64,000 nt of DNA. Origin: Chryseobacterium fluminis. GTDB taxonomy: Bacteria; Bacteroidota; Bacteroidia; Flavobacteriales; Weeksellaceae. Location of the stretch: NCBI RefSeq assembly GCF_026314945.1, contig NZ_CP111121.1, positions 124,001 to 188,000 of the forward strand, written 5' to 3'. The position numbers and the translations under genes are program-made. Each line of letters starts with the position of its first letter. The stretch's first letter is position 1. Shown in pieces: positions 1 to 64,000 of this stretch. A model generated the notes under the pieces. The model was not told the DNA's origin. It searched no databases and saw only the letters and a list, made by a program, of their open reading frames with translations.

Positions 1-527
1 GACTGATTAACATCAGCAATTGTTACTTTTGCGCTGTTTCCTTTGGCATCTTTTACATACAGATTTTTTCCTTTGGTCCAGAAAGTAAGTTCTTCCCCCT
101 GCACTGTTTTCATTCTGCTCATTCCGTTTCCTGCCTTCACGGCAGCCCATATCTCTTTTGCATTGTATTTTCCTGCCAGAACATGGTATGTCAGAATCTT
201 GGTAAGCATTTCCTTATTCTCAGGCTTAACTAAATTTTCAACAGTTCCTTTCGGTAGTTTTGCAAAGGCAGCGTCTGTAGGTGCCAAAACGGTGAAAGGA
301 CCCGCTCCCTGTAAAGTTTCTACCAATCCGGCTGCTTTTACAGCTGCAACCAGCGTCTTGTGGTCCTTGGAATTGACAGCATTTTCAATAATATTTTTTG
401 ACGGATACATGGCGGCGCCTCCTACCATTACCGTTTTTTCTTTCATCGATTGTGCAGCTACGTTTCCGCTGAAAGCGAATGATAAGGTCATCATTGCAAA
501 AACTGCGATTGTGGATCTAGTGTTCAT
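1..527 (-). CDS. Fasciclin (FAS1) domain secreted protein, partial at the window edge
   Basis: Reading leftward from ATG at 527 gives an open frame of 175 codons that runs off the window. The first ~26 residues are a signal peptide ending in VAAQS. A single FAS1 fold follows, with FTVLAPTDAAFAKLP at residues 78-92 (first FAS1 conserved box) and YHVLAGK at 114-120 (second box). FAS1 proteins are extracytoplasmic adhesion or envelope proteins. One-domain proteins of this family are usually a little under 200 residues, so only a short C-terminus should be missing. It is divergent from the sigma/anti-sigma pair, a pairing often seen in Bacteroidota, so it may be a target of that sigma factor. That regulatory link is inference. 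Confidence 0.88.
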   Translation of the reverse strand, partial: MNTRSTIAVFAMMTLSFAFSGNVAAQSMKEKTVMVGGAAMYPSKNIIENAVNSKDHKTLVAAVKAAGLVETLQGAGPFTVLAPTDAAFAKLPKGTVENLVKPENKEMLTKILTYHVLAGKYNAKEIWAAVKAGNGMSRMKTVQGEELTFWTKGKNLYVKDAKGNSAKVTIADVNQ

Positions 528-746
528 TGTATTGATTTTTTTAATTGTTATAATGGTTTGATCTTGTTCTAAAATCATTTACGACCCCGGTTTGCTTTTA
601 GATTTAAAAAATTCAAAAAAAAATCACAAACTATTGAAAAACAGTGTATTAATTTTTGTTTTTAATATTAAAATCAGTGTTAGTAGTTTAATTTTCTAAT
701 ATTTGGAGGTAATTATTAAATATTTAAAAGATTTATTAAATATTGC

Positions 747-775
747 TTGATATAAATTTTATTTTATTAAATTTG
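747..775 (+). promoter_or_regulatory. Bacteroidota-type promoter of the sigma factor gene
   Basis: TTG at 747-749 and TAAATTTG at 768-775 match the -33 and TAnnTTTG -7 elements, with an 18-base spacer. Transcription would begin near 780-784, which bears on where the sigma factor gene starts. Confidence 0.6.
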
Positions 776-793
776 AATAGAAAAATATTCGCT

Positions 794-1342
794 ATTAAAA
801 CAAACTATTCGGAAGAGCAACTCATCGTTTTATTGAAAGAAAAAAACGAGACCGGTTTTCATCATTTGTATGATAACTATTCCGGTGCGTTGTATGGAGT
901 GATTCTGCGAATTGTACAGTCTAAAGAATACACCGAAGAAATAATTCAGGATGTATTTGTCAAAATATGGAATTCTATCCATCAGTATGATTCTGTGAAA
1001 GGAAGATTTTATACCTGGATGATCAATATTGCCAGAAATACGGCTATAGATTATCTAAAATCAAAAGGTTTTCAGAACGAATTAAAAAACCAACCGCTAC
1101 CGGATTTCGTATATAACTCTGCAGAGCTTTCAACGACCAATCATTCTTCCGATTTTATCGGTTTCAATCATGTCCTGGAAAAACTGGAGGTTGATAAACA
1201 GGAGCTTATCGATTTGGCATACTATCAGGGATATACCCAAAACGAAATATCCGAAAAACTGAAAATACCGCTGGGAACGGTTAAAACGAAGATGCGGAAT
1301 GCACTGATAAAATTAAAGGATTTGTTAAAAGATTATCAATAA
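794..1342 (+). CDS. ECF-type RNA polymerase sigma-70 factor
   Basis: Region 2 is visible as FHHLYDNYSGALYG, then EEIIQDVFVKIW, then FYTWMINIARNTAIDYLKSK. Region 4 is visible as YTQNEISEKLKIPLGTVKTK with a helix-turn-helix. The protein directs RNA polymerase to a stress or envelope regulon and should be held by the anti-sigma factor encoded next. The start is uncertain. The frame is open back to a TTG at 743 and another TTG at 773, but the -7 box at 768-775 overlaps both, so neither could be in the transcript. No ATG or GTG lies before the conserved NYSEEQL start, and ATT at 794 (reading xKTNYSEEQL) is the best fit. A gene finder would probably choose 743 or 773. Confidence 0.9.
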   Translation: MKTNYSEEQLIVLLKEKNETGFHHLYDNYSGALYGVILRIVQSKEYTEEIIQDVFVKIWNSIHQYDSVKGRFYTWMINIARNTAIDYLKSKGFQNELKNQPLPDFVYNSAELSTTNHSSDFIGFNHVLEKLEVDKQELIDLAYYQGYTQNEISEKLKIPLGTVKTKMRNALIKLKDLLKDYQ

Positions 1343-1343
1343 A

Positions 1344-2174
1344 TTGAACACTAAAGAGTACATATCATCCGGAATTATAGAATCTTATATTCTAGGTTTT
1401 GCTTCCCCAGAGGAAGCAGGAATTTTGGAGTGTGTGATGAAGAACAATGCGGAGGTGAAAGCTGCCTTTGAGGAAGCACAAAAAACATTGGAAAACCTGG
1501 CTACAGCTCAGGCTGTAAGGCCCCCAGATGATTTGAAATCAAAAATCTGGAATAAAATTCAACAGGAACAGACTGTTGAAGAAATATCATCTGTAATTTC
1601 TGCAGATATACCGGCTGCAACGCCGCAGGAAGAAATCAGAATTCAGGGAAATGGAAATAACAATTGGAAAGTCTACGCGATTGCGGCATCAGCACTGTTT
1701 CTGGTAAGTGTTGCCGGGAATCTTTTCTGGATGAATGATCAGTCCGAAACAAAGTCTGCTCTGGCTAAACTCAGGACAGAACAGCAGTATCAGAATATTG
1801 CTTATCAGAAAATGGAGCAGAAATGGAAGATGATGTCTAATCCTGATATGAAAATGGTGATGCTGAAAGGTGTCGAAAAGCATCCTGATACAAAAGCCAT
1901 GGTTTTCTGGGATAAGAATTCAAAAGAAGTATATCTGAGTGCTGAAGAACTTCCTAAAGCTCCGGAAGGAATGCAGTATCAGCTGTGGGCGATCGCAGAC
2001 GGAAAACCCGTAAGTGCCGGAATGTATACCGAAGAAAAGGACAGTAAAACAGCGCTTGCCCAAATTCCGCAGGCTCAGGCATTTGCCATTACTCTTGAAA
2101 AACAGGGGGGAGTGAAGTTCCTACTATGGAAAATATGTTTGTCATGGGAGCGATCTAGAATTACACTGAAATAA
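1344..2174 (+). CDS. Anti-sigma-K (RskA-like) factor with a C-terminal frame break
   Basis: Starts with TTG at 1344, one base after the sigma stop, so the two are co-transcribed. Residues 1-100 are the cytoplasmic sigma-binding part. A membrane segment (VYAIAASALFLVSVAGNLFW) follows near 109-128. The outer part is the RskA C-terminal domain, with KAPEGMQYQLWAI and PVSAGMY. In the frame as read, the last ~20 residues (from VKFLLW) are nonsense for the family. Adding one G to the G6 run at 2105-2110 restores SEVPTMENMFVMGAI with a stop at 2156-2158, a typical family ending. The run is therefore one base short, by sequencing error or real mutation. The sigma-binding and membrane parts are unaffected. 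Confidence 0.88.
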   Translation: MNTKEYISSGIIESYILGFASPEEAGILECVMKNNAEVKAAFEEAQKTLENLATAQAVRPPDDLKSKIWNKIQQEQTVEEISSVISADIPAATPQEEIRIQGNGNNNWKVYAIAASALFLVSVAGNLFWMNDQSETKSALAKLRTEQQYQNIAYQKMEQKWKMMSNPDMKMVMLKGVEKHPDTKAMVFWDKNSKEVYLSAEELPKAPEGMQYQLWAIADGKPVSAGMYTEEKDSKTALAQIPQAQAFAITLEKQGGVKFLLWKICLSWERSRITLK

Positions 2175-2184
2175 AACTAAAAAT

Positions 2185-2219
2185 AAACAGGCTGTCCGGA
2201 TTTGGACAGCCTGTTTTTT
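2185..2219 (+). terminator. Rho-independent terminator of the sigma/anti-sigma operon
   Basis: A 13-base stem (2185-2197 with 2204-2216, core CAGGCTGTCC / GGACAGCCTG) is followed by a T run. Confidence 0.85.
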
Positions 2220-2241
2220 AGCGACTTTTACTATTTGAAAC

Positions 2242-2269
2242 TAAAAATCTCCTGCCATAGGCAGGAGAT
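2242..2269 (-). terminator. Terminator of the cold-shock cluster
   Basis: Perfect 10-base stem ATCTCCTGCC / GGCAGGAGAT with an ATA loop at 2247-2269. On the minus strand it runs into TTTTT, at the 3' end of the csp operon. Confidence 0.8.
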
Positions 2270-2393
2270 AAATGAACATAATATAAAAAATAATTGTTAC
2301 TTACAATCAAATGTTCGTTTGAACAATATATTCAGATACAGAATAAATATTGCTGTGCTCCGAGTTGTTATTTATTTATGTTGTGAGGATTAA

Positions 2394-2588
2394 TTAAGCT
2401 AACTTTACGTTAACTGCGTTTAATCCTTTGTTACCTTCTTGAACGTCAAAAGTTACTTTATCGTTTTCACGAATTGTTCTTGTGCTTAATCCTGAAGAGT
2501 GTACAAAGATATCTTTGCTTCCATCTGTTGGAGAAATAAATCCGAAACCTTTTGTTTCGTTAAAAAATTTTACGGTGCCTTCTTGCAT
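2394..2588 (-). CDS. CspA-family cold-shock protein
   Basis: 64 residues, the normal length for a stand-alone cold-shock domain. RNP1-like KGFGFISP and RNP2-like DIFVHSSGL, plus the opening GTVKFFNETKGFG, are diagnostic. It is a single-stranded nucleic acid chaperone that melts RNA structure. It is the last gene of a minus-strand cluster (DEAD-box protein, long CSD protein, CspA). The 30-base gap before it is AT-rich and could hold its own promoter, though I saw no clear TAnnTTTG box there. Confidence 0.95.
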   Translation of the reverse strand: MQEGTVKFFNETKGFGFISPTDGSKDIFVHSSGLSTRTIRENDKVTFDVQEGNKGLNAVNVKLA

Positions 2589-2618
2589 TGTAATTATTGT
2601 TAAAAATTGTTGTTGTAA

Positions 2619-3050
2619 TTATTTTATGATCTGTATATCTACGGCAGAGAAACCTTTTGGAGATTTTTCTTTTTCGTAGGATACTTTGTTTCCTTTTTTT
2701 ATGGGTTCATTGCAATTGTTATTATGGAAGAACACATTTTCTTTAGTGTTGTCTTCTGTAATAAAACCATAACCCTTTTCACTGAAAAACGTAACGATAC
2801 CTGATTTTCTCACTTCTTCTTCCTCAATAGGAGCTGCTCCCAGCTGAATTTCCGTCAGGTTTATTTCCTCACGGTCTGTCGTAGGAGGTGTGGATGTTAA
2901 TCTTCCGTATTCGTCAACGTATAAAAACATATCTGTAAGATCTTTGCCTTTATTGTTATTTTCTTTACGTTCTTCGCGTCTTATTGCTTTTTCTTTTTGC
3001 TTTTGAACTTTTTTCTTGAAATTTTCTTTTTTAGAGAAAGAATCCCCCAT
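2619..3050 (-). CDS. Cold-shock domain protein with basic N-terminal extension
   Basis: 143 residues. Residues 1-35 are strongly basic and Lys/Arg/Glu-rich (SKKENFKKKVQKQKEKAIRR), probably an RNA-binding tail. A linker with DMFLYVDEYGRLTSTPP follows. The C-terminal ~65 residues are a cold-shock domain, with SGIVTFFSEKGYGFIT and ENVFFHNNN. The arrangement is common in Bacteroidota CSD proteins. It lies 15 bases downstream of the DEAD-box gene on the same strand, so the two probably share a transcript. An RNA-chaperone role in the cytoplasm is inferred from the domain and the neighbours. Confidence 0.92.
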   Translation of the reverse strand: MGDSFSKKENFKKKVQKQKEKAIRREERKENNNKGKDLTDMFLYVDEYGRLTSTPPTTDREEINLTEIQLGAAPIEEEEVRKSGIVTFFSEKGYGFITEDNTKENVFFHNNNCNEPIKKGNKVSYEKEKSPKGFSAVDIQIIK

Positions 3051-3065
3051 AAATTATATTTGTTT

Positions 3066-3830
3066 TTAATTAATATATTGAAATGTTTTATTTTGTTTTG
3101 GTGTACTCAAAATAGACAAGTCTTGTAATGCACCGCTAGTCAGATCATTTTTTTTTTCACCAAAATAAACGGGCGGCTCATCGGCCTGATCTGTTAGCTG
3201 TTTTGGACTTACTGTAATTTCTACAGGGTTTTTAAGTATACCTTCCGCAAACTTTCTGATATGATCCTCCATTACCGTGGAGAAAAATAAGGTCTGTTTC
3301 TTTTTAGGAGTCAGTGCAAGGATCGCTTTTAAATCACTTACAAACCTCAAATCAAGCATATGGTCGGTTTCATCCAGAATCAGTATTTCGATTTTAGAAA
3401 GATCAACAGGTCTTTGATTGACTAAATCTAGTAATTTTTCCGGAGATGAGATCAAAATATCTACTCTTTTTCTAAGGGCAGCCAGGTGACTTCCCGTAGA
3501 TGCTCCATCGGTAATAGAAAGCAATGATAAAGGTAAATATTTGCTGTATACCATAATATCTTCTTCAATCTGCAGGACTCTTTCGCTGGTTGAAGTTAAT
3601 ATTAATGTTCTTATTTCTTTATGTTCGGTCGTGTTTTTCTTCAAAAGCTGCAGGACCGGCATTGCATAGGCTGCTGTCTTTCCTGAACCCGAGGGTGCAC
3701 ATCCTAAGATATCTCTTCTCATTAAGATATGTGGAATCGCGGAATGCTGTATTTCCGTAGGCTTTGAATACCCCGTTTCTGTAACAGCACGAATAATAGG
3801 ATTTATTAAATTTAAATTTTTAAAATTCAT
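3066..3830 (-). CDS. DEAD-box protein consisting of the N-terminal RecA domain only (RhlE-like)
   Basis: 254 residues, against about 370-450 for a working RhlE-type helicase. A Q motif (GYSKPTEIQHSAIP, 20-33), motif I (APSGSGKT, 45-52), motif II as DETD (153-156) and motif III as STV (184-186) are visible. Motif Ia is eroded to TSTSERVLQIEE. No C-terminal helicase domain (motifs IV-VI) is present, and none occurs in any frame downstream before the next gene. The central sequence (LAALRKRVDIL, LDLVNQRPVDLSKIEIL) is close to full-length flavobacterial RhlE, so this looks like a truncated, diverged paralogue. It heads the cold-shock cluster. It may still bind ATP and RNA, but unwinding is unlikely. 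Function unproven. Confidence 0.88.
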   Translation of the reverse strand: MNFKNLNLINPIIRAVTETGYSKPTEIQHSAIPHILMRRDILGCAPSGSGKTAAYAMPVLQLLKKNTTEHKEIRTLILTSTSERVLQIEEDIMVYSKYLPLSLLSITDGASTGSHLAALRKRVDILISSPEKLLDLVNQRPVDLSKIEILILDETDHMLDLRFVSDLKAILALTPKKKQTLFFSTVMEDHIRKFAEGILKNPVEITVSPKQLTDQADEPPVYFGEKKNDLTSGALQDLSILSTPKQNKTFQYIN

Positions 3831-4249
3831 TATAAATTATTCCGGATGTCCGGTTTTGTGGACTAAACCCTAATGTAGGATCTAAAATTGGTGTATTTTA
3901 TAAATGTTAAACAAGAGTCAGGGATTCTTCATTTATCATTTACTTTGCTTACTAAGACAATAGTATTCAGTCCGGAATAAAATTGTTGGCGTTGGCAATA
4001 GCTATCTTTCTTCTAAACAGGATTTTTTTATAATACTGTCATGAATTAATTTTCACCTTCTTTTCTTGGAAGGGGCATACTTTATATTTACTGTTTATAT
4101 TCTGATATTTCAGTGGGCCGTTGTTCATCTTCATTGATATCATGTATAAGCTTGAAATGGGCAGCTGAAAGAGCAAAACTGAAAGAAAAAATTGGGATTT
4201 TAAACTGTAACAGAATAGCAAAGGCAGAGGCCTGTTTATATATGCTCTG

Positions 4250-4257
4250 CAAATATA
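4250..4257 (-). promoter_or_regulatory. Candidate -7 box for the cold-shock cluster
   Basis: The minus strand reads TATATTTG, matching TAnnTTTG. No convincing TTTG lies about 19 bases further upstream. If used, it gives a ~410-base untranslated leader before 3830, and long leaders are typical of cold-shock messages. Confidence 0.35.
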
Positions 4258-4357
4258 CGATAAATAAACGGGATAACAGCCAGTTTAATTGATTGATTAT
4301 CAAAAATATATTTATTTCCTTCTGATTGCAGTGATTTTAAGATCATATAAACAGCAG

Positions 4358-4386
4358 AAAAACTCCCGGACAGGTCTGTCAGGAGT
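4358..4386 (-). terminator. Terminator of the FabH-like gene
   Basis: The minus strand reads GACTCCTGACAG, a short loop, CTGTCCGGGAGT, then TTTTT. The stem has one mismatch and sits 60 bases past the stop at 4445. Confidence 0.75.
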
Positions 4387-4444
4387 CGATTTCCTATTAT
4401 TTTTGAAAAATTATTTTTAATATAAAAATTTTATAATTTATATT

Positions 4445-5503
4445 TTAAAATTGATAAACGATGGCATTAATATTCATTCCTGCGCCCACCGAAGCGAATA
4501 AAACCACATCATTTTTTTCGATCTGATGTTGCGGAAGTTCGTCCTTTAGAATCATCGTAAGAAGAGTAGGGATGGTGGCGACACTGCTGTTTCCCAGTTT
4601 ATTGATGACCATGGGCATAATATGCTCAGGCACCGGATAGTCATAAAGCTGATAAAATCTGTCGACAATAGCTTCATCCATTTTTTCATTGGCCTGGTGA
4701 ATGATAATTTTGTTCAGCTGATCAATAGAGTATCCACTGTTATCAAGGCATTTTTTCATCGCCTCAGGGACATGGATCAATGCAAACTCATATATTTTCC
4801 GGCCATCCATTTTAATATATTTCGTATCCGGACAACTCTCATTATTGTACGATTTTCCAAAGTAGAGGAAATCTTTCTCCTTAAAAGTATGAGAAGCAGA
4901 TAAATGCGCCTTGATGCCGGACTCATCGTCGGAAGCTTCCAAAATCACGGCTCCAGCCCCGTCTGCGTAAATCATACTGTCTCTGTCATGGCTGTCTGTT
5001 ACTCTGGACAGCGTTTCCGCACCGATGACAAGACATTTTTTTGCAATTCCCGATTTGATAAAGGCATTAGCCTGTATCACGCCCTCGATCCATCCCGGAC
5101 AGCCGAATAATACATCGTAAGCAACACAGAAATTGTTCCTGATTTTTAAAAGATGCTTTACTCTGGAAGCAAGACTCGGAACGGCATCAGACTGTACGGT
5201 GCCAAAACGGATATCCCCGAAATTATGAGCAAATATGATGTAATCCAAAGTTTCAGGATCAATTCCCGAATGATCGATAGCTGCCTGAGCGGCAATAAAT
5301 CCCAAATCTGAAGTTACCTGATTGGTACTGGCATATCTCCGTTCTTCAATACCTGTGATTTTCTGTAATTTGTTGGTAATTGAAGCATTGTTTTCTTTTA
5401 ATGCGATCCCTTCTTGATTTAAGAATAAGTGTTTATCAAAAAATACGTTGGGAATAGTCTCTGAAGGGATGCAGTTTCCTACACCTGTAATTTTGCTTGT
5501 CAT
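4445..5503 (-). CDS. 3-oxoacyl-ACP synthase III (FabH-like ketosynthase)
   Basis: 352 residues, the usual length. The Cys-His-Asn triad is intact: Cys135 in VLFGCPGW, His269 in IIIHQANEK, Asn305 in NKLGNSSVATIP. FabH-type enzymes condense acyl-CoA with malonyl-ACP to start fatty-acid chains. Relatives prime specialised lipid or polyketide chains. It stands alone here, without other fab genes, so it may be an extra paralogue rather than the housekeeping enzyme. ATG at 5503 is immediately followed by the expected SKITGVGNCIPSE start. Confidence 0.92.
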   Translation of the reverse strand: MTSKITGVGNCIPSETIPNVFFDKHLFLNQEGIALKENNASITNKLQKITGIEERRYASTNQVTSDLGFIAAQAAIDHSGIDPETLDYIIFAHNFGDIRFGTVQSDAVPSLASRVKHLLKIRNNFCVAYDVLFGCPGWIEGVIQANAFIKSGIAKKCLVIGAETLSRVTDSHDRDSMIYADGAGAVILEASDDESGIKAHLSASHTFKEKDFLYFGKSYNNESCPDTKYIKMDGRKIYEFALIHVPEAMKKCLDNSGYSIDQLNKIIIHQANEKMDEAIVDRFYQLYDYPVPEHIMPMVINKLGNSSVATIPTLLTMILKDELPQHQIEKNDVVLFASVGAGMNINAIVYQF

Positions 5504-5691
5504 CTAAACTTTGATTTTCAGTCTTTTATGTTGAGCAGACTGAATAATTCGGTAAATATAACAATTATAAAACAGTAATTACAGGTTTCTCAAGAAATAT
5601 TTACAGTTCATATGCAAAATTGTTTTATCTTAAAAGAATTTTTAAATTTAAATGAATGATTTTAAGCATACTTTGAATAAAATCATTATTA

Positions 5692-5726
5692 TTTGACACA
5701 TAGTTAATTTTAAACTCATATTTTTG
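5692..5726 (+). promoter_or_regulatory. Promoter of the 602-residue unknown gene
   Basis: TTTG at 5692-5695 and TATTTTTG at 5719-5726. The 23-base spacer is longer than the usual ~19, so the -33 element is uncertain. Confidence 0.5.
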
Positions 5727-5788
5727 CAGCAGTGAATTTTAGTTGATGGGAATTTAGAAGGAACAATTATTTTAATTAAATATTAAAA

Positions 5789-7597
5789 ATGATAAAAAGA
5801 CCTTTGCACAATTTCCACATTCCTGTAATGGGATTAGCTTATACGATAGACAGTCCTATCCGTGTGGCACAATACGGAATATCTTCCGTTGTCTCTATAA
5901 TTGATGATGAGATTGTAGAGAAAATGAAAAACTTTTACAGTAAAAAATTTAATTTGAACTATGAAAGTATTTCGACAAAAGCAGATGATTATCGCGCCAA
6001 AAGAATCACCGCCTACCTGAATATGGTAGACGATATTGTCCATGAAAAATTTGAAGCCTTCAAACAGGAGATTGCAAGAAATAAAGCGGCTCTCCAGGAT
6101 TTTGTAGACATGCTTCCCAATACTTCCGAGCTGAAAAACGGATTCCAGAATCTTTTGAATCAGAAGGAAAATTTTACCGCTTCCATAAAACATTTTATTG
6201 AAAAAAATCTGACTGCAGGAAGTATAGATGTCAATATAATGACGAAGGTAGACAAAGACAACTTTAAAAAAGAAGAGCAGTTGCCTGTTATTTTTAATGA
6301 CGCACATGCCTCTTTACGCGGATTTGCAAACAGTAAGCTGTCTTCTTCCCTGGTTCTTTCTGCCGGGATGAATCCACGCCTGTACAGCTATATCGAAGAG
6401 TTTGATGATTTTTTTCCTGATGAAAACGGAACATTAAAAAAGAAACTCATTCTGAAGGTCAGCGATTTCCGGTCGGCCATGATCCAGGGGAATTTTCTGG
6501 CCAAAAAAGGACTCTGGGTTTCCGAATACAGGATCGAGTCGGGTTTAAATTGCGGCGGACATGCTTTTGCCACCGAAGGACTTTTGCTGGGACCTATCCT
6601 GGAAGAGTTTAAGCTTAAAAAAGATGAATTGATTCGGTCTGCCTATGGGCTGATGACTCATGCTTTGCAACAGAAAGGGAAACGGTCTGTGGAAGAGCCT
6701 CCTGAAATGAAAATTACGGTACAGGGAGGGGTAGGAACCTCCGAAGAACATGAGTTTCTTTTAAAAAATTATTCCGTAGACAGTGTGGGCTGGGGATCTC
6801 CGTTTCTGCTGGTTCCCGAAGCGACTTCAGTAGATGACGAAACGCGGAAATTGCTGGTACAGTCCGGAGAAAAAGATTTTTATTTAAGCAATATTTCTCC
6901 GCTGGGCGTTCCTTTTAATACCGTAAGAGGAACTTCAAACGAAATTTTAAGAAAAAAAAGCAATCTTAAGAGCCGTTATGGCAGCTCATGTCCTAAAAAA
7001 CTGCTGGCACTGAATAAAGAATTTTCACCGGAAGGCATCTGTACGGCATCCAGAAAATATCAGGATATCAAACTTGAACAGCTGGAATCCGAAAAAGACC
7101 TTCTCACTCCTGAACAGTTCGAAAAAAAGAAAGAATTGATTACTGAAAAAGCCTGTCTGTGCGTGGGTCTTGTGAACGCAGCCTATATGGAACAGGATCT
7201 GGAAATAAAAGGTGAAAAACAGGGCGTTGTCATTTGTCCGGGGCCTAACCTCGCTTTTTTTGATAAGGAAGTTTCTCTTTCTCAGATGGTGAAACATATT
7301 TATGGTAAGACAAACATTCTGCCCGAAAATAACCGTCCTCATATGTTTATCAATGAGCTTAAAATGTATGTGGCGCATTTTAAAAAGGAGATTTCGGATT
7401 TTTCGGACCCCATTAACCAATCACAACATAAAAAGTGGAATACATTTAAAGAAAATCTTCTTAAAGGAATTCAGTATTACGAAGACCTGTTTACTGGTTC
7501 AGTTTTTTTCAAAAAAGAATCAGGTACAGTTAACGCTCAGCTTCAGAAATATAAAATGATGCTCTTGGAAATAGAAATTCCTCAGGTTGAAAAATAA
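5789..7597 (+). CDS. Conserved protein of unknown function, possibly a nitronate-monooxygenase-like TIM barrel
   Basis: 602 residues, no signal peptide and no membrane segment, so probably cytosolic. The start PLHNFHIPVMGLAYTIDSP and the pieces LNCGGHAFATEG (~252-263) and VQGGVGTSEEHEFL (~311-324) resemble the FMN-binding loops of nitronate monooxygenase / 2-nitropropane dioxygenase barrels. This is a pattern impression, not proof. Conserved-looking Cys occur near 254, 401, 417, 456, 458 and 483 (SSCPKK, GICTAS, KACLCVG, VICPGPN) and could bind a metal or Fe-S cluster. It is monocistronic, with its own promoter and terminator. I do not recognise a named family. Confidence 0.85.
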   Translation: MIKRPLHNFHIPVMGLAYTIDSPIRVAQYGISSVVSIIDDEIVEKMKNFYSKKFNLNYESISTKADDYRAKRITAYLNMVDDIVHEKFEAFKQEIARNKAALQDFVDMLPNTSELKNGFQNLLNQKENFTASIKHFIEKNLTAGSIDVNIMTKVDKDNFKKEEQLPVIFNDAHASLRGFANSKLSSSLVLSAGMNPRLYSYIEEFDDFFPDENGTLKKKLILKVSDFRSAMIQGNFLAKKGLWVSEYRIESGLNCGGHAFATEGLLLGPILEEFKLKKDELIRSAYGLMTHALQQKGKRSVEEPPEMKITVQGGVGTSEEHEFLLKNYSVDSVGWGSPFLLVPEATSVDDETRKLLVQSGEKDFYLSNISPLGVPFNTVRGTSNEILRKKSNLKSRYGSSCPKKLLALNKEFSPEGICTASRKYQDIKLEQLESEKDLLTPEQFEKKKELITEKACLCVGLVNAAYMEQDLEIKGEKQGVVICPGPNLAFFDKEVSLSQMVKHIYGKTNILPENNRPHMFINELKMYVAHFKKEISDFSDPINQSQHKKWNTFKENLLKGIQYYEDLFTGSVFFKKESGTVNAQLQKYKMMLLEIEIPQVEK

Positions 7598-7601
7598 TAA
7601 T

Positions 7602-7637
7602 AAACCCCTTCAAATCTTTGATCTGAAGGGGTTTTAA
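7602..7637 (+). terminator. Rho-independent terminator
   Basis: Stem ACCCCTTCA / TGAAGGGGT with an inner ATC/GAT extension, followed by TTTT, directly after the stop at 7597. Confidence 0.85.
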
Positions 7638-7781
7638 AATAAAAAACAGCTGCCTTCCGGATTTTGGATTGTTTAATGATGAAGTTTTCCGATCAATCCG
7701 GTTCCGGATTGAATTAATTAAGGACATGCTGAAATAATCTCATTACTGCCGTATGAATTACTCTTAAAATATGCGGAAAAA

Positions 7782-8393
7782 TTATTTGAAGTTCAGTAGC
7801 CCGTCAGTGAGACTTTTCCACTGAATTTTGGAGAAACCACACATTCCTCCGAGCGCAATTAGTAAACTTCTCAATGTATTGATGAAAGTAGTTTTAAGAT
7901 TTGGGCTTTCATTTCTTCCATAGACAGCCGTTTCTAAAGTATTTGCCTGACAGGAAATTAAAAAAGTTGAAGTCGCTTCCGAAGAATAGAAATGGGCAAT
8001 GCGTGAGCTGTCATTCTGAGGTGACGGGGAAGGGTTGCAAATAATGAGTATTCTTTCCGACTGCTCATCTTTTTCCTGAAGGATATCGGTAATTTTAACC
8101 CAATCAAATCCCTTTGCTTCAGTATTGCCCGGACCGGGAATGTCTATTCTGATAAAATCGCCTGTCCTGGGAACTCGGTCTACCGGCTGGCCATACGAAT
8201 CATAAAGCCTGAAATCAGCAAGTTTTTTACCACAGATGGTGTTCCATCGGTTAATTGAAAAAAATCTTTCCTTTAAGACCTCAAAATGTTGTCTGGCCGT
8301 TAACGGATCGTCGAAATGCTGCTGGCTTTCAGTGTCATGAAAGCTTCCTTTCACTTGTTCGGGAACGCCGGGAATCTGTTTTGCTCTCATCAT
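7782..8393 (-). CDS. Hypothetical protein, 203 residues
   Basis: No signal peptide or membrane segment, and I do not recognise the family. Visible features are an N-terminal HFDDPLTARQHFEVLKERFF segment, a middle with GDFIRIDIPGPG and WVKITDI, and a C-terminus (LRSLLIALGGMCGFSKIQWKSL) that could form an amphipathic helix. Codon use matches the neighbours and the frame is uninterrupted, which supports a real gene. It is transcribed away from the SusC/SusD locus, so a functional link with that locus is not implied. Confidence 0.75.
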   Translation of the reverse strand: MMRAKQIPGVPEQVKGSFHDTESQQHFDDPLTARQHFEVLKERFFSINRWNTICGKKLADFRLYDSYGQPVDRVPRTGDFIRIDIPGPGNTEAKGFDWVKITDILQEKDEQSERILIICNPSPSPQNDSSRIAHFYSSEATSTFLISCQANTLETAVYGRNESPNLKTTFINTLRSLLIALGGMCGFSKIQWKSLTDGLLNFK

Positions 8394-8546
8394 GATCAGG
8401 ATTTACATAAAAGTACTGGTTTGAAAAGGCTAAAATTATGATTGAAATCATGAATTTGATTTTATCCGGATTAATCCTTAACGGGAATCTTTTGAATAGT
8501 TCCCATTTTTATCTGATCAGAACCGGCATAAATAAATTATAATGAC

Positions 8547-8554
8547 TATTTTTG
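8547..8554 (+). promoter_or_regulatory. -7 box upstream of the SusC-like gene
   Basis: TATTTTTG fits TAnnTTTG. It would give a leader of about 140 bases. No clear -33 TTTG at the expected distance. Confidence 0.5.
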
Positions 8555-8590
8555 CCATTATTTTTATTAATTCTAATTAAAGAGGTTTTC

Positions 8591-8677
8591 ATGAGGCAGA
8601 TCGTCAGTTTCGACAGTTGTTATTTTATCTATCCTATAGGATTCTTTTTCCGTCAGAAGTTACCAATCTTAAATTAA
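8591..8677 (+). CDS. Possible 28-codon upstream ORF in the SusC leader
   Basis: ATG at 8591 opens a 28-codon frame ending TAA at 8675-8677, 27 bases before the SusC ATG. It begins MRQIVSFDSCYFIYP and contains FFF. It is short and rich in Phe/Tyr/Ile. It may be a regulatory upstream ORF or chance. No terminator hairpin is obvious between it and the gene. Confidence 0.25.
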   Translation: MRQIVSFDSCYFIYPIGFFFRQKLPILN

Positions 8678-8704
8678 GTCTATCCAAAATTTATAATCCG
8701 ATCA

Positions 8705-11488
8705 ATGAAGAAATTCGCTGCAAGCATTCTGATGGTTTGTGGAGCTGTAGGTATTCATGCTCAGACCTCATCCGGAAAAAAAGATTCTTTAGAAGTGCAA
8801 TCGATTGAAGAAGTGGTCATCACTTCCTCATACGGCACTAAAAAACTGAAAGAAGAAGTTGTAGGTTCCATGGTAACCCTCACCGATAAAGATATCAGTG
8901 CCAGCCAGCCATTTGAAAGTATCGATAAAATGATTGCCGGACTGGCGCCCGGAGTTCAGATTGTCAATAACACGGAACTGGGAAAACCGGTGAGTATTAA
9001 TATCAGGGGACTGGGTTCGCTGGCACCTCTTAACGGGAGGCTTGGAACTTCTACACAGCCGCTGATTGTCGTAGACGGAGTCATTATGAGAGAGGATAAT
9101 CCCTTTGATGTGGCCGGTTTTGATGGCGCGAGTACAGCCGAAGTGAATATTAATCCGCTCGCGAGATTCAATTCTGATAATATTGAGAGTATCAGCATTC
9201 TTAAAGATGCAGCAGCTGTTGCTCTTTACGGGGCAGAATCAGCCAACGGCGTGATCCTCATTACCACAAAAAAAGGGAAGAAAGGAAAGCCTCAGTTTTC
9301 GCTGATGAGTCAGTACGGGATTTCACAAAGCATCAATAAAATCAAATATTTAAGCGGTCAGCAGTATGCCCGGCTGTATAAAGATTTCCAGAATAATAAC
9401 AAACCAGGATCGGGAACAGACTGGAATGGAGTGGATGTGGACTGGTTTGAACTGATGAACGGAAACGGAGACTTCTTCCGCACTAATTTTACGGCCAGCG
9501 GAGGAGGAAAATATCTCACCTATCGTGTAGGTCTGGACTATTCCAACAATAATGAATCGAAGATCATGAATTCACTGGAAAAAAAAGAAATTGATGCTTC
9601 AGTCGGGTTTAATAATAAAAAATGGCAGATCAATCTGTATGCTGCTTATAACAATTTCAGTAAAATACAGCCAAATACCTATTTTAATTTTATTCTCGCA
9701 CCGGACAGGGCGGCTTATGATGAGAATGGCAATTATGCATTATCAGGAAATAATGGTATTCCGAACCCTTTGGCTGCAGCAAACCAAAATCGGGTCAATG
9801 TAAAAAACAATTCTCTGATTTCAAGTTTGAATGTAAGCTATGAAATTATCAAAGGCTTGAAAATAAGCAGCTTATTTGGAGCTGACCTTTCTAAAAAAGA
9901 AAATATAGACTTTAGGTCAGGTCTTAACCAAAGCGGAATCGCCAATAATATTTTGGGAAGAAGCAGGCTGAACGCCTCAGACGGACAAAAATGGAACTGG
10001 AGCTCGCACCTGATGTATGAAAAAAACTTTGGGGAGAAACATCACCTTGATGCATTAATCGGAATGGAGCTGAGACAGAACAAAGATTTTAAAGAATCAG
10101 AAAGCGGGACGAATTTCGAAAATTATGCCGAATACCAGCAGCCATGGAGAGGAAGCAATTACACGTATAAAAGCCTTACATTACAGGATAACGGACGAAG
10201 TTTTTTTTCCCAGCTGAATTATGATTACCACAAAAAATATTTCCTATCGGGAAGCATAAGACGGGATGAAAGTTCGGCCTTTGGCCCTGATACCAATGCT
10301 GCGGTAAACGGAGGAATAGGAGCATCCTGGCTTATTTCCCAGGAAAACTTCCTGAAAAAAAATTCTGTTTTAAGCTTTTTGAGGCTGCGGGCATCCTGGG
10401 GAATCACCGGTAATTCCAGAATCGGAAGTTATCGTTCATCCGGCATATACACCTATTTTCAAAGCGGATTTACTTATGATTTTGACTATGCCTATCCGGA
10501 ATCTTCTTCACCGCCTAACCGTATGCTTTCGTGGGAGAAAAATGAAAAATTGAATCTGGGACTTGACTTTGCCCTGTTTAAAAAACTTGAATTTACCATA
10601 GAAGCCTACCGGAATACGGTTTCTGATATGATTGTAAGCCGGGAAGTTCCCGTGGAAACCGGCTACGGATCTGCTGAGATCAACGGTGCGGCCATGTATA
10701 ATCAGGGGATTGAAATATCAATGAGAGGAAATTGGATGACAAAACCAAATTTTAAATGGATAACAAGCTTTAATATCTCTACGGTAAAAAATAAAGTTAC
10801 CGATCTTCTGGGTCTGGAAGATAAATTTTCTACAGCAGCCATAGCCAGGGCCCAGAAAATAGGAGCCCCAACTTCTGCCATCTGGGGATATCAGTGGCTG
10901 GGAATTAATGCGGAAAACGGACAGGATATTTTCATGGTCAACGACGTTCCTACCGATGCCAATCAATTTACGGCCAATGCTTCTACGTATACCATTATCG
11001 GTGATTCGCAACCTAAGGCAATCGGAGGACTAAGCAACAGCATACGCTACAAAAATCTCAGCCTTTCCTTTCTTATTAATTTTGAGCTGGGTGGCGACGT
11101 GCTGGTCGCCGGAGAACTTATCGATCAGTATAATATTCTTTCCAACAGAAATATGAGCGTCAATGCTTTGGATTACTGGACAGGTACGGGTGATGCATCT
11201 GCTGTCAATCATATTCCTAAAAGCAACGCCAAAATTATTGCCAACAGCACAAAGCATCTTTATGATAATACACACGTAAAGCTTCAGAATATCAATCTGA
11301 ATTATCAGCTCCCATTACACAAGATTAAAAACAGCTTTGTGAAAAGTGCCAGTATTTTTGCGGACTGCACCAACGTCTTATACTGGTATAAGGAAAAATC
11401 TCCCGCCGGAAGAAACGGGATCAGGGAATTCAGGTATTTATATCCTGAAATGAGAACCTTCAGCTTTGGCTTTAAATTCAACTTTTAA
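8705..11488 (+). CDS. SusC/RagA-family TonB-linked outer membrane transporter
   Basis: 927 residues. A signal peptide ends at GIHAQ (~20). A TonB-box-like stretch EEVVITSSYGTKK follows (~36-48), then the plug domain (SINIRGLGSLAPLNG; SISILKDAAAVALYGAESANG; TTKKGKKGK) and the beta-barrel, ending in FGFKFNF as expected of an outer membrane strand. The N-terminal carboxypeptidase-D-like domain common in SusC proteins is absent, so this is the short form. It moves a substrate across the outer membrane using TonB energy, together with the SusD partner encoded 11 bases downstream. The substrate is not evident. No glycoside hydrolase is linked, and the next gene is a di-heme peroxidase. Confidence 0.95.
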   Translation: MKKFAASILMVCGAVGIHAQTSSGKKDSLEVQSIEEVVITSSYGTKKLKEEVVGSMVTLTDKDISASQPFESIDKMIAGLAPGVQIVNNTELGKPVSINIRGLGSLAPLNGRLGTSTQPLIVVDGVIMREDNPFDVAGFDGASTAEVNINPLARFNSDNIESISILKDAAAVALYGAESANGVILITTKKGKKGKPQFSLMSQYGISQSINKIKYLSGQQYARLYKDFQNNNKPGSGTDWNGVDVDWFELMNGNGDFFRTNFTASGGGKYLTYRVGLDYSNNNESKIMNSLEKKEIDASVGFNNKKWQINLYAAYNNFSKIQPNTYFNFILAPDRAAYDENGNYALSGNNGIPNPLAAANQNRVNVKNNSLISSLNVSYEIIKGLKISSLFGADLSKKENIDFRSGLNQSGIANNILGRSRLNASDGQKWNWSSHLMYEKNFGEKHHLDALIGMELRQNKDFKESESGTNFENYAEYQQPWRGSNYTYKSLTLQDNGRSFFSQLNYDYHKKYFLSGSIRRDESSAFGPDTNAAVNGGIGASWLISQENFLKKNSVLSFLRLRASWGITGNSRIGSYRSSGIYTYFQSGFTYDFDYAYPESSSPPNRMLSWEKNEKLNLGLDFALFKKLEFTIEAYRNTVSDMIVSREVPVETGYGSAEINGAAMYNQGIEISMRGNWMTKPNFKWITSFNISTVKNKVTDLLGLEDKFSTAAIARAQKIGAPTSAIWGYQWLGINAENGQDIFMVNDVPTDANQFTANASTYTIIGDSQPKAIGGLSNSIRYKNLSLSFLINFELGGDVLVAGELIDQYNILSNRNMSVNALDYWTGTGDASAVNHIPKSNAKIIANSTKHLYDNTHVKLQNINLNYQLPLHKIKNSFVKSASIFADCTNVLYWYKEKSPAGRNGIREFRYLYPEMRTFSFGFKFNF

Positions 11489-11499
11489 ATCGTAACATC

Positions 11500-12918
11500 A
11501 TGAAAAAAATAATATTCGCCTCTTTTTTGCTGGTTTCAGCCACGTCATGCCGTGATTTTCTGACCAATGAACCTATAGAGCAAATTTCGATTACAGATCA
11601 GCTTTCCCATAAAACAGGGATGCTGCAGGCTTTGAACGGAGCCTATTATCAGTTGAGAAGCACTTACCATTCAGAACTTACCTATCCTTACGGAGATCTG
11701 CTAGCCGGAAATATTAAATTTTCACCTTCTAGCACGGGCGTTGTGAGTATCCCCGCGAAGATAAGGGCAGTTTATAATTTCGACGATCTTCAGACAGGCA
11801 GCAATATTGCAACGTTCTATACAGGAAATTACCAACTCATTAATAATGTAAATTTAATTTTACAATATGCTGATGCTCTTCCTGACGCCACAATGGAAGA
11901 AATAAGTGAGATAAAAGCAGAAGCATTGGCGATACGGGCGTTTGCCCACTTCCAGCTTTGTAAATATTATGCCCAGAATTACACTTTCACTCCTGATGCC
12001 TCTCATCCGGGAATTGTGTACAATACGGCACCCCTGAAAGTCGGGATCGATTATCCCGCAAGAAAAACAGCTGCTGAAACCTTTACTTTACTTCAGAAAG
12101 ATATTGATGAGGCCTTAGCTTTAATTCAGTCCGGCCATGCCATTCCGGCGGGGAACACCAAAAATTTCATCAGTCCTGCTGCCGTAAAAACCATCGCCGC
12201 GGAAATCGCCTTATATAAAAATGACTGGCAAAAAGCCTTTGAATACAGCACCGATGTTATTGATCATTCAGGGATCCCGCTTACTGCCCAAAACCAGCTT
12301 GTCAGCAATTGGGGAACTGCTGAGTCGATCTGGGAACTTGCCAATACGGATGATAATGATTCTCCTCTTTCGAAAATCTATACCTATGTCGTATCGACGA
12401 CCAGTACACAGACCTGGCCTGCGTATGTTGCCTCTGATGATATTTATAATCTGTACTCAGAAAATGATCTCAGAAAAAAACTTTTCGATACCTATACTTT
12501 AAAAACGGCCGGCAGTTCTGTAAATCCTCCGTACCGTTTTACAAAAAAACATAACGGAACAACCTCAAATTTAATATACCGGCTGTCCCTGTTGTATTTT
12601 ATCCGTGCCGAGTCGGCCCTGCATTTAGGAAACTCTGCAAAGGCACTGAATGATATCAATACAATCAGAAACAGGGCAGGGCTTGCCTCATTATCCTCTG
12701 TTTCGCAGGATATCCTTCTGGAAGAAAAAAGAAAGGAATTTGCCTTTGAGAATCAGTACTTTTTTGATCTGATGAGAAATCATAAAAATATTGTAAGAAA
12801 CAACGGGTGCCTTTCGGGCAACTGCAATCCCACCTATCCGAACAATAAATTCGCAGCACCCATTCCCCAGGCGGCCACGAATGTAAACAGTAATATCGTA
12901 CAGAATCCCGGGTACTGA
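11500..12918 (+). CDS. SusD/RagB-family outer membrane lipoprotein
   Basis: 472 residues. Lipoprotein signal with Cys17 in SATSCRDFL. The SusD fold shows as INNVNLILQYAD, then AEALAIRAFAHFQLCKYYAQNY (TPR-like helices), and the C-terminal box YFIRAESALHLGN...DINTIRNRAGL...EEKRKEFAFENQYFFDLMR. It is surface-exposed and captures the substrate as a lid on the SusC barrel. It lies 11 bases after SusC and is followed by a terminator, so the two form a closed operon. Confidence 0.95.
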   Translation: MKKIIFASFLLVSATSCRDFLTNEPIEQISITDQLSHKTGMLQALNGAYYQLRSTYHSELTYPYGDLLAGNIKFSPSSTGVVSIPAKIRAVYNFDDLQTGSNIATFYTGNYQLINNVNLILQYADALPDATMEEISEIKAEALAIRAFAHFQLCKYYAQNYTFTPDASHPGIVYNTAPLKVGIDYPARKTAAETFTLLQKDIDEALALIQSGHAIPAGNTKNFISPAAVKTIAAEIALYKNDWQKAFEYSTDVIDHSGIPLTAQNQLVSNWGTAESIWELANTDDNDSPLSKIYTYVVSTTSTQTWPAYVASDDIYNLYSENDLRKKLFDTYTLKTAGSSVNPPYRFTKKHNGTTSNLIYRLSLLYFIRAESALHLGNSAKALNDINTIRNRAGLASLSSVSQDILLEEKRKEFAFENQYFFDLMRNHKNIVRNNGCLSGNCNPTYPNNKFAAPIPQAATNVNSNIVQNPGY

Positions 12919-12925
12919 CCTTATC

Positions 12926-12957
12926 ACCGCCTGTTTATATTTCAGGAGGTTTTTTAG
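12926..12957 (+). terminator. Terminator after the SusC/SusD pair
   Basis: Imperfect stem CCGCCTG / CAGGAGG followed by TTTTTT. It separates the pair from the peroxidase gene. Confidence 0.65.
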
Positions 12958-12977
12958 AATATTTTAAATGTAATACT

Positions 12978-12985
12978 TATTTTTG
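12978..12985 (+). promoter_or_regulatory. -7 box of the peroxidase gene
   Basis: TATTTTTG fits TAnnTTTG and lies 16 bases before the ATG at 13002. The peroxidase is probably transcribed separately. Confidence 0.5.
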
Positions 12986-13001
12986 CTGAAATTCGCCGGA
13001 A

Positions 13002-14168
13002 ATGAAGAATGCTTTAAGCTGGATTTTAATTTTATTTCTCACCGTATCCCTTTTGAACAATTGCTTCAGCAGTAAGGTTCAGAGAGAGATCAATCAGAAA
13101 ACCTCTTTTATTGCAAAGCTGAGGAAGATTTATTCTTCCGGAGATTCTTCGCAATGGCCGGCACCTTTATTGGACGAAGAAGCAAAGCCCTATTTTTCTG
13201 AGATCGGGCATCTCCCGGAAGTACCGTTTCCTGCCGATAATCCTTATTCTGCTGATAAATCATTTTTGGGAAAAACATTGTTCTATGATCCCCGCCTGTC
13301 GGGTTCCAATCAGATTGCCTGCGCTTCATGCCATGATCCTGAGTTGGCGTGGTGTGACAACAGAACTTTATCCTTCGGTCACGACCGGCAGCTGGGAACA
13401 AGAAATGCCATGAGCATCCTGAACATTGCCTACGCCCAATCTCTGTTCTGGGACGGACGCGCCGGATCTCTGGAAGAGCAGGCCCAGATGCCGATTCAGG
13501 ATAAAAAGGAAATGAGCGGGCATATCGATATTGCCGCCGGAAAAATTGCCAAAATCAAAGGTTACGAACTGTTATTTGTAAAAGCTTTCGGAGATAAAAC
13601 CGTGACCAAGGACAGGATTGCCAAAGCAATTGCCACCTTCGAAAGAACGGTGAAAAGTCCTCCAAGCAGATTTGATCTGTTTATTGACGGGAAAACAGAT
13701 GCTTTTTCCGATAACGAAGTAATGGGTCTCCATCTTTTCCGGACCAAAGCCAATTGTATCAACTGTCATAATTCAGGATATTTTTCCAATAACAGGTTCG
13801 AAAATATAGGAACGGCTCTGCTAGGATCAAAACATGAAGATTTAGGAAGATATCTGGTAACAAATAAACCTGAAGATGCCGGAAAGTTTCGGGTACCCAG
13901 CCTCAGAGAAGTGACGAGAACAGGACCATGGATGCACAACGGATCCTTCATGCCGCTTGCAGATGTCATCCATTTTTACAATAAGGGAAATCCGGAGCCG
14001 CCGCAAAAGAAATCCACCGTGTACCAAGGCGTAACACTGCATTCGGAAAAATCTCAGATATTGAGGCTGTTGGATCTTACAGACGAAGAAATTTCCCAGC
14101 TGGAAGCTTTTTTGGGAACTTTATCGACGAGAACCCAAAGGATTACGCCTCCTGAATTACCAGAATAA
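13002..14168 (+). CDS. Di-heme cytochrome-c peroxidase (MauG/CcpA family)
   Basis: 388 residues. N-terminal hydrophobic export signal, with a Cys at 21 that may be lipidated (the LNNC box is not canonical). Two c-type heme motifs, CASCH at 107-111 and CINCH at 252-256, are spaced as in bacterial di-heme peroxidases. Other family boxes are TLFYDPRLSGSNQIAC, LFWDGRAGSLEEQAQMP and RVPSLREVTRTGPWMHNG. It reduces periplasmic H2O2 with electrons from cytochrome c, or oxidises a partner in MauG-like members. It follows a SusC/SusD pair on the same strand but with its own promoter. Confidence 0.93.
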   Translation: MKNALSWILILFLTVSLLNNCFSSKVQREINQKTSFIAKLRKIYSSGDSSQWPAPLLDEEAKPYFSEIGHLPEVPFPADNPYSADKSFLGKTLFYDPRLSGSNQIACASCHDPELAWCDNRTLSFGHDRQLGTRNAMSILNIAYAQSLFWDGRAGSLEEQAQMPIQDKKEMSGHIDIAAGKIAKIKGYELLFVKAFGDKTVTKDRIAKAIATFERTVKSPPSRFDLFIDGKTDAFSDNEVMGLHLFRTKANCINCHNSGYFSNNRFENIGTALLGSKHEDLGRYLVTNKPEDAGKFRVPSLREVTRTGPWMHNGSFMPLADVIHFYNKGNPEPPQKKSTVYQGVTLHSEKSQILRLLDLTDEEISQLEAFLGTLSTRTQRITPPELPE

Positions 14169-14515
14169 AAGTCAGCAGTAAGGATCGATAATGTATGGTA
14201 AAGAACGGAAGAATTTTGCTGCTGTTTCAATATAAAAATCGATCAGCAGAGATCCTGACAACCTTTTCAAATTGGACCGATTCTGAACGCTTTAAAGTCC
14301 GGTGATTTATCAATAGACATTTTCCCGGAATCTGTTCCGTTATTGAGACAGGATGACATGCAAACTATTTTCACGCAAATTCTGTTATTTTAAAATTTCA
14401 AGCAGAATACTGAAGAAAAGCTAACTAATAGATTATTTACGGTTTTCCGTAAGGAAGAACGTCCTGTTTTAAATAATATTGCATAATTTCGCATCCGAAA
14501 ACTAATTGTAAAACT
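14169..14515. other. Gene-free stretch after the peroxidase
   Basis: 347 bases with stops in all frames. A TAATTTCG near 14487 resembles a -7 box for the next gene. Nothing else recognised. Confidence 0.4.
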
Positions 14516-16243
14516 ATGGAAACTGTATTAATCATTGTACTGATTGGTCTTGTCATCTTTGCATTCACCAAGATCAGCAAATTAAAGAAAAACCTGGTTC
14601 AGAAGGACGTTCAGATCACCGGTCTGAATCAGGAAATAGGAAGACTGAATTCTGAAAACCTTACCTTACATTCGGACAGAAGATCCCTGAGTGATAAAAA
14701 TCAACGCTTAAGAAGTGAAGTCTCCAATCTCCAGATGGATAAAAGATCGCTGGATAGCCAAATGGCAGCACTGAAAGATAAAAATACCGAATTGCAAAAA
14801 TACCAGGATATTATTGATGTAAAGGTAGAGTGTGAGTATCTTCTCCAAAAAGCGCAGAGACAAAGCCTGAAACTCACCGAAAAGGCAGAACTTGAGCTTG
14901 CCGGTGCAAAAGAACAGTCTAAAGAATCCCGCAGAATGAGCCGTGAGTATACCGAGAAAAAGCAGCGCGAAATTGAGTTACTGTACGAAAACGCAGTAAA
15001 AGAAGCAAAACGGATTATACAAAATGCAGAAAATAACGCCGAAAATATTGCCGGAGATGCCTACAGAAGCATACGTGAGGCCGGTGAAATGGCAGAGAGA
15101 ATAAAAGCCATGCAAAATGTGATCAAGGGATATGGCAACGAATACCTTGTTCCGAGCTATACCTTATTGGATAAACTGGCCGAAGATTTCAGTCATAAGG
15201 AGGCCGGCGAGAATCTTAAGAAACTTCGTCAGAATAATAAAATGATGATCATCAGCAGACAGGCCGGAATCTGTGAATATATGGATGATGAAAGGAGAAT
15301 TACGGCGGTGGATTTTGTGATTGATGCTTACAACGGTAAAATTGATTCTATTCTGTCTACGGTTAAAAAAGACAATTTCGGAATTTTAAAACAAAAAATG
15401 GAAGATGCCTTCCGGTTGGTTAATTTCAATGGCAAGGCTTTCAGAAATGCGCGGATATCCGATGTATATCACCAGGCGAGACTCGAAGAACTGAAATGGG
15501 CGGTCATAGCGCAGGAACTGAAAGCTCAGGAGCAGGAAGAACAGCGACAGATAAGAGAGCAGATCAGGGAAGAGGAAAAAGCCAGAAAAGAGTTCGAAAA
15601 GGCAATGAAGGAAGCCGAAAAAGAAGAGCAGACTTTAAAAAGATTAATTGAAAAGGCAGAATCCCAGGTGGCCAGGGCTAATGAGGAACAAAAGTTACTT
15701 TTCCAACAGAAACTGGAAGAACTGCAAAATAAGCTTGAACAGACGGAGGAAAAGAACCAGCGTGCCGTTTCTATGGCCCAGCAGACCAAGACGGGTAATG
15801 TGTATGTTATTTCGAACATCGGTTCTTTTGGAGAAAATGTATATAAAATAGGAATGACCAGACGTCTGGATCCGTTGGACCGTGTCCGGGAATTGGGAGA
15901 CGCAAGTGTGCCTTTTGAATTTGATGTTCATGCAATGATCTATTCCGAAGATGCGCCTGCTCTGGAAAGGCAGATCCATAAACAGTTTTTAAAGAAACAG
16001 GTAAATAAATGCAATCCCAGAAAAGAATTTTTTAAGCTCGGCTTAAATGATGTCAGGGCCTATCTGGACTCAATGGATATCAGCTGCAAATGGACTATGG
16101 TGGCAGAAGCAAGGCAGTATAATGAGACCCTGAAACTGGAAGAAGAGATGCGGACCGATAAACAGCGTGAAGCCGAATGGGAACACTATCAGGAAGTGGC
16201 AGACCCGGTAGATCATGAAGAAGTACTGGAAGAATTGCAATAA
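14516..16243 (+). CDS. Membrane-anchored coiled-coil protein with DUF4041-like region and C-terminal GIY-YIG (T5orf172/MUG113-type) domain
   Basis: 575 residues. Residues 4-20 are a membrane segment (VLIIVLIGLVIFAFTKI). A long coiled coil follows to ~200. The centre (~205-330; YGNEYLVPSYTLLDKLAEDF, LRQNNKMMI, RNARISDVYHQARLEELKWA) matches my memory of DUF4041. A second highly charged coiled coil spans ~340-420. The C-terminal domain (~428-525) has GNVYVISNIG...ENVYKIGMTRR and EFFKLGLNDV, the GIY-YIG layout of the T5orf172/MUG113 nuclease group. Such proteins occur on phages, plasmids and chromosomes and their role is poorly known. DNA binding or cleavage at the membrane is inference. It is monocistronic. 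Confidence 0.85.
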   Translation: METVLIIVLIGLVIFAFTKISKLKKNLVQKDVQITGLNQEIGRLNSENLTLHSDRRSLSDKNQRLRSEVSNLQMDKRSLDSQMAALKDKNTELQKYQDIIDVKVECEYLLQKAQRQSLKLTEKAELELAGAKEQSKESRRMSREYTEKKQREIELLYENAVKEAKRIIQNAENNAENIAGDAYRSIREAGEMAERIKAMQNVIKGYGNEYLVPSYTLLDKLAEDFSHKEAGENLKKLRQNNKMMIISRQAGICEYMDDERRITAVDFVIDAYNGKIDSILSTVKKDNFGILKQKMEDAFRLVNFNGKAFRNARISDVYHQARLEELKWAVIAQELKAQEQEEQRQIREQIREEEKARKEFEKAMKEAEKEEQTLKRLIEKAESQVARANEEQKLLFQQKLEELQNKLEQTEEKNQRAVSMAQQTKTGNVYVISNIGSFGENVYKIGMTRRLDPLDRVRELGDASVPFEFDVHAMIYSEDAPALERQIHKQFLKKQVNKCNPRKEFFKLGLNDVRAYLDSMDISCKWTMVAEARQYNETLKLEEEMRTDKQREAEWEHYQEVADPVDHEEVLEELQ

Positions 16244-16250
16244 AAATCAG

Positions 16251-16276
16251 CTCCGGATCAGTTTCCGGAGTTTTTT
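16251..16276 (+). terminator. Terminator of the GIY-YIG gene
   Basis: Stem CTCCGGA / TCCGGAG followed by TTTTTT, eight bases past the stop. Confidence 0.85.
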
Positions 16277-16781
16277 GTTTACCATTAATAAAAAATTATC
16301 CATGAACTGATTTTGCAAAAACATTCTTAAGAGTCGCAGGGTTCTTTTCATGACAGAGAGCGTAAAATAATCGTTGCATGAATTATATTTCTTGATTTTC
16401 ATTAATTCTTATCTATCGGGTAAAACTACAGTCTTAGCGATAAAATTGGTGATTTTATTTATTAATCAACCCGGTTTTTATCCCTGAAATGAAACTTTTA
16501 GAGATGATTGATAAAATAATTTGTAAGGTTTTCTTATCATATTTTAATTCAAAAAAATATTTTAATTTTTATATAATTTTTATTTTCTTAAAGATCTCTT
16601 TCTTAAATATTTCTATCCTGTATATCATAATTTTAATGATAAGCTTATCATATGCAATAGGGTATTCTTATCATCATAAATAGATATGTAAACTGTTGAT
16701 AAGCAGCGGATCATTATAGTTTTATTTTTTTTATTCAGTCGATTTTTTATATTTGCTAGATCACGTAAATATTAAAATACA
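16277..16781. other. AT-rich intergenic stretch
   Basis: About 500 bases. The only ORF of note is 16489-16683 (+, 64 codons, ATG start). Its composition (many Ile, Phe, Leu, Ser) is what AT-rich noncoding DNA gives by chance, although it would encode one or two membrane helices. I do not call it a gene. A -7 box for the next gene lies at 16748-16755. Confidence 0.4.
16748..16755 (+). promoter_or_regulatory. -7 box of the Nudix regulator/xylulokinase operon
   Basis: TATATTTG fits TAnnTTTG, 26 bases before the ATG. The -33 element is not clear. Confidence 0.5.
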
Positions 16782-17507
16782 ATGGTTCCGGATTTTATTC
16801 ATACTTATGTTTCCGTCGATTGTGTCGTTTTTGGCTTTGACCATGAAAACAGACTCAACATATTGCTGGTGCAGCGTTACCTGGACGATGTTCCTACGGA
16901 ACGCCAAAGAAGACTGCCGGGCAGTTTAATACTCAGTGATGAAGATGTAGATGATGCGGCGCAAAGGGTACTTCATGAGCTTACAGGCATTAAAAAAATG
17001 ATTCTTAAGCAGTTCAAATGCTTTGCAGACCCTTTACGGGCCAGCAGTAAGGATGATATGAAATGGATGGAAAAGGAATATAAACAGCATATTGACAGGA
17101 TCATTACCGTCGCTTATCTTTCTCTATGTAAAATTGATCACAAGATCAACTGTACGAAATACGATACAGTAGACTGGTATCCGATCGATGAGGTTCCGTT
17201 GCTTCCGTTTGATCATAATAAAATTATCAGCGAATCTTTAAGTGAGATCAGAAAATGGATAGAATCTGACTTCTCCATTATTTTTGAACTCCTGCCAAAA
17301 AGATTTACGATAAGACAATTATATCAGCTGTACAATGCTTTAAGTAAAAAAAGAATCGATATCAAAAACTTTCACAAGAAGATTTCATCCTTCAGCTATA
17401 TTATCCCGCTGGAAGAAACACAAACCAATGTTTCGCATCGCGCAGCCAGATATTACCGCTTTGATGCTAAAATTTTTAAGAAAAACAATACTAAACTAAT
17501 AAAATAA
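16782..17507 (+). CDS. Nudix-family transcriptional regulator (NrtR/AraR type)
   Basis: 241 residues. The N-terminal ~145 residues are a Nudix fold (FIHTYVSVDCVVFGFDHENRL), but the catalytic box is degraded. The place of Gx5Ex7REUxEExGU reads PGSLILSDEDVDDAAQRVLHEL, without the REUxEE glutamates. The C-terminus (FTIRQLYQLYNALSKKRIDIKNFHKKI) is the winged helix of this regulator group. In Bacteroidota such proteins sense sugar-pathway ligands, for example AraR of arabinose genes. Lying 13 bases before xylulokinase on the same strand, it probably controls pentose use and its own operon. Confidence 0.88.
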   Translation: MVPDFIHTYVSVDCVVFGFDHENRLNILLVQRYLDDVPTERQRRLPGSLILSDEDVDDAAQRVLHELTGIKKMILKQFKCFADPLRASSKDDMKWMEKEYKQHIDRIITVAYLSLCKIDHKINCTKYDTVDWYPIDEVPLLPFDHNKIISESLSEIRKWIESDFSIIFELLPKRFTIRQLYQLYNALSKKRIDIKNFHKKISSFSYIIPLEETQTNVSHRAARYYRFDAKIFKKNNTKLIK

Positions 17508-17520
17508 TACCGTATTAACT

Positions 17521-19005
17521 ATGTACCTACTTGGATATGACATCGGCAGTTCTTCCGTAAAAGTATGTCTCATTGAGGCCTCCAGTGGAAAGATCATTGC
17601 ATCGGACTTTTCACCGAAAAAAGAGATGAAAATCACTGCCGTGAGTCCCGGTTGGGCAGAACAGAATCCGGAAGACTGGTGGACCCATCTTAAGCTGGCA
17701 CACGAAGCGGTGATTCAAAAATCCGGAATTCATCCGGATGACATTAAAGCAATCGGAATCACGTGGCAGATGCACGGACTGATTCTGACAGATAAAAATC
17801 AGAACCTGCTGAGACCTGCGATTATCTGGTGTGACAGCCGTGCTGTTCCGTATGGTGAAAAAGCTTTCAGGGAAATCGGGGAAGAAAAATGTTTATCACA
17901 CCTTTTAAACTCACCGGGTAATTTCACGGCTTCAAAACTTGCCTGGGTAAAGGAAAATGAACCTGAGATTTTCGATAAAATCGATAAAATAATGCTTCCG
18001 GGAGATTATATCGCGATGAAACTTTCGGGTGAGATCGGAATCACCATCGAAGGCCTGTCTGAAGGAATTTTCTGGGATTTTAAAAATAACGGTATCTCTG
18101 AAGACATTATTAATTATTACGGAATACCCAAAAGTTTTTTTCCTGACATCATTCCTACTTTCGGAATCCAGGCCACGGTTTCTGCCAGGACGTCACACGA
18201 ATTAGGGTTAAAAGAAGGAACACCCATTTCTTACAGAGCAGGTGATCAGCCGAATAATGCACTGTCATTAAATGTGTTTAATCCAGGCGAAATTGCCTCT
18301 ACAGCAGGAACATCAGGAGTGGTATACGGAATTCTGGATCAGCTTGAATATGACCCATTATCAAGAGTAAACACATTTGCTCATGTAAATCATACCCCGG
18401 AGGAAACCCGGCTAGGTGTTTTACTCTGCATCAACGGAACAGGAATTTTAAACTCGTGGATGAAGCATAATCTGGCAACGTCACTGTTATCTTACGGAGA
18501 TATGAATGATCTGGCTTCCCTTTCTCCAATAGGCTCGAAAGGTTTGAGCATTATCCCATTCGGAAACGGGGCAGAAAGAGTTCTGGAAAATAAAGATACC
18601 AGCTGTTCGATCCACGGCATCAATTTCAATATTCACTCAAAAGGAGATATTCTGCGTGCTGCGCAGGAGGGAATTGTATTCTCTTATGAATACGGAATGA
18701 ATATCATGCGGGATATCGGTATGGATATTCAGGTGATCCGCGCAGGAAATACCAATATGTTTTTGAGTCCTGTTTTTCGCCAGTCGCTTGCCAGTGTCAG
18801 CAATGCGGTGATTGAGCTTTACGATACGGACGGAGCAGTAGGCGCGGCACGGGCCGCAGGAATGGGAATAGGATATTATGCAGATTCTGAAGAAGCTTTT
18901 TCGTCCCTTGAAAAAATAGCTGTCATCGAGCCTGAACGCGAAAACAGAGAACTCTATTTAGAAGCATACTCCAGGTGGACCAAGCATCTTAACGAAATAA
19001 TATAA
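17521..19005 (+). CDS. xylB: Xylulokinase (FGGY carbohydrate kinase)
   Basis: 494 residues, full length. FGGY landmarks: LLGYDIGSSSVKVCLIE at the start (ATP phosphate-binding loop), TWQMHGLILTD (xylulokinase-type QMHG substrate loop), IIWCDSRA, YRAGDQPNNALSLN and STAGTSGVV, and the C-terminal IRAGNTNMFLSPVF...GAVGAARAAG. It phosphorylates D-xylulose to D-xylulose 5-phosphate for the pentose phosphate pathway (rpe is at 54.7 kb). No xylose isomerase or sugar transporter is adjacent, which is unusual for a xylose operon. A related FGGY substrate cannot be excluded. Confidence 0.92.
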   Translation: MYLLGYDIGSSSVKVCLIEASSGKIIASDFSPKKEMKITAVSPGWAEQNPEDWWTHLKLAHEAVIQKSGIHPDDIKAIGITWQMHGLILTDKNQNLLRPAIIWCDSRAVPYGEKAFREIGEEKCLSHLLNSPGNFTASKLAWVKENEPEIFDKIDKIMLPGDYIAMKLSGEIGITIEGLSEGIFWDFKNNGISEDIINYYGIPKSFFPDIIPTFGIQATVSARTSHELGLKEGTPISYRAGDQPNNALSLNVFNPGEIASTAGTSGVVYGILDQLEYDPLSRVNTFAHVNHTPEETRLGVLLCINGTGILNSWMKHNLATSLLSYGDMNDLASLSPIGSKGLSIIPFGNGAERVLENKDTSCSIHGINFNIHSKGDILRAAQEGIVFSYEYGMNIMRDIGMDIQVIRAGNTNMFLSPVFRQSLASVSNAVIELYDTDGAVGAARAAGMGIGYYADSEEAFSSLEKIAVIEPERENRELYLEAYSRWTKHLNEII

Positions 19006-19149
19006 TCCACCCCGGACCGGAGTTCCACTACACTTAAAAATCCCTAATAATCTTTAATCAACGCACACCAAAAGATCAATCATCTGCGCCATATGCAAAA
19101 ATCCGCGCGACATTTTTAAATGTACAGATCTGTCAACTAACCGGATTCA

Positions 19150-19204
19150 AAAAAAACTGAGGCAACTCATTCTTCGTGATTTAAAAAAGAAAAGTTGCCT
19201 CAGT
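19150..19204 (-). terminator. Terminator of the 198-residue secreted protein gene
   Basis: 12-base inverted repeat ACTGAGGCAACT (19156-19167) / AGTTGCCTCAGT (19193-19204) with a 25-base loop. On the minus strand it is followed by seven or more T. It lies between convergent genes. Confidence 0.7.
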
Positions 19205-19264
19205 ACTAACTGTACGTAAAATTTTAACTCCGATATAATACGGAAATATATGAATCTCTTAGTT

Positions 19265-19861
19265 TTAGTTAAGAGTAACTATTTTATTGAAGACATTACC
19301 CATTTCCTCAACGGTGATAACATATCTGTCGGATGTTTTGGGATTAAGATCAAAAGTCATCTCGAGCGCTCCGTCTGCAGCTGTTTTAGTAGCACTGTAA
19401 TAAACATTTCCTGAAAAGTCGGACACTGAAATCGTTGCGCTGTTTTTAAGACCTGAAAGATGAAGTTTTGCCTTATTCCCTGCAATGGTGTATTCAGGTT
19501 TAAAAATTTCGGCAAAAGGAGTTTTTTCGATCTCTACCGTATTGGTATTGCTTATATTTATTTTATATTTCTCTATTTTCTGGTCAGATTCTGCCACCAG
19601 ATAATACGTCCCTGAATTCAGGTCTTTCAGGTCATATGATTTTGTGACATTATTTTCTTTCTCCAGTTTTTCAGAAAATAATTCTCCGTAGGTATCATTG
19701 TAGATGACCAGGGATATATTCTGTGCATTCAGCACTTCAAAACTTATCGTTTTTGCTTCCGTATTTTTAAAAGAAAGAGAAAAATCTTTATCCTTACTCA
19801 TCAGGCTTGCTGATGTACAAAGGAATCCTATAAGAAAAGCAGATTTTAGCAATGCGTTCAT
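19265..19861 (-). CDS. Secreted protein of unknown function, 198 residues
   Basis: Signal peptide (LLKSAFLIGFLCTSASLMS, cut near 22). The rest is beta-rich with alternating hydrophobics (FEVLNAQNISLVIYNDTYGEL; SGTYYLVAESDQKIEKYKI; DRYVITVEEMGNVFNKIVTLN), suggesting two immunoglobulin-like sandwiches. The end resembles a T9SS type-A tail in shape (YVITV...NKIVTLN) but lacks the usual YPNP start, so I do not call it a sorting domain. Homologues are common as small secreted proteins in Chryseobacterium. Divergent from an AraC regulator that may control it. Confidence 0.82.
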   Translation of the reverse strand: MNALLKSAFLIGFLCTSASLMSKDKDFSLSFKNTEAKTISFEVLNAQNISLVIYNDTYGELFSEKLEKENNVTKSYDLKDLNSGTYYLVAESDQKIEKYKINISNTNTVEIEKTPFAEIFKPEYTIAGNKAKLHLSGLKNSATISVSDFSGNVYYSATKTAADGALEMTFDLNPKTSDRYVITVEEMGNVFNKIVTLN

Positions 19862-19880
19862 AATAATAAGTTTTATACTG

Positions 19881-19888
19881 CAAATGTA
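19881..19888 (-). promoter_or_regulatory. -7 box of the secreted protein gene
   Basis: The minus strand reads TACATTTG (TAnnTTTG), 20 bases before the start at 19861. Confidence 0.5.
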
Positions 19889-19975
19889 TAATAGAAGATC
19901 TTCGTAGTCTACAATACAATTTTCATATTTATGTTCTATGTTAACCTTTAAATTATTTTATTTAATATTAATTGT

Positions 19976-19983
19976 TAATTTTG
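19976..19983 (+). promoter_or_regulatory. -7 box of the AraC-family gene
   Basis: TAATTTTG fits TAnnTTTG, 22 bases before the ATG at 20006. Confidence 0.5.
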
Positions 19984-20005
19984 CACAGATTAATAAAAGT
20001 AGCTT

Positions 20006-20878
20006 ATGAAACATTCTAATCCCGCCTTTGAAGCGGTAAAGCCCAATATCGGAAGCAGCTTTACGAGTCTCAGGTTCTTAAGGAATGAAAATATTAAATC
20101 TCATGTATGGCATTATCATCCTGAGGTCGAACTGATATTTGTCTGCGGAGGTTCAGGAAAAAGGCAGATCGGGAGCAATATTTCTTATTTTACAGAAGGA
20201 GATCTCGTTATGATGGGAAGCAATCTTCCGCATTGCGGGATGACCAATGAAAATACGAATAACGACTATGAGATGGTGATTCAGTTTAAACCTGACTTTT
20301 TAGGAGAATTTGTCTGGGAGCTGCCGGAGTTGCATAGGATTGCCCAATTACTGGAAAGGTCAAAAGCAGGGATTGTTTTTGGTGAAAATGTAAAGAAAAC
20401 CGTTGGGACACTTGTTGTGGAAATGCACGAATCTTCTTCACTGCAAAGACTCGTCAGGTTTTTGGAAATACTGGATATCTTAGCATCCACTCAGGATTAC
20501 AGGATTCTGAATGCCGGTAAGTACTATCTTCAGACCCAGGTTGAAGATAATGAGAGGATCAACCATATCTTTAATTATGTAAAAGATCATTTTAGAGAAC
20601 AGATTACCCTCGAAGAAATTGCTGAACTGGCCAATATGAAGGTACCGTCTTTCTGTCGTTATTTCAAAAAAATAACCAACAAGACATTTACTCAGTTTGT
20701 GAACGAATACCGGATTACCCATTCGTTAAAATTATTGGCAGAAAAGCCGCTGAGCATCACAGAAGTCTGTTTTGAGTCAGGTTTTAATAATTTCAGCTAT
20801 TTTAATAAAACATTCAAGGAGTATATTCATAAAAGTCCTTCGCAGTATAGAAAAGAGTTTCATCATTTTATGGAATAG
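20006..20878 (+). CDS. AraC-family transcriptional regulator
   Basis: 290 residues. N-terminal cupin sensor (HVWHYHPEVELIFVCGGSGKRQIG, then GDLVMMGSNLPHC). C-terminal double helix-turn-helix ~185-290 (ITLEEIAELANMKVPSFCRY; ITEVCFESGFNNFSYFNKTF; SPSQYRKEF), the AraC signature. The cupin HxH pattern suggests a small sugar-like ligand. Candidate targets are itself and the divergent secreted protein gene. The link is inferred from position. Confidence 0.92.
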   Translation: MKHSNPAFEAVKPNIGSSFTSLRFLRNENIKSHVWHYHPEVELIFVCGGSGKRQIGSNISYFTEGDLVMMGSNLPHCGMTNENTNNDYEMVIQFKPDFLGEFVWELPELHRIAQLLERSKAGIVFGENVKKTVGTLVVEMHESSSLQRLVRFLEILDILASTQDYRILNAGKYYLQTQVEDNERINHIFNYVKDHFREQITLEEIAELANMKVPSFCRYFKKITNKTFTQFVNEYRITHSLKLLAEKPLSITEVCFESGFNNFSYFNKTFKEYIHKSPSQYRKEFHHFME

Positions 20879-21036
20879 GTTTTGAGTGGTAACGGTCTGA
20901 GAATAATAATGGAGAAGTGATATGGTTTAACGGTCATAAAAAAGATTAAAAAACCATGGTAAAACTGAAATTTAAAAATGAATTCAGTAGTTTTATCCCT
21001 GAAATCTCCTGACAGATTTATTTTTTACAACAGTAT

Positions 21037-21837
21037 ATGGAAGATATTAAATTAATTGTAACTGATATGGACGGAACTTTTCTGAATTCTTCGCACGAAG
21101 TAAGTCCGGAATTTCCTGAAATTTATGAAGAACTGAAAAGAAGAAATATTTTATTTGTTCCTGCCAGTGGAAGGCAGATGCTGGGGATTACAAAATATTT
21201 TGGTGAAATAGAAAATGAAATGGCATTCATCGCTGAAAACGGCGGCTACGTCATTTATAAGAATAAAGAGCTGTTTGCCGATAAATTGGAACAGAAGCAT
21301 ATGAATGAAATCATTACGGCTGTCCGGGGTATTTCAGGAGCTGCCCTTGTGTTGTCAGGTAAAAAGAAGGCCTACGTGGAAACCGGTAATCAGGATTTTA
21401 TCGATTATATCTCACAGTTTTATACCAGTAATGAAAGACGGGAAGATCTTACACAGGCTGTCGATGACAGTATATTCAAAGTTGCCGTTTACCATCCTGA
21501 AGGCTCCGAAAAATATGTATATCCGGTCCTGAAAGAATTTGAAAAATATGGTCTTGAGATTGTGGTATCCGGACAGTACTGGCTGGATGTTATGAATAAA
21601 AACATCAACAAAGGCAATGCTTTGGAAAAGTTACAGAAGGCCCTGGATATTACCCCTCAGCAGACCATGGCTTTTGGAGATTATATGAATGATATTGAGA
21701 TGCTGGAAAACTCCAAATATTCATACGCCATGAAAAATGCACATCCGTCTGTAAAGAAGGCGGCAAGCTTCGAAGCTTGTACCAATGATAATTTCGGGGT
21801 ACTGAAAATTATTAAGGATTACTTAAATATCAGATGA
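21037..21837 (+). CDS. HAD-superfamily phosphatase, Cof type
   Basis: 266 residues. Motif I is DMDGTFLN (nucleophile Asp10), motif II VPASGRQ, motif III lysine near GNALEKL, and motif IV FGDYMNDIEML with paired Asp for Mg2+. The C2b cap lies between motifs II and III. Cof-type enzymes dephosphorylate sugar phosphates, pyridoxal phosphate or flavin precursors in the cytosol. The substrate cannot be told here. It is monocistronic, with a strong hairpin directly after the stop. Confidence 0.92.
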   Translation: MEDIKLIVTDMDGTFLNSSHEVSPEFPEIYEELKRRNILFVPASGRQMLGITKYFGEIENEMAFIAENGGYVIYKNKELFADKLEQKHMNEIITAVRGISGAALVLSGKKKAYVETGNQDFIDYISQFYTSNERREDLTQAVDDSIFKVAVYHPEGSEKYVYPVLKEFEKYGLEIVVSGQYWLDVMNKNINKGNALEKLQKALDITPQQTMAFGDYMNDIEMLENSKYSYAMKNAHPSVKKAASFEACTNDNFGVLKIIKDYLNIR

Positions 21838-21840
21838 AAA

Positions 21841-21871
21841 ATTTCGGGCGAGACAAAGTCTCGCCCGAAAT
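21841..21871. terminator. Bidirectional hairpin terminator
   Basis: Perfect 14-base stem (ATTTCGGGCGAGAC / GTCTCGCCCGAAAT) with an AAA loop, between the convergent HAD and pectate lyase genes. The T run is poor on both sides. Confidence 0.7.
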
Positions 21872-21902
21872 CTATTATGCACTATAGGTGTATATTTTAA
21901 AA

Positions 21903-23009
21903 TTATAAGGTATTACAGATATTCCCTCCCAGGGTTGCTCCTGCATTTGCCGTGACATCTGCCTTTACAGAAGATACAGACAGCGCAGGAATTGAATAAG
22001 GCGGGGTGAAAGCAGTGCCGCTTCCTGAAGTATTTCCGGTGGTATTGATAAAACTGTTCCCTGTAACGGTAACGGCAGTATATCCGCTCATTAAGTTTAC
22101 CGGCTCTTTTACATTTTCAAAAACATTTCTGTCAACAAGAATATTAGCCTGAACTCCGGCAGCAATACATTTATTGCTTACAGTGCTGTTAAAATAGCTG
22201 TTTAGGATATGAATTTTTCCAAATCTTACCCTTGGCATACGTTCTCTGCAGCCCGGTGCCCACCAGCAACGGACAAAGGTTACATTTAATTTTCCGGCGT
22301 CAGCAGTAGCTCCGTCGCTGGAGCCGATAAGATTGGAGAATCTATGGTCATCCGTTCCACCCGATCCGCCGGGTTTTGGCGTTTTTAAGTAGTGGAATTT
22401 TGTATAGGACACGGTGATGTAATCAGACTTGTTTTTAATGTCAAAATTTCCGTCAACACCATCCCTGAATTCACAATGGTCGATCCATACATTTCTGCAG
22501 TCATCGAGGATGGCGTTATCCCAACCGTCCGTATCATACGCACCCGGGCCTTCAAAAATCAGGTTCCTGATAATGATGTTATTGCATCTTTTGATATTAA
22601 TAATTCCCGATCCACTTGCGGTCTGATCCGTAGAAACCAGTTTGGCGCCACTCGCTCCATACACGGTTTTTCCTGTCTGGTCCTGCAGACTGAGTCGGGT
22701 GGTAATCGTAATGGTCCCGGATATTTTAATGACCTTTACAGCAGTATTTTCAAGTGCTGCTTTCAGTTGGATGTACGTGGTAACCGTAGTTTCTGCAGAA
22801 GTTCCGCCTCCTGTAGTCCCGCCATTCTGTGAAGCCCAGCCCGGTGCGAGACAATTGCCCAGGGGAATAATATCTCCGGCAGCTTCATTGCCTGCATCTG
22901 TGGAAGATCCGGCTATCTCAGTTTTTAAATCTTCGGAGCTGCAGCCTGATAAGGCTAATGCTGCGCTGAATACTGCTGTAGACAGCATCATTTTAATGTT
23001 GATTTTCAT
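21903..23009 (-). CDS. Pectate lyase family 1 lipoprotein
   Basis: 368 residues. Lipoprotein signal LALSGCSSED (Cys23). A Gly/Thr/Ser-rich linker follows, then a right-handed beta-helix. PL1 landmarks are NIIIRNLIF, NVWIDHCEF, DHRFSNLIGSSDG and the catalytic-side box CRERMPRVRFGKIHILNSYF. It cleaves polygalacturonate by beta-elimination, probably at the cell surface. No SusC/D pair or other pectin gene is adjacent, so it is an orphan enzyme of a plant-associated lifestyle. The palindrome at 23149-23171 upstream may be its operator. Confidence 0.93.
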   Translation of the reverse strand: MKINIKMMLSTAVFSAALALSGCSSEDLKTEIAGSSTDAGNEAAGDIIPLGNCLAPGWASQNGGTTGGGTSAETTVTTYIQLKAALENTAVKVIKISGTITITTRLSLQDQTGKTVYGASGAKLVSTDQTASGSGIINIKRCNNIIIRNLIFEGPGAYDTDGWDNAILDDCRNVWIDHCEFRDGVDGNFDIKNKSDYITVSYTKFHYLKTPKPGGSGGTDDHRFSNLIGSSDGATADAGKLNVTFVRCWWAPGCRERMPRVRFGKIHILNSYFNSTVSNKCIAAGVQANILVDRNVFENVKEPVNLMSGYTAVTVTGNSFINTTGNTSGSGTAFTPPYSIPALSVSSVKADVTANAGATLGGNICNTL

Positions 23010-23148
23010 AGTAAATTAATTTTGTTAATGGATGAGGTTAATAACTAGTGCATGATATTCTTATTAGTTGTTTAATGATATACGTGATTGTATTTTTTTA
23101 AATTGATAAACGAATGTATTAATAATTTTTCATATTAAATCAATTTAT

Positions 23149-23171
23149 GTTGAATTAATTTTTAATTCAAC
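23149..23171. promoter_or_regulatory. Perfect 10-base palindrome upstream of pectate lyase
   Basis: GTTGAATTAA, TTT, TTAATTCAAC, about 140 bases upstream of the minus-strand start at 23009. The symmetry suits a dimeric regulator, but AT-rich DNA gives such palindromes by chance. Confidence 0.35.
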
Positions 23172-23270
23172 CGATTGCGTAATATTAAATTGATTAAATC
23201 ATACTGTTTTTACTGCTTATTGAGTAATACTATCAGGTTACTATGGAAATGATGGGATAGGGTGGCACGC

Positions 23271-23296
23271 AAAAAAAGACTGTCAAAAATGACAGC
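23271..23296 (-). terminator. Terminator of the gene at 23330-23746
   Basis: Stem GACTGTCA / TGACAGCC with an A-rich loop. On the minus strand it runs into TTTTTTT. Confidence 0.8.
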
Positions 23297-23329
23297 CTCG
23301 GAAAAAATACTTATATTGTAGTTATGTCG

Positions 23330-23746
23330 CTAAGATTCAGCATTCACCAACCCGTAATGGGCAGGTACCGGCTCTTTGCCGAACAGGCATGAAAAAATAT
23401 TCTGAAATTCATGGATGTATTTGCATCGTATTGAATTACCGTAAATTTTTAATCCTTCGACAATTTTTCTTGAACTCAAATCAATATCATACTTGATGAA
23501 ATTTTCAGGTCTCTCATAACGGATTCTCTGTTCTGAGCTGTAAGTTCTTGAAAAACCAAATTTTTCGAGCCATTCTTCTGTGATCTGTATTGGGGTGATG
23601 GCTCCTGCAGGTACAGAAACACTGTGGATGTCATTTTCGATTTTAACAAAATAATCTTTTTCATTATTCTGGAATATTTCAGTAATGGTAAAAATCTGAT
23701 TTTTATATTCCACTAAATTTTTAATCTTTAGATCGGCAACGTTCAT
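23330..23746 (-). CDS. Small conserved hypothetical protein (138 residues)
   Basis: The frame is open to 23803, but MNVADLKIKNLVEYKNQIF at 23746 matches the usual start of this family (pattern x-DLRIGNLV). That family is common in Bacteroidota prophage-like and chromosomal loci, with the middle box PIQITEEWLEKFGF and a C-terminal half with YIHEFQNIFSCLFG. Role unknown. No phage gene is nearby. The terminator at 23271 follows it, so it is monocistronic. Confidence 0.78.
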   Translation of the reverse strand: MNVADLKIKNLVEYKNQIFTITEIFQNNEKDYFVKIENDIHSVSVPAGAITPIQITEEWLEKFGFSRTYSSEQRIRYERPENFIKYDIDLSSRKIVEGLKIYGNSIRCKYIHEFQNIFSCLFGKEPVPAHYGLVNAES

Positions 23747-24177
23747 AATATCTTGTGTTAAGGTTATTAATGTAAAGAGTGATTGATAATTGAACACTTG
23801 CAAATACTATGCCTTACGCATAAATAAATTTAACTGTTATGTTAATTATTGTGTTGATTTTTAAAATACATAAATATTTTTAATAAAATATATATTAAAA
23901 TTCCCGTGCTTGGGAGTTTTGGTGTTTGTTTTGCAGTATTGGGTGTGGTACTTTCGAGTATTTATTTTTTCAATTGTTGAGATAGGGTATGAATTAGTTT
24001 CATGACAGATCATCATATCCCATAAAATTATTATCAGACATAAACCGCAGATCATTACTCCAGATGTTACAGTAAGCGATCATCTTGTCAAAGTATTACA
24101 TCACCGCAAACTCATACAACTGCTTGATTGTACAAATCAAAATTCTTATCATTGTACTTTCAAAATTTTTACACAAT
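23747..24177. other. AT-rich divergent intergenic region
   Basis: About 430 bases between a minus-strand gene and the antiporter. The antiporter frame is open upstream to TTG 24085, but that extension has no membrane or family character. A short GC hairpin (CCCGTGCTTGGG near 23902) is visible. Nothing else recognised. Confidence 0.4.
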
Positions 24178-25761
24178 ATGATTGAAAATTTTCCTTTCTA
24201 CTTATCACTCATTGTTGCCATTATCCTGCTCATCATGCTGGCTGATAAAATTAAGGTGGCATATCCGGTCTTGCTTGTACTGGCAGGATTACTGATAAGT
24301 TTTATTCCCGGAATTCCTGTCGTCCGGATAGACCCGGAGCTTATTTTTATCATATTTCTGCCGCCTTTACTCTATGAAGCCGCCTGGGCGATCTCATGGA
24401 AAGAGTTGTGGAAGTGGCGGCGTATTGTAGGAAGTTTTGCTTTTGTGGTCGTCTTTCTCACAGCGGTTTCCGTAGCTGTGGTAGCCAATTATTTTATCCC
24501 CGGATTTTCTCTTGCGCTCGGGTTTCTGTTAGGCGGTATCGTTTCTCCTCCGGATGCGGTAAGCGCAAACGCCATTTTAAAGTTTGTGAAAGTTCCCAAA
24601 AGCATGTCTTCCATTTTGGAGGGAGAAAGTTTGTTAAATGATGCATCCTCTCTGATTATTTTCAGATTTGCCATGATTGCAGTGGCTACCGGACAGTTTA
24701 TCTGGTATGAAGCGGCATTTAGTTTTTCATGGATGGTCATCGGCGGAGTCGGGATTGGCCTTCTGATAGGATGGCTGTTTATGAAAGGTCAGAAATATCT
24801 TCCTACAGATGCCAATATGGATACCATCCTGACCATTGTGGCCCCGTATGTCATGTATATGGCTGCGGAAGGAGTACACAGTTCCGGAGTTTTAGCGGTA
24901 GTAAGCGGAGGTTTGCTATTGTCGAATAACAGGCATTCATTTTTAAGTACTTCCTCACGCATACGCGGAGTGAATGTCTGGGAAAGCCTCACTTTTGTAC
25001 TGAATGGTCTGGTGTTCGTACTCATCGGTCTTGATCTTCCCGAAATTACTTCGGGTTTAGAGGGCGTGAGCCTTTCTTCTGCCATCGGATACGGATTGCT
25101 GGTAACGGCAGTTTTAATTGTTGTCAGAATTTTATCTGCTTACGGCGCAGTACTTGTCACTCTTATCGCCCGGAATTATATTCCTGTTGCGGATAGCAGA
25201 AATCCCGGATTTAAAGCACCACTTGTCATTGGCTGGACCGGAATGCGAGGGGTAGTTTCTCTGGCGGCAGCCCTATCTATTCCCACACAGATTTATGCAG
25301 GAGGTCCCGCTTTTCCTCAGCGAAACCTGATTTTATTCATCACTTTTATTGTGATCCTGACTACTCTGCTGGTGCAGGGACTGACGCTTCCTTACTTAAT
25401 TAAAAAAATAAATATATCCTCTTTTGATGATCATATTCCTGATGACAAAGTGAATGAACTGCTGAAAAGAGAAATGGCGAAATTCACGCTCGGACACATC
25501 GCAGATAATTATGAAGAAGTATTCCGGAAAAGTCCTTTTCTTCAGCAGGTTCATGAAAAATGGCGGGGAAAGACAGGAGCAACTGAAGATATCAGGATAT
25601 CTAAGGAGATCAGGAAGGTTTATCTTGAGATTTTAAATGAGCAGCGACGGTGGCTTATCGCGAAGAACAGTGAGAAAAACCACCACTATGATGAGCATAC
25701 CATCCGGAAACATCTGTTGCAGATTGACCTGGAAGAAGAACGAATACGGCTGATGCATTAA
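24178..25761 (+). CDS. Na+/H+ antiporter, CPA1 family (NhaP/NhaK-like)
   Basis: 527 residues from ATG 24178, chosen because MIENFPFYLSLIVAIILL begins the first membrane helix. About 12 membrane segments follow. CPA1 marks: FLPPLLYEAAW, then GGIVSPPDAVSANAIL (ion-binding Asp region), LEGESLLNDASSLI, and GWTGMRGVVSLAAALSIP. The C-terminal ~110 residues are a hydrophilic cytoplasmic tail rich in Lys/Glu. It exchanges cytoplasmic Na+ or K+ for protons at the inner membrane. It is monocistronic. Confidence 0.94.
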   Translation: MIENFPFYLSLIVAIILLIMLADKIKVAYPVLLVLAGLLISFIPGIPVVRIDPELIFIIFLPPLLYEAAWAISWKELWKWRRIVGSFAFVVVFLTAVSVAVVANYFIPGFSLALGFLLGGIVSPPDAVSANAILKFVKVPKSMSSILEGESLLNDASSLIIFRFAMIAVATGQFIWYEAAFSFSWMVIGGVGIGLLIGWLFMKGQKYLPTDANMDTILTIVAPYVMYMAAEGVHSSGVLAVVSGGLLLSNNRHSFLSTSSRIRGVNVWESLTFVLNGLVFVLIGLDLPEITSGLEGVSLSSAIGYGLLVTAVLIVVRILSAYGAVLVTLIARNYIPVADSRNPGFKAPLVIGWTGMRGVVSLAAALSIPTQIYAGGPAFPQRNLILFITFIVILTTLLVQGLTLPYLIKKINISSFDDHIPDDKVNELLKREMAKFTLGHIADNYEEVFRKSPFLQQVHEKWRGKTGATEDIRISKEIRKVYLEILNEQRRWLIAKNSEKNHHYDEHTIRKHLLQIDLEEERIRLMH

Positions 25762-26160
25762 TTCATAAGAAATGCAAAGCTTAATTGTCAGTTTTTTCCG
25801 GCTATTATTTTTCACTTCTTTAAATATGTATTGCTTATCGGTTCGTTCATTCAGTTTAAAATGGACGGTGGGATACGATGAGAACCTTTAGTGAACAATC
25901 AATTAAATTCATTATGAATTATTATTAAGACCTGTCGTATAGCAGACTGCGGCAGGATCCTTTTTTTGATCTGAAAAATTGCCTCATTTCCGACAATAGC
26001 TGGCCATCTGTTGATTACATGCTTTTGTAGCAGATAAAATGTAAAAGAAGAGATGAATACTCCGTTTCTAACAGGATCCGAAAAAAAACGCTTTATTAAA
26101 GTTGATGAATAATTCTGTTGATGCAGAAAGCTTCCGTATCAAAGTGTGTCAGGTTAATAA

Positions 26161-26379
26161 AGTAGGGCCGGAAAAATACTTATATACCCTCATTATTTAG
26201 TTCCACCTGTAACGTGTCCGGTTACGGATACCAAGATCCAAAAGTGGACGCTGCCTGTAAAAGGGCTGATTTTTATTAAAGACCTTTATAAAAGAATGTG
26301 GTTCGGGACTTATCATCGGGATGATATCAAAAATAATATTGAATTTGGACTTTCAGTTAGATTTTATAAATCAGAATGA
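26161..26379 (+). pseudogene. Relic of the 3' end of an unknown gene
   Basis: A 72-codon open frame lacking a start, preceded by an in-frame TAA and ending in TGA at 26377-26379. It reads FIKDLYKRMWFGTYH, then NIEFGLSVRFYKSE. The spacer at about 27690-27805 has the matching frame (FIRDVYMRIRFGIYY, stop, then FEFGFPVRFYKSE). The 3' fragment was therefore copied along with the fibre gene and is decaying. Confidence 0.4.
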
Positions 26380-26392
26380 TAGGTATACCTGA

Positions 26393-26423
26393 TTTGTTTT
26401 TTTGTCGCTTTTGTATAATTTTG
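26393..26423 (+). promoter_or_regulatory. Promoter of fibre gene 1
   Basis: TTTG 26393-26396, 19-base spacer, TAATTTTG 26416-26423. A textbook Bacteroidota promoter, 23 bases before the ATG. Confidence 0.75.
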
Positions 26424-26446
26424 CGGCCTGATATAAAACATGATTT

Positions 26447-27451
26447 ATGAAAAAAAATGTACTTTCCCTTATGGTAGCTGCTACAGTGCTGACTGCCAGA
26501 CTCACCGCTCAGGTAGGAATCAATACCGCTAATCCACAGGGCGTATTTTCCGTGGACGGTGCCAAGGATAATCCTTTAACGGCTGTTGCGACGGCCGCGC
26601 AACAGCTCAATGACTTTTCAGTGACTCCGGCCGGAAATGTGGGAATAGGGAATGTGGCCCCTGCCGCCAGACTCGATATCGTAGGCGATACTTTCGGCAT
26701 TAAAAAAAGCCAGGGCATCGGGAGCTGGGATAATTTCTGGATCGACCTTTCCGATTCCCAGGCGCCGGCGATTAATGCTTCCGGAGCAGACACGGGATTA
26801 CAGTTCAAAGTAGGAGCCAATGCTACCGGAACTTATGGTAACGGGCAGACCCTGACAACGGTAGCTACGATGACTCCTGCCGGAAACATTGGTATAGGGG
26901 TCACGGCACCGGCTGACCGGCTCGACGTGAACGGTAGAGCCCGGGTCAGGACCATAAGCCCGGTGACCGACAATACGACAGTGAATCCAGCCTATACCGA
27001 TGCTAACGGCGTTTTGGTTAAAACGAGTGCCGGGGAAACTTTTGGTAGTGTCGTGTCAAATCAATCTGCTTCTATCGCCAGTGGGGCTACCGGTACCTTA
27101 ATCTCCGGTTTGCCGGATGGGGGAATCTACAAAGCTGTAGTCATTGTAGGTGATGGATGTGCTAATACCGCGATAGGAGAATTTTTGGTGATTTGTAATG
27201 CTTCAGGTGACTATTTTGCTATCAGAGGAGTTACCGGACTTTTAAGCAGCAGTGCCCTGCCTCCATCGTTTACAGAAACGAACAAAACAACCACCGGGGT
27301 AACCTGGTCCGGAAAGATTTTGTGTCAGGATGGTGGCCTTCCCACAGCATTAGACTACACTTTAACGATGCCTAGCGCATCTACGATCAACATCACCAAT
27401 GACGGAAACGTTGCCCGCTCTTACAGAATCGTCCTTACAAAATATAATTGA
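26447..27451 (+). CDS. Secreted fibre-like protein, paralogue 1 (short form)
   Basis: 334 residues. Signal peptide ends at RLTAQ (~22), and mature protein begins VGINTANPQGVFSVDG. Residues ~60-175 hold repeats of the GNVGIGxxxPxxrLDVxG type (near 65, 150), the repeat found in trimeric tail-fibre-like and adhesin shafts of Bacteroidota. From ~190 on, a C-terminal domain (SNQSASIASGATGTLISGL; IVGDGCAN; ILCQDGG; NITNDGNVARSYRIVLTKYN) may be the binding tip, with two conserved Cys (GDGC, LCQDG). No T9SS sorting domain or lipobox, so it is presumably released or assembled at the surface. First of four tandem copies. Role as adhesin is inference. Confidence 0.88.
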   Translation: MKKNVLSLMVAATVLTARLTAQVGINTANPQGVFSVDGAKDNPLTAVATAAQQLNDFSVTPAGNVGIGNVAPAARLDIVGDTFGIKKSQGIGSWDNFWIDLSDSQAPAINASGADTGLQFKVGANATGTYGNGQTLTTVATMTPAGNIGIGVTAPADRLDVNGRARVRTISPVTDNTTVNPAYTDANGVLVKTSAGETFGSVVSNQSASIASGATGTLISGLPDGGIYKAVVIVGDGCANTAIGEFLVICNASGDYFAIRGVTGLLSSSALPPSFTETNKTTTGVTWSGKILCQDGGLPTALDYTLTMPSASTINITNDGNVARSYRIVLTKYN

Positions 27452-27517
27452 TCGGTTATTCCCTTATCTGGAATTAGAATTCTGAATACAACGAAAACAG
27501 TAGATTTCAATATTCAG

Positions 27518-27548
27518 GGTCGGAAGCATTCATCTTCCGGCCTTTTTT
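27518..27548 (+). terminator. Terminator of fibre gene 1
   Basis: Stem GGTCGGAAG / CTTCCGGCC followed by TTTTTT. Confidence 0.85.
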
Positions 27549-27817
27549 ATTTAATTTCACCCGTAATGTGCCGGATTCCAATACTGCAATGATTCCAAAA
27601 ACCAGGTAATGTCTGCGAAAGTTTATAGCATGAAATTGGAATAACAGCATTTAAAATCCGCTGATGCATGAGAAGTCTTGTCGGTTCAGCCAGGCTGACT
27701 TTATTAGAGACGTTTATATGAGAATACGATTTGGAATTTATTACTGAATCAGAAAAATAATATTTGAATTCGGATTTCCAGTTAGATTTTATAAATCAGA
27801 ACGATAGGTATACCTGA

Positions 27818-27848
27818 TTTGTTTTTTTGTCGCTTTTGTATAATTTTG
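27818..27848 (+). promoter_or_regulatory. Promoter of fibre gene 2
   Basis: TTTG 27818-27821, 19-base spacer, TAATTTTG 27841-27848. The ~90 bases before the ATG are almost identical to those of gene 1. Confidence 0.75.
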
Positions 27849-27871
27849 CGGCCTGATATAAAACATGATCT

Positions 27872-28879
27872 ATGAAAAAAAATGTACTTTCCCTTATGGT
27901 AGCTGCGACACTACTGACTGCCAGACTTACCGCCCAGGTAGGAATCAATACCGCTAATCCACAGGGCGTATTTTCCGTGGACGGCGCCAAAGATAATCCC
28001 GCTACAGGTACTCCAACCGCTACGCAACAGCTTAATGACTTTTCGGTGACCCCGGCCGGAAATGTGGGAATAGGGAATGTGGCCCCTGCCGCCAGACTCG
28101 ATATCGTAGGCGATACTTTCGGGATCAAAAAAAGTCAGGGTAGCGGAAGCTGGGATAATTTCTGGATCAATCTTTCCGATTCCCAGGCGCCAGCGATCAT
28201 TGCTTCCGGAGCAGACGCGGGATTACAGTTCAAAGTGGGAGTTAATACGACAGGAACCTATGGTAACGGGCAGACCTTAACAACGGTGGCTACGATGACT
28301 CCTGCCGGAAACGTCGGTATAGGGGTAGCGGCACCCACTGACCGGCTTGACGTGAATGGTAAAGTCCGCGTCAGAACCATTAGCCCGGTCACCGATAATA
28401 CAACGGTGAATCCAGTCTATACCGATACTAACGGCGTTTTGGTTAAAACGAGTGCCGGGGAAACTTTTGGAAGTGTCGTTTCAAATCAATCTGCCTCTAT
28501 TGCAAGTGGGGCTACCGGCACCTTGATTTCCGGTCTGCCAAACAGGGGAATTTACAAAGCCGTGATTATCGTAGGTGACGGATGTGCTCATACCACGATA
28601 GGAGAATTTAGGGTGATCTGCAATGCTTTTAATGGCTATTTCGGGATCAGAGGAGTTACCGGGCTTTTGAGCAGCAGTGATACTAAAGCACCATCATTTA
28701 CAGAAACTAATAAAGCAACCACCGGGGTTACCTGGCCCGGGAATATTTTGTGTCAGGATGGCGGCGACAGTACTGCATTAGACTATACTTTAACAATGCC
28801 TAATGCCTCGACGATTAATATTACCAATAACGGAAATGTTCCCCGCTCCTACAGAATTATCCTTACAAAATACAATTAA
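27872..28879 (+). CDS. Secreted fibre-like protein, paralogue 2 (short form)
   Basis: 335 residues, nearly identical to paralogue 1 over the signal peptide and shaft. Differences are scattered, and more frequent in the tip (residues ~225-290: GEFRVICNAFNGYFGIRG). The segment NPATGTPTATQQLND is shared with paralogues 3 and 4 but not with 1 (NPLTAVATAAQQLND), a mosaic pattern that suggests gene conversion among copies. Own promoter and terminator, so each copy can be expressed separately. Confidence 0.88.
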   Translation: MKKNVLSLMVAATLLTARLTAQVGINTANPQGVFSVDGAKDNPATGTPTATQQLNDFSVTPAGNVGIGNVAPAARLDIVGDTFGIKKSQGSGSWDNFWINLSDSQAPAIIASGADAGLQFKVGVNTTGTYGNGQTLTTVATMTPAGNVGIGVAAPTDRLDVNGKVRVRTISPVTDNTTVNPVYTDTNGVLVKTSAGETFGSVVSNQSASIASGATGTLISGLPNRGIYKAVIIVGDGCAHTTIGEFRVICNAFNGYFGIRGVTGLLSSSDTKAPSFTETNKATTGVTWPGNILCQDGGDSTALDYTLTMPNASTINITNNGNVPRSYRIILTKYN

Positions 28880-28945
28880 TCCCGGTATTTCCCCTATTTA
28901 GAAAGAATTCTGAATACAGCGGAAACAGTAGACTTCAATATTCAG

Positions 28946-28976
28946 GGTCGGAAGAATTCATCTTCCGGCCTTTTTT
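28946..28976 (+). terminator. Terminator of fibre gene 2
   Basis: Stem GGTCGGAAG / CTTCCGGCC with a 7-base loop, then TTTTTT. Same as for gene 1. Confidence 0.85.
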
Positions 28977-29238
28977 ATTTGATCTTACCAGTAACCTTCC
29001 GGATTTGAATAATACCATGATTCAAAAAAGAGAGGGCGGAAGTATCTGTGAAAGATTGTGGCAAATTTAGAATAACAGCATTAAAAACCCGCTGACGATA
29101 TAATAAATCTGGTCCGTTCAGCCAGGCTGATTTCATTAAAAAACGTTTTGGGAGAAAAATATTCGTAAGTTGCAACCTATTATTGTAAAAAATTAACTTA
29201 AGGAAGTTTTTATGAATCAGCATCATAGTTAGTTTGAA

Positions 29239-29270
29239 TTTGTGTTTTTTGTTAGACTTAAGTAACTTTG
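29239..29270 (+). promoter_or_regulatory. Promoter of fibre gene 3
   Basis: TTTG 29239-29242, 20-base spacer, TAACTTTG 29263-29270. Sequence differs from the promoters of genes 1 and 2 and is shared with gene 4. Confidence 0.75.
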
Positions 29271-29293
29271 TGGCTTAATATAAAACATTATTT

Positions 29294-30553
29294 ATGAAAA
29301 AAAACGCATTTATCCTTGTGGCGGCTGCGACACTGATGATCGGCAGAGTGACCGCTCAGGTAGGAATTAATACTGCTAACCCGCAGGGCGTATTTTCCGT
29401 GGACGGCGCCAAAGATAATCCCGCAACTGGTACTCCAACCGCTACGCAACAGCTCAATGACTTTTCAGTAACTGCAACCGGAAATGTAGGAATAGGAAAT
29501 GTAGCCCCTGCCGCCAAGCTCGATATCGTAGGCGATACTTTCGGAATTAAAAGGAGCCAGGGCAGCGGAAGCTGGGATAATTTCTGGATCGACCTTTCCG
29601 CTCCCGAAACACCGGCTGTCAATGCTTCCGGTGCAGACAACGGATTACAGTTTAAAGTAGGAGCCAATGCTACCGGGACTTACGGTAACGGGCAGACCCT
29701 GACAACGGTGGCTACGATGACTCCTGCCGGGAATATGGGGATCGGAACTGCCGCTCCGGCTGCGAAGCTGCATGTAGAGGGTATTGAATCCCGATTCAGT
29801 TCAGGGACATCCCGCTGGGCGCTGGCACCCACGACAGGGGGAACCTCGGGTTCGTCCAATTCCTTTGAAATTATTGATCGCATCCAAAATGTAAGAAGAA
29901 TGGTATTTAATGATAACGGAGACGTATCATTAGGAGGGGGTATTAGTGATAATTCATCCGCGGGGGTTGTTTCTATCAGAAGCGGAAATGTAGGAATAGG
30001 TACCGCATCACCCAGTGAAAAGCTTGATGTGGACGGTAAAATCCGGGTAAGGACCATAAGCCCGGTGTCACATAATACTGCTGTCAGTCCAGCTTATACC
30101 GATGCTAACGGGGTATTCGTTAAAACGAGCGCTGAGTCATTTGGCACTATCGTTTCAAATCAATCTGCTTCTGTCTCGAGTGGGGCTACCGGCACATTGA
30201 TTTCCGGTTTGCCGAATGGGGGAATTTACAAAGCTGTAGTGACCGTAGGTGATGGATGTAGTAACACTAGCATTGCTGAGTTTATGGTGGCTACTGACTC
30301 TTTTAATGGTAATTATGGCGTTAAAGGACTAGATGGATTTATAACGGCCATTGGTACTAAAGCTCCATCGTTTACAGAAACGAATAGTACAACCACAGGA
30401 GTAGCCTGGACCGGAAAGCCTGGGTGTAATGATGGTGTCAATTCTACCGGATTTAACTATACTTTAGCGATGCCTAATGCCTCTACAATTAATATTACCA
30501 ATAACGGAAATGTTTCCCGCTCCTACAGAATCATTCTTACAAAATATTATTAA
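29294..30553 (+). CDS. Secreted fibre-like protein, paralogue 3 (long form)
   Basis: 419 residues. Same signal peptide plan and shaft start as paralogues 1-2, but with an insertion of ~85 residues (~155-240): AAKLHVEG, SRFSSGTSRWALAPTTGG, FEIIDRIQNVRRMVFNDNG, then a further SGNVGIGTASPSEKLDVDG repeat. This lengthens the shaft by about one module. The tip is of the same type as in 1 and 2 (SASVSSGATGTLISGLPNGG; VGDGCSN; GCNDG) with many substitutions. Own promoter and terminator. Confidence 0.88.
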   Translation: MKKNAFILVAAATLMIGRVTAQVGINTANPQGVFSVDGAKDNPATGTPTATQQLNDFSVTATGNVGIGNVAPAAKLDIVGDTFGIKRSQGSGSWDNFWIDLSAPETPAVNASGADNGLQFKVGANATGTYGNGQTLTTVATMTPAGNMGIGTAAPAAKLHVEGIESRFSSGTSRWALAPTTGGTSGSSNSFEIIDRIQNVRRMVFNDNGDVSLGGGISDNSSAGVVSIRSGNVGIGTASPSEKLDVDGKIRVRTISPVSHNTAVSPAYTDANGVFVKTSAESFGTIVSNQSASVSSGATGTLISGLPNGGIYKAVVTVGDGCSNTSIAEFMVATDSFNGNYGVKGLDGFITAIGTKAPSFTETNSTTTGVAWTGKPGCNDGVNSTGFNYTLAMPNASTINITNNGNVSRSYRIILTKYY

Positions 30554-30617
30554 TCCCGGTATTTCCCCTATTTAGAAAGAATTCTGAATACACCGGAAAC
30601 AGTAGACTCAATATTCA

Positions 30618-30650
30618 GGGTCGGAAGAATTCATCTTCCGGCTCTTTTTA
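30618..30650 (+). terminator. Terminator of fibre gene 3
   Basis: Stem CGGAAG / CTTCCG with weaker flanks (GGCTC replaces GGCC), then TTTTT. Confidence 0.7.
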
Positions 30651-30912
30651 TTTAATCTTACCAATAACCTTCCGGATTTGAATAATGCCATGATTCAAAA
30701 AAGAGAGGGCGGAAGTATCTGTGAAAGATTGTGGCAAATTTGGAATAACAGTATTAAAAATCCGCTGACGATATAATAAATCTGGTCAGTTCAGCCAGGC
30801 TGATTTCATTAAAAAACGTTTTTTAAAGAAAAAAATTCGCAAGGTGTAGTCTATTATTGTAAAAAATTAACTTAAGTAAGTTTTTATGAATCAGCATTAT
30901 AGTTAGTTTGAA

Positions 30913-30944
30913 TTTGTATTTTTTGTTAGATTTAAATAACTTTG
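30913..30944 (+). promoter_or_regulatory. Promoter of fibre gene 4
   Basis: TTTG 30913-30916, 20-base spacer, TAACTTTG 30937-30944. Near-identical to that of gene 3. Confidence 0.75.
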
Positions 30945-30967
30945 TGGCTTAATATAAAACATTATTT

Positions 30968-32230
30968 ATGAAAAAAAACGCACTTATCCTTGTGGCGGCT
31001 GCGACACTGATGACCGGCAAAATGACTGCACAGGTAGGAATTAATACTGCTAACCCGCAGGGCGCATTTTCCGTGGACGGCGCCAAAGATAATCCCGCAA
31101 CAGGTACTCCAACCGCTACGCAACAGCTCAATGACTTTTCAGTAACCGCAACCGGAAATGTAGGAATAGGAAACGTAGCCCCTGCCGCCAGGCTCGATAT
31201 CGTAGGGGATACTTTCGGGATCAAAAGAAGCCAGGGCAGCGGAAGCTGGGATAATTTCTGGATTGACCTTTCCGATTCCCAGGCGCCGGCTGTCAATGCT
31301 TCCGGTGCAGACAACGGATTACAGTTTAAAGTAGGAGCCAATGCTACCGGGACTTACGGTAACGGGCAGACCCTGACAACGGTAGCTACGATGACTCCTG
31401 CCGGGAATGTGGGGATCGGAACTACCGCTCCGGCTGCGAAGCTGCATGTAGAGGGTGGTGAATCCCGATTCAGTTCAGGGACATCCCGCTGGGCGCTGGC
31501 ACCCACGACAGGGGGAACCTCCGGATCATCCAATTCCTTTGAAATTATTGATCGTATCCAAAATGTAAGAAGAATGGTATTTAATGATAACGGAGACGTA
31601 TCATTAGGAGGGGGTATTGGTGATAATTCTTCCGCGGGGGTTGTTTCTGTCAGAAGCGGGAATGTGGGAATAAATACGGGAGCACCCAGTGAAAAGCTTG
31701 ACGTGGACGGTAAAGCACGGGTAAGGACCATGAGTCCGGCTCCCGGGACAACAGTGGTCAATCCTGTTTATTCTGATCCTACTGGTGTGCTGGTTAAAGC
31801 TTCTAACTCTACTTATGGGAGTTTGATTGCCAATACAACGGCTTCCATTGCAAGCGGGGCTACCGGTACCTTGATAACCAATTTGTCAGATGAGGCTATC
31901 TATAAAGCCACCGTTACAGTTTATAACGGCTGTGTCGATGCTAGTGTTGCAGAGTTTTATATCATGAATTTCCACGGAAACGCGCATTATTCAATTAATG
32001 GCTTAGGTGGTAGTGTAGCTGGTGCGTCCACATTAAAATCGCCTACCATCACCAATAATAGTAAATCAAGTGTTTCTGTAACATGGGATGGAGCTTTGGG
32101 ATGTCAGGATGGAGGCAATAAGACTGAATTCAACTATACTTTGACCATGTCATCGACTAATACAATTAACATCATAAATAACGGTAATATATCCAGAGCT
32201 TATACTGTAGTTCTTACCAGAATGAACTAA
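30968..32230 (+). CDS. Secreted fibre-like protein, paralogue 4 (long form, divergent tip)
   Basis: 420 residues. Residues 1-255 are almost identical to paralogue 3, including the extra shaft module. From about residue 260 the sequence departs: ANTTASIASGATGTLITNL, YKATVTVYNGCVDASVAEF, INGLGGSVAGAS, SVTWDGALGCQDGGNK, ending AYTVVLTRMN. The Cys positions and beta pattern of the tip are kept while most residues differ. This is the pattern of a conserved shaft carrying a replaced receptor-binding tip. Own promoter and terminator. Confidence 0.88.
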   Translation: MKKNALILVAAATLMTGKMTAQVGINTANPQGAFSVDGAKDNPATGTPTATQQLNDFSVTATGNVGIGNVAPAARLDIVGDTFGIKRSQGSGSWDNFWIDLSDSQAPAVNASGADNGLQFKVGANATGTYGNGQTLTTVATMTPAGNVGIGTTAPAAKLHVEGGESRFSSGTSRWALAPTTGGTSGSSNSFEIIDRIQNVRRMVFNDNGDVSLGGGIGDNSSAGVVSVRSGNVGINTGAPSEKLDVDGKARVRTMSPAPGTTVVNPVYSDPTGVLVKASNSTYGSLIANTTASIASGATGTLITNLSDEAIYKATVTVYNGCVDASVAEFYIMNFHGNAHYSINGLGGSVAGASTLKSPTITNNSKSSVSVTWDGALGCQDGGNKTEFNYTLTMSSTNTINIINNGNISRAYTVVLTRMN

Positions 32231-32295
32231 TATTTCAATATATGATCAGCCTTTAGGGATGATATCCCGGGGTTGAAATAAAATCTAAATATTCA

Positions 32296-32333
32296 AAAAC
32301 AAAGCCGGAATCTTTTCCGGTTTTGTTTTAATA
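32296..32333 (+). terminator. Terminator of fibre gene 4
   Basis: 15-base stem with one G-T wobble (AAAACAAAGCCGGAA / TTCCGGTTTTGTTTT) and a TCTT loop. Confidence 0.85.
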
Positions 32334-32335
32334 AT

Positions 32336-32362
32336 GAAAAACCTCCCAATACTGTCGGGAGG
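32336..32362 (-). terminator. Terminator of the DUF1349 gene
   Basis: CCTCCC / GGGAGG stem. The minus strand continues with TTTTT. Confidence 0.75.
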
Positions 32363-32402
32363 CGAAATAATTGATTCTATGTAAAATGTGATTTATCTCA
32401 CG

Positions 32403-33050
32403 TTATTGATGAGTCTCCAGCCACTTCAAACGTCGTTCATCCGGAAGGTGCTTTACTTTGAAATGTTCGAAAGCAGCGGTAAAGCCTTTTCCGTCCGGAC
32501 ATGCTGCCATTAAACCTACCATCACCGGACTGTTATCCTGTAAATGGGCGTTTCTCATCATGACATAATTTTTATCATCAAAAGAATAGAACAGTTCAAC
32601 AGCATCCAGTCTTCTGACTGCTTTTATCCAGACTGCAGGAGGCGTTTTGTCTAAGGTGATCACACTCCAGTCGCTTGTCGTATGGGTGACCACGGTGCTC
32701 AGATTATACTTCCCGTCCACAAATTCAATTCCTGCCTTGATATAATTTTCCTTGTCAATTCTCAGCATCAGGCCCGCCTGATCAAATCGGGCCTTATAAT
32801 CCCCCGATATTTTTACCTTTGCTTCAAATTCTCCTCCGTAGGTAGTGTAATAAAAAGGGGCATCATCAACGGTAAAACCATAGTGTGAGATTCTCCAGTA
32901 ATCACTTTGAGGCGTTACCGCCATGGAGATCCTGCTGTTTTTGATTTCCCACTTTTCGGGTTCATTAAACCATATCATTTTTTCCAGCGTCTGTGCAAAG
33001 GCGTTTTGCGTAAGGAAAAAGAGAAAACAACTTAAAATAATTCTTTTCAT
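32403..33050 (-). CDS. DUF1349 (YesU-like concanavalin fold) secreted protein
   Basis: 215 residues. Signal peptide to NAFAQ (~20). The remainder is the DUF1349 beta-sandwich: FNEPEKWEI; VTPQSDYWRISHYGF; EAKVKISGDYKARFDQAGLMLRI; YIKAGIEFVDGKYNLSTVVT; SDWSV; VWIKAVRRLDAVELFYSFDD; GLMAACPDGKGFTAAFEHF. The fold resembles carbohydrate-binding or lyase-like lectin proteins, but activity is not established. Divergent from a LuxR-type gene through an overlapping promoter pair, so the two may be co-regulated. Confidence 0.9.
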   Translation of the reverse strand: MKRIILSCFLFFLTQNAFAQTLEKMIWFNEPEKWEIKNSRISMAVTPQSDYWRISHYGFTVDDAPFYYTTYGGEFEAKVKISGDYKARFDQAGLMLRIDKENYIKAGIEFVDGKYNLSTVVTHTTSDWSVITLDKTPPAVWIKAVRRLDAVELFYSFDDKNYVMMRNAHLQDNSPVMVGLMAACPDGKGFTAAFEHFKVKHLPDERRLKWLETHQ

Positions 33051-33093
33051 TCTGTAATTGACTTTCGATTAAGGATAACTGATTGCAAATCGT

Positions 33094-33109
33094 TATTTTT
33101 GCAAAATTA
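33094..33109. promoter_or_regulatory. Abutting divergent -7 boxes
   Basis: The plus strand has TATTTTTG at 33094-33101 and the minus strand TAATTTTG at 33102-33109, directly adjoining. The minus-strand box serves DUF1349 and the plus-strand box the LuxR-type gene. RNA polymerase could occupy only one at a time. Confidence 0.5.
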
Positions 33110-33152
33110 TAATTAAACAGATAGTCTGTCAATACTTATAAATAACCATTTT

Positions 33153-33896
33153 ATGGAGATCATTGAAAAGCTCAATAAAACATTACTGAGTAAAAGTCTG
33201 AAAACGTGCCGGCTGGATATCGATACTTACAAACAGGCTGCATTAATGTATTCCCGGATCGAGAATGCGGTGGCGGTGCTGAGCGACATGCAGGAAAACA
33301 GGAGTTATGTTTATTCGTCCGAGACTGCCAAAGAACTGGGCCTTACATTTAAAAATAACCCATTGGAGATTCCTTCCATATGGGAAGAAGAAATCCTGAA
33401 AAGGATCCACCCGGATGATAAGCTTGAGAAGTATATTCATGAATTGCGCTTCTTTGAAATGGTAGATTCTTTAAAGTGTGAGGAGCGTTCAGCGTATCAT
33501 GTCCTGTCACGGATCCGGATGAAGGATAAAGATGATCAGTACAGATCAGTTACCCATAAAATGTTTTACGTATATTCTCCCGATAATGAAAAGCTAAGAT
33601 TTACCATTTGTCTTTATACGGTTTCGATCGACCAGACTCCGGTTCAGGGCCCCGAATTTTTAATCGTTAATGCTGTTAAAGGTAAGGTAATCATTGAGGA
33701 TCAGGTAAACTATAAAAATATTTTATCCGCGAGAGAGCTCGAAGTTTTAAGGTACGTGGGAGAAGGCTTTACCAGTAAAGAGATTGCAGACACTCTGTCA
33801 ATAAGTATCAATACGGTGAGCCGGCACAGGCAGAATATCATTGAAAAACTGAACGTTAAAAACTCGGTACAGGCATTCAAAGATAGTCTTTACTAA
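33153..33896 (+). CDS. LuxR-type helix-turn-helix regulator with PAS-like N-terminus
   Basis: 247 residues. The N-terminal ~175 residues (RIENAVAVLSDMQENRSYVYS; IHPDDKLEKYIHELRFFEMV; HKMFYVYSPDN) look like a PAS-like sensor, including the IHPDD turn typical of PAS proteins. C-terminal LuxR HTH at ~185-245: LSARELEVLRYVGEGFTSKEI, ADTLSISINTVSRHRQNIIEKLN. A cytosolic DNA-binding protein whose ligand is unknown. The abutting promoter suggests it controls the DUF1349 gene, itself, or both. Confidence 0.92.
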   Translation: MEIIEKLNKTLLSKSLKTCRLDIDTYKQAALMYSRIENAVAVLSDMQENRSYVYSSETAKELGLTFKNNPLEIPSIWEEEILKRIHPDDKLEKYIHELRFFEMVDSLKCEERSAYHVLSRIRMKDKDDQYRSVTHKMFYVYSPDNEKLRFTICLYTVSIDQTPVQGPEFLIVNAVKGKVIIEDQVNYKNILSARELEVLRYVGEGFTSKEIADTLSISINTVSRHRQNIIEKLNVKNSVQAFKDSLY

Positions 33897-34193
33897 CTTT
33901 AGGTTCCGGATCCTTTTAAATAAGTGTATGACAGTATTTTATGATATGCAGGACATTTTATCCGGTAAACAGTTGCAGAGATTATATTTTTTATTAAATT
34001 TAATAGGCAATCGCCAATGTGAAGTTTCTGATTAAAAATATACAATAAAAGAGACTTATATATGCTAAATAAATTGGTTTTTAACTAATATGATTTAAAT
34101 GTTGTATGCATAATAAATTTTAATTAAAAATTCAAAGCTCCGCCCGCTTATATGTTATATATTTGTTTATTCAAACAACTAAAATAATTAAGG
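33897..34193. other. AT-rich intergenic stretch
   Basis: About 300 bases, strongly A+T rich, no ORF with family character and no clear TAnnTTTG box near the next ATG. Confidence 0.4.
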
Positions 34194-35449
34194 ATGAGCA
34201 TTGACTTTACAACAGCGACGTTTAAGGATTTTGAGAATATTCCGGACCATAATATGTCCCAGAGGGCTGAGATATTTTATGAGTTCCTGAATCATATGAA
34301 ATCAAATGGTCACATGAATTACAGACTTAAAAATACCACCGGTACCAATTCTGTAGTGAATGTAGATATCAGGAATCAGGAAAAAGATTACGTAAGTTTC
34401 GTTTCCAGTGATTATTTGGGATTTACCCAGCATCCAAAAGTAAAACAGGCTGCGATAGAGGGAATCGAAAAATACGGAACAGGAACGGGAGCGACACCGC
34501 TTATTGGGGGTTATTTTGACTATCACAATAAGCTGGAAAAAAAAATATCTTCCTTTTTTGGAAGAAATGAAGACGAAGCAGCGATCTTCACAACAGGATA
34601 TACAGCCAATAGTGCTACACTGCAGGCTTTGCTGCAGAAAGAAGATATCGCAATTTTAGATATGGCTGTCCACGCCAGCGTACATGAAGGATGTGCTTTT
34701 ACCAATAAAAAAACATTTCCTCATAATAACCTGGAGGCTTTGGAACACATTTTGAAGATTTCAGAAGGCCAGTACCGTACAAAACTTGTGGTAATCGACG
34801 GTGTATATTCACAGGATGGTGATACATCTCATGTGAAAGAGATTTATGCACTGGTGAAAAAATACAATGCGTTCCTGATGGTGGATGATGTACATGGGGT
34901 TGGTATTCTTGGTAAGACAGGGAGGGGAACGCTGGAAGATACGGATCTGCTGGACAAAGTGGATATCATTACCGGGACTTTCAGCAAAACCTTTGGAAAT
35001 CTTGGCGGATATGTCATTGCAGATAAAAAAATTGCAGCCTTTGTGAGATTCCAGTCCCGTCAGCAGATTTTTTCTGCCACAGCACCTCCTTCATCCTTAG
35101 GCATCATCAAAGCGATTGATCTGATTGATGAGGAACCGGAATGGCGGGAAAAGCTCTGGTGGAATATTAATTATTTCAAAAAGGGGCTAAATGACCTTGG
35201 ATTGGATACAGGAACTACCTGTTCGGCTATTGTACCGGTAAAAATAGGGATCCTTATGTAACAGGTGACGTCGGAAGGCTACTAATAGAAAGAGGAATTT
35301 ATACAAATCCTATTCTGTATCCTGCCGTACCGAGGAAAGATGCGCGCATCAGGATGAGTGTAATGGCCAGACATGAGAAAGAACATCTTGATAAAACGCT
35401 AAATGCGTTTGAAGATATAAACAATAAATTGCATATTGCAAAAAAATAA
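34194..35449 (+). CDS. Alpha-oxoamine synthase (serine palmitoyltransferase / cysteate acyltransferase type), frameshifted near the 3' end
   Basis: PLP enzyme of fold type I. GTGTGATPLIGGYFDYHNKLE, the substrate-loop DDVHGVGILGKTGRG, the PLP lysine in GTFSKTFGNLGGY and QIFSATAPPS are all present. It joins an acyl thioester to an amino acid to start sphingoid-type bases. In flavobacteria the two candidates are serine palmitoyltransferase and the cysteate acyltransferase of sulfonolipid (capnine) synthesis. I cannot separate them by eye. As read, the frame stops at 35261 after KIGILM. Adding one G to the GGG at 35247-35249 restores KIGDPYVTGDVGRLLIERG and continues to TAA at 35447-35449, giving about 418 residues, the family's normal length. 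Confidence 0.88.
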
Positions 35450-35455
35450 TATTAT

Positions 35456-36082
35456 ATGCCTAGAAAAGTAGTGCAAGGCCCGATAAGGGATAAGGAAAAA
35501 ACCAAACAAAAGCTTCTTGCAGCCGTTGGAAAAATTTTAAGAGTTAAAGGGTATTCAGGACTTAAAGTAAGTAAAATTGCAGCCGTTGCAGGTTTTGATA
35601 AAAAACTGATTTATGAGTATTTCGGAAGCACCGAAAAACTGATCGATGAGTATATCAGGTCTCAGGATTACTGGAGTAAAATCAATCAGAATATTGAAGT
35701 GGATCTTTCAGATGGCGGTCAGGAACTATCTAAACTGGCGGTGTTAAACCAATTTGAAAGTTTAAAGAAAAATAAAGAACTTCAGAAGATTATTCTTTGG
35801 GAACTTTCCGAAAGTAAACCCATGCTCAGAAAATTAGTGGAACAGCGCGAAGAGGCAGGAGGAATGTTGTTTGAAAATATCACCGATCCCTACTTTGGCG
35901 AAGATGCTACGAGATACCGGGCAATTATGGCCCTTATCATTTCAGGAGCGTATTACTTAAATCTTTACACCGGTTATAATGCCAATAAGTTTTGTGGCAT
36001 TGATATGAAAAGTGACGAGGGCAGACAGGAGGTTGAAAAAGCAATCGTTGAACTTATAGACTTTGCGTATCAGAAAAAATAA
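35456..36082 (+). CDS. TetR/AcrR-family transcriptional regulator
   Basis: 208 residues. N-terminal HTH: TKQKLLAAVGKILRVKGYSG, KVSKIAAVAGFDKKLIYEYFGS, the classical TetR pattern. The C-terminal ligand/dimer domain has no recognisable ligand signature. It starts 6 bases after the inferred stop of the alpha-oxoamine synthase, so the two are almost certainly co-transcribed. A role in membrane-lipid control is plausible from that pairing. Confidence 0.92.
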   Translation: MPRKVVQGPIRDKEKTKQKLLAAVGKILRVKGYSGLKVSKIAAVAGFDKKLIYEYFGSTEKLIDEYIRSQDYWSKINQNIEVDLSDGGQELSKLAVLNQFESLKKNKELQKIILWELSESKPMLRKLVEQREEAGGMLFENITDPYFGEDATRYRAIMALIISGAYYLNLYTGYNANKFCGIDMKSDEGRQEVEKAIVELIDFAYQKK

Positions 36083-36168
36083 CTGCGTGGAAATTTTCCA
36101 GGGCTCAGAAAATGATACATTGTATAAAATTTGAAAACTTTATATTTTCAGATTAGAACTATATTTCT

Positions 36169-36176
36169 TATTTTTG
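36169..36176 (+). promoter_or_regulatory. -7 box immediately before dnaX
   Basis: TATTTTTG fits TAnnTTTG and ends only four bases before the ATG at 36181. With a start site 5-7 bases past the box, the message would begin at or almost at the start codon. Confidence 0.45.
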
Positions 36177-36180
36177 GGCA

Positions 36181-37873
36181 ATGGAAAATTTCATCGTATC
36201 TGCAAGAAAATATCGTCCCCAGGAGTTTGATACTGTTGTGGGGCAATCTCATATTACAGATACCTTAGAACATGCAATTGAAGAAAACCAGTTGGCTCAG
36301 GCCTTACTGTTTTGCGGACCCCGTGGTGTAGGAAAAACGACCTGTGCCAGGATTCTGGCCAGGAAGATTAATGAAAAAGACGGTTCTGTCTCAGAAGATG
36401 GCTTTGCTTATAATATTTATGAATTAGATGCTGCGTCCAATAACTCTGTCGATGACATTCGTGAATTGATCGACCAGGTACGCTTTGCGCCTCAGGTTGG
36501 TAAATACAAAGTATACATTATCGATGAGGTTCATATGCTGTCTTCTGCTGCCTTTAATGCATTCCTTAAGACCCTTGAGGAACCGCCTGCGCATGCCATT
36601 TTTATTCTGGCAACTACAGAAAAGCATAAGATCATTCCCACGATCTTATCACGTTGCCAGATCTATGATTTCAAGCGGATTACCATTGAAAACATTCAGG
36701 GGCATCTGAAAACAATTGCGCAGAAAGAGCATATTCAGTACGAAGATGATGCGCTGTATCTTATTGCTCAGAAAGCAGATGGAGCATTAAGGGACGCGCT
36801 TTCAATTTTTGACAGGCTGTCTACGTTTTCACAGAAAAATATTACCCTGGCCAAGGCGGCAGAGGTATTAAATATTCTGGATTACGATCAGTATCTTACG
36901 ATCGTAGATCTTTCCAAAGAGAATAAGATTCCGGAAGTGCTTTCTGCTTTCAATGAAATTGTAAGAAAAGGTTTCGATCCTCATATTTTTATTGCCGGCC
37001 TCGGAAACCATTTCAGGGATTTAATGATGGCACAGAACGAATCTACCATAGATCTCATAGAAGTGGGAGAGCAGACCAAAATTAAGTTTGTTCAGCAGGC
37101 CCGGGACTGGAATGCCCAACAGCTTATCGATGCTATTGAGATCTGTAATCATGCGGACATCAATTATAAGAATTCTAAAAACCCAAGATTAACGGTGGAG
37201 ATTGCATTGATGCAATTGTCTTCTTTGACGGCTAATGGAGACGTTACAAAAAAAAAAGTTCTTAATACGGGCACCGTTTCTCCATGAAAATCACGAAGTA
37301 AACACTGCTCCGAAAACTCCCGAAAAACCGGCAGAAAGCGCTCAAAAACCTGTTCCTGAAGAAACCGTTGTTCAGGAAGTAAAGAAGACTTCAAAACCCT
37401 TATCAAGATCCGGCAAATCTACCGGCTTCAGTATCAATTCTTTTATCAATAAAGAAGATAAGGTGGAAGCAGATGAAAATGTTACCGTAAAAACAGATCA
37501 TCTTCCGCAAAATCACTTTACCGAAACCGATCTGCAGCAGGAATGGAAACTTCTGTTACAGCAGCTTCAGAGAAAAGATACCTTTGTTTTTAATGCCATC
37601 AAAGGATTTAAGCTTATAAAATCTACTGAAAATCTGATTACCGTGATGTACCCGTCCGATTCCGCAAAAGTAGAGTTTGATAAGATCAGCAGGGAGTTTT
37701 TTAACCATTTCAAAACGAAGGTCCATAATTTTGCCATCGAAGTCGAATACAAAAGAGATTTTGAAAATCTTAAAATCGAAGTGATGACTAAAAGAAAAGT
37801 CTTTGAAAAATTTATCGAGAAAAATCCATTGCTGAAAGACCTGGATGATCTAATGAAATTTGATCTCTCCTGA
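36181..37873 (+). CDS. dnaX: DNA polymerase III gamma/tau subunit, frame split at an A10 tract
   Basis: The N-terminal 368-codon frame has the clamp-loader ATPase: YRPQEFDTVVGQ, Walker A GPRGVGKTTCARI, Walker B IIDEVHML, sensor 1 ILATTEKHKIIPTILSRCQ, and ADGALRDALSIFDRL. It ends at 37287 soon after the run of ten A at 37248-37257. The +1 frame stays open to TAA at 37873 with tau-like text: FLIRAPFLHENHE, a Pro/Glu/Lys linker, then a domain with WKLLLQQLQRKDTFVFNAIKG. Loss of one A joins the frames into ~563 residues (tau), and no loss gives the short gamma form. The tract is at the place where other bacteria make both forms by frameshifting or slippage. It could equally be one miscalled A. 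Confidence 0.9.
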
Positions 37874-37964
37874 TTTGCCTGATCAATATCTGATGATGTT
37901 ATAGGATCATATCTATGTAAACCCTGCAGGCGGACGGCACCGCAAGTGGTACGTGCGGCTGTTG

Positions 37965-38936
37965 TCATCCGGCCTCAATCACTCTCTTTAGCTCATCTAT
38001 CTTTTTGTACATTTTATTGAAGAAAATATTTCTGGCTTTGTTATTGGCCGAAAGTAATTCGGAGTTTTTTAAGATCAGCTCCAGACTCTTCTCGTAATTA
38101 TGACAGACTTTTTCATCTACAGTATAATAATAGCTTAAAATGGTATAGGGCAGGAAAAGGATTTTCTGGTCAAGGTATCTTATAAAAACAGTATTATTCA
38201 TAATCAGCAGATCATTCTGGTACAATCTGAAATAAGCATCTTTTCCATTCTTTTTTTCACGTATTGCTTCACTTTCTATCTGTTTCAGCACGTTAATTAT
38301 TTCTTCACAGATCTTTATCACACTGTCTGTGCTGATCATTTCCAGCTGGTGAAAATAGGTAAGCTGTTCGAGCATAGCATGAATAGTGACATTGCTCCAT
38401 ATTTCTGTGGAACTGACATCGTGATATACTTGGGAAAGCAGAAGCCCTTTCTGTTTCACCTTTTCAGGTACCCGGAATTCTTCAAAACTTATCCTTTTTG
38501 AAAAAAAATCTGCATCCATAAGCTTCAGCCAGGTATATATTTTAAATTTCTGTAGATTTTCAAACCTCATGAAATAGAAAAGGGGAATATCCTTTGCGGA
38601 ATAAATGAATTCTACTTCAGGGATCGCTTTTATTCTTTGAAGTTTTTCGATAGAGGATTCAAAGTACTTTTCCAGATCATCAACATTATAGATATCATGC
38701 ACTTTGTTTACAACCGTATTGTTGAGATCTGAACCATGTAATGAATCCAGGGAAATGCCGAAATGAGAAGCGAGGGTGATGCCTTCATTGAGGGTTATAT
38801 GACTTTTCCCGCTGATTCTGCGGTACGCTGTATCATTAGATAGGGCTAAGGTATCAGTCATCACGTCAACCAGTTTCTTTCTTCCCCCGGATTCTTTTAG
38901 CAGAAGGTCAAAAAGATTTTTCTGATAATTTTTCAT
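37965..38936 (-). CDS. Helix-turn-helix regulator-like protein, 323 residues
   Basis: Residues ~15-60 form a HTH resembling Cro/XRE (LVDVMTDTLALSNDTAYRRISGKSHI, TLNEGITLASHFGISLDSLHG). The remaining ~250 residues are helical and Leu/Glu/Lys-rich with no known enzyme motif (FYFMRFENLQKFKIYTWLKL; FFNKMYKKIDELKRVIE). The design (XRE-like head with a long helical tail) is frequent in Flavobacteriia and mostly uncharacterised. It is divergent from the T9SS/RHS operon at 39084 and may regulate it. Confidence 0.82.
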   Translation of the reverse strand: MKNYQKNLFDLLLKESGGRKKLVDVMTDTLALSNDTAYRRISGKSHITLNEGITLASHFGISLDSLHGSDLNNTVVNKVHDIYNVDDLEKYFESSIEKLQRIKAIPEVEFIYSAKDIPLFYFMRFENLQKFKIYTWLKLMDADFFSKRISFEEFRVPEKVKQKGLLLSQVYHDVSSTEIWSNVTIHAMLEQLTYFHQLEMISTDSVIKICEEIINVLKQIESEAIREKKNGKDAYFRLYQNDLLIMNNTVFIRYLDQKILFLPYTILSYYYTVDEKVCHNYEKSLELILKNSELLSANNKARNIFFNKMYKKIDELKRVIEAG

Positions 38937-39083
38937 TTTTATTGTGCTTTACCAACAAATATATCCAAAAAAAGAAATGCTTGGCTGTATTTTTAGATAA
39001 TTTGTCTGTTCTATGATGTCTGTTAAGACGCATTATCCTTTCCAATCCCATCTGTTTTCGGGATTTTTGTACTGTAAAACAAC

Positions 39084-39527
39084 ATGATGGAAAAAAGATT
39101 ATTCTTTATTTTTCTCCTGTCCTTCACATGTGGAGAATTAAGATCACAGACACTCACTTTTGAATATGAAGATGGAGGAAACCAGGTGATCAGACAATAT
39201 TGTGCCGCTTGTCCCAGATCACAAAAAACGTCTGCTCAGGATCAAAAAACCAGCACCCAGGAATTTCCTCTCCGAATCGGTCAGATTAAGATATATCCTA
39301 ATCCTACAAAGGATAAAGCCAACCTTGTGTGGTCTCCTGAACTGGGAGATATGATTCAGAAAGTTGAATATGTAGCCTATAACTTTACACAATACAGAGA
39401 AATCCCTTTTAGCAAAAGGGAAAATAAGGTCACATTAGATTTATCTGGTCAACCTATAGGAATGTATGTCGTCATTTTTCATCTGAATACAGGAGAAAAA
39501 CTGACCTATAAAGTTTTAAAACAATAA
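39084..39527 (+). CDS. Small secreted protein with T9SS type-A C-terminal sorting domain
   Basis: 147 residues. Signal peptide to ELRSQ (~22). A short mature region with YCAACP follows, then a T9SS type-A sorting domain from ~74 to the end: IKIYPNPTKDKANLVW ... GQPIGMYVVIFHLNTGEKL, closing in TYKVLKQ. The product crosses the outer membrane by type IX secretion. The cargo part is only ~50 residues, so the protein is nearly all sorting signal. It is 38 bases upstream of the RHS gene on the same strand, with a 21-base duplication in between. It may help export or display the RHS protein, which is inference. Confidence 0.88.
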   Translation: MMEKRLFFIFLLSFTCGELRSQTLTFEYEDGGNQVIRQYCAACPRSQKTSAQDQKTSTQEFPLRIGQIKIYPNPTKDKANLVWSPELGDMIQKVEYVAYNFTQYREIPFSKRENKVTLDLSGQPIGMYVVIFHLNTGEKLTYKVLKQ

Positions 39528-39564
39528 ACCAAGTTTTAATTTGAAACAATAAACCAAGTTTTAA
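39519..39564 (+). repeat. 21-base direct repeat, 25-base period
   Basis: AAACAATAAACCAAGTTTTAA occurs at 39519-39539 and again at 39544-39564 (21 bases, exact; written here because it is the whole unit less context). The first copy contains the stop of the T9SS gene and the second abuts the RHS start. Confidence 0.85.
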
Positions 39565-39565
39565 A

Positions 39566-42500
39566 ATGAGAAATATATATTTGATTGCCTTTTTCTTTTT
39601 GTTAACGCAATTCAATGCCCAAGCTGTTGGGGAGACGATAGGTGATTTCTCTGTATCTTCAACAGGAGGCGCCAACTATACCATACTTATTGCCAATCTT
39701 CCAAGTGTAAAAAATGCAGTACCCAATATCTCTTTAAACTATTCCAGTCAAAGTAAAAATGGAATTGCCGGATGGGGATGGAATATTTCAGGAGTATCCT
39801 CTATAACCAGAATTTCAGCAACAAAATTTCATGATGGAGTAATTGACGAAGTCAACTACAATGATAACGACAGGTTTGCATTAGATGGTCAGAGATTAAT
39901 TTTAAAGTCCGGAACATATGGAGGAGATGGTGCAGAATATCAGACTGAAAATTATTCCAATGTTAAGGTAATTTCTTACGGAGTTTCTTCTTATGGAGTA
40001 AATTACAGTCCTTCTTATTTCATAGTGCATTATCCCAACGGAAGTACAGCCACTTATGGTAACCATCCTGATTCCCAGAATCAGCTTGAATGGAAGGTCA
40101 ATCATATTGATGATATAAAATACAACAGGATTGAATTTTCATACTTCAAAGAAAATAATAATATTTATCTGTCTTCTGTAAAATACGGTGGAAATTCGTC
40201 TGTTGGATCTAATCCTATGAACATAATAAACCTTGTCTATAAAAACAGGACAAGAAATGAGCAGATGTATGTATATGGAAGTACCAGCTATGTTACAACA
40301 AAAAAATTGGATAGGGTTGAAGTTTTAGGAAACGGATGGCTTTTCAGAAAATACCAGCTTACTTATGATACAACCTCATTGGGTTACGAAAGACTAACTC
40401 AGGTACAGGAATTTAATGGAAATGGAGAATCTGTAAAACCCATAATCTTTGAATATGATACGACTGAAAATGGAATTATTAATAACCCAAATGCTACGAT
40501 CATTAATGTTTCACCTGCTTATGATTCCAATAATTGGAAATATCTTGCAGGATATTTTGATAATGATGCCTCCATAGACTTTTTTACTTATCCTGATTCA
40601 AAGGATAAACTCTATAGATTCAATTCCAGCCAATTATTAGCTACCCATACTAATGTTTCAGGAAACCTTATTAACGTAGAAAAATTTTCTGATATATTTT
40701 CAACGAAACTACTTCTGACCAATAATAAGTTTAATAATCTTGACGCAGTTACTACAATTGGAACCGGAGATATTATTAATGATCAGGAAGTTATAAAAGT
40801 TAATAATTATATTTCCAATTCAGGGTACAGTTCTTTAGATTTAACCTATACCAAAACCTATAATTTTCCTACTTATACAAATAGTAATTGTTTTGGAGGT
40901 GCTGGAGGGCAGCAGGACAGACAGGCTAAAGTTCCTAAAAGATATTTTTCGGGAGATTTTAATGGCGATGGATTGTCTGACATCCTAACCATTACGCTTC
41001 CATACCAATATCGTTATGTTGCCGATTGTAGCAAGGAGAATTCAAATGCTAAAAATGTACCTGCAGGTTGTTGTACGAAATATGGCAATGTAGATTATTC
41101 ACAAACCTATTTACTGGATTTAACCCACAATTCACCACAAACTCCTGTAAATATTGGAGTCAATTATGTTGTGAAATCTTCTTCCAGAATTTATGTCGGG
41201 GATCTTGAAGGGGATGGAAAGGCTGAACTGTTTATTATGAATGAAGGACAGCTTTATGTTTATGGAATGAAAAACGGAGCTTTTGCGCAGAAAGCCACGT
41301 TTTCAAGTAATTTAATTAATCCCGATTATCCCTATTACCTCGCAGACTTTAATGGAGATGGAAAAACAGATATAATAATCCCAACAGCTAATGCAAGTAC
41401 CAATTGGTATTTTATAATATCTAACGGGCAGTATTTTTCAGGGACTGTAAAAGATATTGGAACTAATTATTTTAAACCTCAAGTCATTAATACCTGTTAT
41501 CCAAATGTTCCTTGCGGGATTATGCTTCAGCAATATTACTACACTTTTACGGATATTAATGGAGATGGCAAAGCAGATATGTTCTATCATGATATCCTTA
41601 CTCCTCATAATGAACCGGGAGCAGGAACGGCAGAGATTGCACCGTATCTTACTTATGGGGATAATTATACCATTAGAGAACGGGGAGGAGTTAAGTACAA
41701 TATGAATCTTGATATCAATGGTCTTCCAGCTTTTTCATCTTATATTGAAGGATGGCAGAATAATTATACGCATGGTGGCGCTACTAATAAAGGAACTCCG
41801 ATATTTTTAAGCAGCCCAAGCATTGCCAATCAGAACTTAGATTATGCTTTTTTCGGAGGAGATAAAATAAAATATATTTCCTTTAAGAAAGATAACAGAG
41901 TAGACACCTCTCTGAAAAGAATAAAGGAGAATGACCTTGTAACAAATATTACGTATGATGCTGTTATGAATAATGGAGCATCCTCCGGAACTTATATTTC
42001 AGATGATTCTGAACAATATCCAACCGTCAGCCTTAATATTGCCCCATCTATAAAGCTGGTAAAGAAAATAGAAAAAAGTTTCAATGGAGAATCCAAGATA
42101 CAGGAATACAGATATAAAGGAGCCGTAGTCAATATGGAAGGTTTAGGATTTATAGGCTTCAAAGGACTTGCGAGATCATCTGTATATGGAGCAAGTGTTC
42201 AGCCACTCTGGACAATCTCTTTACAGAATCCTCAAAAAAGAGGAGCAGTAACTGAAAGCTATGTCCTGAAGTCTGTCGTTGATTTTAATTCACCAGCCAC
42301 ATTTATATCAAAGACCATTACGACTTATAATACGACTTTATCACCTGATAAAGTTTTTATCAACCTTCCAGCACAGGTACAGCAGACAGACAATTTATCA
42401 GGTGTTACAACTAATCAATATTATGATATTTACGACACTTATAATAATCCAAAAAAAACAAGAAATGTAGCTACTGGAGGCGAGAAAACTACATTAATTG

Positions 42501-45500
42501 ATTACGAAGATAACCCTTCGGGAATTGGTAATCAATATTACATTGGAAGACCTGTAAAGAAAACAGAAACTCAAACTTTAGGAAATGATACTTTTTCTAC
42601 GGAAGAACTCTTTTCTTACACGCATGGTTTATTATCCCAAAGCAAGAAAAAAGGAAACAATACAGACTATATTTCTGAGGATTTTGTATATGATGCTTTT
42701 GGTAACAATATAGAGAAAACACTGTCTGCTACCGGTGTTTCTTCAAGAACGGAGAAAAATCAGTATGATCCTTCAGGCAGATTTGCTATCAGAACAACGA
42801 ATATTCAGGGAATTTCTACTTCATATAATTATGATAGTGCCTTTGGTTTGCTGCTATCAACAACTAACCATTTAAACCAGACATTATCATACACTTATGA
42901 CAACTGGCAGAGAAAAGTACAGGATAAAGACATTTATAATAATATTACACAATATTCTTATGAGTGGATCACTTCAGGAGATTTTTCGGGTGGAATCAAA
43001 CTAAAAGTAACTGAAGCAACCGGGGCGACCAAAGAAACTTTATCTGACAATTGGGGAAGAATACGTGTGGAAAGAGGTCTCTCTTTACATGATAAATGGA
43101 TAGAGAAAAGAACAGATTATGATATTCTGGACCAGCCTTTTAAGGTCAGTGAACCTTATTTTTCTATCTCTACCCCTGGCAAATGGACTCTTACAGAATA
43201 TGATGACTATGGAAGAATTGTAAAAACTACTTATCCATCGGGAAAAATCATTACTTCTTCTTACAATGGTCTTTCTGCAACTGTAGTTGACGGGCAAAAA
43301 ACACAAACCATTACAAAGGATTCTTGGGGAAATAAAATAAGAATGTCTGATAATGGAGGAAATTACTTATACCTACTATGCCAATGGAGGTTTAAAATCT
43401 TCAAATTATGCAGGGCACATCGTAAGCATTGAGCAGGATGGCTGGGGTAGAAATATAAAACTGTCAGACCCTTCTGTAGGAGGAGATTATACTTATTTAT
43501 ATGATAATTTAGGACAAATCCTGAAAGAAGAAAATCCTAAAGGCAGAACAGAATATACCTATGACCAGTATGGAAGGGTAAGCAAGAAAAATGTTACTGG
43601 TGACGACACAGATATAAAAGTAAACTACAGCTATAATGCCCAGGGGCTGATAGAAGCAGAAACAGGAACATCCAATGGGATAAACAACTCTTACACCTAC
43701 AAATATGACAGCTTCTACCGTGTATCTGAAAGAGAAGAAAACAATGGAATTGCCACTTTCAAAAAACGTTATACTTATGATGGCTTTGGAAGAATAAAAA
43801 AAGAAATTAAAGAAACCCTTTATGGTTCTGCTTCCAGTATTGTTGAAACTGAAAATAATTATGCCTCGTGCGGAATGCTGGAAAGCATGACTGACAGCAA
43901 TGGGAAATTAATCTGGAAGCTGAACCATATTAATGAAAAAGGACAGGTAGTATCAGCCTACTTCGGAAATGGAACAGAAATTAACAATACCTATAATGGA
44001 AATAATTTTTTAAGTTCAGTACGTCATAAAAATACGGTAAGTGGGATTATTTTAGAGACTCATTATGCTTTCGAAGCGGTTACAGGCCTTTTAAAAAGCA
44101 GAAATAATATGGCTGTTCAGAATGGCTGGTATGAAAATTTTGAATATGATAGCTTACAAAGATTAATATCATGGGCAGATCCTAATGGTACACAATCTCA
44201 AACATATGATAATTACGGAAGAATTAACAATAATAGTGATATTGGAGATTATAAATATGTAGATGGAAACAGATACCGAAAAAAAGAAATTAATTTAAAT
44301 CTATCCGGTAATGCATATTACAGCGTAAATCAACTGCAAAAAATTTCTTATAATGCATACAAAAGTCCTGTCAGTATCATGCAGGATGGGTATGAAATGG
44401 TGAAATTTGGTTATAACATCCATCAGACAAGATCATCGTCACAATATAACTATGATAAAAAGTTTTTGATGTATGGAAAGAATAAAATGTATTCTGATGA
44501 TAGTACTGTTGAGATTGCAGGATACAATTATGCTGGTAAGGTGAGCGGAGGCACTCGCAGAACAAGAATAATCACGTATATAGCAGGTGACCCTTATTCA
44601 GCCCCAGCGATATACATCAAAGATTTCAATGGTTTTGGAGAGGTGATGAGTGAAGGCATCCATTATCTGCACAGAGATTATCAGGGAACTATTTCTGCTA
44701 TTTCAGATCAGGCAGGAAAAGTGGAAGAAAGAAGACTGTTTGATGCCTGGGGTAATTTAGTATATTTTGAAAAAGATGGCGTAAAAGCTGATCTTAAGAA
44801 AGTTGATTTGCTCATTGAAAGAGGTTATACAGGTCATGAACATTTCTTTCAGGTAGGATTAATTCACATGAACGGAAGGATGTATGACCCTAAGCTACAC
44901 ACGTTCTTATCAGTTGATAATTATATTCAGGATCCTTTTAGTACCCAAAATTATAACAGGTTTGGATATGTACTGAACAATCCATTGATGTATACTGATC
45001 CCAGTGGAGAGTTATTCTGGATGGCTATATTAGCAGGGGCTATTATTGGTGCTGTTACGGGCGCTACGAGTTATATTGGTCAGGCAATACAGACCGGAGA
45101 CTGGAACTGGGGACAATTCGGAATGTCGATAGTAGGAGGTGCAGTCACCGGCGCCATTTTAGGAACCATTGCACCCTACGCCGTTCCTACCGGTACGTTA
45201 GGAGGATTTGCTTTTGCAGGATTTGCAGGATCTTTTATGCCAAGTTATAATATGGATTTAGGAAGTGGCTTTAGTATAGGGATTTCACCCAGTATGGCCT
45301 TTGGAAATAGTAGTAGTTTAGGACTAAGCTTGAATATGTCTTACCATAAAGGTCGTTGGGGTCTATCTGCTGGTTTTAGTATCGCTTACCAGGGAAAAGC
45401 AGCGGGAAGTGGAACTTCATTTTGGGAAAGAAGATATTCAGGAGGCATTGGATATGACGACGGAAGGTTTGGGCTATCACTATATTCTACAACTTTTAGA

Positions 45501-46037
45501 GGAGGAGGGTTTGACCAAAGAGTTGGAGGATTAAAAATAAGACATGGTGATTTTAGTTTTAGGTATGAAAATGACGGATGGCCATTTGATAAAAAATTGA
45601 CTGGTTTTGGTTTTAAGAAAATTTGGGGAGATGGTAATGATAGCAATAGAACAGCTGCTTTACATATTGGATATAAACAGTTTGGAATTGGGTTTAATCT
45701 GTTTACAGGTACAAGATATGCTTCTTCTTATGAGGAAAATAATGGACATGATATACAAGAAATGGAATGGACAAATAGAAACGGTCCAAAATATGGAACT
45801 TTTGGAGAATCGTATCCTCATGGGTTTGTAGAAGAAATAGGAACTCCTTATAGGATGGGAGCTGTGTATATGAATGTTGGTGGGATGCGGATGGGACAAG
45901 ATTCTGATTATTTTAGACATAGCATTCAAGATTTAGGTGCACATGACATTAATGACCAACCTGGCTTTCCAATGATGAGCAATGGTTATAATAATTATTT
46001 TCAATATCAAACAATAAATTCATTTACATTATGGTAA
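39566..46037 (+). CDS. SpvB/RHS-repeat polymorphic toxin with type-23 C-terminal domain, one frame break
   Basis: About 2150 residues once the frames are joined. Signal peptide to FNAQA, then a SpvB-like start (GETIGDFSVSSTGGANYTI; GIAGWGWNISGVSSI). Four FG-GAP/VCBS calcium-type motifs follow (DFNGDGLSDIL, DLEGDGKAELF, DFNGDGKTDII, DINGDGKADMF; ~465-670). Many YD repeats follow, then the RHS core end (GHEHFFQVGLIHMNGRMYDP; FGYVLNNPLMYTDPSGE). After a Gly/Ala-rich helix pair, the last ~210 residues resemble polymorphic toxin type 23 (GGIGYDDGRFGLSLYS; FRYENDGWPF; GFNLFTGTR; AHDINDQPGF; closing FQYQT...FTLW). The frame breaks at 43355-43360: one extra base, or two missing, separates IRMSDNG from EITYTYYANGGLKSS. 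Confidence 0.9.
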
Positions 46038-46705
46038 CTTTTAAATTCTTAGTAGTAAATCTGTTTTTAATTCTATGCGTAGTATGGAATATTTTCCATC
46101 ATAAACAGTATTTAATTAAACAGGAAGAACTAGGAAAGTATAACGAAAATATAAAACCATATGGATATTATTATGTTGATTCACGAGATTCTATGCGTCG
46201 TCAATATACGGTGGAACAAGAAGCTTTGGGTAAAGAGAAATATGCATCAGACTCTAACTCTTTGATTCTAATAAACTCTTTTAAATTCTTTATTTTAAAG
46301 CCTGACGGATTTGGTTATAAAGGATATGAAAGCACTGGATATAGTTCGACTATAGATTCTGTGAAATTCTATAATCATGAACGATTACACCTATCTTTTG
46401 AAAAATCTTTGCATAATCCAAATAGTAATTTGTATAAAAATCCAAGTATTATCAATAGTTGTATTTATAGAGTGCGCAATGATAGTATTTTAGTTCAGAA
46501 TTATTTTCATACCCAATTCGGAAATTATGACTTAATGGAAACAAAGGGAATCGTCTTGAAAGATGGAGATATTAACTTTTATGAACAATATAATTATTGG
46601 AATAAAAAAATTACAAAAATTAATGTCACCTACACTTTTAAAACTTATAAAAATTATGACATTCCGAACTATTTTGACCAAAACAAGAAAAAATTCTGGA
46701 AATGA
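46031..46705 (+). CDS. Candidate immunity protein for the RHS toxin
   Basis: 224 residues. Starts inside the toxin stop, overlapping it by 7 bases, which ties its translation to the toxin's. N-terminal membrane anchor (FKFLVVNLFLILCVVWNIF, ~4-22) and a soluble remainder rich in Tyr/Asn/Lys with no known motif, presumably facing the periplasm. Position directly after a polymorphic toxin is the usual place of the cognate immunity gene. The sequence itself gives no family evidence, so function is inferred from position. Confidence 0.72.
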   Translation: MVTFKFLVVNLFLILCVVWNIFHHKQYLIKQEELGKYNENIKPYGYYYVDSRDSMRRQYTVEQEALGKEKYASDSNSLILINSFKFFILKPDGFGYKGYESTGYSSTIDSVKFYNHERLHLSFEKSLHNPNSNLYKNPSIINSCIYRVRNDSILVQNYFHTQFGNYDLMETKGIVLKDGDINFYEQYNYWNKKITKINVTYTFKTYKNYDIPNYFDQNKKKFWK

Positions 46706-47079
46706 AAAAGTTCACTCTTTTACTTTGTACAACTTATATTTTGATGAGTTGCTTATCCACGACAAAAACTCCTATGACAGCTTTTATTGTAAAAAATACT
46801 TCTGATAAACCTATCAGTTTTACAGCAAGTGTCATCAAAATGTCTGTGACATTCGGGACTCAGGAGATTACCCGCTCTTTTACGGTAAAACCTCATGATA
46901 GTATGATTGCAAGACAGACCTATTTTAAGAGAGACGGAGATAATCCCCAAAGATGGTTTACCAAATTTGAAATATTTCCTGTGGATGGTATTATGATGAG
47001 CAAGCCTGAAAAATCTGAAAACTGGATTAAAGGAGAAAAAGACAAAGTTCCAACCTATACCTTTACATTAAACAAATAG
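46702..47079 (+). CDS. Small lipoprotein of unknown function in the RHS operon
   Basis: 125 residues. Overlaps the preceding gene by four bases (ATGA). Lipoprotein signal with Cys17 in ILMSCLSTT. The mature part is a single beta-rich domain (FIVKNTSDKPISFTASV; SFTVKPHDSMIARQTYFKRD; VPTYTFTLNK). The last four operon genes all encode envelope proteins. It could be an extra immunity or anchoring factor. I recognise no family. Confidence 0.8.
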   Translation: MKKFTLLLCTTYILMSCLSTTKTPMTAFIVKNTSDKPISFTASVIKMSVTFGTQEITRSFTVKPHDSMIARQTYFKRDGDNPQRWFTKFEIFPVDGIMMSKPEKSENWIKGEKDKVPTYTFTLNK

Positions 47080-47081
47080 AA

Positions 47082-47971
47082 ATGAAACAGTTAGTATTAT
47101 TGTTCCTTTTTACATATTCTGTAGTGGGCGCTCAGAATGATCCTATTTTTGACAGGCTTTCAGCATTGGAAAATAATGACAAGGTCTGGTATAATATTGA
47201 TGGCTATAGTGTGACCAGTGAAGTTTTTCATGATTCTTTTGATGAGAAAGGATTGAAAAAGCTGTTTAAAAAGCATTCCATAAAAGATGCTGATGTAAAA
47301 AACAAAAACACCAATATCAGCTTTAACAATTGGACAGTTATCAGGCAGAAAAAGATCACAGATCAGATTTATCAGTCCCACTCTTACTATTTTGTAGAAA
47401 ATCCTAACAGGACCATAACTCTGGTATGGTTTATAAAGAATGGGACAACAGATAAAAATATGGAGGAATACCTGGTCAATGCATTATTGAAAACAAAATT
47501 CCCGGGGAAAATTTCGTGTCCAGAGAAATCAGCAGGGTCAATTTTGCAGGAAAAGAAATAGAATTGGGAAATAATTGCTATTGGACTTTTCTGAATACAG
47601 TTCAATGCCCCTATTTTGGAGAGATGAACTGGTCTGTTCATAAGACATTAGAAGATGCAAAAGAAACGGTGGAAAATCAGTTGAAAATAGCAAAATCGAG
47701 AAAAGGAGGTAAAATAATTTCGGAAGAAGATATTGATATTGAATTTCAAGACATTCCCGTAAAAGCTAAGAGACTTATCTATGATTTCACAGGATGGAAA
47801 TCAGTTCTGGCAGGCATATCAGGAGGAAAGACGCTGACAATTTACTATGTTGCGGAAAACGTGAGAAGGAAAAATATAAGCTGTACCATGAGTTTCTGGA
47901 ATAATGATGAAATTCATCCGGATTCGAAACTTCCCCCTTTATTGGAAAAAATAATAAAAGTAAAAGAATAA
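47082..47971 (+). CDS. Secreted protein of unknown function, split by a one-base deletion
   Basis: Two overlapping frames (47082-47561 and 47516-47971) make one protein of about 296 residues. Signal peptide to SVVGAQ (~17). Adding one A to the A4 run at 47495-47498 joins LLKTK to IPGENFVSREISRVNFAGKE and continues to GEMNWSVHKTLEDAKETVE, then VKAKRLIYDF and SCTMSFWNNDE. The joined frame has even codon use on both sides. As read, the first half ends at 47561 in SILQEKK. It lies two bases after the lipoprotein gene. Function unknown. Confidence 0.78.
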
Positions 47972-47987
47972 CTTAAAAAATAATCCG

Positions 47988-48620
47988 ATGAGAAAAACAA
48001 TTGTAATAAGCTTTTTAGCTTTAGCCACCTCAGTATATGCCCAAATCGAATCTAAATACGGGCTATCTGCCGGATTGAACATCAGCAGCTTTTCCGGTTC
48101 GGATAAACCGGGCGGGTTTTCTTCTAAAACAGGGTTTCAGATGGGAGGATTTTTATGGAATTATTTATCTGATAAAATTTCCATCGATGCAGAACTCTAT
48201 TATGCTCAAATGGGAGCTAAATTTGAATTGACTGTCCCTAAGATAGATGATACAAAATTGACACTTCGCGGAAAAATAAAGAATGATTACATAAGGTTTC
48301 CGATTCTCTTCGATTATCATCCAACAGAGGAGTTTTCTGTTGCATTGGGTCCTGAAATTGGGGTTTTATTAAAAAATCAGGTGGAATATGATCAGAATAT
48401 AAATGGATCAACCAAAAGCAATCCTAAGAATGTACAGAAATTTGATGCCGGTCTGAAAGCAAAAGTTCAGTATATTTTTGTAGAACATTATCTGGCTTCC
48501 GTCGGGTATTACTGGGGAATGACAAAGATCTATAAATATACCCAGGTCAATCGGCAAATACAAGAACCGCCTAAAATTTATAATTCTAATTTAGGGATCT
48601 CTCTGGGATATGTTTTTTAA
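47988..48620 (+). CDS. Outer membrane beta-barrel protein (PorT/OMP_b-brl family)
   Basis: 210 residues. Signal peptide to SVYAQ (~19), then amphipathic beta-strands with typical PorT-family text: YGLSAGLNISSFSG; SKTGFQMGGFLW; SIDAELYYAQMGAKF; YIRFPILFDYHP; FSVALGPEIGVLLKN; FDAGLKAKVQYIF, ending NLGISLGYVF with a terminal Phe as expected of a barrel. Sixteen bases after the preceding gene, it closes the T9SS/RHS operon. It could be the operon's own surface or export pore, which is a guess from position. Confidence 0.9.
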   Translation: MRKTIVISFLALATSVYAQIESKYGLSAGLNISSFSGSDKPGGFSSKTGFQMGGFLWNYLSDKISIDAELYYAQMGAKFELTVPKIDDTKLTLRGKIKNDYIRFPILFDYHPTEEFSVALGPEIGVLLKNQVEYDQNINGSTKSNPKNVQKFDAGLKAKVQYIFVEHYLASVGYYWGMTKIYKYTQVNRQIQEPPKIYNSNLGISLGYVF

Positions 48621-48763
48621 TATTTTATTTACGTCTAGATGGTTTTTTTAATCTTTTGATCAATAATTAAATAATTTAATGCGTTTTGCTTCTACCAATA
48701 AATCGATGGTTGGTGCCGATTGATTTAAAACAATCAAAAAATTAAATATTTAAATAAATTTTA
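48621..48763. other. Intergenic stretch after the RHS operon
   Basis: 143 bases, AT-rich, with no strong terminator recognised. It ends at the promoter box of the aromatic leader. Confidence 0.4.
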
Positions 48764-48771
48764 TATATTTG
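48764..48771 (+). promoter_or_regulatory. -7 box of the aromatic leader transcript
   Basis: TATATTTG fits TAnnTTTG. Transcription from about 48777 would give a ~385-base leader before the DAHP synthase gene. The -33 element is weak. Confidence 0.5.
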
Positions 48772-48780
48772 TGAGATATT

Positions 48781-48845
48781 TGTCAGGAAAATCATTTTCT
48801 GACAATTGCAAATCATCATTCGAAAAGCTTGAATAGACGATTCAA
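48781..48845 (+). ncRNA. Two hairpins at the 5' end of the leader
   Basis: TGTCAG / CTGACA closing an inner AAAAT/ATTTT stem at 48781-48804, and TTGAAT, AGACG, ATTCAA at 48829-48845. The second lies 10 bases before the leader ORF start and could influence its translation. Confidence 0.4.
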
Positions 48846-48854
48846 CGTATAAAC

Positions 48855-48998
48855 GTGGAACAATTTATCTCACATAAAACCGATTCAGGAAACCTTTTTG
48901 GTTTTGCAACTGCTAAGTATTTTAGCGGTTATTTTGGCTTTTCGTTTAGTTATCAAAGAAATTTTAAAAGTTATTACCGATTTTATTGGTACAGCTAG
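48855..48998 (+). CDS. Aromatic-rich leader peptide (47 codons)
   Basis: GTG start at 48855 and TAG stop at 48996-48998. The frame upstream has a TAG at 48834, and no ATG is available. Residues 15-46 contain 16 aromatics out of 32: the text runs LFGFATAKYFSGYFGFSFSY, then QRNFKSYYRFYWYS. In all, 9 Phe, 7 Tyr and 1 Trp among 47 residues. It sits in the leader of the enzyme that starts Phe/Tyr/Trp synthesis. Ribosome stalling at these codons under aromatic shortage would be the sensor. An RNA hairpin (AACTGCTAA / TTAGCGGTT, 48908-48930) lies within the ORF. I believe this is a real regulatory peptide; no homologue search was possible. Confidence 0.82.
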   Translation: MEQFISHKTDSGNLFGFATAKYFSGYFGFSFSYQRNFKSYYRFYWYS

Positions 48999-49022
48999 TC
49001 TAAATTTCTTTCTCAAAAAATA

Positions 49023-49086
49023 CAGGAATACATAAACCTTCTTTTATTATTTCCTGATTCCTTTAAAACTTTAACGGCATTTTTTT
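49023..49086 (+). promoter_or_regulatory. Candidate attenuator: alternative stems and T run
   Basis: CAGGAA 49023-49028 can pair with TTCCTG 49051-49056, or AGGAAT 49024-49029 with ATTCCT 49057-49062. A short imperfect stem, CCTTTAAA / TTTAACGG at 49060-49078, is followed by ATTTTTTT at 49079-49086 and looks like a weak terminator. The AGGAAT/ATTCCT pairing uses bases of that terminator stem, so the two are mutually exclusive. The T run is 80 bases past the leader stop, a fitting distance for attenuation. Confidence 0.5.
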
Positions 49087-49162
49087 GAAAGAATTGTAAA
49101 GTAAATTTTATAATGCAGGAATGATCTGTGTTTAATTTTAAAATAAAGAATAAATAAAAATT

Positions 49163-50248
49163 ATGGATATGAATTTAAAAGATTTAAAAAACGACTGGAT
49201 TAATGAGTTCTCCGAACCCATGATGATTGCCGGCCCCTGCAGTGCCGAAAGTGAGGCTCAGATGCTGGAAACGGCAAAGAGAATCAGAGAAACCCAGGCC
49301 AATGTTCCCATTTTCCGTGCCGGAATCTGGAAGCCCCGTACAAAACCCAACGGATTCGAAGGAGTAGGAGTTATCGGCCTCAACTGGCTGAAAAAAGTAA
49401 AAGAAGAATATGGTTTTAAAACTGCCACTGAGGTAGCAAATGCCCACCATGTGTTTGCCGCATTGGAAGCTGATGTAGACATTCTTTGGATCGGAGCCCG
49501 CTCTACTGTAAACCCTTTTACGGTGCAGGAAATTGCAATGGCATTAAGAGGAACCGAAAAGACGGTCCTTGTAAAAAACCCTGTTAACCCGGATTTAGCA
49601 TTATGGATTGGTGCTCTTGAAAGACTTCTGGGACAGGGTATTAAAAACTTGGGCGTTATCCACAGAGGATTTTCCACCTACCAGAAAACAAAATACAGAA
49701 ATAACCCGAACTGGCAGATTGCACTGGATTTTAAGAGTCAGTTTCCGGATATCCCGATGCTAATTGATCCTTCACACATTTGCGGAAACAGAACAGGGTT
49801 GGCAGATATCACCCAGGAAGCTTTAAACGTCGGATACCAGGGCGCCATTATCGAAACACACTCTAATCCTGATGAAGCCTGGAGTGATGCCGCACAGCAA
49901 ATTACACCGGAAGTGCTGGCTGAACTGATCGCTAACCTGAAAATCAGAAATACAGGTTTTGCAGGCTTCGAAGGCGATATGGGAAGACACCGGACATTGA
50001 TTTCTGATATCGATTTTCAGCTGATCGAGCTCCTGTCGCAAAGAATGAAGATTTCGGAAAAAATAGGAAAGCTTAAAAAAGAAAATGATATCGCAATCTT
50101 CCAGCCGGAACGTTGGAAAGAGATTACCGAATATGCCACTCAGAAAGCCAGGGAAACACAGATGTCTCAGGAATTTATTGAGAAAGTCTTCAAAGCTATT
50201 CATGAAGAATCTATTGAAGTGCAGAACAGTATTATGATTAACAGATAA
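49163..50248 (+). CDS. DAHP synthase fused to chorismate mutase
   Basis: 361 residues. Residues ~18-265 are a type I (KDO8P-synthase-like) DAHP synthase: MIAGPCSAES, RAGIWKPRTKPNGFEG, KTATEVANAHH, LWIGARSTVNPFTVQE, VLVKNPVNPD, IHRGFSTY, MLIDPSHICG. The C-terminal ~90 residues (MGRHRTLISDIDFQLIELLS; RMKISEKIGKLKKEN) are an AroQ-type chorismate mutase. The enzyme makes DAHP from phosphoenolpyruvate and erythrose 4-phosphate, and converts chorismate to prephenate. It is thus both entry and Phe/Tyr branch point. In such fusions the mutase domain usually also gives prephenate inhibition. Control by the leader peptide is inferred. Confidence 0.95.
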   Translation: MDMNLKDLKNDWINEFSEPMMIAGPCSAESEAQMLETAKRIRETQANVPIFRAGIWKPRTKPNGFEGVGVIGLNWLKKVKEEYGFKTATEVANAHHVFAALEADVDILWIGARSTVNPFTVQEIAMALRGTEKTVLVKNPVNPDLALWIGALERLLGQGIKNLGVIHRGFSTYQKTKYRNNPNWQIALDFKSQFPDIPMLIDPSHICGNRTGLADITQEALNVGYQGAIIETHSNPDEAWSDAAQQITPEVLAELIANLKIRNTGFAGFEGDMGRHRTLISDIDFQLIELLSQRMKISEKIGKLKKENDIAIFQPERWKEITEYATQKARETQMSQEFIEKVFKAIHEESIEVQNSIMINR

Positions 50249-50349
50249 TCATCAGGGAAAAATAAAAGTCACAGGGCTTAGGAAATAGAATTTAGAAGAC
50301 GATTACCGTATGAAATCAACGAAGTCCTACAACCTAAGCCCTAATTGCT

Positions 50350-50357
50350 TATATTTG
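50350..50357 (+). promoter_or_regulatory. -7 box of rsgA
   Basis: TATATTTG, 14 bases before the ATG at 50372, so the leader is very short. Confidence 0.5.
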
Positions 50358-50371
50358 CAGTATCTTAATAT

Positions 50372-51298
50372 ATGAAAGGAAAAATCATTAAATCTACAGG
50401 AAGCTGGTATCAGGTTTTAGAAATGGAAACGGACAGGATTTTCGAAGCCAGAATCCGTGGAAAATTCAAGTTGATCAAAACAAGACTTACCAATCCTCTT
50501 GCTGTAGGTGATTTTGTTGAATTTCAGCTGGAGCAGGATGATATTGCCTGGATTACAAAGATCGAATCCCGCAGAAACTATCTGATCAGGAAATCGGTAA
50601 ATCTCTCAAAGGAAGCCCATATCATCGCCTCCAATATTGATCTTGCCTGTTTTATTTTTACATTGAAACATCCTGAAACTTCACTTGGATTTCTGGACCG
50701 GTTTTTAGCCTGTTGCGAGGCTTATAATATTACCCCGTTACTTTTATTCAACAAAATTGATGTTTTACATGAAGAAGAAATTGAAATTGTAAAAGATATA
50801 GAATTTCTTTACCAGGAAATAGGATATAATTCCCTGGAAATTTCTTCATATTCAAGGTTAAATCTCGACGGGCTTCAGGATCTTCTCAAAGATAAAACCT
50901 CTGTATTTTTCGGGCATTCAGGATGTGGAAAATCAACCTTGGTGAATGCGCTGCAACCCAATTTAAATCTGAAAACATCTGAAATTTCAGATACTCATCT
51001 CAAAGGAAAGCACACAACAACATTTGCACAGATGCATTTCTGGGATTTCGGAGGAAATGTAATTGATACTCCAGGCGTGCGTGAATTTGCAATGATAGAT
51101 ATTGAGAAAGAAGAAGTGCAGCATTATTTTCCTGAAATTTTTAAAAAAAGGGAAGAGTGTAAATTTCACAACTGCCTTCATATCAACGAACCTAAATGTG
51201 CCGTGCTGGATGCGTTGGAAACAGGCGAAATTCAGCATTCCAGATATGCAACATACATAAAACTGATGGATGAGGCGGAAGAGGCTTCCCGGCAATAA
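50372..51298 (+). CDS. rsgA: Ribosome small subunit-dependent GTPase A
   Basis: 308 residues. N-terminal OB fold (KIIKSTGSWYQV ... ARIRGKFKL) binds the 30S subunit. The permuted GTPase has G4 FNKIDV, G5-like SSYS, then G1 GHSGCGKSTLVNAL, G2 KGKHTTT and G3 DTPGVREF, in the G4-G5-G1-G2-G3 order typical of RsgA/YjeQ. The C-terminal zinc finger is CKFHNCLHINEPKC. It helps late 30S assembly. No unusual features. Confidence 0.96.
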   Translation: MKGKIIKSTGSWYQVLEMETDRIFEARIRGKFKLIKTRLTNPLAVGDFVEFQLEQDDIAWITKIESRRNYLIRKSVNLSKEAHIIASNIDLACFIFTLKHPETSLGFLDRFLACCEAYNITPLLLFNKIDVLHEEEIEIVKDIEFLYQEIGYNSLEISSYSRLNLDGLQDLLKDKTSVFFGHSGCGKSTLVNALQPNLNLKTSEISDTHLKGKHTTTFAQMHFWDFGGNVIDTPGVREFAMIDIEKEEVQHYFPEIFKKREECKFHNCLHINEPKCAVLDALETGEIQHSRYATYIKLMDEAEEASRQ

Positions 51299-51734
51299 AT
51301 TGTTGAAGCTGGAAATTAGATTCCGTTCAGAGGTCTTCCTGTCTAAATTTCGTTCCGACCATAACAATGACGATCTTATAAAACTTCAGCAACAGCAAAA
51401 TGGAGTTTATATGCTGGGATCCAATAATATTTCCGGCGAAAGCAGTTTCGTAGATCTCTGCTTATTCTACCAACGGTTACCGTTTCTTTCCGTGAAAATA
51501 TCGATTTTGATGCACGATAAGCTTCTTCAGGGAGAACCACTTCTACTTTAACTGCGACTTATTAACGATAACATTTGCCAACATACCAATGTATGGATGC
51601 ACCAAATACTTTTTATTCAAAACACTTTTTAAAGATTATATCATACCGGCAGGTTTCTGATTATAATAAAGAATTGCGGTAATGGAGATTTATCTTCAAT
51701 GCCTGAATTTTTCAGTGATTATACTTAATAAAAA

Positions 51735-51768
51735 ACCCAGCCGAAGCTGGGTAAAAACTAATAACCAT
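51735..51768 (+). ncRNA. CGAA-tetraloop hairpin followed by a recurring 17-base motif
   Basis: ACCCAGC, CGAA, GCTGGGT is a perfect stem-loop. TAAAAACTAATAACCAT follows at 51752-51768 and is repeated exactly at 54583-54599. No strong T run follows, so this may be a conserved RNA element rather than a plain terminator. Confidence 0.4.
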
Positions 51769-51897
51769 GAAAACTCAAATTAAACATGAGAATCGCAATA
51801 CAAATAACAATTACTGTGCCAAAAGTTTTTACAATTTGTTAATTAAAGTTAATTTTATGTTAAAAAACTTTAGGTAGAAATAACAGAATTTTTTTCT

Positions 51898-51905
51898 TAC
51901 TTTTG
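51898..51905 (+). promoter_or_regulatory. -7 box of ndk
   Basis: TACTTTTG fits TAnnTTTG, 25 bases before the ATG. Confidence 0.55.
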
Positions 51906-51930
51906 CGGCATTAAAAAAAAATATACATTT

Positions 51931-52347
51931 ATGTCTAACATTACATTCACTATGATTAAGCCTGATGCTGTTGCCGACGGACATATCGGTGCTATATTAG
52001 GTAAAATTTCAGAAGGAGGTTTTAAGATTAAAGCTTTAAAATTAACCCAGCTTACGGTAGCTGATGCTAAAAAATTCTATGAAGTACACGCAGAAAGACC
52101 ATTCTACGGAGAATTGGTAGAATTCATGAGCTCTGGTCCCATTGTGGCTGCTGTTTTGGAGAAAGAAAATGCAGTTGAAGATTTCAGAACTTTAATCGGA
52201 GCAACAAATCCGGCTGAAGCTGCTGAAGGAACAATCAGAAAAATGTTTGCAAGAAGCATTGGAGAAAATGCTGTACACGGTTCAGATTCTGATGAGAATG
52301 CTCTTATCGAAGCCCAGTTTCACTTTTCAGGAAGAGAAATTTTCTAA
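51931..52347 (+). CDS. ndk: Nucleoside diphosphate kinase
   Basis: 138 residues. FTMIKPDAV start, then [17 protein letters not shown] and the active-site box [12 protein letters not shown] with phospho-accepting His116. It moves the gamma phosphate from ATP to other nucleoside diphosphates in the cytosol. Monocistronic with its own promoter and terminator. Confidence 0.97.
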
Positions 52348-52366
52348 GAACAACCTCTTACAATAT

Positions 52367-52397
52367 AAAATCCAGAGAATTTTCTCTGGATTTTTTT
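52367..52397. terminator. Terminator of ndk, possibly bidirectional
   Basis: Stem AAAATCCAGAGAA / TTCTCTGGATTTT followed by TTTT. It lies between the convergent ndk and fucosidase genes. Confidence 0.85.
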
Positions 52398-52411
52398 TGT
52401 GGTAACTCATA

Positions 52412-54253
52412 TTATAAATTACTTTCGATAGCACCTACTTTCTCTCTGTACAATTCAACGGGTGTATCGAAAAGCACCGCAATCACGGTCATTGTTTTAT
52501 CCAATCGCTCTCGGGGGAAATCAATATAAATAATTCCCGGTCGGTCACTCCAGTATAGTTTGTTGTAAACGGAGTGCTGGCACGACGACCCTTCACCGAC
52601 TATCCTGGTCTTGAAAATAGTATTTTTAATCCCTTTTAAAGCAACAGGTCCGGTAGGTATTCCTTCTACGAAAAGATAGAGGGTCTTTCTGTCTTTTGAC
52701 AGAACCGAATTTCCAGGGTAATGTCCGTTAGGAAGTCCTTTTCCTGTTTCAAAAAGAGCTTCGGCATGCTTACTTATCCAGCGTATGGTTTCCGGATTGG
52801 TTTTATTCGACTTATGAAGCTTCATGTTCAGGCCGTCACTGGTTAATCCTGAATTATTAAAAACATTATTTCCGCTGTGAAGCTGTTCAGAAATCCGGTA
52901 GGCCGCAGACTTAGAATCTTCAGTATCCAAAATCTCAGATAAAGTCATCATAGGTTTTTGGATATCCGGGTCAAATTTTATCTTTTCATTAAAACTGAGT
53001 TCCACTACCGTGACATCCTGGTCAAAGGTTGCATTCGAAAAACTCACGCGCCATCCTCTGTTTCTTTGATGAAGATGAACTTTCCCGTTGGGGTCTCCGA
53101 TAATTCTTGCGCTGACAGGATTAGAAATAAGGCCGTCAATTTGCGTAAAATCCTTAGCTTCTTCCAGGTAAAGAAATAGTTTTTTACCGTCTTTTGAAAA
53201 GGCTGATTTTCCTTTATAGTTGTCAAAAGGTAATCCGCGCCTGGTTCCGTAAATTGCTTCCTTGTTTTTGGAAGTCCATCTTCCGAGGCTTTTAAGAATT
53301 TCAACCTGCTTTTCCGGGATGGTACCATCGGACTTAGGCCCGATGTCCAGAAGTAAATTTCCACCCATGCTGATGACATCGGCCAGCGTTCTTATCATCA
53401 TATTAGGTGTTTTATAATGTTGGTCAAAAGGTTGGTATCCCCAGGAATCGTTCATCGTGTAGCAGAGTTCCCAATATTCATTTTGTGGACTGATAACGGG
53501 AATTCCCTGTTCGGGAGTTTCAAAATCGCCTTTACCACTAAGTCTTGAGTTAATAATAATATTCGGGTTGTACTTCCTTAAATTTTCAAGGGTCTGCTGG
53601 GCTTTCCACTCTTCAGAAGTATGTTCCCAGTCTCCGTCAAACCATAACACGTCCGGGTTGTATCTGGTAGAGAGTTCATTCAGCTGAGTCTGATAGTACT
53701 TGATAAAACGGTTCCATCGTTTAGGATCGTTTTTAATTTCATATCTTTTTTTTGTCTGTGTATGAATGTCATAATAAGGATGGCTCCAATCTGTCAGTGA
53801 ATAGTAAAGGCCTGTTTTTAAGCCTGACTTTTGAAGCGCTGTAACGAAAGGAGTCAGAACATCAGATTGTACGAGAGCATTTTTTGACGTCGTCATAGCC
53901 TGATCCGCTTTAGAATCCCAAAGTGAAATCCCATCATGGTGCCGCGAGGTAATGACAGAATATTTTGCACCGGAATTTTTAATCAGGTTAACCCATGCTG
54001 AAGGGTCGTATTTTGCAGCTGAAAAACCATCAAGCTGCTTCAGGTAATTTTCATGATTAATATAATTATTAAAAAAAGACCAGGACTCTGAAATTCCATT
54101 GACAGAATAAATTCCCCAGTGAATAAAAATTCCGAGTTTGGCATCCTGAAACCATTCCATTTTCTTTTTGTCCGGGGATTGATGCTGAGCGTCAAGTTTT
54201 CCGCTTCCGGAAAGGAAGCTTAGTAAAAACAGGGCGATAAATTTGTTTTTCAT
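52412..54253 (-). CDS. Alpha-L-fucosidase, glycoside hydrolase family 29
   Basis: 613 residues. Signal peptide to KLDAQ (~22). GH29 landmarks: MEWFQDAKLGIFIHWG, YSVITSRHHDGISLWDS (HHDG 105-108), GLYYSLTDW, nucleophile Asp206 in VLWFDGDWE, and GGNLLLDIGPKSDGTIP. Two C-terminal segments (~345-420 and ~490-600) are beta-rich repeats with matching text (RGLPFDNYKGKSAFSKDGK; KGLPNGHYPGNSVLSKDRK), so an accessory module seems duplicated. It removes L-fucose from plant, algal or host glycans, probably at the surface or periplasm. Monocistronic, with tandem palindromes ~225 bases upstream. Confidence 0.94.
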   Translation of the reverse strand: MKNKFIALFLLSFLSGSGKLDAQHQSPDKKKMEWFQDAKLGIFIHWGIYSVNGISESWSFFNNYINHENYLKQLDGFSAAKYDPSAWVNLIKNSGAKYSVITSRHHDGISLWDSKADQAMTTSKNALVQSDVLTPFVTALQKSGLKTGLYYSLTDWSHPYYDIHTQTKKRYEIKNDPKRWNRFIKYYQTQLNELSTRYNPDVLWFDGDWEHTSEEWKAQQTLENLRKYNPNIIINSRLSGKGDFETPEQGIPVISPQNEYWELCYTMNDSWGYQPFDQHYKTPNMMIRTLADVISMGGNLLLDIGPKSDGTIPEKQVEILKSLGRWTSKNKEAIYGTRRGLPFDNYKGKSAFSKDGKKLFLYLEEAKDFTQIDGLISNPVSARIIGDPNGKVHLHQRNRGWRVSFSNATFDQDVTVVELSFNEKIKFDPDIQKPMMTLSEILDTEDSKSAAYRISEQLHSGNNVFNNSGLTSDGLNMKLHKSNKTNPETIRWISKHAEALFETGKGLPNGHYPGNSVLSKDRKTLYLFVEGIPTGPVALKGIKNTIFKTRIVGEGSSCQHSVYNKLYWSDRPGIIYIDFPRERLDKTMTVIAVLFDTPVELYREKVGAIESNL

Positions 54254-54476
54254 ATAATCGGTTTGATCACTAAAATAAAAAAGCCACCTGTAAATCCCTA
54301 ATTAAAATGAATCATTTTTTTTAAATTCTTACTATTCAGTTAAATGCCGAGGGAAAATAGTTTTTTTTTATAAAAATGTTATGTTTTAAAGTACTATTTT
54401 TTTTATGTGGGTATATGTTTGAAATAGGAGAGTTTTGGTGAATATTTTTCATCAAATACAGGTACTTAATGAAATT

Positions 54477-54516
54477 TAGGTATAAATACCTAGTAGAGAT
54501 TCCGTATAAATACGGA
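54477..54516. promoter_or_regulatory. Two tandem palindromes with the same GTATAAATAC core
   Basis: TAGGTATAAATACCTA at 54477-54492 and TCCGTATAAATACGGA at 54501-54516. Each is a perfect 16-base palindrome, and the two centres are 24 bases apart (about two helical turns). Only the outer bases differ, and they change in compensating pairs. This is how a dimeric regulator site looks. Confidence 0.6.
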
Positions 54517-54519
54517 TGT

Positions 54520-54655
54520 GTGGTATGGATATTTTATTCATCTTTACAACAGAAAAAATAGATAAAAATACACCATACGGTATAAAAACTAATAACCATC
54601 ATAGCTCATAATAGAGCGAGAAAAGGCAGCTGAAAAGCTGCCTTTTTATATAGTT
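54520..54655 (+). ncRNA. Probable small RNA ending in a strong terminator
   Basis: No ORF of note. GTATGG (54523-54528) can pair with CCATAC (54573-54578). The motif TAAAAACTAATAACCAT follows. A GC stem, AAAAGGCAGCT / AGCTGCCTTTTT, with a T run ends it near 54650. The plus-strand terminator has no coding gene to serve, since both neighbours are on the minus strand. The 5' end is not fixed. Confidence 0.45.
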
Positions 54656-54668
54656 CCGATAGGAAAAA

Positions 54669-55319
54669 CTAAATTTTCAGAAGTTCAATGGTTCTTTCAG
54701 GGCTTTCCGACGAGAAAACAGCATTCCCGGCAACCAGTACGTCTGCGCCCGCCTCAAATAATTTTCCGGCATTGTCCAGATTGACCCCGCCATCTACCTG
54801 TATCAGAGCTGTAGAATTATTATTTAAGATCAGATCTTTGGTCTCAGCGATTTTTTTATAGGTATTCTCGATGAATTTCTGACCTCCGAATCCCGGATTG
54901 ACACTCATTAATAATACCAGATCCACATCAGCAATAATGTCTTCCAGCATTAAAACAGGGGTGGAAGGATTCAGTACAACCCCTGCTTTAGCTCCTTTAC
55001 TCTGAATAAGGTGAATCGTCCTATGAAGATGCGTACAGGCCTCATAATGAACAGAAACCAGATCCGCACCATATTCTATGAATTCTTCTACATACTTTTC
55101 GGGCTCAACGATCATTAGATGAACATCGACAAATTTTTTAGCATGCTGCTGAACAGTTTTCATTACAGGAAAACCAAATGAAATGTTCGGAACAAATCTG
55201 CCGTCCATTACATCTACGTGAAACCAGTCGGCCTGGGAGTTGTTCAGCATCTCAATGTCTCTTTGCAGATTCCCAAAGTCTGCGGATAATAGGGAAGGAG
55301 CGATAAGCTTCGTTTTCAT
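54669..55319 (-). CDS. rpe: Ribulose-phosphate 3-epimerase
   Basis: 216 residues. IAPSLLSADFGNLQRDI, HVDVMDGRFVPNISFG (metal-binding His and catalytic Asp), VDVHLMI, SVHYEAC, VNPGFGGQKFI and IQVDGGVN (second catalytic Asp) are all present. It interconverts ribulose 5-phosphate and xylulose 5-phosphate, linking with the xylulokinase at 17.5 kb. Cytosolic and metal-dependent. Confidence 0.97.
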   Translation of the reverse strand: MKTKLIAPSLLSADFGNLQRDIEMLNNSQADWFHVDVMDGRFVPNISFGFPVMKTVQQHAKKFVDVHLMIVEPEKYVEEFIEYGADLVSVHYEACTHLHRTIHLIQSKGAKAGVVLNPSTPVLMLEDIIADVDLVLLMSVNPGFGGQKFIENTYKKIAETKDLILNNNSTALIQVDGGVNLDNAGKLFEAGADVLVAGNAVFSSESPERTIELLKI

Positions 55320-55399
55320 TTTTACTTAAATATTTAGATTTAGAAAGCAGAAATCAGAGGTTACAATACCATTGCCCTCATGGAATTCTAATTTCTTTC

Positions 55400-56473
55400 T
55401 TAATGATACTTCAGTTTCATTTCAGGTGTGATCTTCAACAGTGTTTCATAAATCAGCTGAATAACATTTCTCACATCCTCTTTAGATACCATTTCCACCG
55501 TTGTGTGCATATAACGCAAAGGTAATGAAATTAATGCACTCGGAACGCCGCCGTTCGAGTGGGCAAATGCATCAGTGTCGGTTCCTGTCGCTCTGCTGGA
55601 GGCTGCTCGCTGGAAGGGAATTTCTTTATTTTTTGCCGTGGCTATGATCAGTTCCCTGATCGTATGGTGAATACTAGGAGCAAAGAAAACGACAGGTCCG
55701 TCACCACATTTCTGGTCCCCTTCTTTTTTCTTTTCAATCATAGGAGTGGTCGTGTCATGGGTAACATCCGTTACGATAGCAATGTTGGGCTTAATGGTGT
55801 CTGCAATCATATCAGCGCCATACAATCCAACTTCTTCCTGAACAGAATTGGTAATGTATAATCCGAACGGAAGCGTTTTTTTGTTTTCCTTCAGTAATCT
55901 TGCCACTTCTGCAATCATAAAACCCCCGATTCTGTTATCTAAGGCCCGGCAGACAAAATAGCGGTCATTCATTTCAAAAAACTCGTCAGGATATGTGATC
56001 ATGCAGCCTACATAAATTCCCAGTTCTTCAACCTCTTTTTTTGAAGTTGCCCCGCAGTCGATGAAGATATTTTCAATTTTCGGGACAGGCTCATTCTGAT
56101 TCGTTCTTGTATGAATTGCCGGCCATCCGAAAACTCCTTTTACGATGCCCTGTTCTCCGTGAATATGCACAACTTTGGAAGGTGCGATCGTCTGGTCCGA
56201 ACCCCCGTTTCTGATGACGTAGATCAGTCCTTCCTCTGTAATGTAATTTACATACCAGGAAATTTCATCAGCATGAGCTTCAATAACTACCTTAAATTCG
56301 GCATCGGGATTAATGATTCCATAACAGGTTCCGTAGTGGTCCACTTCAATTTTATCTACATAAGGCCTGATGTAATCCATCCATACTTCCTGTCCACGAT
56401 GTTCATAACCTGTTGGTGACGAAGTGTTTAAATATTTTTCTAAAAATTTTAAGGATTTCTTTTCAAATTTCAT
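55400..56473 (-). CDS. M42-family aminopeptidase
   Basis: 357 residues. TSSPTGYEHRGQEVW at the start. Metal ligands are visible in VIEAHADEISWYV (His, Asp), RALDNRIGGFM (bridging Asp), NSVQEEVGLYGAD (catalytic Glu pair), VTDVTHDTTTP (Asp) and a late His in LRYMHTTVEMVS. M42 enzymes are cytosolic dodecameric di-zinc or di-cobalt peptidases that trim peptides. Divergent from DUF4294 at 56525. Confidence 0.95.
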   Translation of the reverse strand: MKFEKKSLKFLEKYLNTSSPTGYEHRGQEVWMDYIRPYVDKIEVDHYGTCYGIINPDAEFKVVIEAHADEISWYVNYITEEGLIYVIRNGGSDQTIAPSKVVHIHGEQGIVKGVFGWPAIHTRTNQNEPVPKIENIFIDCGATSKKEVEELGIYVGCMITYPDEFFEMNDRYFVCRALDNRIGGFMIAEVARLLKENKKTLPFGLYITNSVQEEVGLYGADMIADTIKPNIAIVTDVTHDTTTPMIEKKKEGDQKCGDGPVVFFAPSIHHTIRELIIATAKNKEIPFQRAASSRATGTDTDAFAHSNGGVPSALISLPLRYMHTTVEMVSKEDVRNVIQLIYETLLKITPEMKLKYH

Positions 56474-56524
56474 AAAAAGGAATGATTTTTGCGTTTAATT
56501 TTTCTTCTAATACGGGTAAAAATA

Positions 56525-57229
56525 ATGAATTTTAGCAAGATTATTTGTCTTTTCATCTTCTTTTTTGGGGCCAGTGTTTTCGGACAGAGGGATTCTGTCA
56601 TCGTAAAGCCTCTGAGCCAGTATCCTCCCGAGCTTCTGAAGATAGATGAATCTGGTAACAGATATTATTATGATGAAAGACAGAAGATGAGAGTGTATGA
56701 GATCAACGGGGAACCCGTAATGGTGTTGGACGAGCTGGTTCTTATTAATAAACCCCGGTTTAATAATCAGTTAGATAAAAATTACTATTACTTTCTCAAT
56801 AAAAAACTGTACAGGGTATATCCTTTGTTTGTAACAGCCCTTCAGCAGTACAGGGATATCCAGAAAGACATGACGGATATGGACACCAAGGCAAAAAGAA
56901 AGTTTATCAAAGACCGTCAGAATATGCTCGCCGACCAGTATGAAAAACAGTTGAGAGACCTGACCACAACAGAAGGACAGGTTTTCGCAAAACTGATGAA
57001 CAGGGCCACCGGAAAAAATGTCTATGAGATTATCCGGGAGTTAAGAGGAGGCTGGAGTGCCTTTTGGTGGAATGTAAAGGGTAAAATGGCAGATATCGAT
57101 TTAAAAGACCCATATGATCCGCATAAAAACCGGACTGATGAGTTTCTGGAATCACTTTTACAGTCCAATTGGAATTCAGGGTATTTGGTGCCGTACCCGG
57201 GAGCCAATCAGTTTAAGGTTATGAAATAA
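56525..57229 (+). CDS. DUF4294 domain secreted protein
   Basis: The frame is open to 56489, but MNFSKIICLFIFFFGASVFGQ at 56525 is a proper signal peptide, so I start there (234 residues). The DUF4294 body includes LVLINKPRFNNQLDKNYYYF, VYPLFVTALQQYRDIQKDM, FIKDRQNMLADQYEKQLRDL and the conserved end FAKLMNRATGKNVYEIIREL, RGGWSAFWWN. Function unknown. Common across Flavobacteriia, probably periplasmic. Confidence 0.92.
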   Translation: MNFSKIICLFIFFFGASVFGQRDSVIVKPLSQYPPELLKIDESGNRYYYDERQKMRVYEINGEPVMVLDELVLINKPRFNNQLDKNYYYFLNKKLYRVYPLFVTALQQYRDIQKDMTDMDTKAKRKFIKDRQNMLADQYEKQLRDLTTTEGQVFAKLMNRATGKNVYEIIRELRGGWSAFWWNVKGKMADIDLKDPYDPHKNRTDEFLESLLQSNWNSGYLVPYPGANQFKVMK

Positions 57230-57248
57230 TAAAGTATTCGTTATAAAA

Positions 57249-57283
57249 AAATTCCTGTAAGAAATGATCTTACAGGAATTTTT
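57249..57283. terminator. Bidirectional terminator
   Basis: Stem ATTCCTGTAAG / CTTACAGGAAT flanked by A and T runs on both sides, between convergent DUF4294 and Nudix genes. The minus-strand gene ends inside it at 57270. Confidence 0.85.
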
Positions 57284-57686
57284 CTTTCAGTTTGTCAAAT
57301 GCAATCTGATCGATGGGTAAAGGAAAAGGATTATCGGGTCTGTTGATATCGATCCATTCTGTTTTTTCAATACATGGATCAAGAATTAAGAAATCCTCTT
57401 CATTCGTAATGTTGACTAAGTAATAGATGGTAAGCAGCTGTTCATTTTCCCTGAATCTCGAAACGAGAAAATTTTCCTGGGTATATAAATGTTCAACGAT
57501 TTCTATTTTTACGTTAAGTTCTTCATCGAATTCACGGTGTAAACAGTCTGTTACTCCTTCGCCGAACTCTAATCCGCCTCCCGGAAATTTCATCAGCGCT
57601 TCCCCGGCATACTCCTCAAATAATGTTAAAACTTTTTTGTCTTTTACTGCACAAGCATAAACTCTGATGTTGATCTTATCAATCAT
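57270..57686 (-). CDS. Nudix hydrolase
   Basis: 138 residues. Intact Nudix box GGGLEFGEGVTDCLHREFDEEL (written in part: Gx5Ex7REFDEEL at ~37-58). The substrate is a nucleoside diphosphate linked to another group and cannot be told from the sequence. A late WIDINRPDNPFPLP segment is typical. It contrasts with the degraded Nudix box of the regulator at 16.8 kb. Cytosolic. Confidence 0.93.
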   Translation of the reverse strand: MIDKINIRVYACAVKDKKVLTLFEEYAGEALMKFPGGGLEFGEGVTDCLHREFDEELNVKIEIVEHLYTQENFLVSRFRENEQLLTIYYLVNITNEEDFLILDPCIEKTEWIDINRPDNPFPLPIDQIAFDKLKEKFL

Positions 57687-57772
57687 TGTATAATATTTTG
57701 TAAAGCTAATGTAAGAAATTGTTGGAAGTTATCAGGCATGTATGTCAGGTTAATTCTACCTATTATATATTT

Positions 57773-57829
57773 ACCACTCACCACTTATGACTCACCACTC
57801 ATCACTCATCACTTATAACTCATCACTCT
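57773..57829. repeat. Degenerate short tandem repeat (CACTCATCA-like)
   Basis: About 57 bases made of CACTCA, CACTTA and TCATCA words on the plus strand (GTGATGAGT on the minus strand). It runs across the mnmD stop, so it encodes the last residues SDEL and continues into the 3' untranslated part. Confidence 0.75.
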
Positions 57830-58496
57830 TCAAAGCGTTAATCATTTCTCTCTTTCCCGGCGGACCCTGCTTCTTTTCTACTGTAAAACTGAGCTCCTTA
57901 AGGATTCTTCTTACGCTTCCTTTTGACGAATAGGTTGTTAATAATCCATTAACTGCCATTTTGTCGGAGACCATTTCAAACAGTGGTTTTTCCCAAAGGT
58001 CAGGTTGTACCCGTGCCCCGAAGCAGTCATAATACACAAGATTTATTTTAGGTAATGCGATGTCTTTCAGGTCGAAAAAGTCACATTCTATCTTTGTTAA
58101 GTTAAATCCACTAACGATTTCAACTGGCTTTTCCCATTCTGCCAGATGAATTTTTTGATAAATATTTTTGAATTCGGGGCTGTCAAAATGCTCAAAATAT
58201 GCCAAATCGTTAATTTCGGATTCATTTATCGGATATTTTTCAAGAGAAAAATAGTTGATGACATGATTTTTGTCAGTTTTTAAATATTCATTAATTGTTA
58301 CCAAAACATTCAAACCTGTTCCAAAACCGAGTTCTAAAATATTAATTTCGTAATCATTTATTAAATTAAGTCCATTTTTGATAAACACGTGTTCGGCTTC
58401 CTGAAGTGCTCCGTGATGAGAATGGTAGTTTTCATTCAAATCATTGATAAACAATGTTTTGCTTCCGTCATTGGTGGTCTTAATTTCTCTTTTCAT
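57813..58496 (-). CDS. mnmD: tRNA (5-methylaminomethyl-2-thiouridine)(34)-methyltransferase, MnmD domain
   Basis: 227 residues. DGSKTLFINDLNENYHSHHG start, SAM-binding ILELGFGTGLNVLV, ISxEKYPI-like SLEKYPINESEI, LVYYDCFGARVQPDLW, and GLLTTYSSKGSVRR with the end GPPGKREMINA. All are typical of the stand-alone MnmD domain, without the MnmC1 oxidase part that enteric bacteria have. It methylates the wobble uridine of certain tRNAs. The last four residues come from a tandem repeat. Confidence 0.93.
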   Translation of the reverse strand: MKREIKTTNDGSKTLFINDLNENYHSHHGALQEAEHVFIKNGLNLINDYEINILELGFGTGLNVLVTINEYLKTDKNHVINYFSLEKYPINESEINDLAYFEHFDSPEFKNIYQKIHLAEWEKPVEIVSGFNLTKIECDFFDLKDIALPKINLVYYDCFGARVQPDLWEKPLFEMVSDKMAVNGLLTTYSSKGSVRRILKELSFTVEKKQGPPGKREMINALKSDEL

Positions 58497-58508
58497 GCTA
58501 TTTTTTTA

Positions 58509-58555
58509 CAAATTTACTCTAAAATTTTTATATTTAGAAAATTATGTTAAATTTG
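58509..58555. promoter_or_regulatory. Divergent -7 boxes of mnmD and ilvE
   Basis: The minus strand reads TAAATTTG at 58509-58516 (13 bases before mnmD). The plus strand reads TAAATTTG at 58548-58555 (26 bases before ilvE). Confidence 0.55.
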
Positions 58556-58580
58556 TAGAACATCATAAAAAATTTTAGAA

Positions 58581-59651
58581 ATGATAATTCAAAAAACTGA
58601 AAACTCCAGAATTTCTACATTCGACCCAAACAATTTTTCATTCGGAAATACTTTTATCGATCATATGGTGATCTGTGAGTATGAGAATGGAAAGTGGGGT
58701 GATGTGAAATTAGTTCCTTACGGTCCGTTGCCTTTTACCCCGGCTATGATGGGTGTAAATTACGGACAAGCTTGTTTTGAGGGTATGAAAGCCTATAAAG
58801 ACAAAGACGGGCAGGTTTTCCTTTTCAGGCCTGAAAAGAATTTTGAACGTATCAATAAATCTGCGAAGCGCCTTGCGATGCCTGAGGTTACTGAAGAAAT
58901 GTTCCTGGACGGATTAAAAGCCCTGGTTGATCTGGACAGAGAATGGATTCCCCAGGGAGAAGGAATGTCTTTATATATCAGACCGCTTATTTTCGCTACT
59001 GAGGAGGCACTGAAAGCAAGAGTTTCAGAAAAATATATGTTTGCGATCGTGGCAACACCGGCAAAAAGCTATTATACAGAGCCGGTTTCCGTAAAGATCT
59101 CCGATCACTATTCAAGAGCGGCAAACGGTGGGGTAGGCTCGGCTAAAGCGGCAGGAAACTATGCGGCTTCTTTTTATCCGACTCAGCTCGCTATTGAAGA
59201 AGGATATGACCAGATTATCTGGACCGATGATGCTACTCATGAGTATTTCGAAGAAAGTGGAACGATGAATGTTTTTGTTAGAATTAACGATACTATCTAT
59301 ACGCCGCCTACTTCTGAAAAGATTTTGGATGGGGTAACCAGAGACAGCTTTATTCAGTTGGCCAAGAAAAGAGGAATTGAGGTGAAAGTAGAGCCGATTC
59401 CTGTAAAAACAGTAGTGGAGGCTCAGAAAAACGGGACCCTGAAAGAAGTTTGGGGAGTTGGAACCGCAGTGGTAACTACCGTTTTCCAGGCATTAGGGTA
59501 CAACAATGAAAAGCTGGAATTGCCTAAACTTTCTGATGAGGAAAGCTATGCGGTACTTCTTAAAAACGACCTGGTCGGTTTACAGACTAATCATGCTGAA
59601 GATTCTTTCGGGTGGAGAGTATTGGTAGATCATGTTTTGGAAACAGTTTAA
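58581..59651 (+). CDS. ilvE: Branched-chain amino acid aminotransferase
   Basis: 356 residues, the long class IV type. NYGQACFEGMKAY, SLYIRPLIF, SAKAAGNYAASFYP (PLP lysine near 193), YFEESGTMNVFV and EVWGVGTAVVTTVFQ are diagnostic. It transfers amino groups between glutamate and the keto acids of Leu, Ile and Val. It stands alone, not with ilv or leu genes. No leader peptide is seen: the 5' untranslated part is only about 20 bases. Confidence 0.96.
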   Translation: MIIQKTENSRISTFDPNNFSFGNTFIDHMVICEYENGKWGDVKLVPYGPLPFTPAMMGVNYGQACFEGMKAYKDKDGQVFLFRPEKNFERINKSAKRLAMPEVTEEMFLDGLKALVDLDREWIPQGEGMSLYIRPLIFATEEALKARVSEKYMFAIVATPAKSYYTEPVSVKISDHYSRAANGGVGSAKAAGNYAASFYPTQLAIEEGYDQIIWTDDATHEYFEESGTMNVFVRINDTIYTPPTSEKILDGVTRDSFIQLAKKRGIEVKVEPIPVKTVVEAQKNGTLKEVWGVGTAVVTTVFQALGYNNEKLELPKLSDEESYAVLLKNDLVGLQTNHAEDSFGWRVLVDHVLETV

Positions 59652-59671
59652 TTTTAAACATACAATACTAT

Positions 59672-59702
59672 AAGGCCGGGAAGTTTTTCCGGCCTTTTTT
59701 AG
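59672..59702 (+). terminator. Terminator of ilvE
   Basis: Stem AAGGCCGG / CCGGCCTT followed by TTTT. Confidence 0.88.
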
Positions 59703-59779
59703 ATAGAGGTTACCACAGGTAGTCGTTTAAGTAATCCGGATGGAAATCTGAGGTCGCTGGAAAAGATTATTAAATTATT

Positions 59780-59820
59780 TTGTAAGACTTCGGCGGGCAA
59801 AGCCCGCCGAAGTCTTACAA
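59780..59820. repeat. Long perfect GC-rich palindrome
   Basis: 19-base arms with an AAA loop: TTGTAAGACTTCGGCGGGC, AAA, then its complement. No T run follows on either strand, and it lies 77 bases beyond the ilvE terminator. It is therefore not an ordinary terminator of a known gene and may be a mobile or repeat palindrome. Confidence 0.7.
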
Positions 59821-60004
59821 TCAGTGATGCAGAAAACGCAAACTTCCAGTATAAATTTACATTTCAGCAGATCTTGCGGTATATCTGATAATACGGCGAG
59901 TCATTAATTTTATCTTCTGAGGGTAAAAGGGGAGATGTTGAATTTTTTAAATCAATAAATCCTTCAAGTTTTGTAATTGATTCCTGAAATGCGTATTTTC
60001 GCAG

Positions 60005-60526
60005 ATGTTTATGAAAAAAATACTCTTCATATCAGTACTGGGCTTATTGAGCTGTAACAGGAATACACCGCAGGCACATCCTCCCGTAGGCGGTGTACTG
60101 AGTCAGGGTGATCTTAGTGTTTCCCGTGAGCGGATGAAAAATCTTAATGCTCAGGAAAGAAGTCATATTCAGGACTGGATCAATGGGCAGGCTGTGAAAT
60201 TTTTTCCCACTCAGCTTAACTATTGGGTGAATGCAGAAGGTTTCGACAGAAGGGATAGAAGACAGGATAATACCCTGATCTCCTATTCTTACGATCTGTA
60301 TGATTTTGATCAGACGAAGATCTATGATCAGCCTTTTGAAAGAAGAGATGCCAAATTCGGACACTTTGATGAATTAAAAGCTGTAGAAAATGCTTTGCGT
60401 TTTATGCATGATGGTGAGGAAGTTACACTTTTAGTTCCATCTTCTCTGGCCTACGGAACTTATGGCGATGAGAAGAAAATTGATAACGATATTCCTCTGA
60501 TCATAAAATTAAAAGCTTTAAAATAA
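60005..60526 (+). CDS. gldI: GldI-like FKBP-type peptidyl-prolyl isomerase lipoprotein
   Basis: 173 residues; a second Met at residue 3 could be the true start. Lipoprotein signal with Cys17 in LGLLSCNRN. The domain is a shortened FKBP: ISYSYDLYDFDQTKIY; GEEVTLLVPSSLAYGTYGD; NDIPLIIKLKAL, matching the GldI group tied to gliding and type IX secretion in Flavobacteriia. It probably folds proteins in the periplasm. It is directly followed by another isomerase (TAA then ATG with no gap). Gene name is by resemblance. Confidence 0.82.
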   Translation: MFMKKILFISVLGLLSCNRNTPQAHPPVGGVLSQGDLSVSRERMKNLNAQERSHIQDWINGQAVKFFPTQLNYWVNAEGFDRRDRRQDNTLISYSYDLYDFDQTKIYDQPFERRDAKFGHFDELKAVENALRFMHDGEEVTLLVPSSLAYGTYGDEKKIDNDIPLIIKLKALK

Positions 60527-61642
60527 ATGAAATTGTTTAACAAAAATATAATTCTGGCAGCGGCAAGTATCTCGCTGATGAGTTGTACACCAATTTATAA
60601 AAAAATGAACGTAGACAAAGAAACTTACGAAGGTCTTCATGATGGACTTTATGCTAATCTTCAAACGACTAAAGGAAATTTAATCGTAAAGTTCGAAGAT
60701 AAAAAAGCACCGGTAACTGTGGCTAATTTTATTGGCCTTGCAGAAGGAAAAATAGATAACAAAGCTAAAGCAAAGGGAGTTCCTTTTTATGACGGAACCA
60801 TCTTCCACAGAGTGATTAAAGATTTCATGATCCAGGGGGGAGATCCTAAAGGAACAGGAGCCGGAGATCCCGGTTATAAATTCGAAGACGAGAGAAACGA
60901 CCTTCACCATACAGGAAAAGGAATCCTTTCTATGGCCAACTCGGGACCTAATACCAATGGGTCTCAGTTTTTCATCACGGAAGTGGCTACACCGTGGTTA
61001 GACGGAAAGCACACGATCTTCGGGAAAGTGGTAAAAGGAGATGATGTGATCGATGCGATCGCTAATGTAGACAAAGGAGCACAGGATAAGCCTAAAACAG
61101 ATATCGTTTTAGAGAAAGTATCTGTTTTCAGCAAAGGAGAAGAGTATAAAAACTATGATCCTGCCAAAACCTTTACTGAAGGAAAAGCTAAAATCGCAGA
61201 AAATAATAAAGCATTTCTTGCAAAAGAACAAGCTGAAAAAAAGAAGAAAGAAGAAGAATTCAACGCAAACCAGTTGAAGATGGTTGAAGATCTGAAAGCC
61301 GGAATGCAGAAAACGGAGTCAGGGCTTTATTATAAAATTACAAAAACAACAGACGGAAAAGCGCCTAAAGCTGGTGATAACGTATCGGTACATTACGCAG
61401 GTAAGCTGATCGACGGAACCAAATTTGATTCATCATTCGACAGGAATGAACCTATCGAAATTCCAATCGGAATGGGGAGAGTTATCAAAGGTTGGGACGA
61501 AGGAATCCTTTTACTGAAAGAAGGTGAAGCGGCTACATTACTTATCCCGCCGGCAATGGCTTATGGAGAAAGAGGCGCAGGAGGTGTTATTCCGCCAAAT
61601 GCATGGTTGGTATTCGATGTTGAGCTTGTGAAAGTACAATAA
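60527..61642 (+). CDS. Dual-domain peptidyl-prolyl isomerase: cyclophilin plus FKBP
   Basis: 371 residues. Lipoprotein-type start (LMSCTPIY, Cys ~19). Cyclophilin domain ~42-195: VTVANFIGLAEG, GTIFHRVIKDFMIQGGDPKG, GILSMANSGPNTNGSQFFI, WLDGKHTIFGKV. A charged helical linker ~215-260 (EQAEKKKKEEEFNANQLK) leads to an FKBP domain ~265-371: GDNVSVHYAGKLIDGTKFDS, IPIGMGRVIKGWDEGI, LLIPPAMAYGERGAGG, IPPNAWLVFDVEL. Both active sites look complete. The cyclophilin-FKBP order is known from Bacteroidota. A periplasmic foldase, translated together with the GldI-like protein. Confidence 0.95.
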   Translation: MKLFNKNIILAAASISLMSCTPIYKKMNVDKETYEGLHDGLYANLQTTKGNLIVKFEDKKAPVTVANFIGLAEGKIDNKAKAKGVPFYDGTIFHRVIKDFMIQGGDPKGTGAGDPGYKFEDERNDLHHTGKGILSMANSGPNTNGSQFFITEVATPWLDGKHTIFGKVVKGDDVIDAIANVDKGAQDKPKTDIVLEKVSVFSKGEEYKNYDPAKTFTEGKAKIAENNKAFLAKEQAEKKKKEEEFNANQLKMVEDLKAGMQKTESGLYYKITKTTDGKAPKAGDNVSVHYAGKLIDGTKFDSSFDRNEPIEIPIGMGRVIKGWDEGILLLKEGEAATLLIPPAMAYGERGAGGVIPPNAWLVFDVELVKVQ

Positions 61643-61663
61643 TTGTATTTCTATAAAATCTTT

Positions 61664-61690
61664 AAAAGCTATCCGAAAGGATGGCTTTTA
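61664..61690 (+). terminator. Terminator of the isomerase pair
   Basis: AAAAGCTATCC, GAAA, GGATGGCTTTT: stem with one mismatch and a tetraloop. Confidence 0.75.
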
Positions 61691-61805
61691 CTGTTACTAT
61701 TACGTATGACGATTTTACCAACCCACCGACAGATATAATAAAAACCAGGTGTTCCTTAAGGTAGGTTTAAAAAAATGTGTTGAGAAATTTAATCTAAGCT
61801 AAATT

Positions 61806-62378
61806 ATGAAAACCCGATTATTTATATTCTTATTTCTGCTATTTTCTATGCTGTCTTTTGCTCAGACTAACGTAAATACTGATAACGTGCAAATCAAAAA
61901 ATCACTGATGTACTTTATTAACAGTATTAAAGCGAAGAAGTTTGATCAGGCAGTTACTTGTGTTTACCCAAAATACTTCAATACTGTTTCAAGAGAGCAG
62001 ATGAAACAGATGCTGGAAATAACATACAGTAATCCGTTCATAAAAGTTGATATATAAAATTTAAAGTTTGGAAATATCGAAAACCCGGAACAGATCAATG
62101 GAGAATACTTTTCCATTACTGATTATTCAGCTCAATTAACATGTGATCTCAGTTCCATGAATGAAGCTATGAAAAAGAAGATTCGTAATGCGTTAATATC
62201 TAAATATGGTCAGAATAACGTGAAATATATTGCAAAAAACTCCTATTTCGTCATGGCTAATATGAAAGCCTGTGCTGTTTCCAAAGACAGAAAATACTGG
62301 AAATTTATGATTCTTGAAAAGCAATATAAACCGCAATTAAAAAATGTATTGCCACAGAAAATTCTGAATAAATTTTAG
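61806..62378 (+). pseudogene. Secreted protein gene interrupted by an in-frame TAA
   Basis: One frame from ATG 61806 to TAA 62376-62378 is broken only by TAA at 62055-62057 (codon 84). Before it: signal peptide ending LSFAQ (~20) and SLMYFINSIKAKKFDQAVTC, VSREQMKQMLEITYSNPF. After it: KFGNIENPEQINGEYFSITD, LTCDLSSMNEAMKKKI, VMANMKACAVSKDRKYWKFM. The text after the stop is clearly coding in the same frame, so a Gln, Lys or Glu codon has probably become TAA. The full protein would be ~190 residues. Either a recent nonsense mutation or a base-call error. Confidence 0.75.
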
Positions 62379-62512
62379 AAGGTTAAATATGTTAGCTTTG
62401 ATTTCATAATGCTCTGTGATGTTTCCGGATAGAATCTTGGAATAATATAAATCAAGAGTAAGTATTAAATCTCAAACATTACCTGAGAACTGAATATCCA
62501 AATGTACAAAAT

Positions 62513-62546
62513 AAAGTTCCGCCTCAACAAAGTAAGGCGGAACTTC
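62513..62546. terminator. Terminator between convergent genes
   Basis: 11-base stem AAGTTCCGCCT / AGGCGGAACTT with a 10-base loop. Confidence 0.75.
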
Positions 62547-62567
62547 TATTTAAATCTAATTATAATA

Positions 62568-62825
62568 TTATGAGTGTCTCTTGACTCTTTTTCTGATATC
62601 AGAATGGTAGCTGTTTCCGGTCAGCGAGCTGATAAATACCAGGCTGAAACCTACATAAGCTACTAAAGCAATCGTATAGATGATCAGATTGCTGAAACTG
62701 ATTTTTGTCAGAGACACCAATGCTGAAAATAAAGCAAATCCGATGAGTAACATCATACTCAAAACGCGCATTTTTGTAGAATCTTCCTGATTCTTAAATA
62801 ATAATCCCATTATATTCTTCTTCAT
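62568..62825 (-). CDS. Small inner-membrane protein, 85 residues
   Basis: Two membrane helices: MRVLSMMLLIGFALFSALVS (~19-38) and LIIYTIALVAYVGFSLVFIS (~47-66), with a basic tail (RKRVKRHS). Both termini are predicted cytoplasmic. Codon use is consistent and a terminator follows. Family not recognised; such two-helix proteins are common in Chryseobacterium. Role unknown. Confidence 0.75.
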   Translation of the reverse strand: MKKNIMGLLFKNQEDSTKMRVLSMMLLIGFALFSALVSLTKISFSNLIIYTIALVAYVGFSLVFISSLTGNSYHSDIRKRVKRHS

Positions 62826-63401
62826 AATTAATTTTTTACAGTTGTTATACTTCTCTTTTTTTTCTTCCTTTCAAAAGAATGATTTCGGAAGATTGGTTTT
62901 CTTCCAAAACATGTGACTGCAGTACATCATGGCAAAAGAATTATCTTTTACTCGGGCTAAGGTTCATGACGTATTGTGGTAATTCCTACTAAACGGTATG
63001 GCGTTTGATAAAAATCACAGTCAATATACATTTCTAATTGTTTGAATTGCTGAAATTTTAAAGTGTTGACCATAGGTCTTATTCAGCACTTTGGAGTCTT
63101 TGCAGATCCAATTAGAATTCATCTAAATTTATGTTCTTGAGAATTATGGTAGCGAATTTTATGCCAAAACGCTATTTTTTGTGATTAATAATTAAATACT
63201 TTGGTTTGTTGATGACTTTTTTAAAGATTGCTTTCAGTAAAAAAATAAGTACTGTCGGAATTTAATAATATGTCAGGTATCGACAAGCCTGATAGAAAAG
63301 GGCTTTTGAGATATTCAATAATGGAAATATCACTATGAAACAGAATTTTTACCTTTGAGAAAAAAGAGATCACTTTTAAATTAATAAATAGACTTTACAA
63401 A
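62826..63401. other. Gene-free AT-rich region
   Basis: 576 bases with stops in all frames. Only a TACCTTTG box at 63350-63357 (TAnnTTTG), suited to the next gene, is recognisable. Confidence 0.5.
63350..63357 (+). promoter_or_regulatory. -7 box of the last plus-strand gene
   Basis: TACCTTTG fits TAnnTTTG; the ATG is 44 bases downstream. Confidence 0.45.
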
Positions 63402-63929
63402 ATGCAGAAAAAGGATTTGGAAATAGCGATCAACCAGTCATTATCAGATTTACTGAGATTAACGGGGAAATTCTGTGATAATAAAATTTTACCCCATTAT
63501 AAATTTATACTTTCTGACTTTCAATATAATAAAGGATTAAATTTTCATGAATTGCGAAAGTTTAAAAACAAAAATAATAAAACAAAAATACCGCAGGATT
63601 TAACATCGATTATTAATTTTCTTCATAAGGAATCTGCAGATCTTTAAGATGTCACGCTGTATGTCTTTTACGCCGGAAAAAAGGAGACCATTATTGAAGT
63701 GGAATACTTCCGAAAATCAAGTTTCGATATCGGTTACTATGATAAAATAAAAGATACTTCACCGTCGTTTCACTCTAAAGTCGCATTCCCGATCTATTCT
63801 AAAAGCGAAGGGGATAAATTTGATGTCAATTGGCAACACGGAGGCCTTATTCATTTCCGGAAATCTTTTATATTTAATCTCAAAAAGAGGAAAGTCAGAA
63901 ATCCCTTCCAAAAAAAATACCGCCCATAA
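63402..63929 (+). pseudogene. Hypothetical protein gene interrupted by an in-frame TAA
   Basis: One frame runs from ATG 63402 to TAA 63927-63929 with a single internal TAA at 63645-63647 (codon 82). Before it: AINQSLSDLLRLTGKFCDNK and IINFLHKESADL. Directly after it, same frame: DVTLYVFYAGKKETIIEVEY, FRKSSFDIGYYDKIKDTSPS, FDVNWQHGGLIHF. The intact product would be ~175 residues, cytosolic, unknown family. The missing residue is most simply Glu, Lys or Gln. Confidence 0.7.
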
Positions 63930-63937
63930 AGGCGGCA
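63917..63937 (-). terminator. Terminator of the minus-strand gene at the right edge
   Basis: The minus strand reads GCCGCC, TTTAT, GGGCGGT, then TTTTTTT. It overlaps the last codons of the plus-strand pseudogene. Confidence 0.75.
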
Positions 63938-63948
63938 TGTAATATAAT

Positions 63949-64000
63949 TTACCAGTTTTTATCAATCATATAAATCATTTGGGTCATGGCGACCGCGCCG
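63949..64000 (-). CDS. C-terminal fragment of a gene cut by the window edge
   Basis: On the minus strand the last 16 codons read AVAMTQMIYMIDKNW and then TAA (63949-63951). A good terminator follows 12 bases later, which supports a true gene end. Too short to name. Confidence 0.5.
   Translation of the reverse strand, partial: GAVAMTQMIYMIDKNW

Follow-up and report, generated by a model that had tools for sequence, protein, structure and literature searches.

Chryseobacterium and two related genera share a conserved aromatic-codon leader upstream of the gene for DAHP synthase-chorismate mutase

The window analysed here, a stretch of 64,000 nucleotides of the Chryseobacterium fluminis genome (contig NZ_CP111121.1, positions 124,001 to 188,000 of the forward strand), carries a gene for a fused DAHP synthase-chorismate mutase that is preceded by a leader of about 390 bases, counted from a TAnnTTTG box at 48764. 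A first-pass annotation had read this leader as a probable attenuator, and the elements which it named are present in the sequence: the box itself (TATATTTG, 48764-48771), a GTG-started ORF of 47 codons (MEQFISHKTDSGNLFGFATAKYFSGYFGFSFSYQRNFKSYYRFYWYS, 48855-48998, + strand) with 9 Phe, 7 Tyr and 1 Trp, the motifs AGGAAT (49024-49029) and ATTCCT (49057-49062), a run of seven T (T7, 49080-49086) and, beginning at 49163, the gene, whose assignment is borne out by the Pfam domains DAHP_synth_1 and CM_2. The features, in window coordinates, are as follows.

48764-48771, + strand: TAnnTTTG -7 box, conserved in a 33-sequence alignment
48780-48805, + strand: hairpin of 11 pairs at the expected 5' end of the transcript, from a predicted fold and loosely conserved by eye
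48855-48998, + strand: aromatic-rich leader ORF with GTG start, from conservation, open frame and peptide profile matches
48908-48945, + strand: hairpin A (48908-48930) with a U-rich stretch, terminator-like or pause-like by terminator scan and shuffles
48957-48967, + strand: segment 1, codons R-N-F-K here and R-N-F-R in most leaders, pairs with segment 2
48975-48991, + strand: hairpin TACCGAT...ATTGGTA over codons Y-R-F-Y-W-Y, 96.9% of cells paired in 32 sequences
49000-49020, + strand: segment 2 and A-run (49015-49020), CTAAATTTCTTTCTCAAAAAA, just after the leader stop
49023-49056, + strand: hairpin P2 (CAGGAA...TTCCTG), enclosed by the 2:3 helix
49073-49095, + strand: AACGGCA, T7 and GAAAGAATT; segment 3 is 49080-49095 and T7 lies within the 2:3 helix
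49093-49114, + strand: 3:4 hairpin, without a G-C pair in the window, from alignment and profile fold
49163-50248, + strand: type I DAHP synthase-chorismate mutase (CM_2) fusion, presumed regulated gene, PF00793 and PF01817

With the box at -12 to -5, the position given in passages of PMC9723704, transcription would start near 48776. The 11-pair hairpin at 48780-48805 is possibly a stability element. The RNA from 48776 to 49130 is predicted to fold with z = -4.56, and 0 of 100 shuffles were as stable. The fused enzyme is the only DAHP synthase recognised in the C. fluminis genome by searches with PF00793 and PF01474; a second PF00793 match was dismissed as KDO8P synthase, and PF01474 was absent. 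Among the top matches listed for the protein the named relatives are Chryseobacterium, with 93-95% identity.

The expectation that the aromatic codons are kept in relatives held when these were compared, as an aromatic-rich ORF lies at the same place in 79 of 80 Chryseobacterium-type loci. Our working set of 88 leaders comprises the window, 77 of these 80 loci and 10 leaders from further genomes; three of 91 were left out for lack of a recognisable canonical end. In two of the three (L049 and L054) the ORF is present with an altered end. In the third, L040 of Chryseobacterium gilvum, the aromatic codons, the segment 2 and 3 motifs and AACGGC-T6 are degraded together over the 430 bases upstream, although the promoter box is retained, a natural decay of the module. 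The set was chosen by the end motif, which itself demands some aromatic residues. Over the last 40 codons ahead of the stop, 88/88 leaders keep the leader frame open, with 42% aromatic residues, whereas the other two frames are open in 42/88 and 0/88 and are 9% and 21% aromatic; the ORF is therefore beyond chance. A start codon followed by Glu is found 35-56 codons before the stop in 78/88, and hardly any variation is seen in the C-terminal end Y-R-F-(Y)-Y-W-Y-C/S/Y-stop (85 of the 88 scored). The last 15 codons in the window hold Y, F, Y, Y, F, Y, W and Y, eight aromatic residues in all, and the leader would thus respond chiefly to tyrosine, beside it to phenylalanine and, through a single codon, to tryptophan. 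We also observe a Cys two residues after the W in 61/85 aromatic leaders and, more generally, that Cys often precedes the stop in the his (HHLC; L198 and L212 among the his and trp leaders), trp (LSCC) and aromatic (WYC) leaders of the genus.

The leader has a narrow distribution. The DAHP synthase gene was found in 146 of the 148 genomes of the family search, and in the 60 family genomes whose upstream regions were read the leader is present in 3/3 inside the genus and in 7/57 outside it, all seven belonging to genera g21 and g44. Two aromatic-rich ORFs without the leader motif (L158 and L166) were considered and not counted. A peptide profile (E <= 1.5e-4) and an RNA model (E <= 1.2e-6) each matched the same 26 of 120 family genomes, and at these thresholds no genome was matched by only one of the two; the 26 comprise 12 of the window's genus (g1), 12 of g21 and 2 of g44. 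The strong match lies upstream of the DAHP synthase-chorismate mutase gene in 25 of the 26, and the remaining one (G128) sits at a contig break. Other RNA-model matches in the 120 genomes, with E above 0.1, were examined as further copies of the module and taken as noise, as were other peptide-profile matches with E above 0.01, which include 21 additional genomes at E up to 0.1. Across the order, a sample of 148 genomes gave 18 matches at E <= 0.001, 13 in g1 and 5 in g21, and added no further genus. Judged by this comparison of sequences, the leader is real and conserved in Chryseobacterium and two related genera, and a ribosome-read leader upstream of the DAHP synthase-chorismate mutase gene is well supported.

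What selection preserves in this ORF appears to lie at the level of codons or RNA. In the last 26 leader codons of 77 loci the ratio TAT:TAC is 435:102 and TTT:TTC is 369:88, as compared to 82:319 and 619:511 in the gene behind the leader (80 loci). TAT and TTT are the wobble-read codons of tRNA-Tyr and tRNA-Phe, but their excess in the leader is supportive only, as a weakly expressed ORF would drift likewise. The first-pass annotation had also predicted that the aromatic codons are kept while other positions drift. Between hairpin A and segment 1 this pattern is not seen: variability by codon position is 0.365, 0.351 and 0.338 (29 of 32 sequences), with no excess at the third position, and therefore selection is on codons or RNA and not plainly on residues. 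Four leaders, perhaps of one lineage (L005, L008, L009 and L024), lack one U of segment 1 but return to frame further downstream; their residues are altered (e.g. RNFRTYYRF to RNSEKKYRF) while the RNA complementarity of segments 1 and 2 is kept, with an unbroken 10-pair helix in the three that could be scored.

Segment 2 pairs either with segment 1 or, together with the A-run, with segment 3. Helix 1:2 joins the segment 1 codons with the bases right after the stop and is paired in 93.8% of cells in 32 sequences. Own partners score -6.12 as compared to -5.56 for swapped ones, with 0/2000 permutations as good, and the real codons pair better than the synonymous-shuffle mean in 32/32. The wobble base of the Phe codon and the base after the stop form C-G in 49 leaders, T-A in 16 and T-G in 2, and are broken as C-A in 7, with 14 of 88 leaders unscored; in the alignment one pair is C-G in 15, U-A in 10 and unpaired in 7 (n = 32). 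The 1:2 alignment shows no excess over shuffles either in pairs altered at both positions (1, against a shuffle mean of 1.6) or in additional pair types (10, against 11.6), and one pair supplies most of the covariation signal. Helix 2:3, in which segment 2 and the A-run pair with T7 and GAAAGAATT, reaches -9.0 to -12.9 kcal/mol in 32/32 leaders, on average -10.26 as compared to -6.05 for dinucleotide shuffles and -3.03 for other windows, and in 26/32 no other window of the leader pairs as well. Yet 1759 of 2000 partner swaps were as good, so that the pairing is conserved but, unlike that of 1:2, not covarying.

Two local hairpins accompany these helices. The one at 48975-48991 is more stable than the synonymous-shuffle mean in 29/32 leaders, and a hairpin directly after the A-run is predicted in 88/88 (P2 in the window; mean MFE -7.5 as compared to -3.5 for shuffles, 32 leaders). 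The 3:4 hairpin is paired in 94.1% of cells (32 sequences) with a profile-fold pair probability of about 0.97; its covariation is modest, since 10/500 shuffles reach the score, and the own-partner test is weak (218/2000 swaps). CTATTG or a close variant follows the 3:4 stem at an almost constant distance of 8-10 nt in 67/85 leaders (3 of 88 unscored) and is lacking in 18/85; the window itself does not have it. Two other explanations of this stretch were discarded. A second promoter at 49085-49114, with 11/12 matches to the E. coli type, has a spacing that, by eye, varies with the hairpin loop in relatives, and its box is not of the TAnnTTTG type; a DNA palindrome for a regulator is at odds with what is seen by eye at 3:4, namely a loop whose length changes from genus to genus between retained arms. 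The idea of a genome-wide element was set aside for the motif AACGGC-T6, which occurs in 23 copies in the C. fluminis genome, as compared to 14 of a reversed control.

The locus thus displays much of what characterises an attenuator, namely a short ORF with clustered end-product codons, its translation predicted from the sequence, a position in front of a gene from the same pathway, and two mutually exclusive helices, 1:2 and 2:3, that share segment 2, with segment 1 overlapping the control codons. How a ribosome could act on these helices was modelled with a mask that reaches 12 nt past the first base of the codon in the A site, all values being averages over 32 leaders. With no ribosome, 1:2 forms with a probability of 0.79, the pairing of A-run and T-run with 0.49 and its extension with 0.29. 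A ribosome stalled at codons -13 to -2 raises the T7/A-run pairing to 0.81-0.82 and the extension to 0.72-0.74, 1:2 being 0 by construction, and a ribosome on the stop codon gives 0.46 and 0.24. Stalling at -18 or before, where there are more aromatic codons, restores 1:2, which simple polarity with 2:3 as the ON state leaves unexplained. These upstream codons are best read as a delay line that would slow the ribosome, and they are the weak point of the model. The 3:4 hairpin was also considered as a terminator and exclusive partner of 2:3 and was rejected: both form together in the model and no U-run stands behind it. Since 3:4 forms in every state (0.74-0.89), it is not a classical terminator partner.

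We propose that a ribosome stalled about 14 to 1 codons before the stop would hide segment 1, upon which 2:3 would form and close T7, while a ribosome on the stop codon, which hides segment 2, or no ribosome, which leaves 1:2 formed, would give much less 2:3. Hairpin A within the ORF may serve as a gate at which RNA polymerase waits for the ribosome, just as the first hairpin of the trp leader makes RNA polymerase wait, and the 3:4 hairpin, which in most relatives is followed by the CTATTG-like sequence, may be a second pause; the CTATTG-like sequence could be the pause site, though the window lacks such a sequence. When the aromatic supply is sufficient, the ribosome would leave at the stop codon, the downstream RNA would stay more open and elongation would be stopped at the paused polymerase, most likely by Rho; under starvation the folded 2:3 domain would shield the RNA and transcription would continue. 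That the leader senses aromatic supply is very probable from the sequence, and that the choice between 1:2 and 2:3 is the switch is likely. For 2:3 as the ON state we see a moderate preponderance. A stop at the pause, probably with Rho, is the output we favour because no intrinsic terminator follows the ORF, but we put it forward tentatively. On balance, we lean towards the overall explanation that a ribosome-read leader sets expression of the sole DAHP synthase-chorismate mutase according to the available Tyr, Phe and Trp.

But could the leader not be a classical attenuator, with intrinsic termination at T7 that is relieved by ribosome stalling, as had been suggested by the first-pass annotation? 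T7 and a weak CC...GG hairpin are present, and the his, trp and pheA leaders of the group do use a hairpin with a U-run. The best hairpin at T7, however, has -1.1 kcal/mol with a shuffle mean of -0.5; the best T-run hairpin lies between 0 and -4.7 kcal/mol in 31/32 leaders (L020 unscored), within the shuffle range, as compared to -10.4 to -20.5 kcal/mol by the same measure in 22/22 his, trp and pheA leaders; and the rule that is used below for hairpin A finds a terminator-like site between the leader stop and the gene in 0/88 leaders. Moreover, T7 is accounted for by its pairing with the A-run at 49015-49020 after the stop codon. AGGAAT and ATTCCT, which had been cast as a general antiterminator, can pair in the window leader too, but a second copy able to pair over at least 5 bases exists in 54/88 leaders and in only 12/32 non-redundant ones. 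We thus regard a classical attenuator as improbable. Of the attenuator reading, the conserved leader of aromatic codons and the alternative helices tied to the position of the ribosome stand, and the T7 terminator does not. The only terminator-like hairpin of the leader is hairpin A, inside the ORF, and the stopping point might be this hairpin with its U-rich tail, acting as an intrinsic terminator which a close-following or Phe-stalled ribosome disrupts. It is flagged in the window by the terminator scan and has -9.4 kcal/mol there, a Phe codon stands just before its 5' arm, its region is more stable than the synonymous-shuffle mean in 31/32 leaders, and each of its six inner pairs is found in 80 to 86 of the 86 unique leaders, compensatory pair types among them. 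It is terminator-like in 75/88 leaders as compared to 219/1760 synonymous-codon shuffles, but in 23/32 non-redundant leaders only. Against this explanation, which we consider unlikely, stand also the conserved segments after the stop, which it leaves unexplained, and its direction, as starvation would hold most ribosomes upstream and termination would then be favoured.

Two further alternatives dispense with termination or with charged tRNA as the input. The leader may control translation or stability of the mRNA, with the 2:3 domain or 3:4 altering nuclease access or ribosome loading. The structured fold of 48776-49130 and the lack of a terminator-like site after the leader stop would suit such a role; the start codon, however, is 48 nt downstream of the 3:4 hairpin, in sequence rich in A, and profile folds extending to the start codon contain no conserved helix after 3:4. 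We rate this about as unlikely as termination at hairpin A. TnaC is a sequence-specific arrest peptide, and by analogy the nascent aromatic peptide might stall the ribosome on sensing a free aromatic amino acid. The very conserved C-terminus would fit, and the final residues could still matter, but several conserved non-aromatic residues coincide with paired RNA segments, and the four leaders with compensated frameshifts changed residues upstream of Y-R-F-Y while RNA pairing was kept. Of the alternatives weighed here we hold arrest by the peptide to be the least plausible.

The ribosome-read switch that we favour has clear relatives among known leaders. In the E. coli trp and pheA attenuators the control codons overlap segment 1, and the position of the ribosome sets 1:2 or 2:3. 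The aromatic leader shares this overlap and this choice, and likewise an early hairpin that could synchronise polymerase and ribosome. It differs in that it has no 3:4 terminator, that 2:3 and 3:4 are largely compatible, that its codons specify three amino acids and that its T-run is part of 2:3. We regard it as a variant of ribosome-mediated attenuation that probably works like a classical attenuator, but do not file it as one, because the defining terminator is lacking. For the output, Rho-dependent leaders offer a model by analogy: in Salmonella mgtA the RNA conformation opens or hides a Rho site and pausing matters, as passages of PMC10085680 state, and in E. coli topAI stalling on an upstream ORF is the input, according to parts of PMC12121999; in the aromatic leader the input would be the charging of aromatic tRNAs. 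The Bacteroid-trp RNA (RF01692), which is named in PMC2864571, likewise belongs to Bacteroidota and is tied by its name to tryptophan genes, but it has no match in the window at its gathering score, nor at E <= 10 within 48700-49200. No Rfam family matches the window at gathering score, and a threshold of E <= 10 brings up only five families, of eukaryotes or Vibrio, all scoring far under their cut-offs.

Leader regulation in flavobacteria as such is already known: clues for leader-peptide attenuation upstream of amino acid operons, with conserved 5' elements at pheA and hisG, are described for Flavobacterium psychrophilum in passages of PMC9723704. The first-pass annotation knew of no described leader for the fused enzyme, and this is uncontradicted among open-licence papers, none of those among the matches listed describing such a leader in Chryseobacterium. 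The his and trp leaders of the genus (e.g. MKPNFLTVHHYHHHLC; ...WWWLSNSSSGLKLLSCC), which lie upstream of the biosynthetic genes in 9/9 genus genomes each, are likewise short ORFs with clustered end-product codons; unlike the aromatic leader, they have strong terminators (-10.4 to -17.9 kcal/mol). The pheA leaders in other families of the order (L239, L243, L244 and L249) likewise encode a Phe/Tyr-rich peptide, e.g. NTYTNFYFYFFFKD, but end in a strong hairpin with a U-run (-10.8 to -20.5 kcal/mol), which the aromatic leader does not have. Such a leader is found at 4/6 pheA loci outside the genus, and each of the four genomes has the DAHP synthase-chorismate mutase gene a short way downstream in the same orientation. 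At pheA in the window's genus no leader of this kind was found (22/24 loci read; two could not be oriented); there the DAHP synthase gene is not linked to pheA and itself carries the aromatic leader. We suggest that the aromatic leader may have replaced the classical pheA leader. As a separate observation, the C. fluminis genome holds a second prephenate dehydratase-like stretch (G000:C2:3278821-3279354) with one in-frame TAA, besides the one that has none. The most complete form of our proposal is a race of ribosome and polymerase over codons for Phe, Tyr and Trp, with no terminator after the ORF, hairpin A as the gate, 1:2/2:3 as the switch at the finish line, the T-run as a pairing arm, a Rho- or pause-dependent stop, and replacement of the classical pheA leader upon the unlinking of DAHP synthase from pheA; taken with all these parts it is speculative, and we think it rather less likely to hold in full than its core.

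Should the proposal be right, entry into aromatic amino acid synthesis would be controlled at this leader in Chryseobacterium and two related genera, with all three aromatic products sensed at once through the ribosome. The leader would be an amino acid leader without the textbook hairpin-plus-U terminator, unlike the his and trp leaders of the same genomes, and its natural variants, the frame-compensated leaders and the one degraded module, make the model directly testable.
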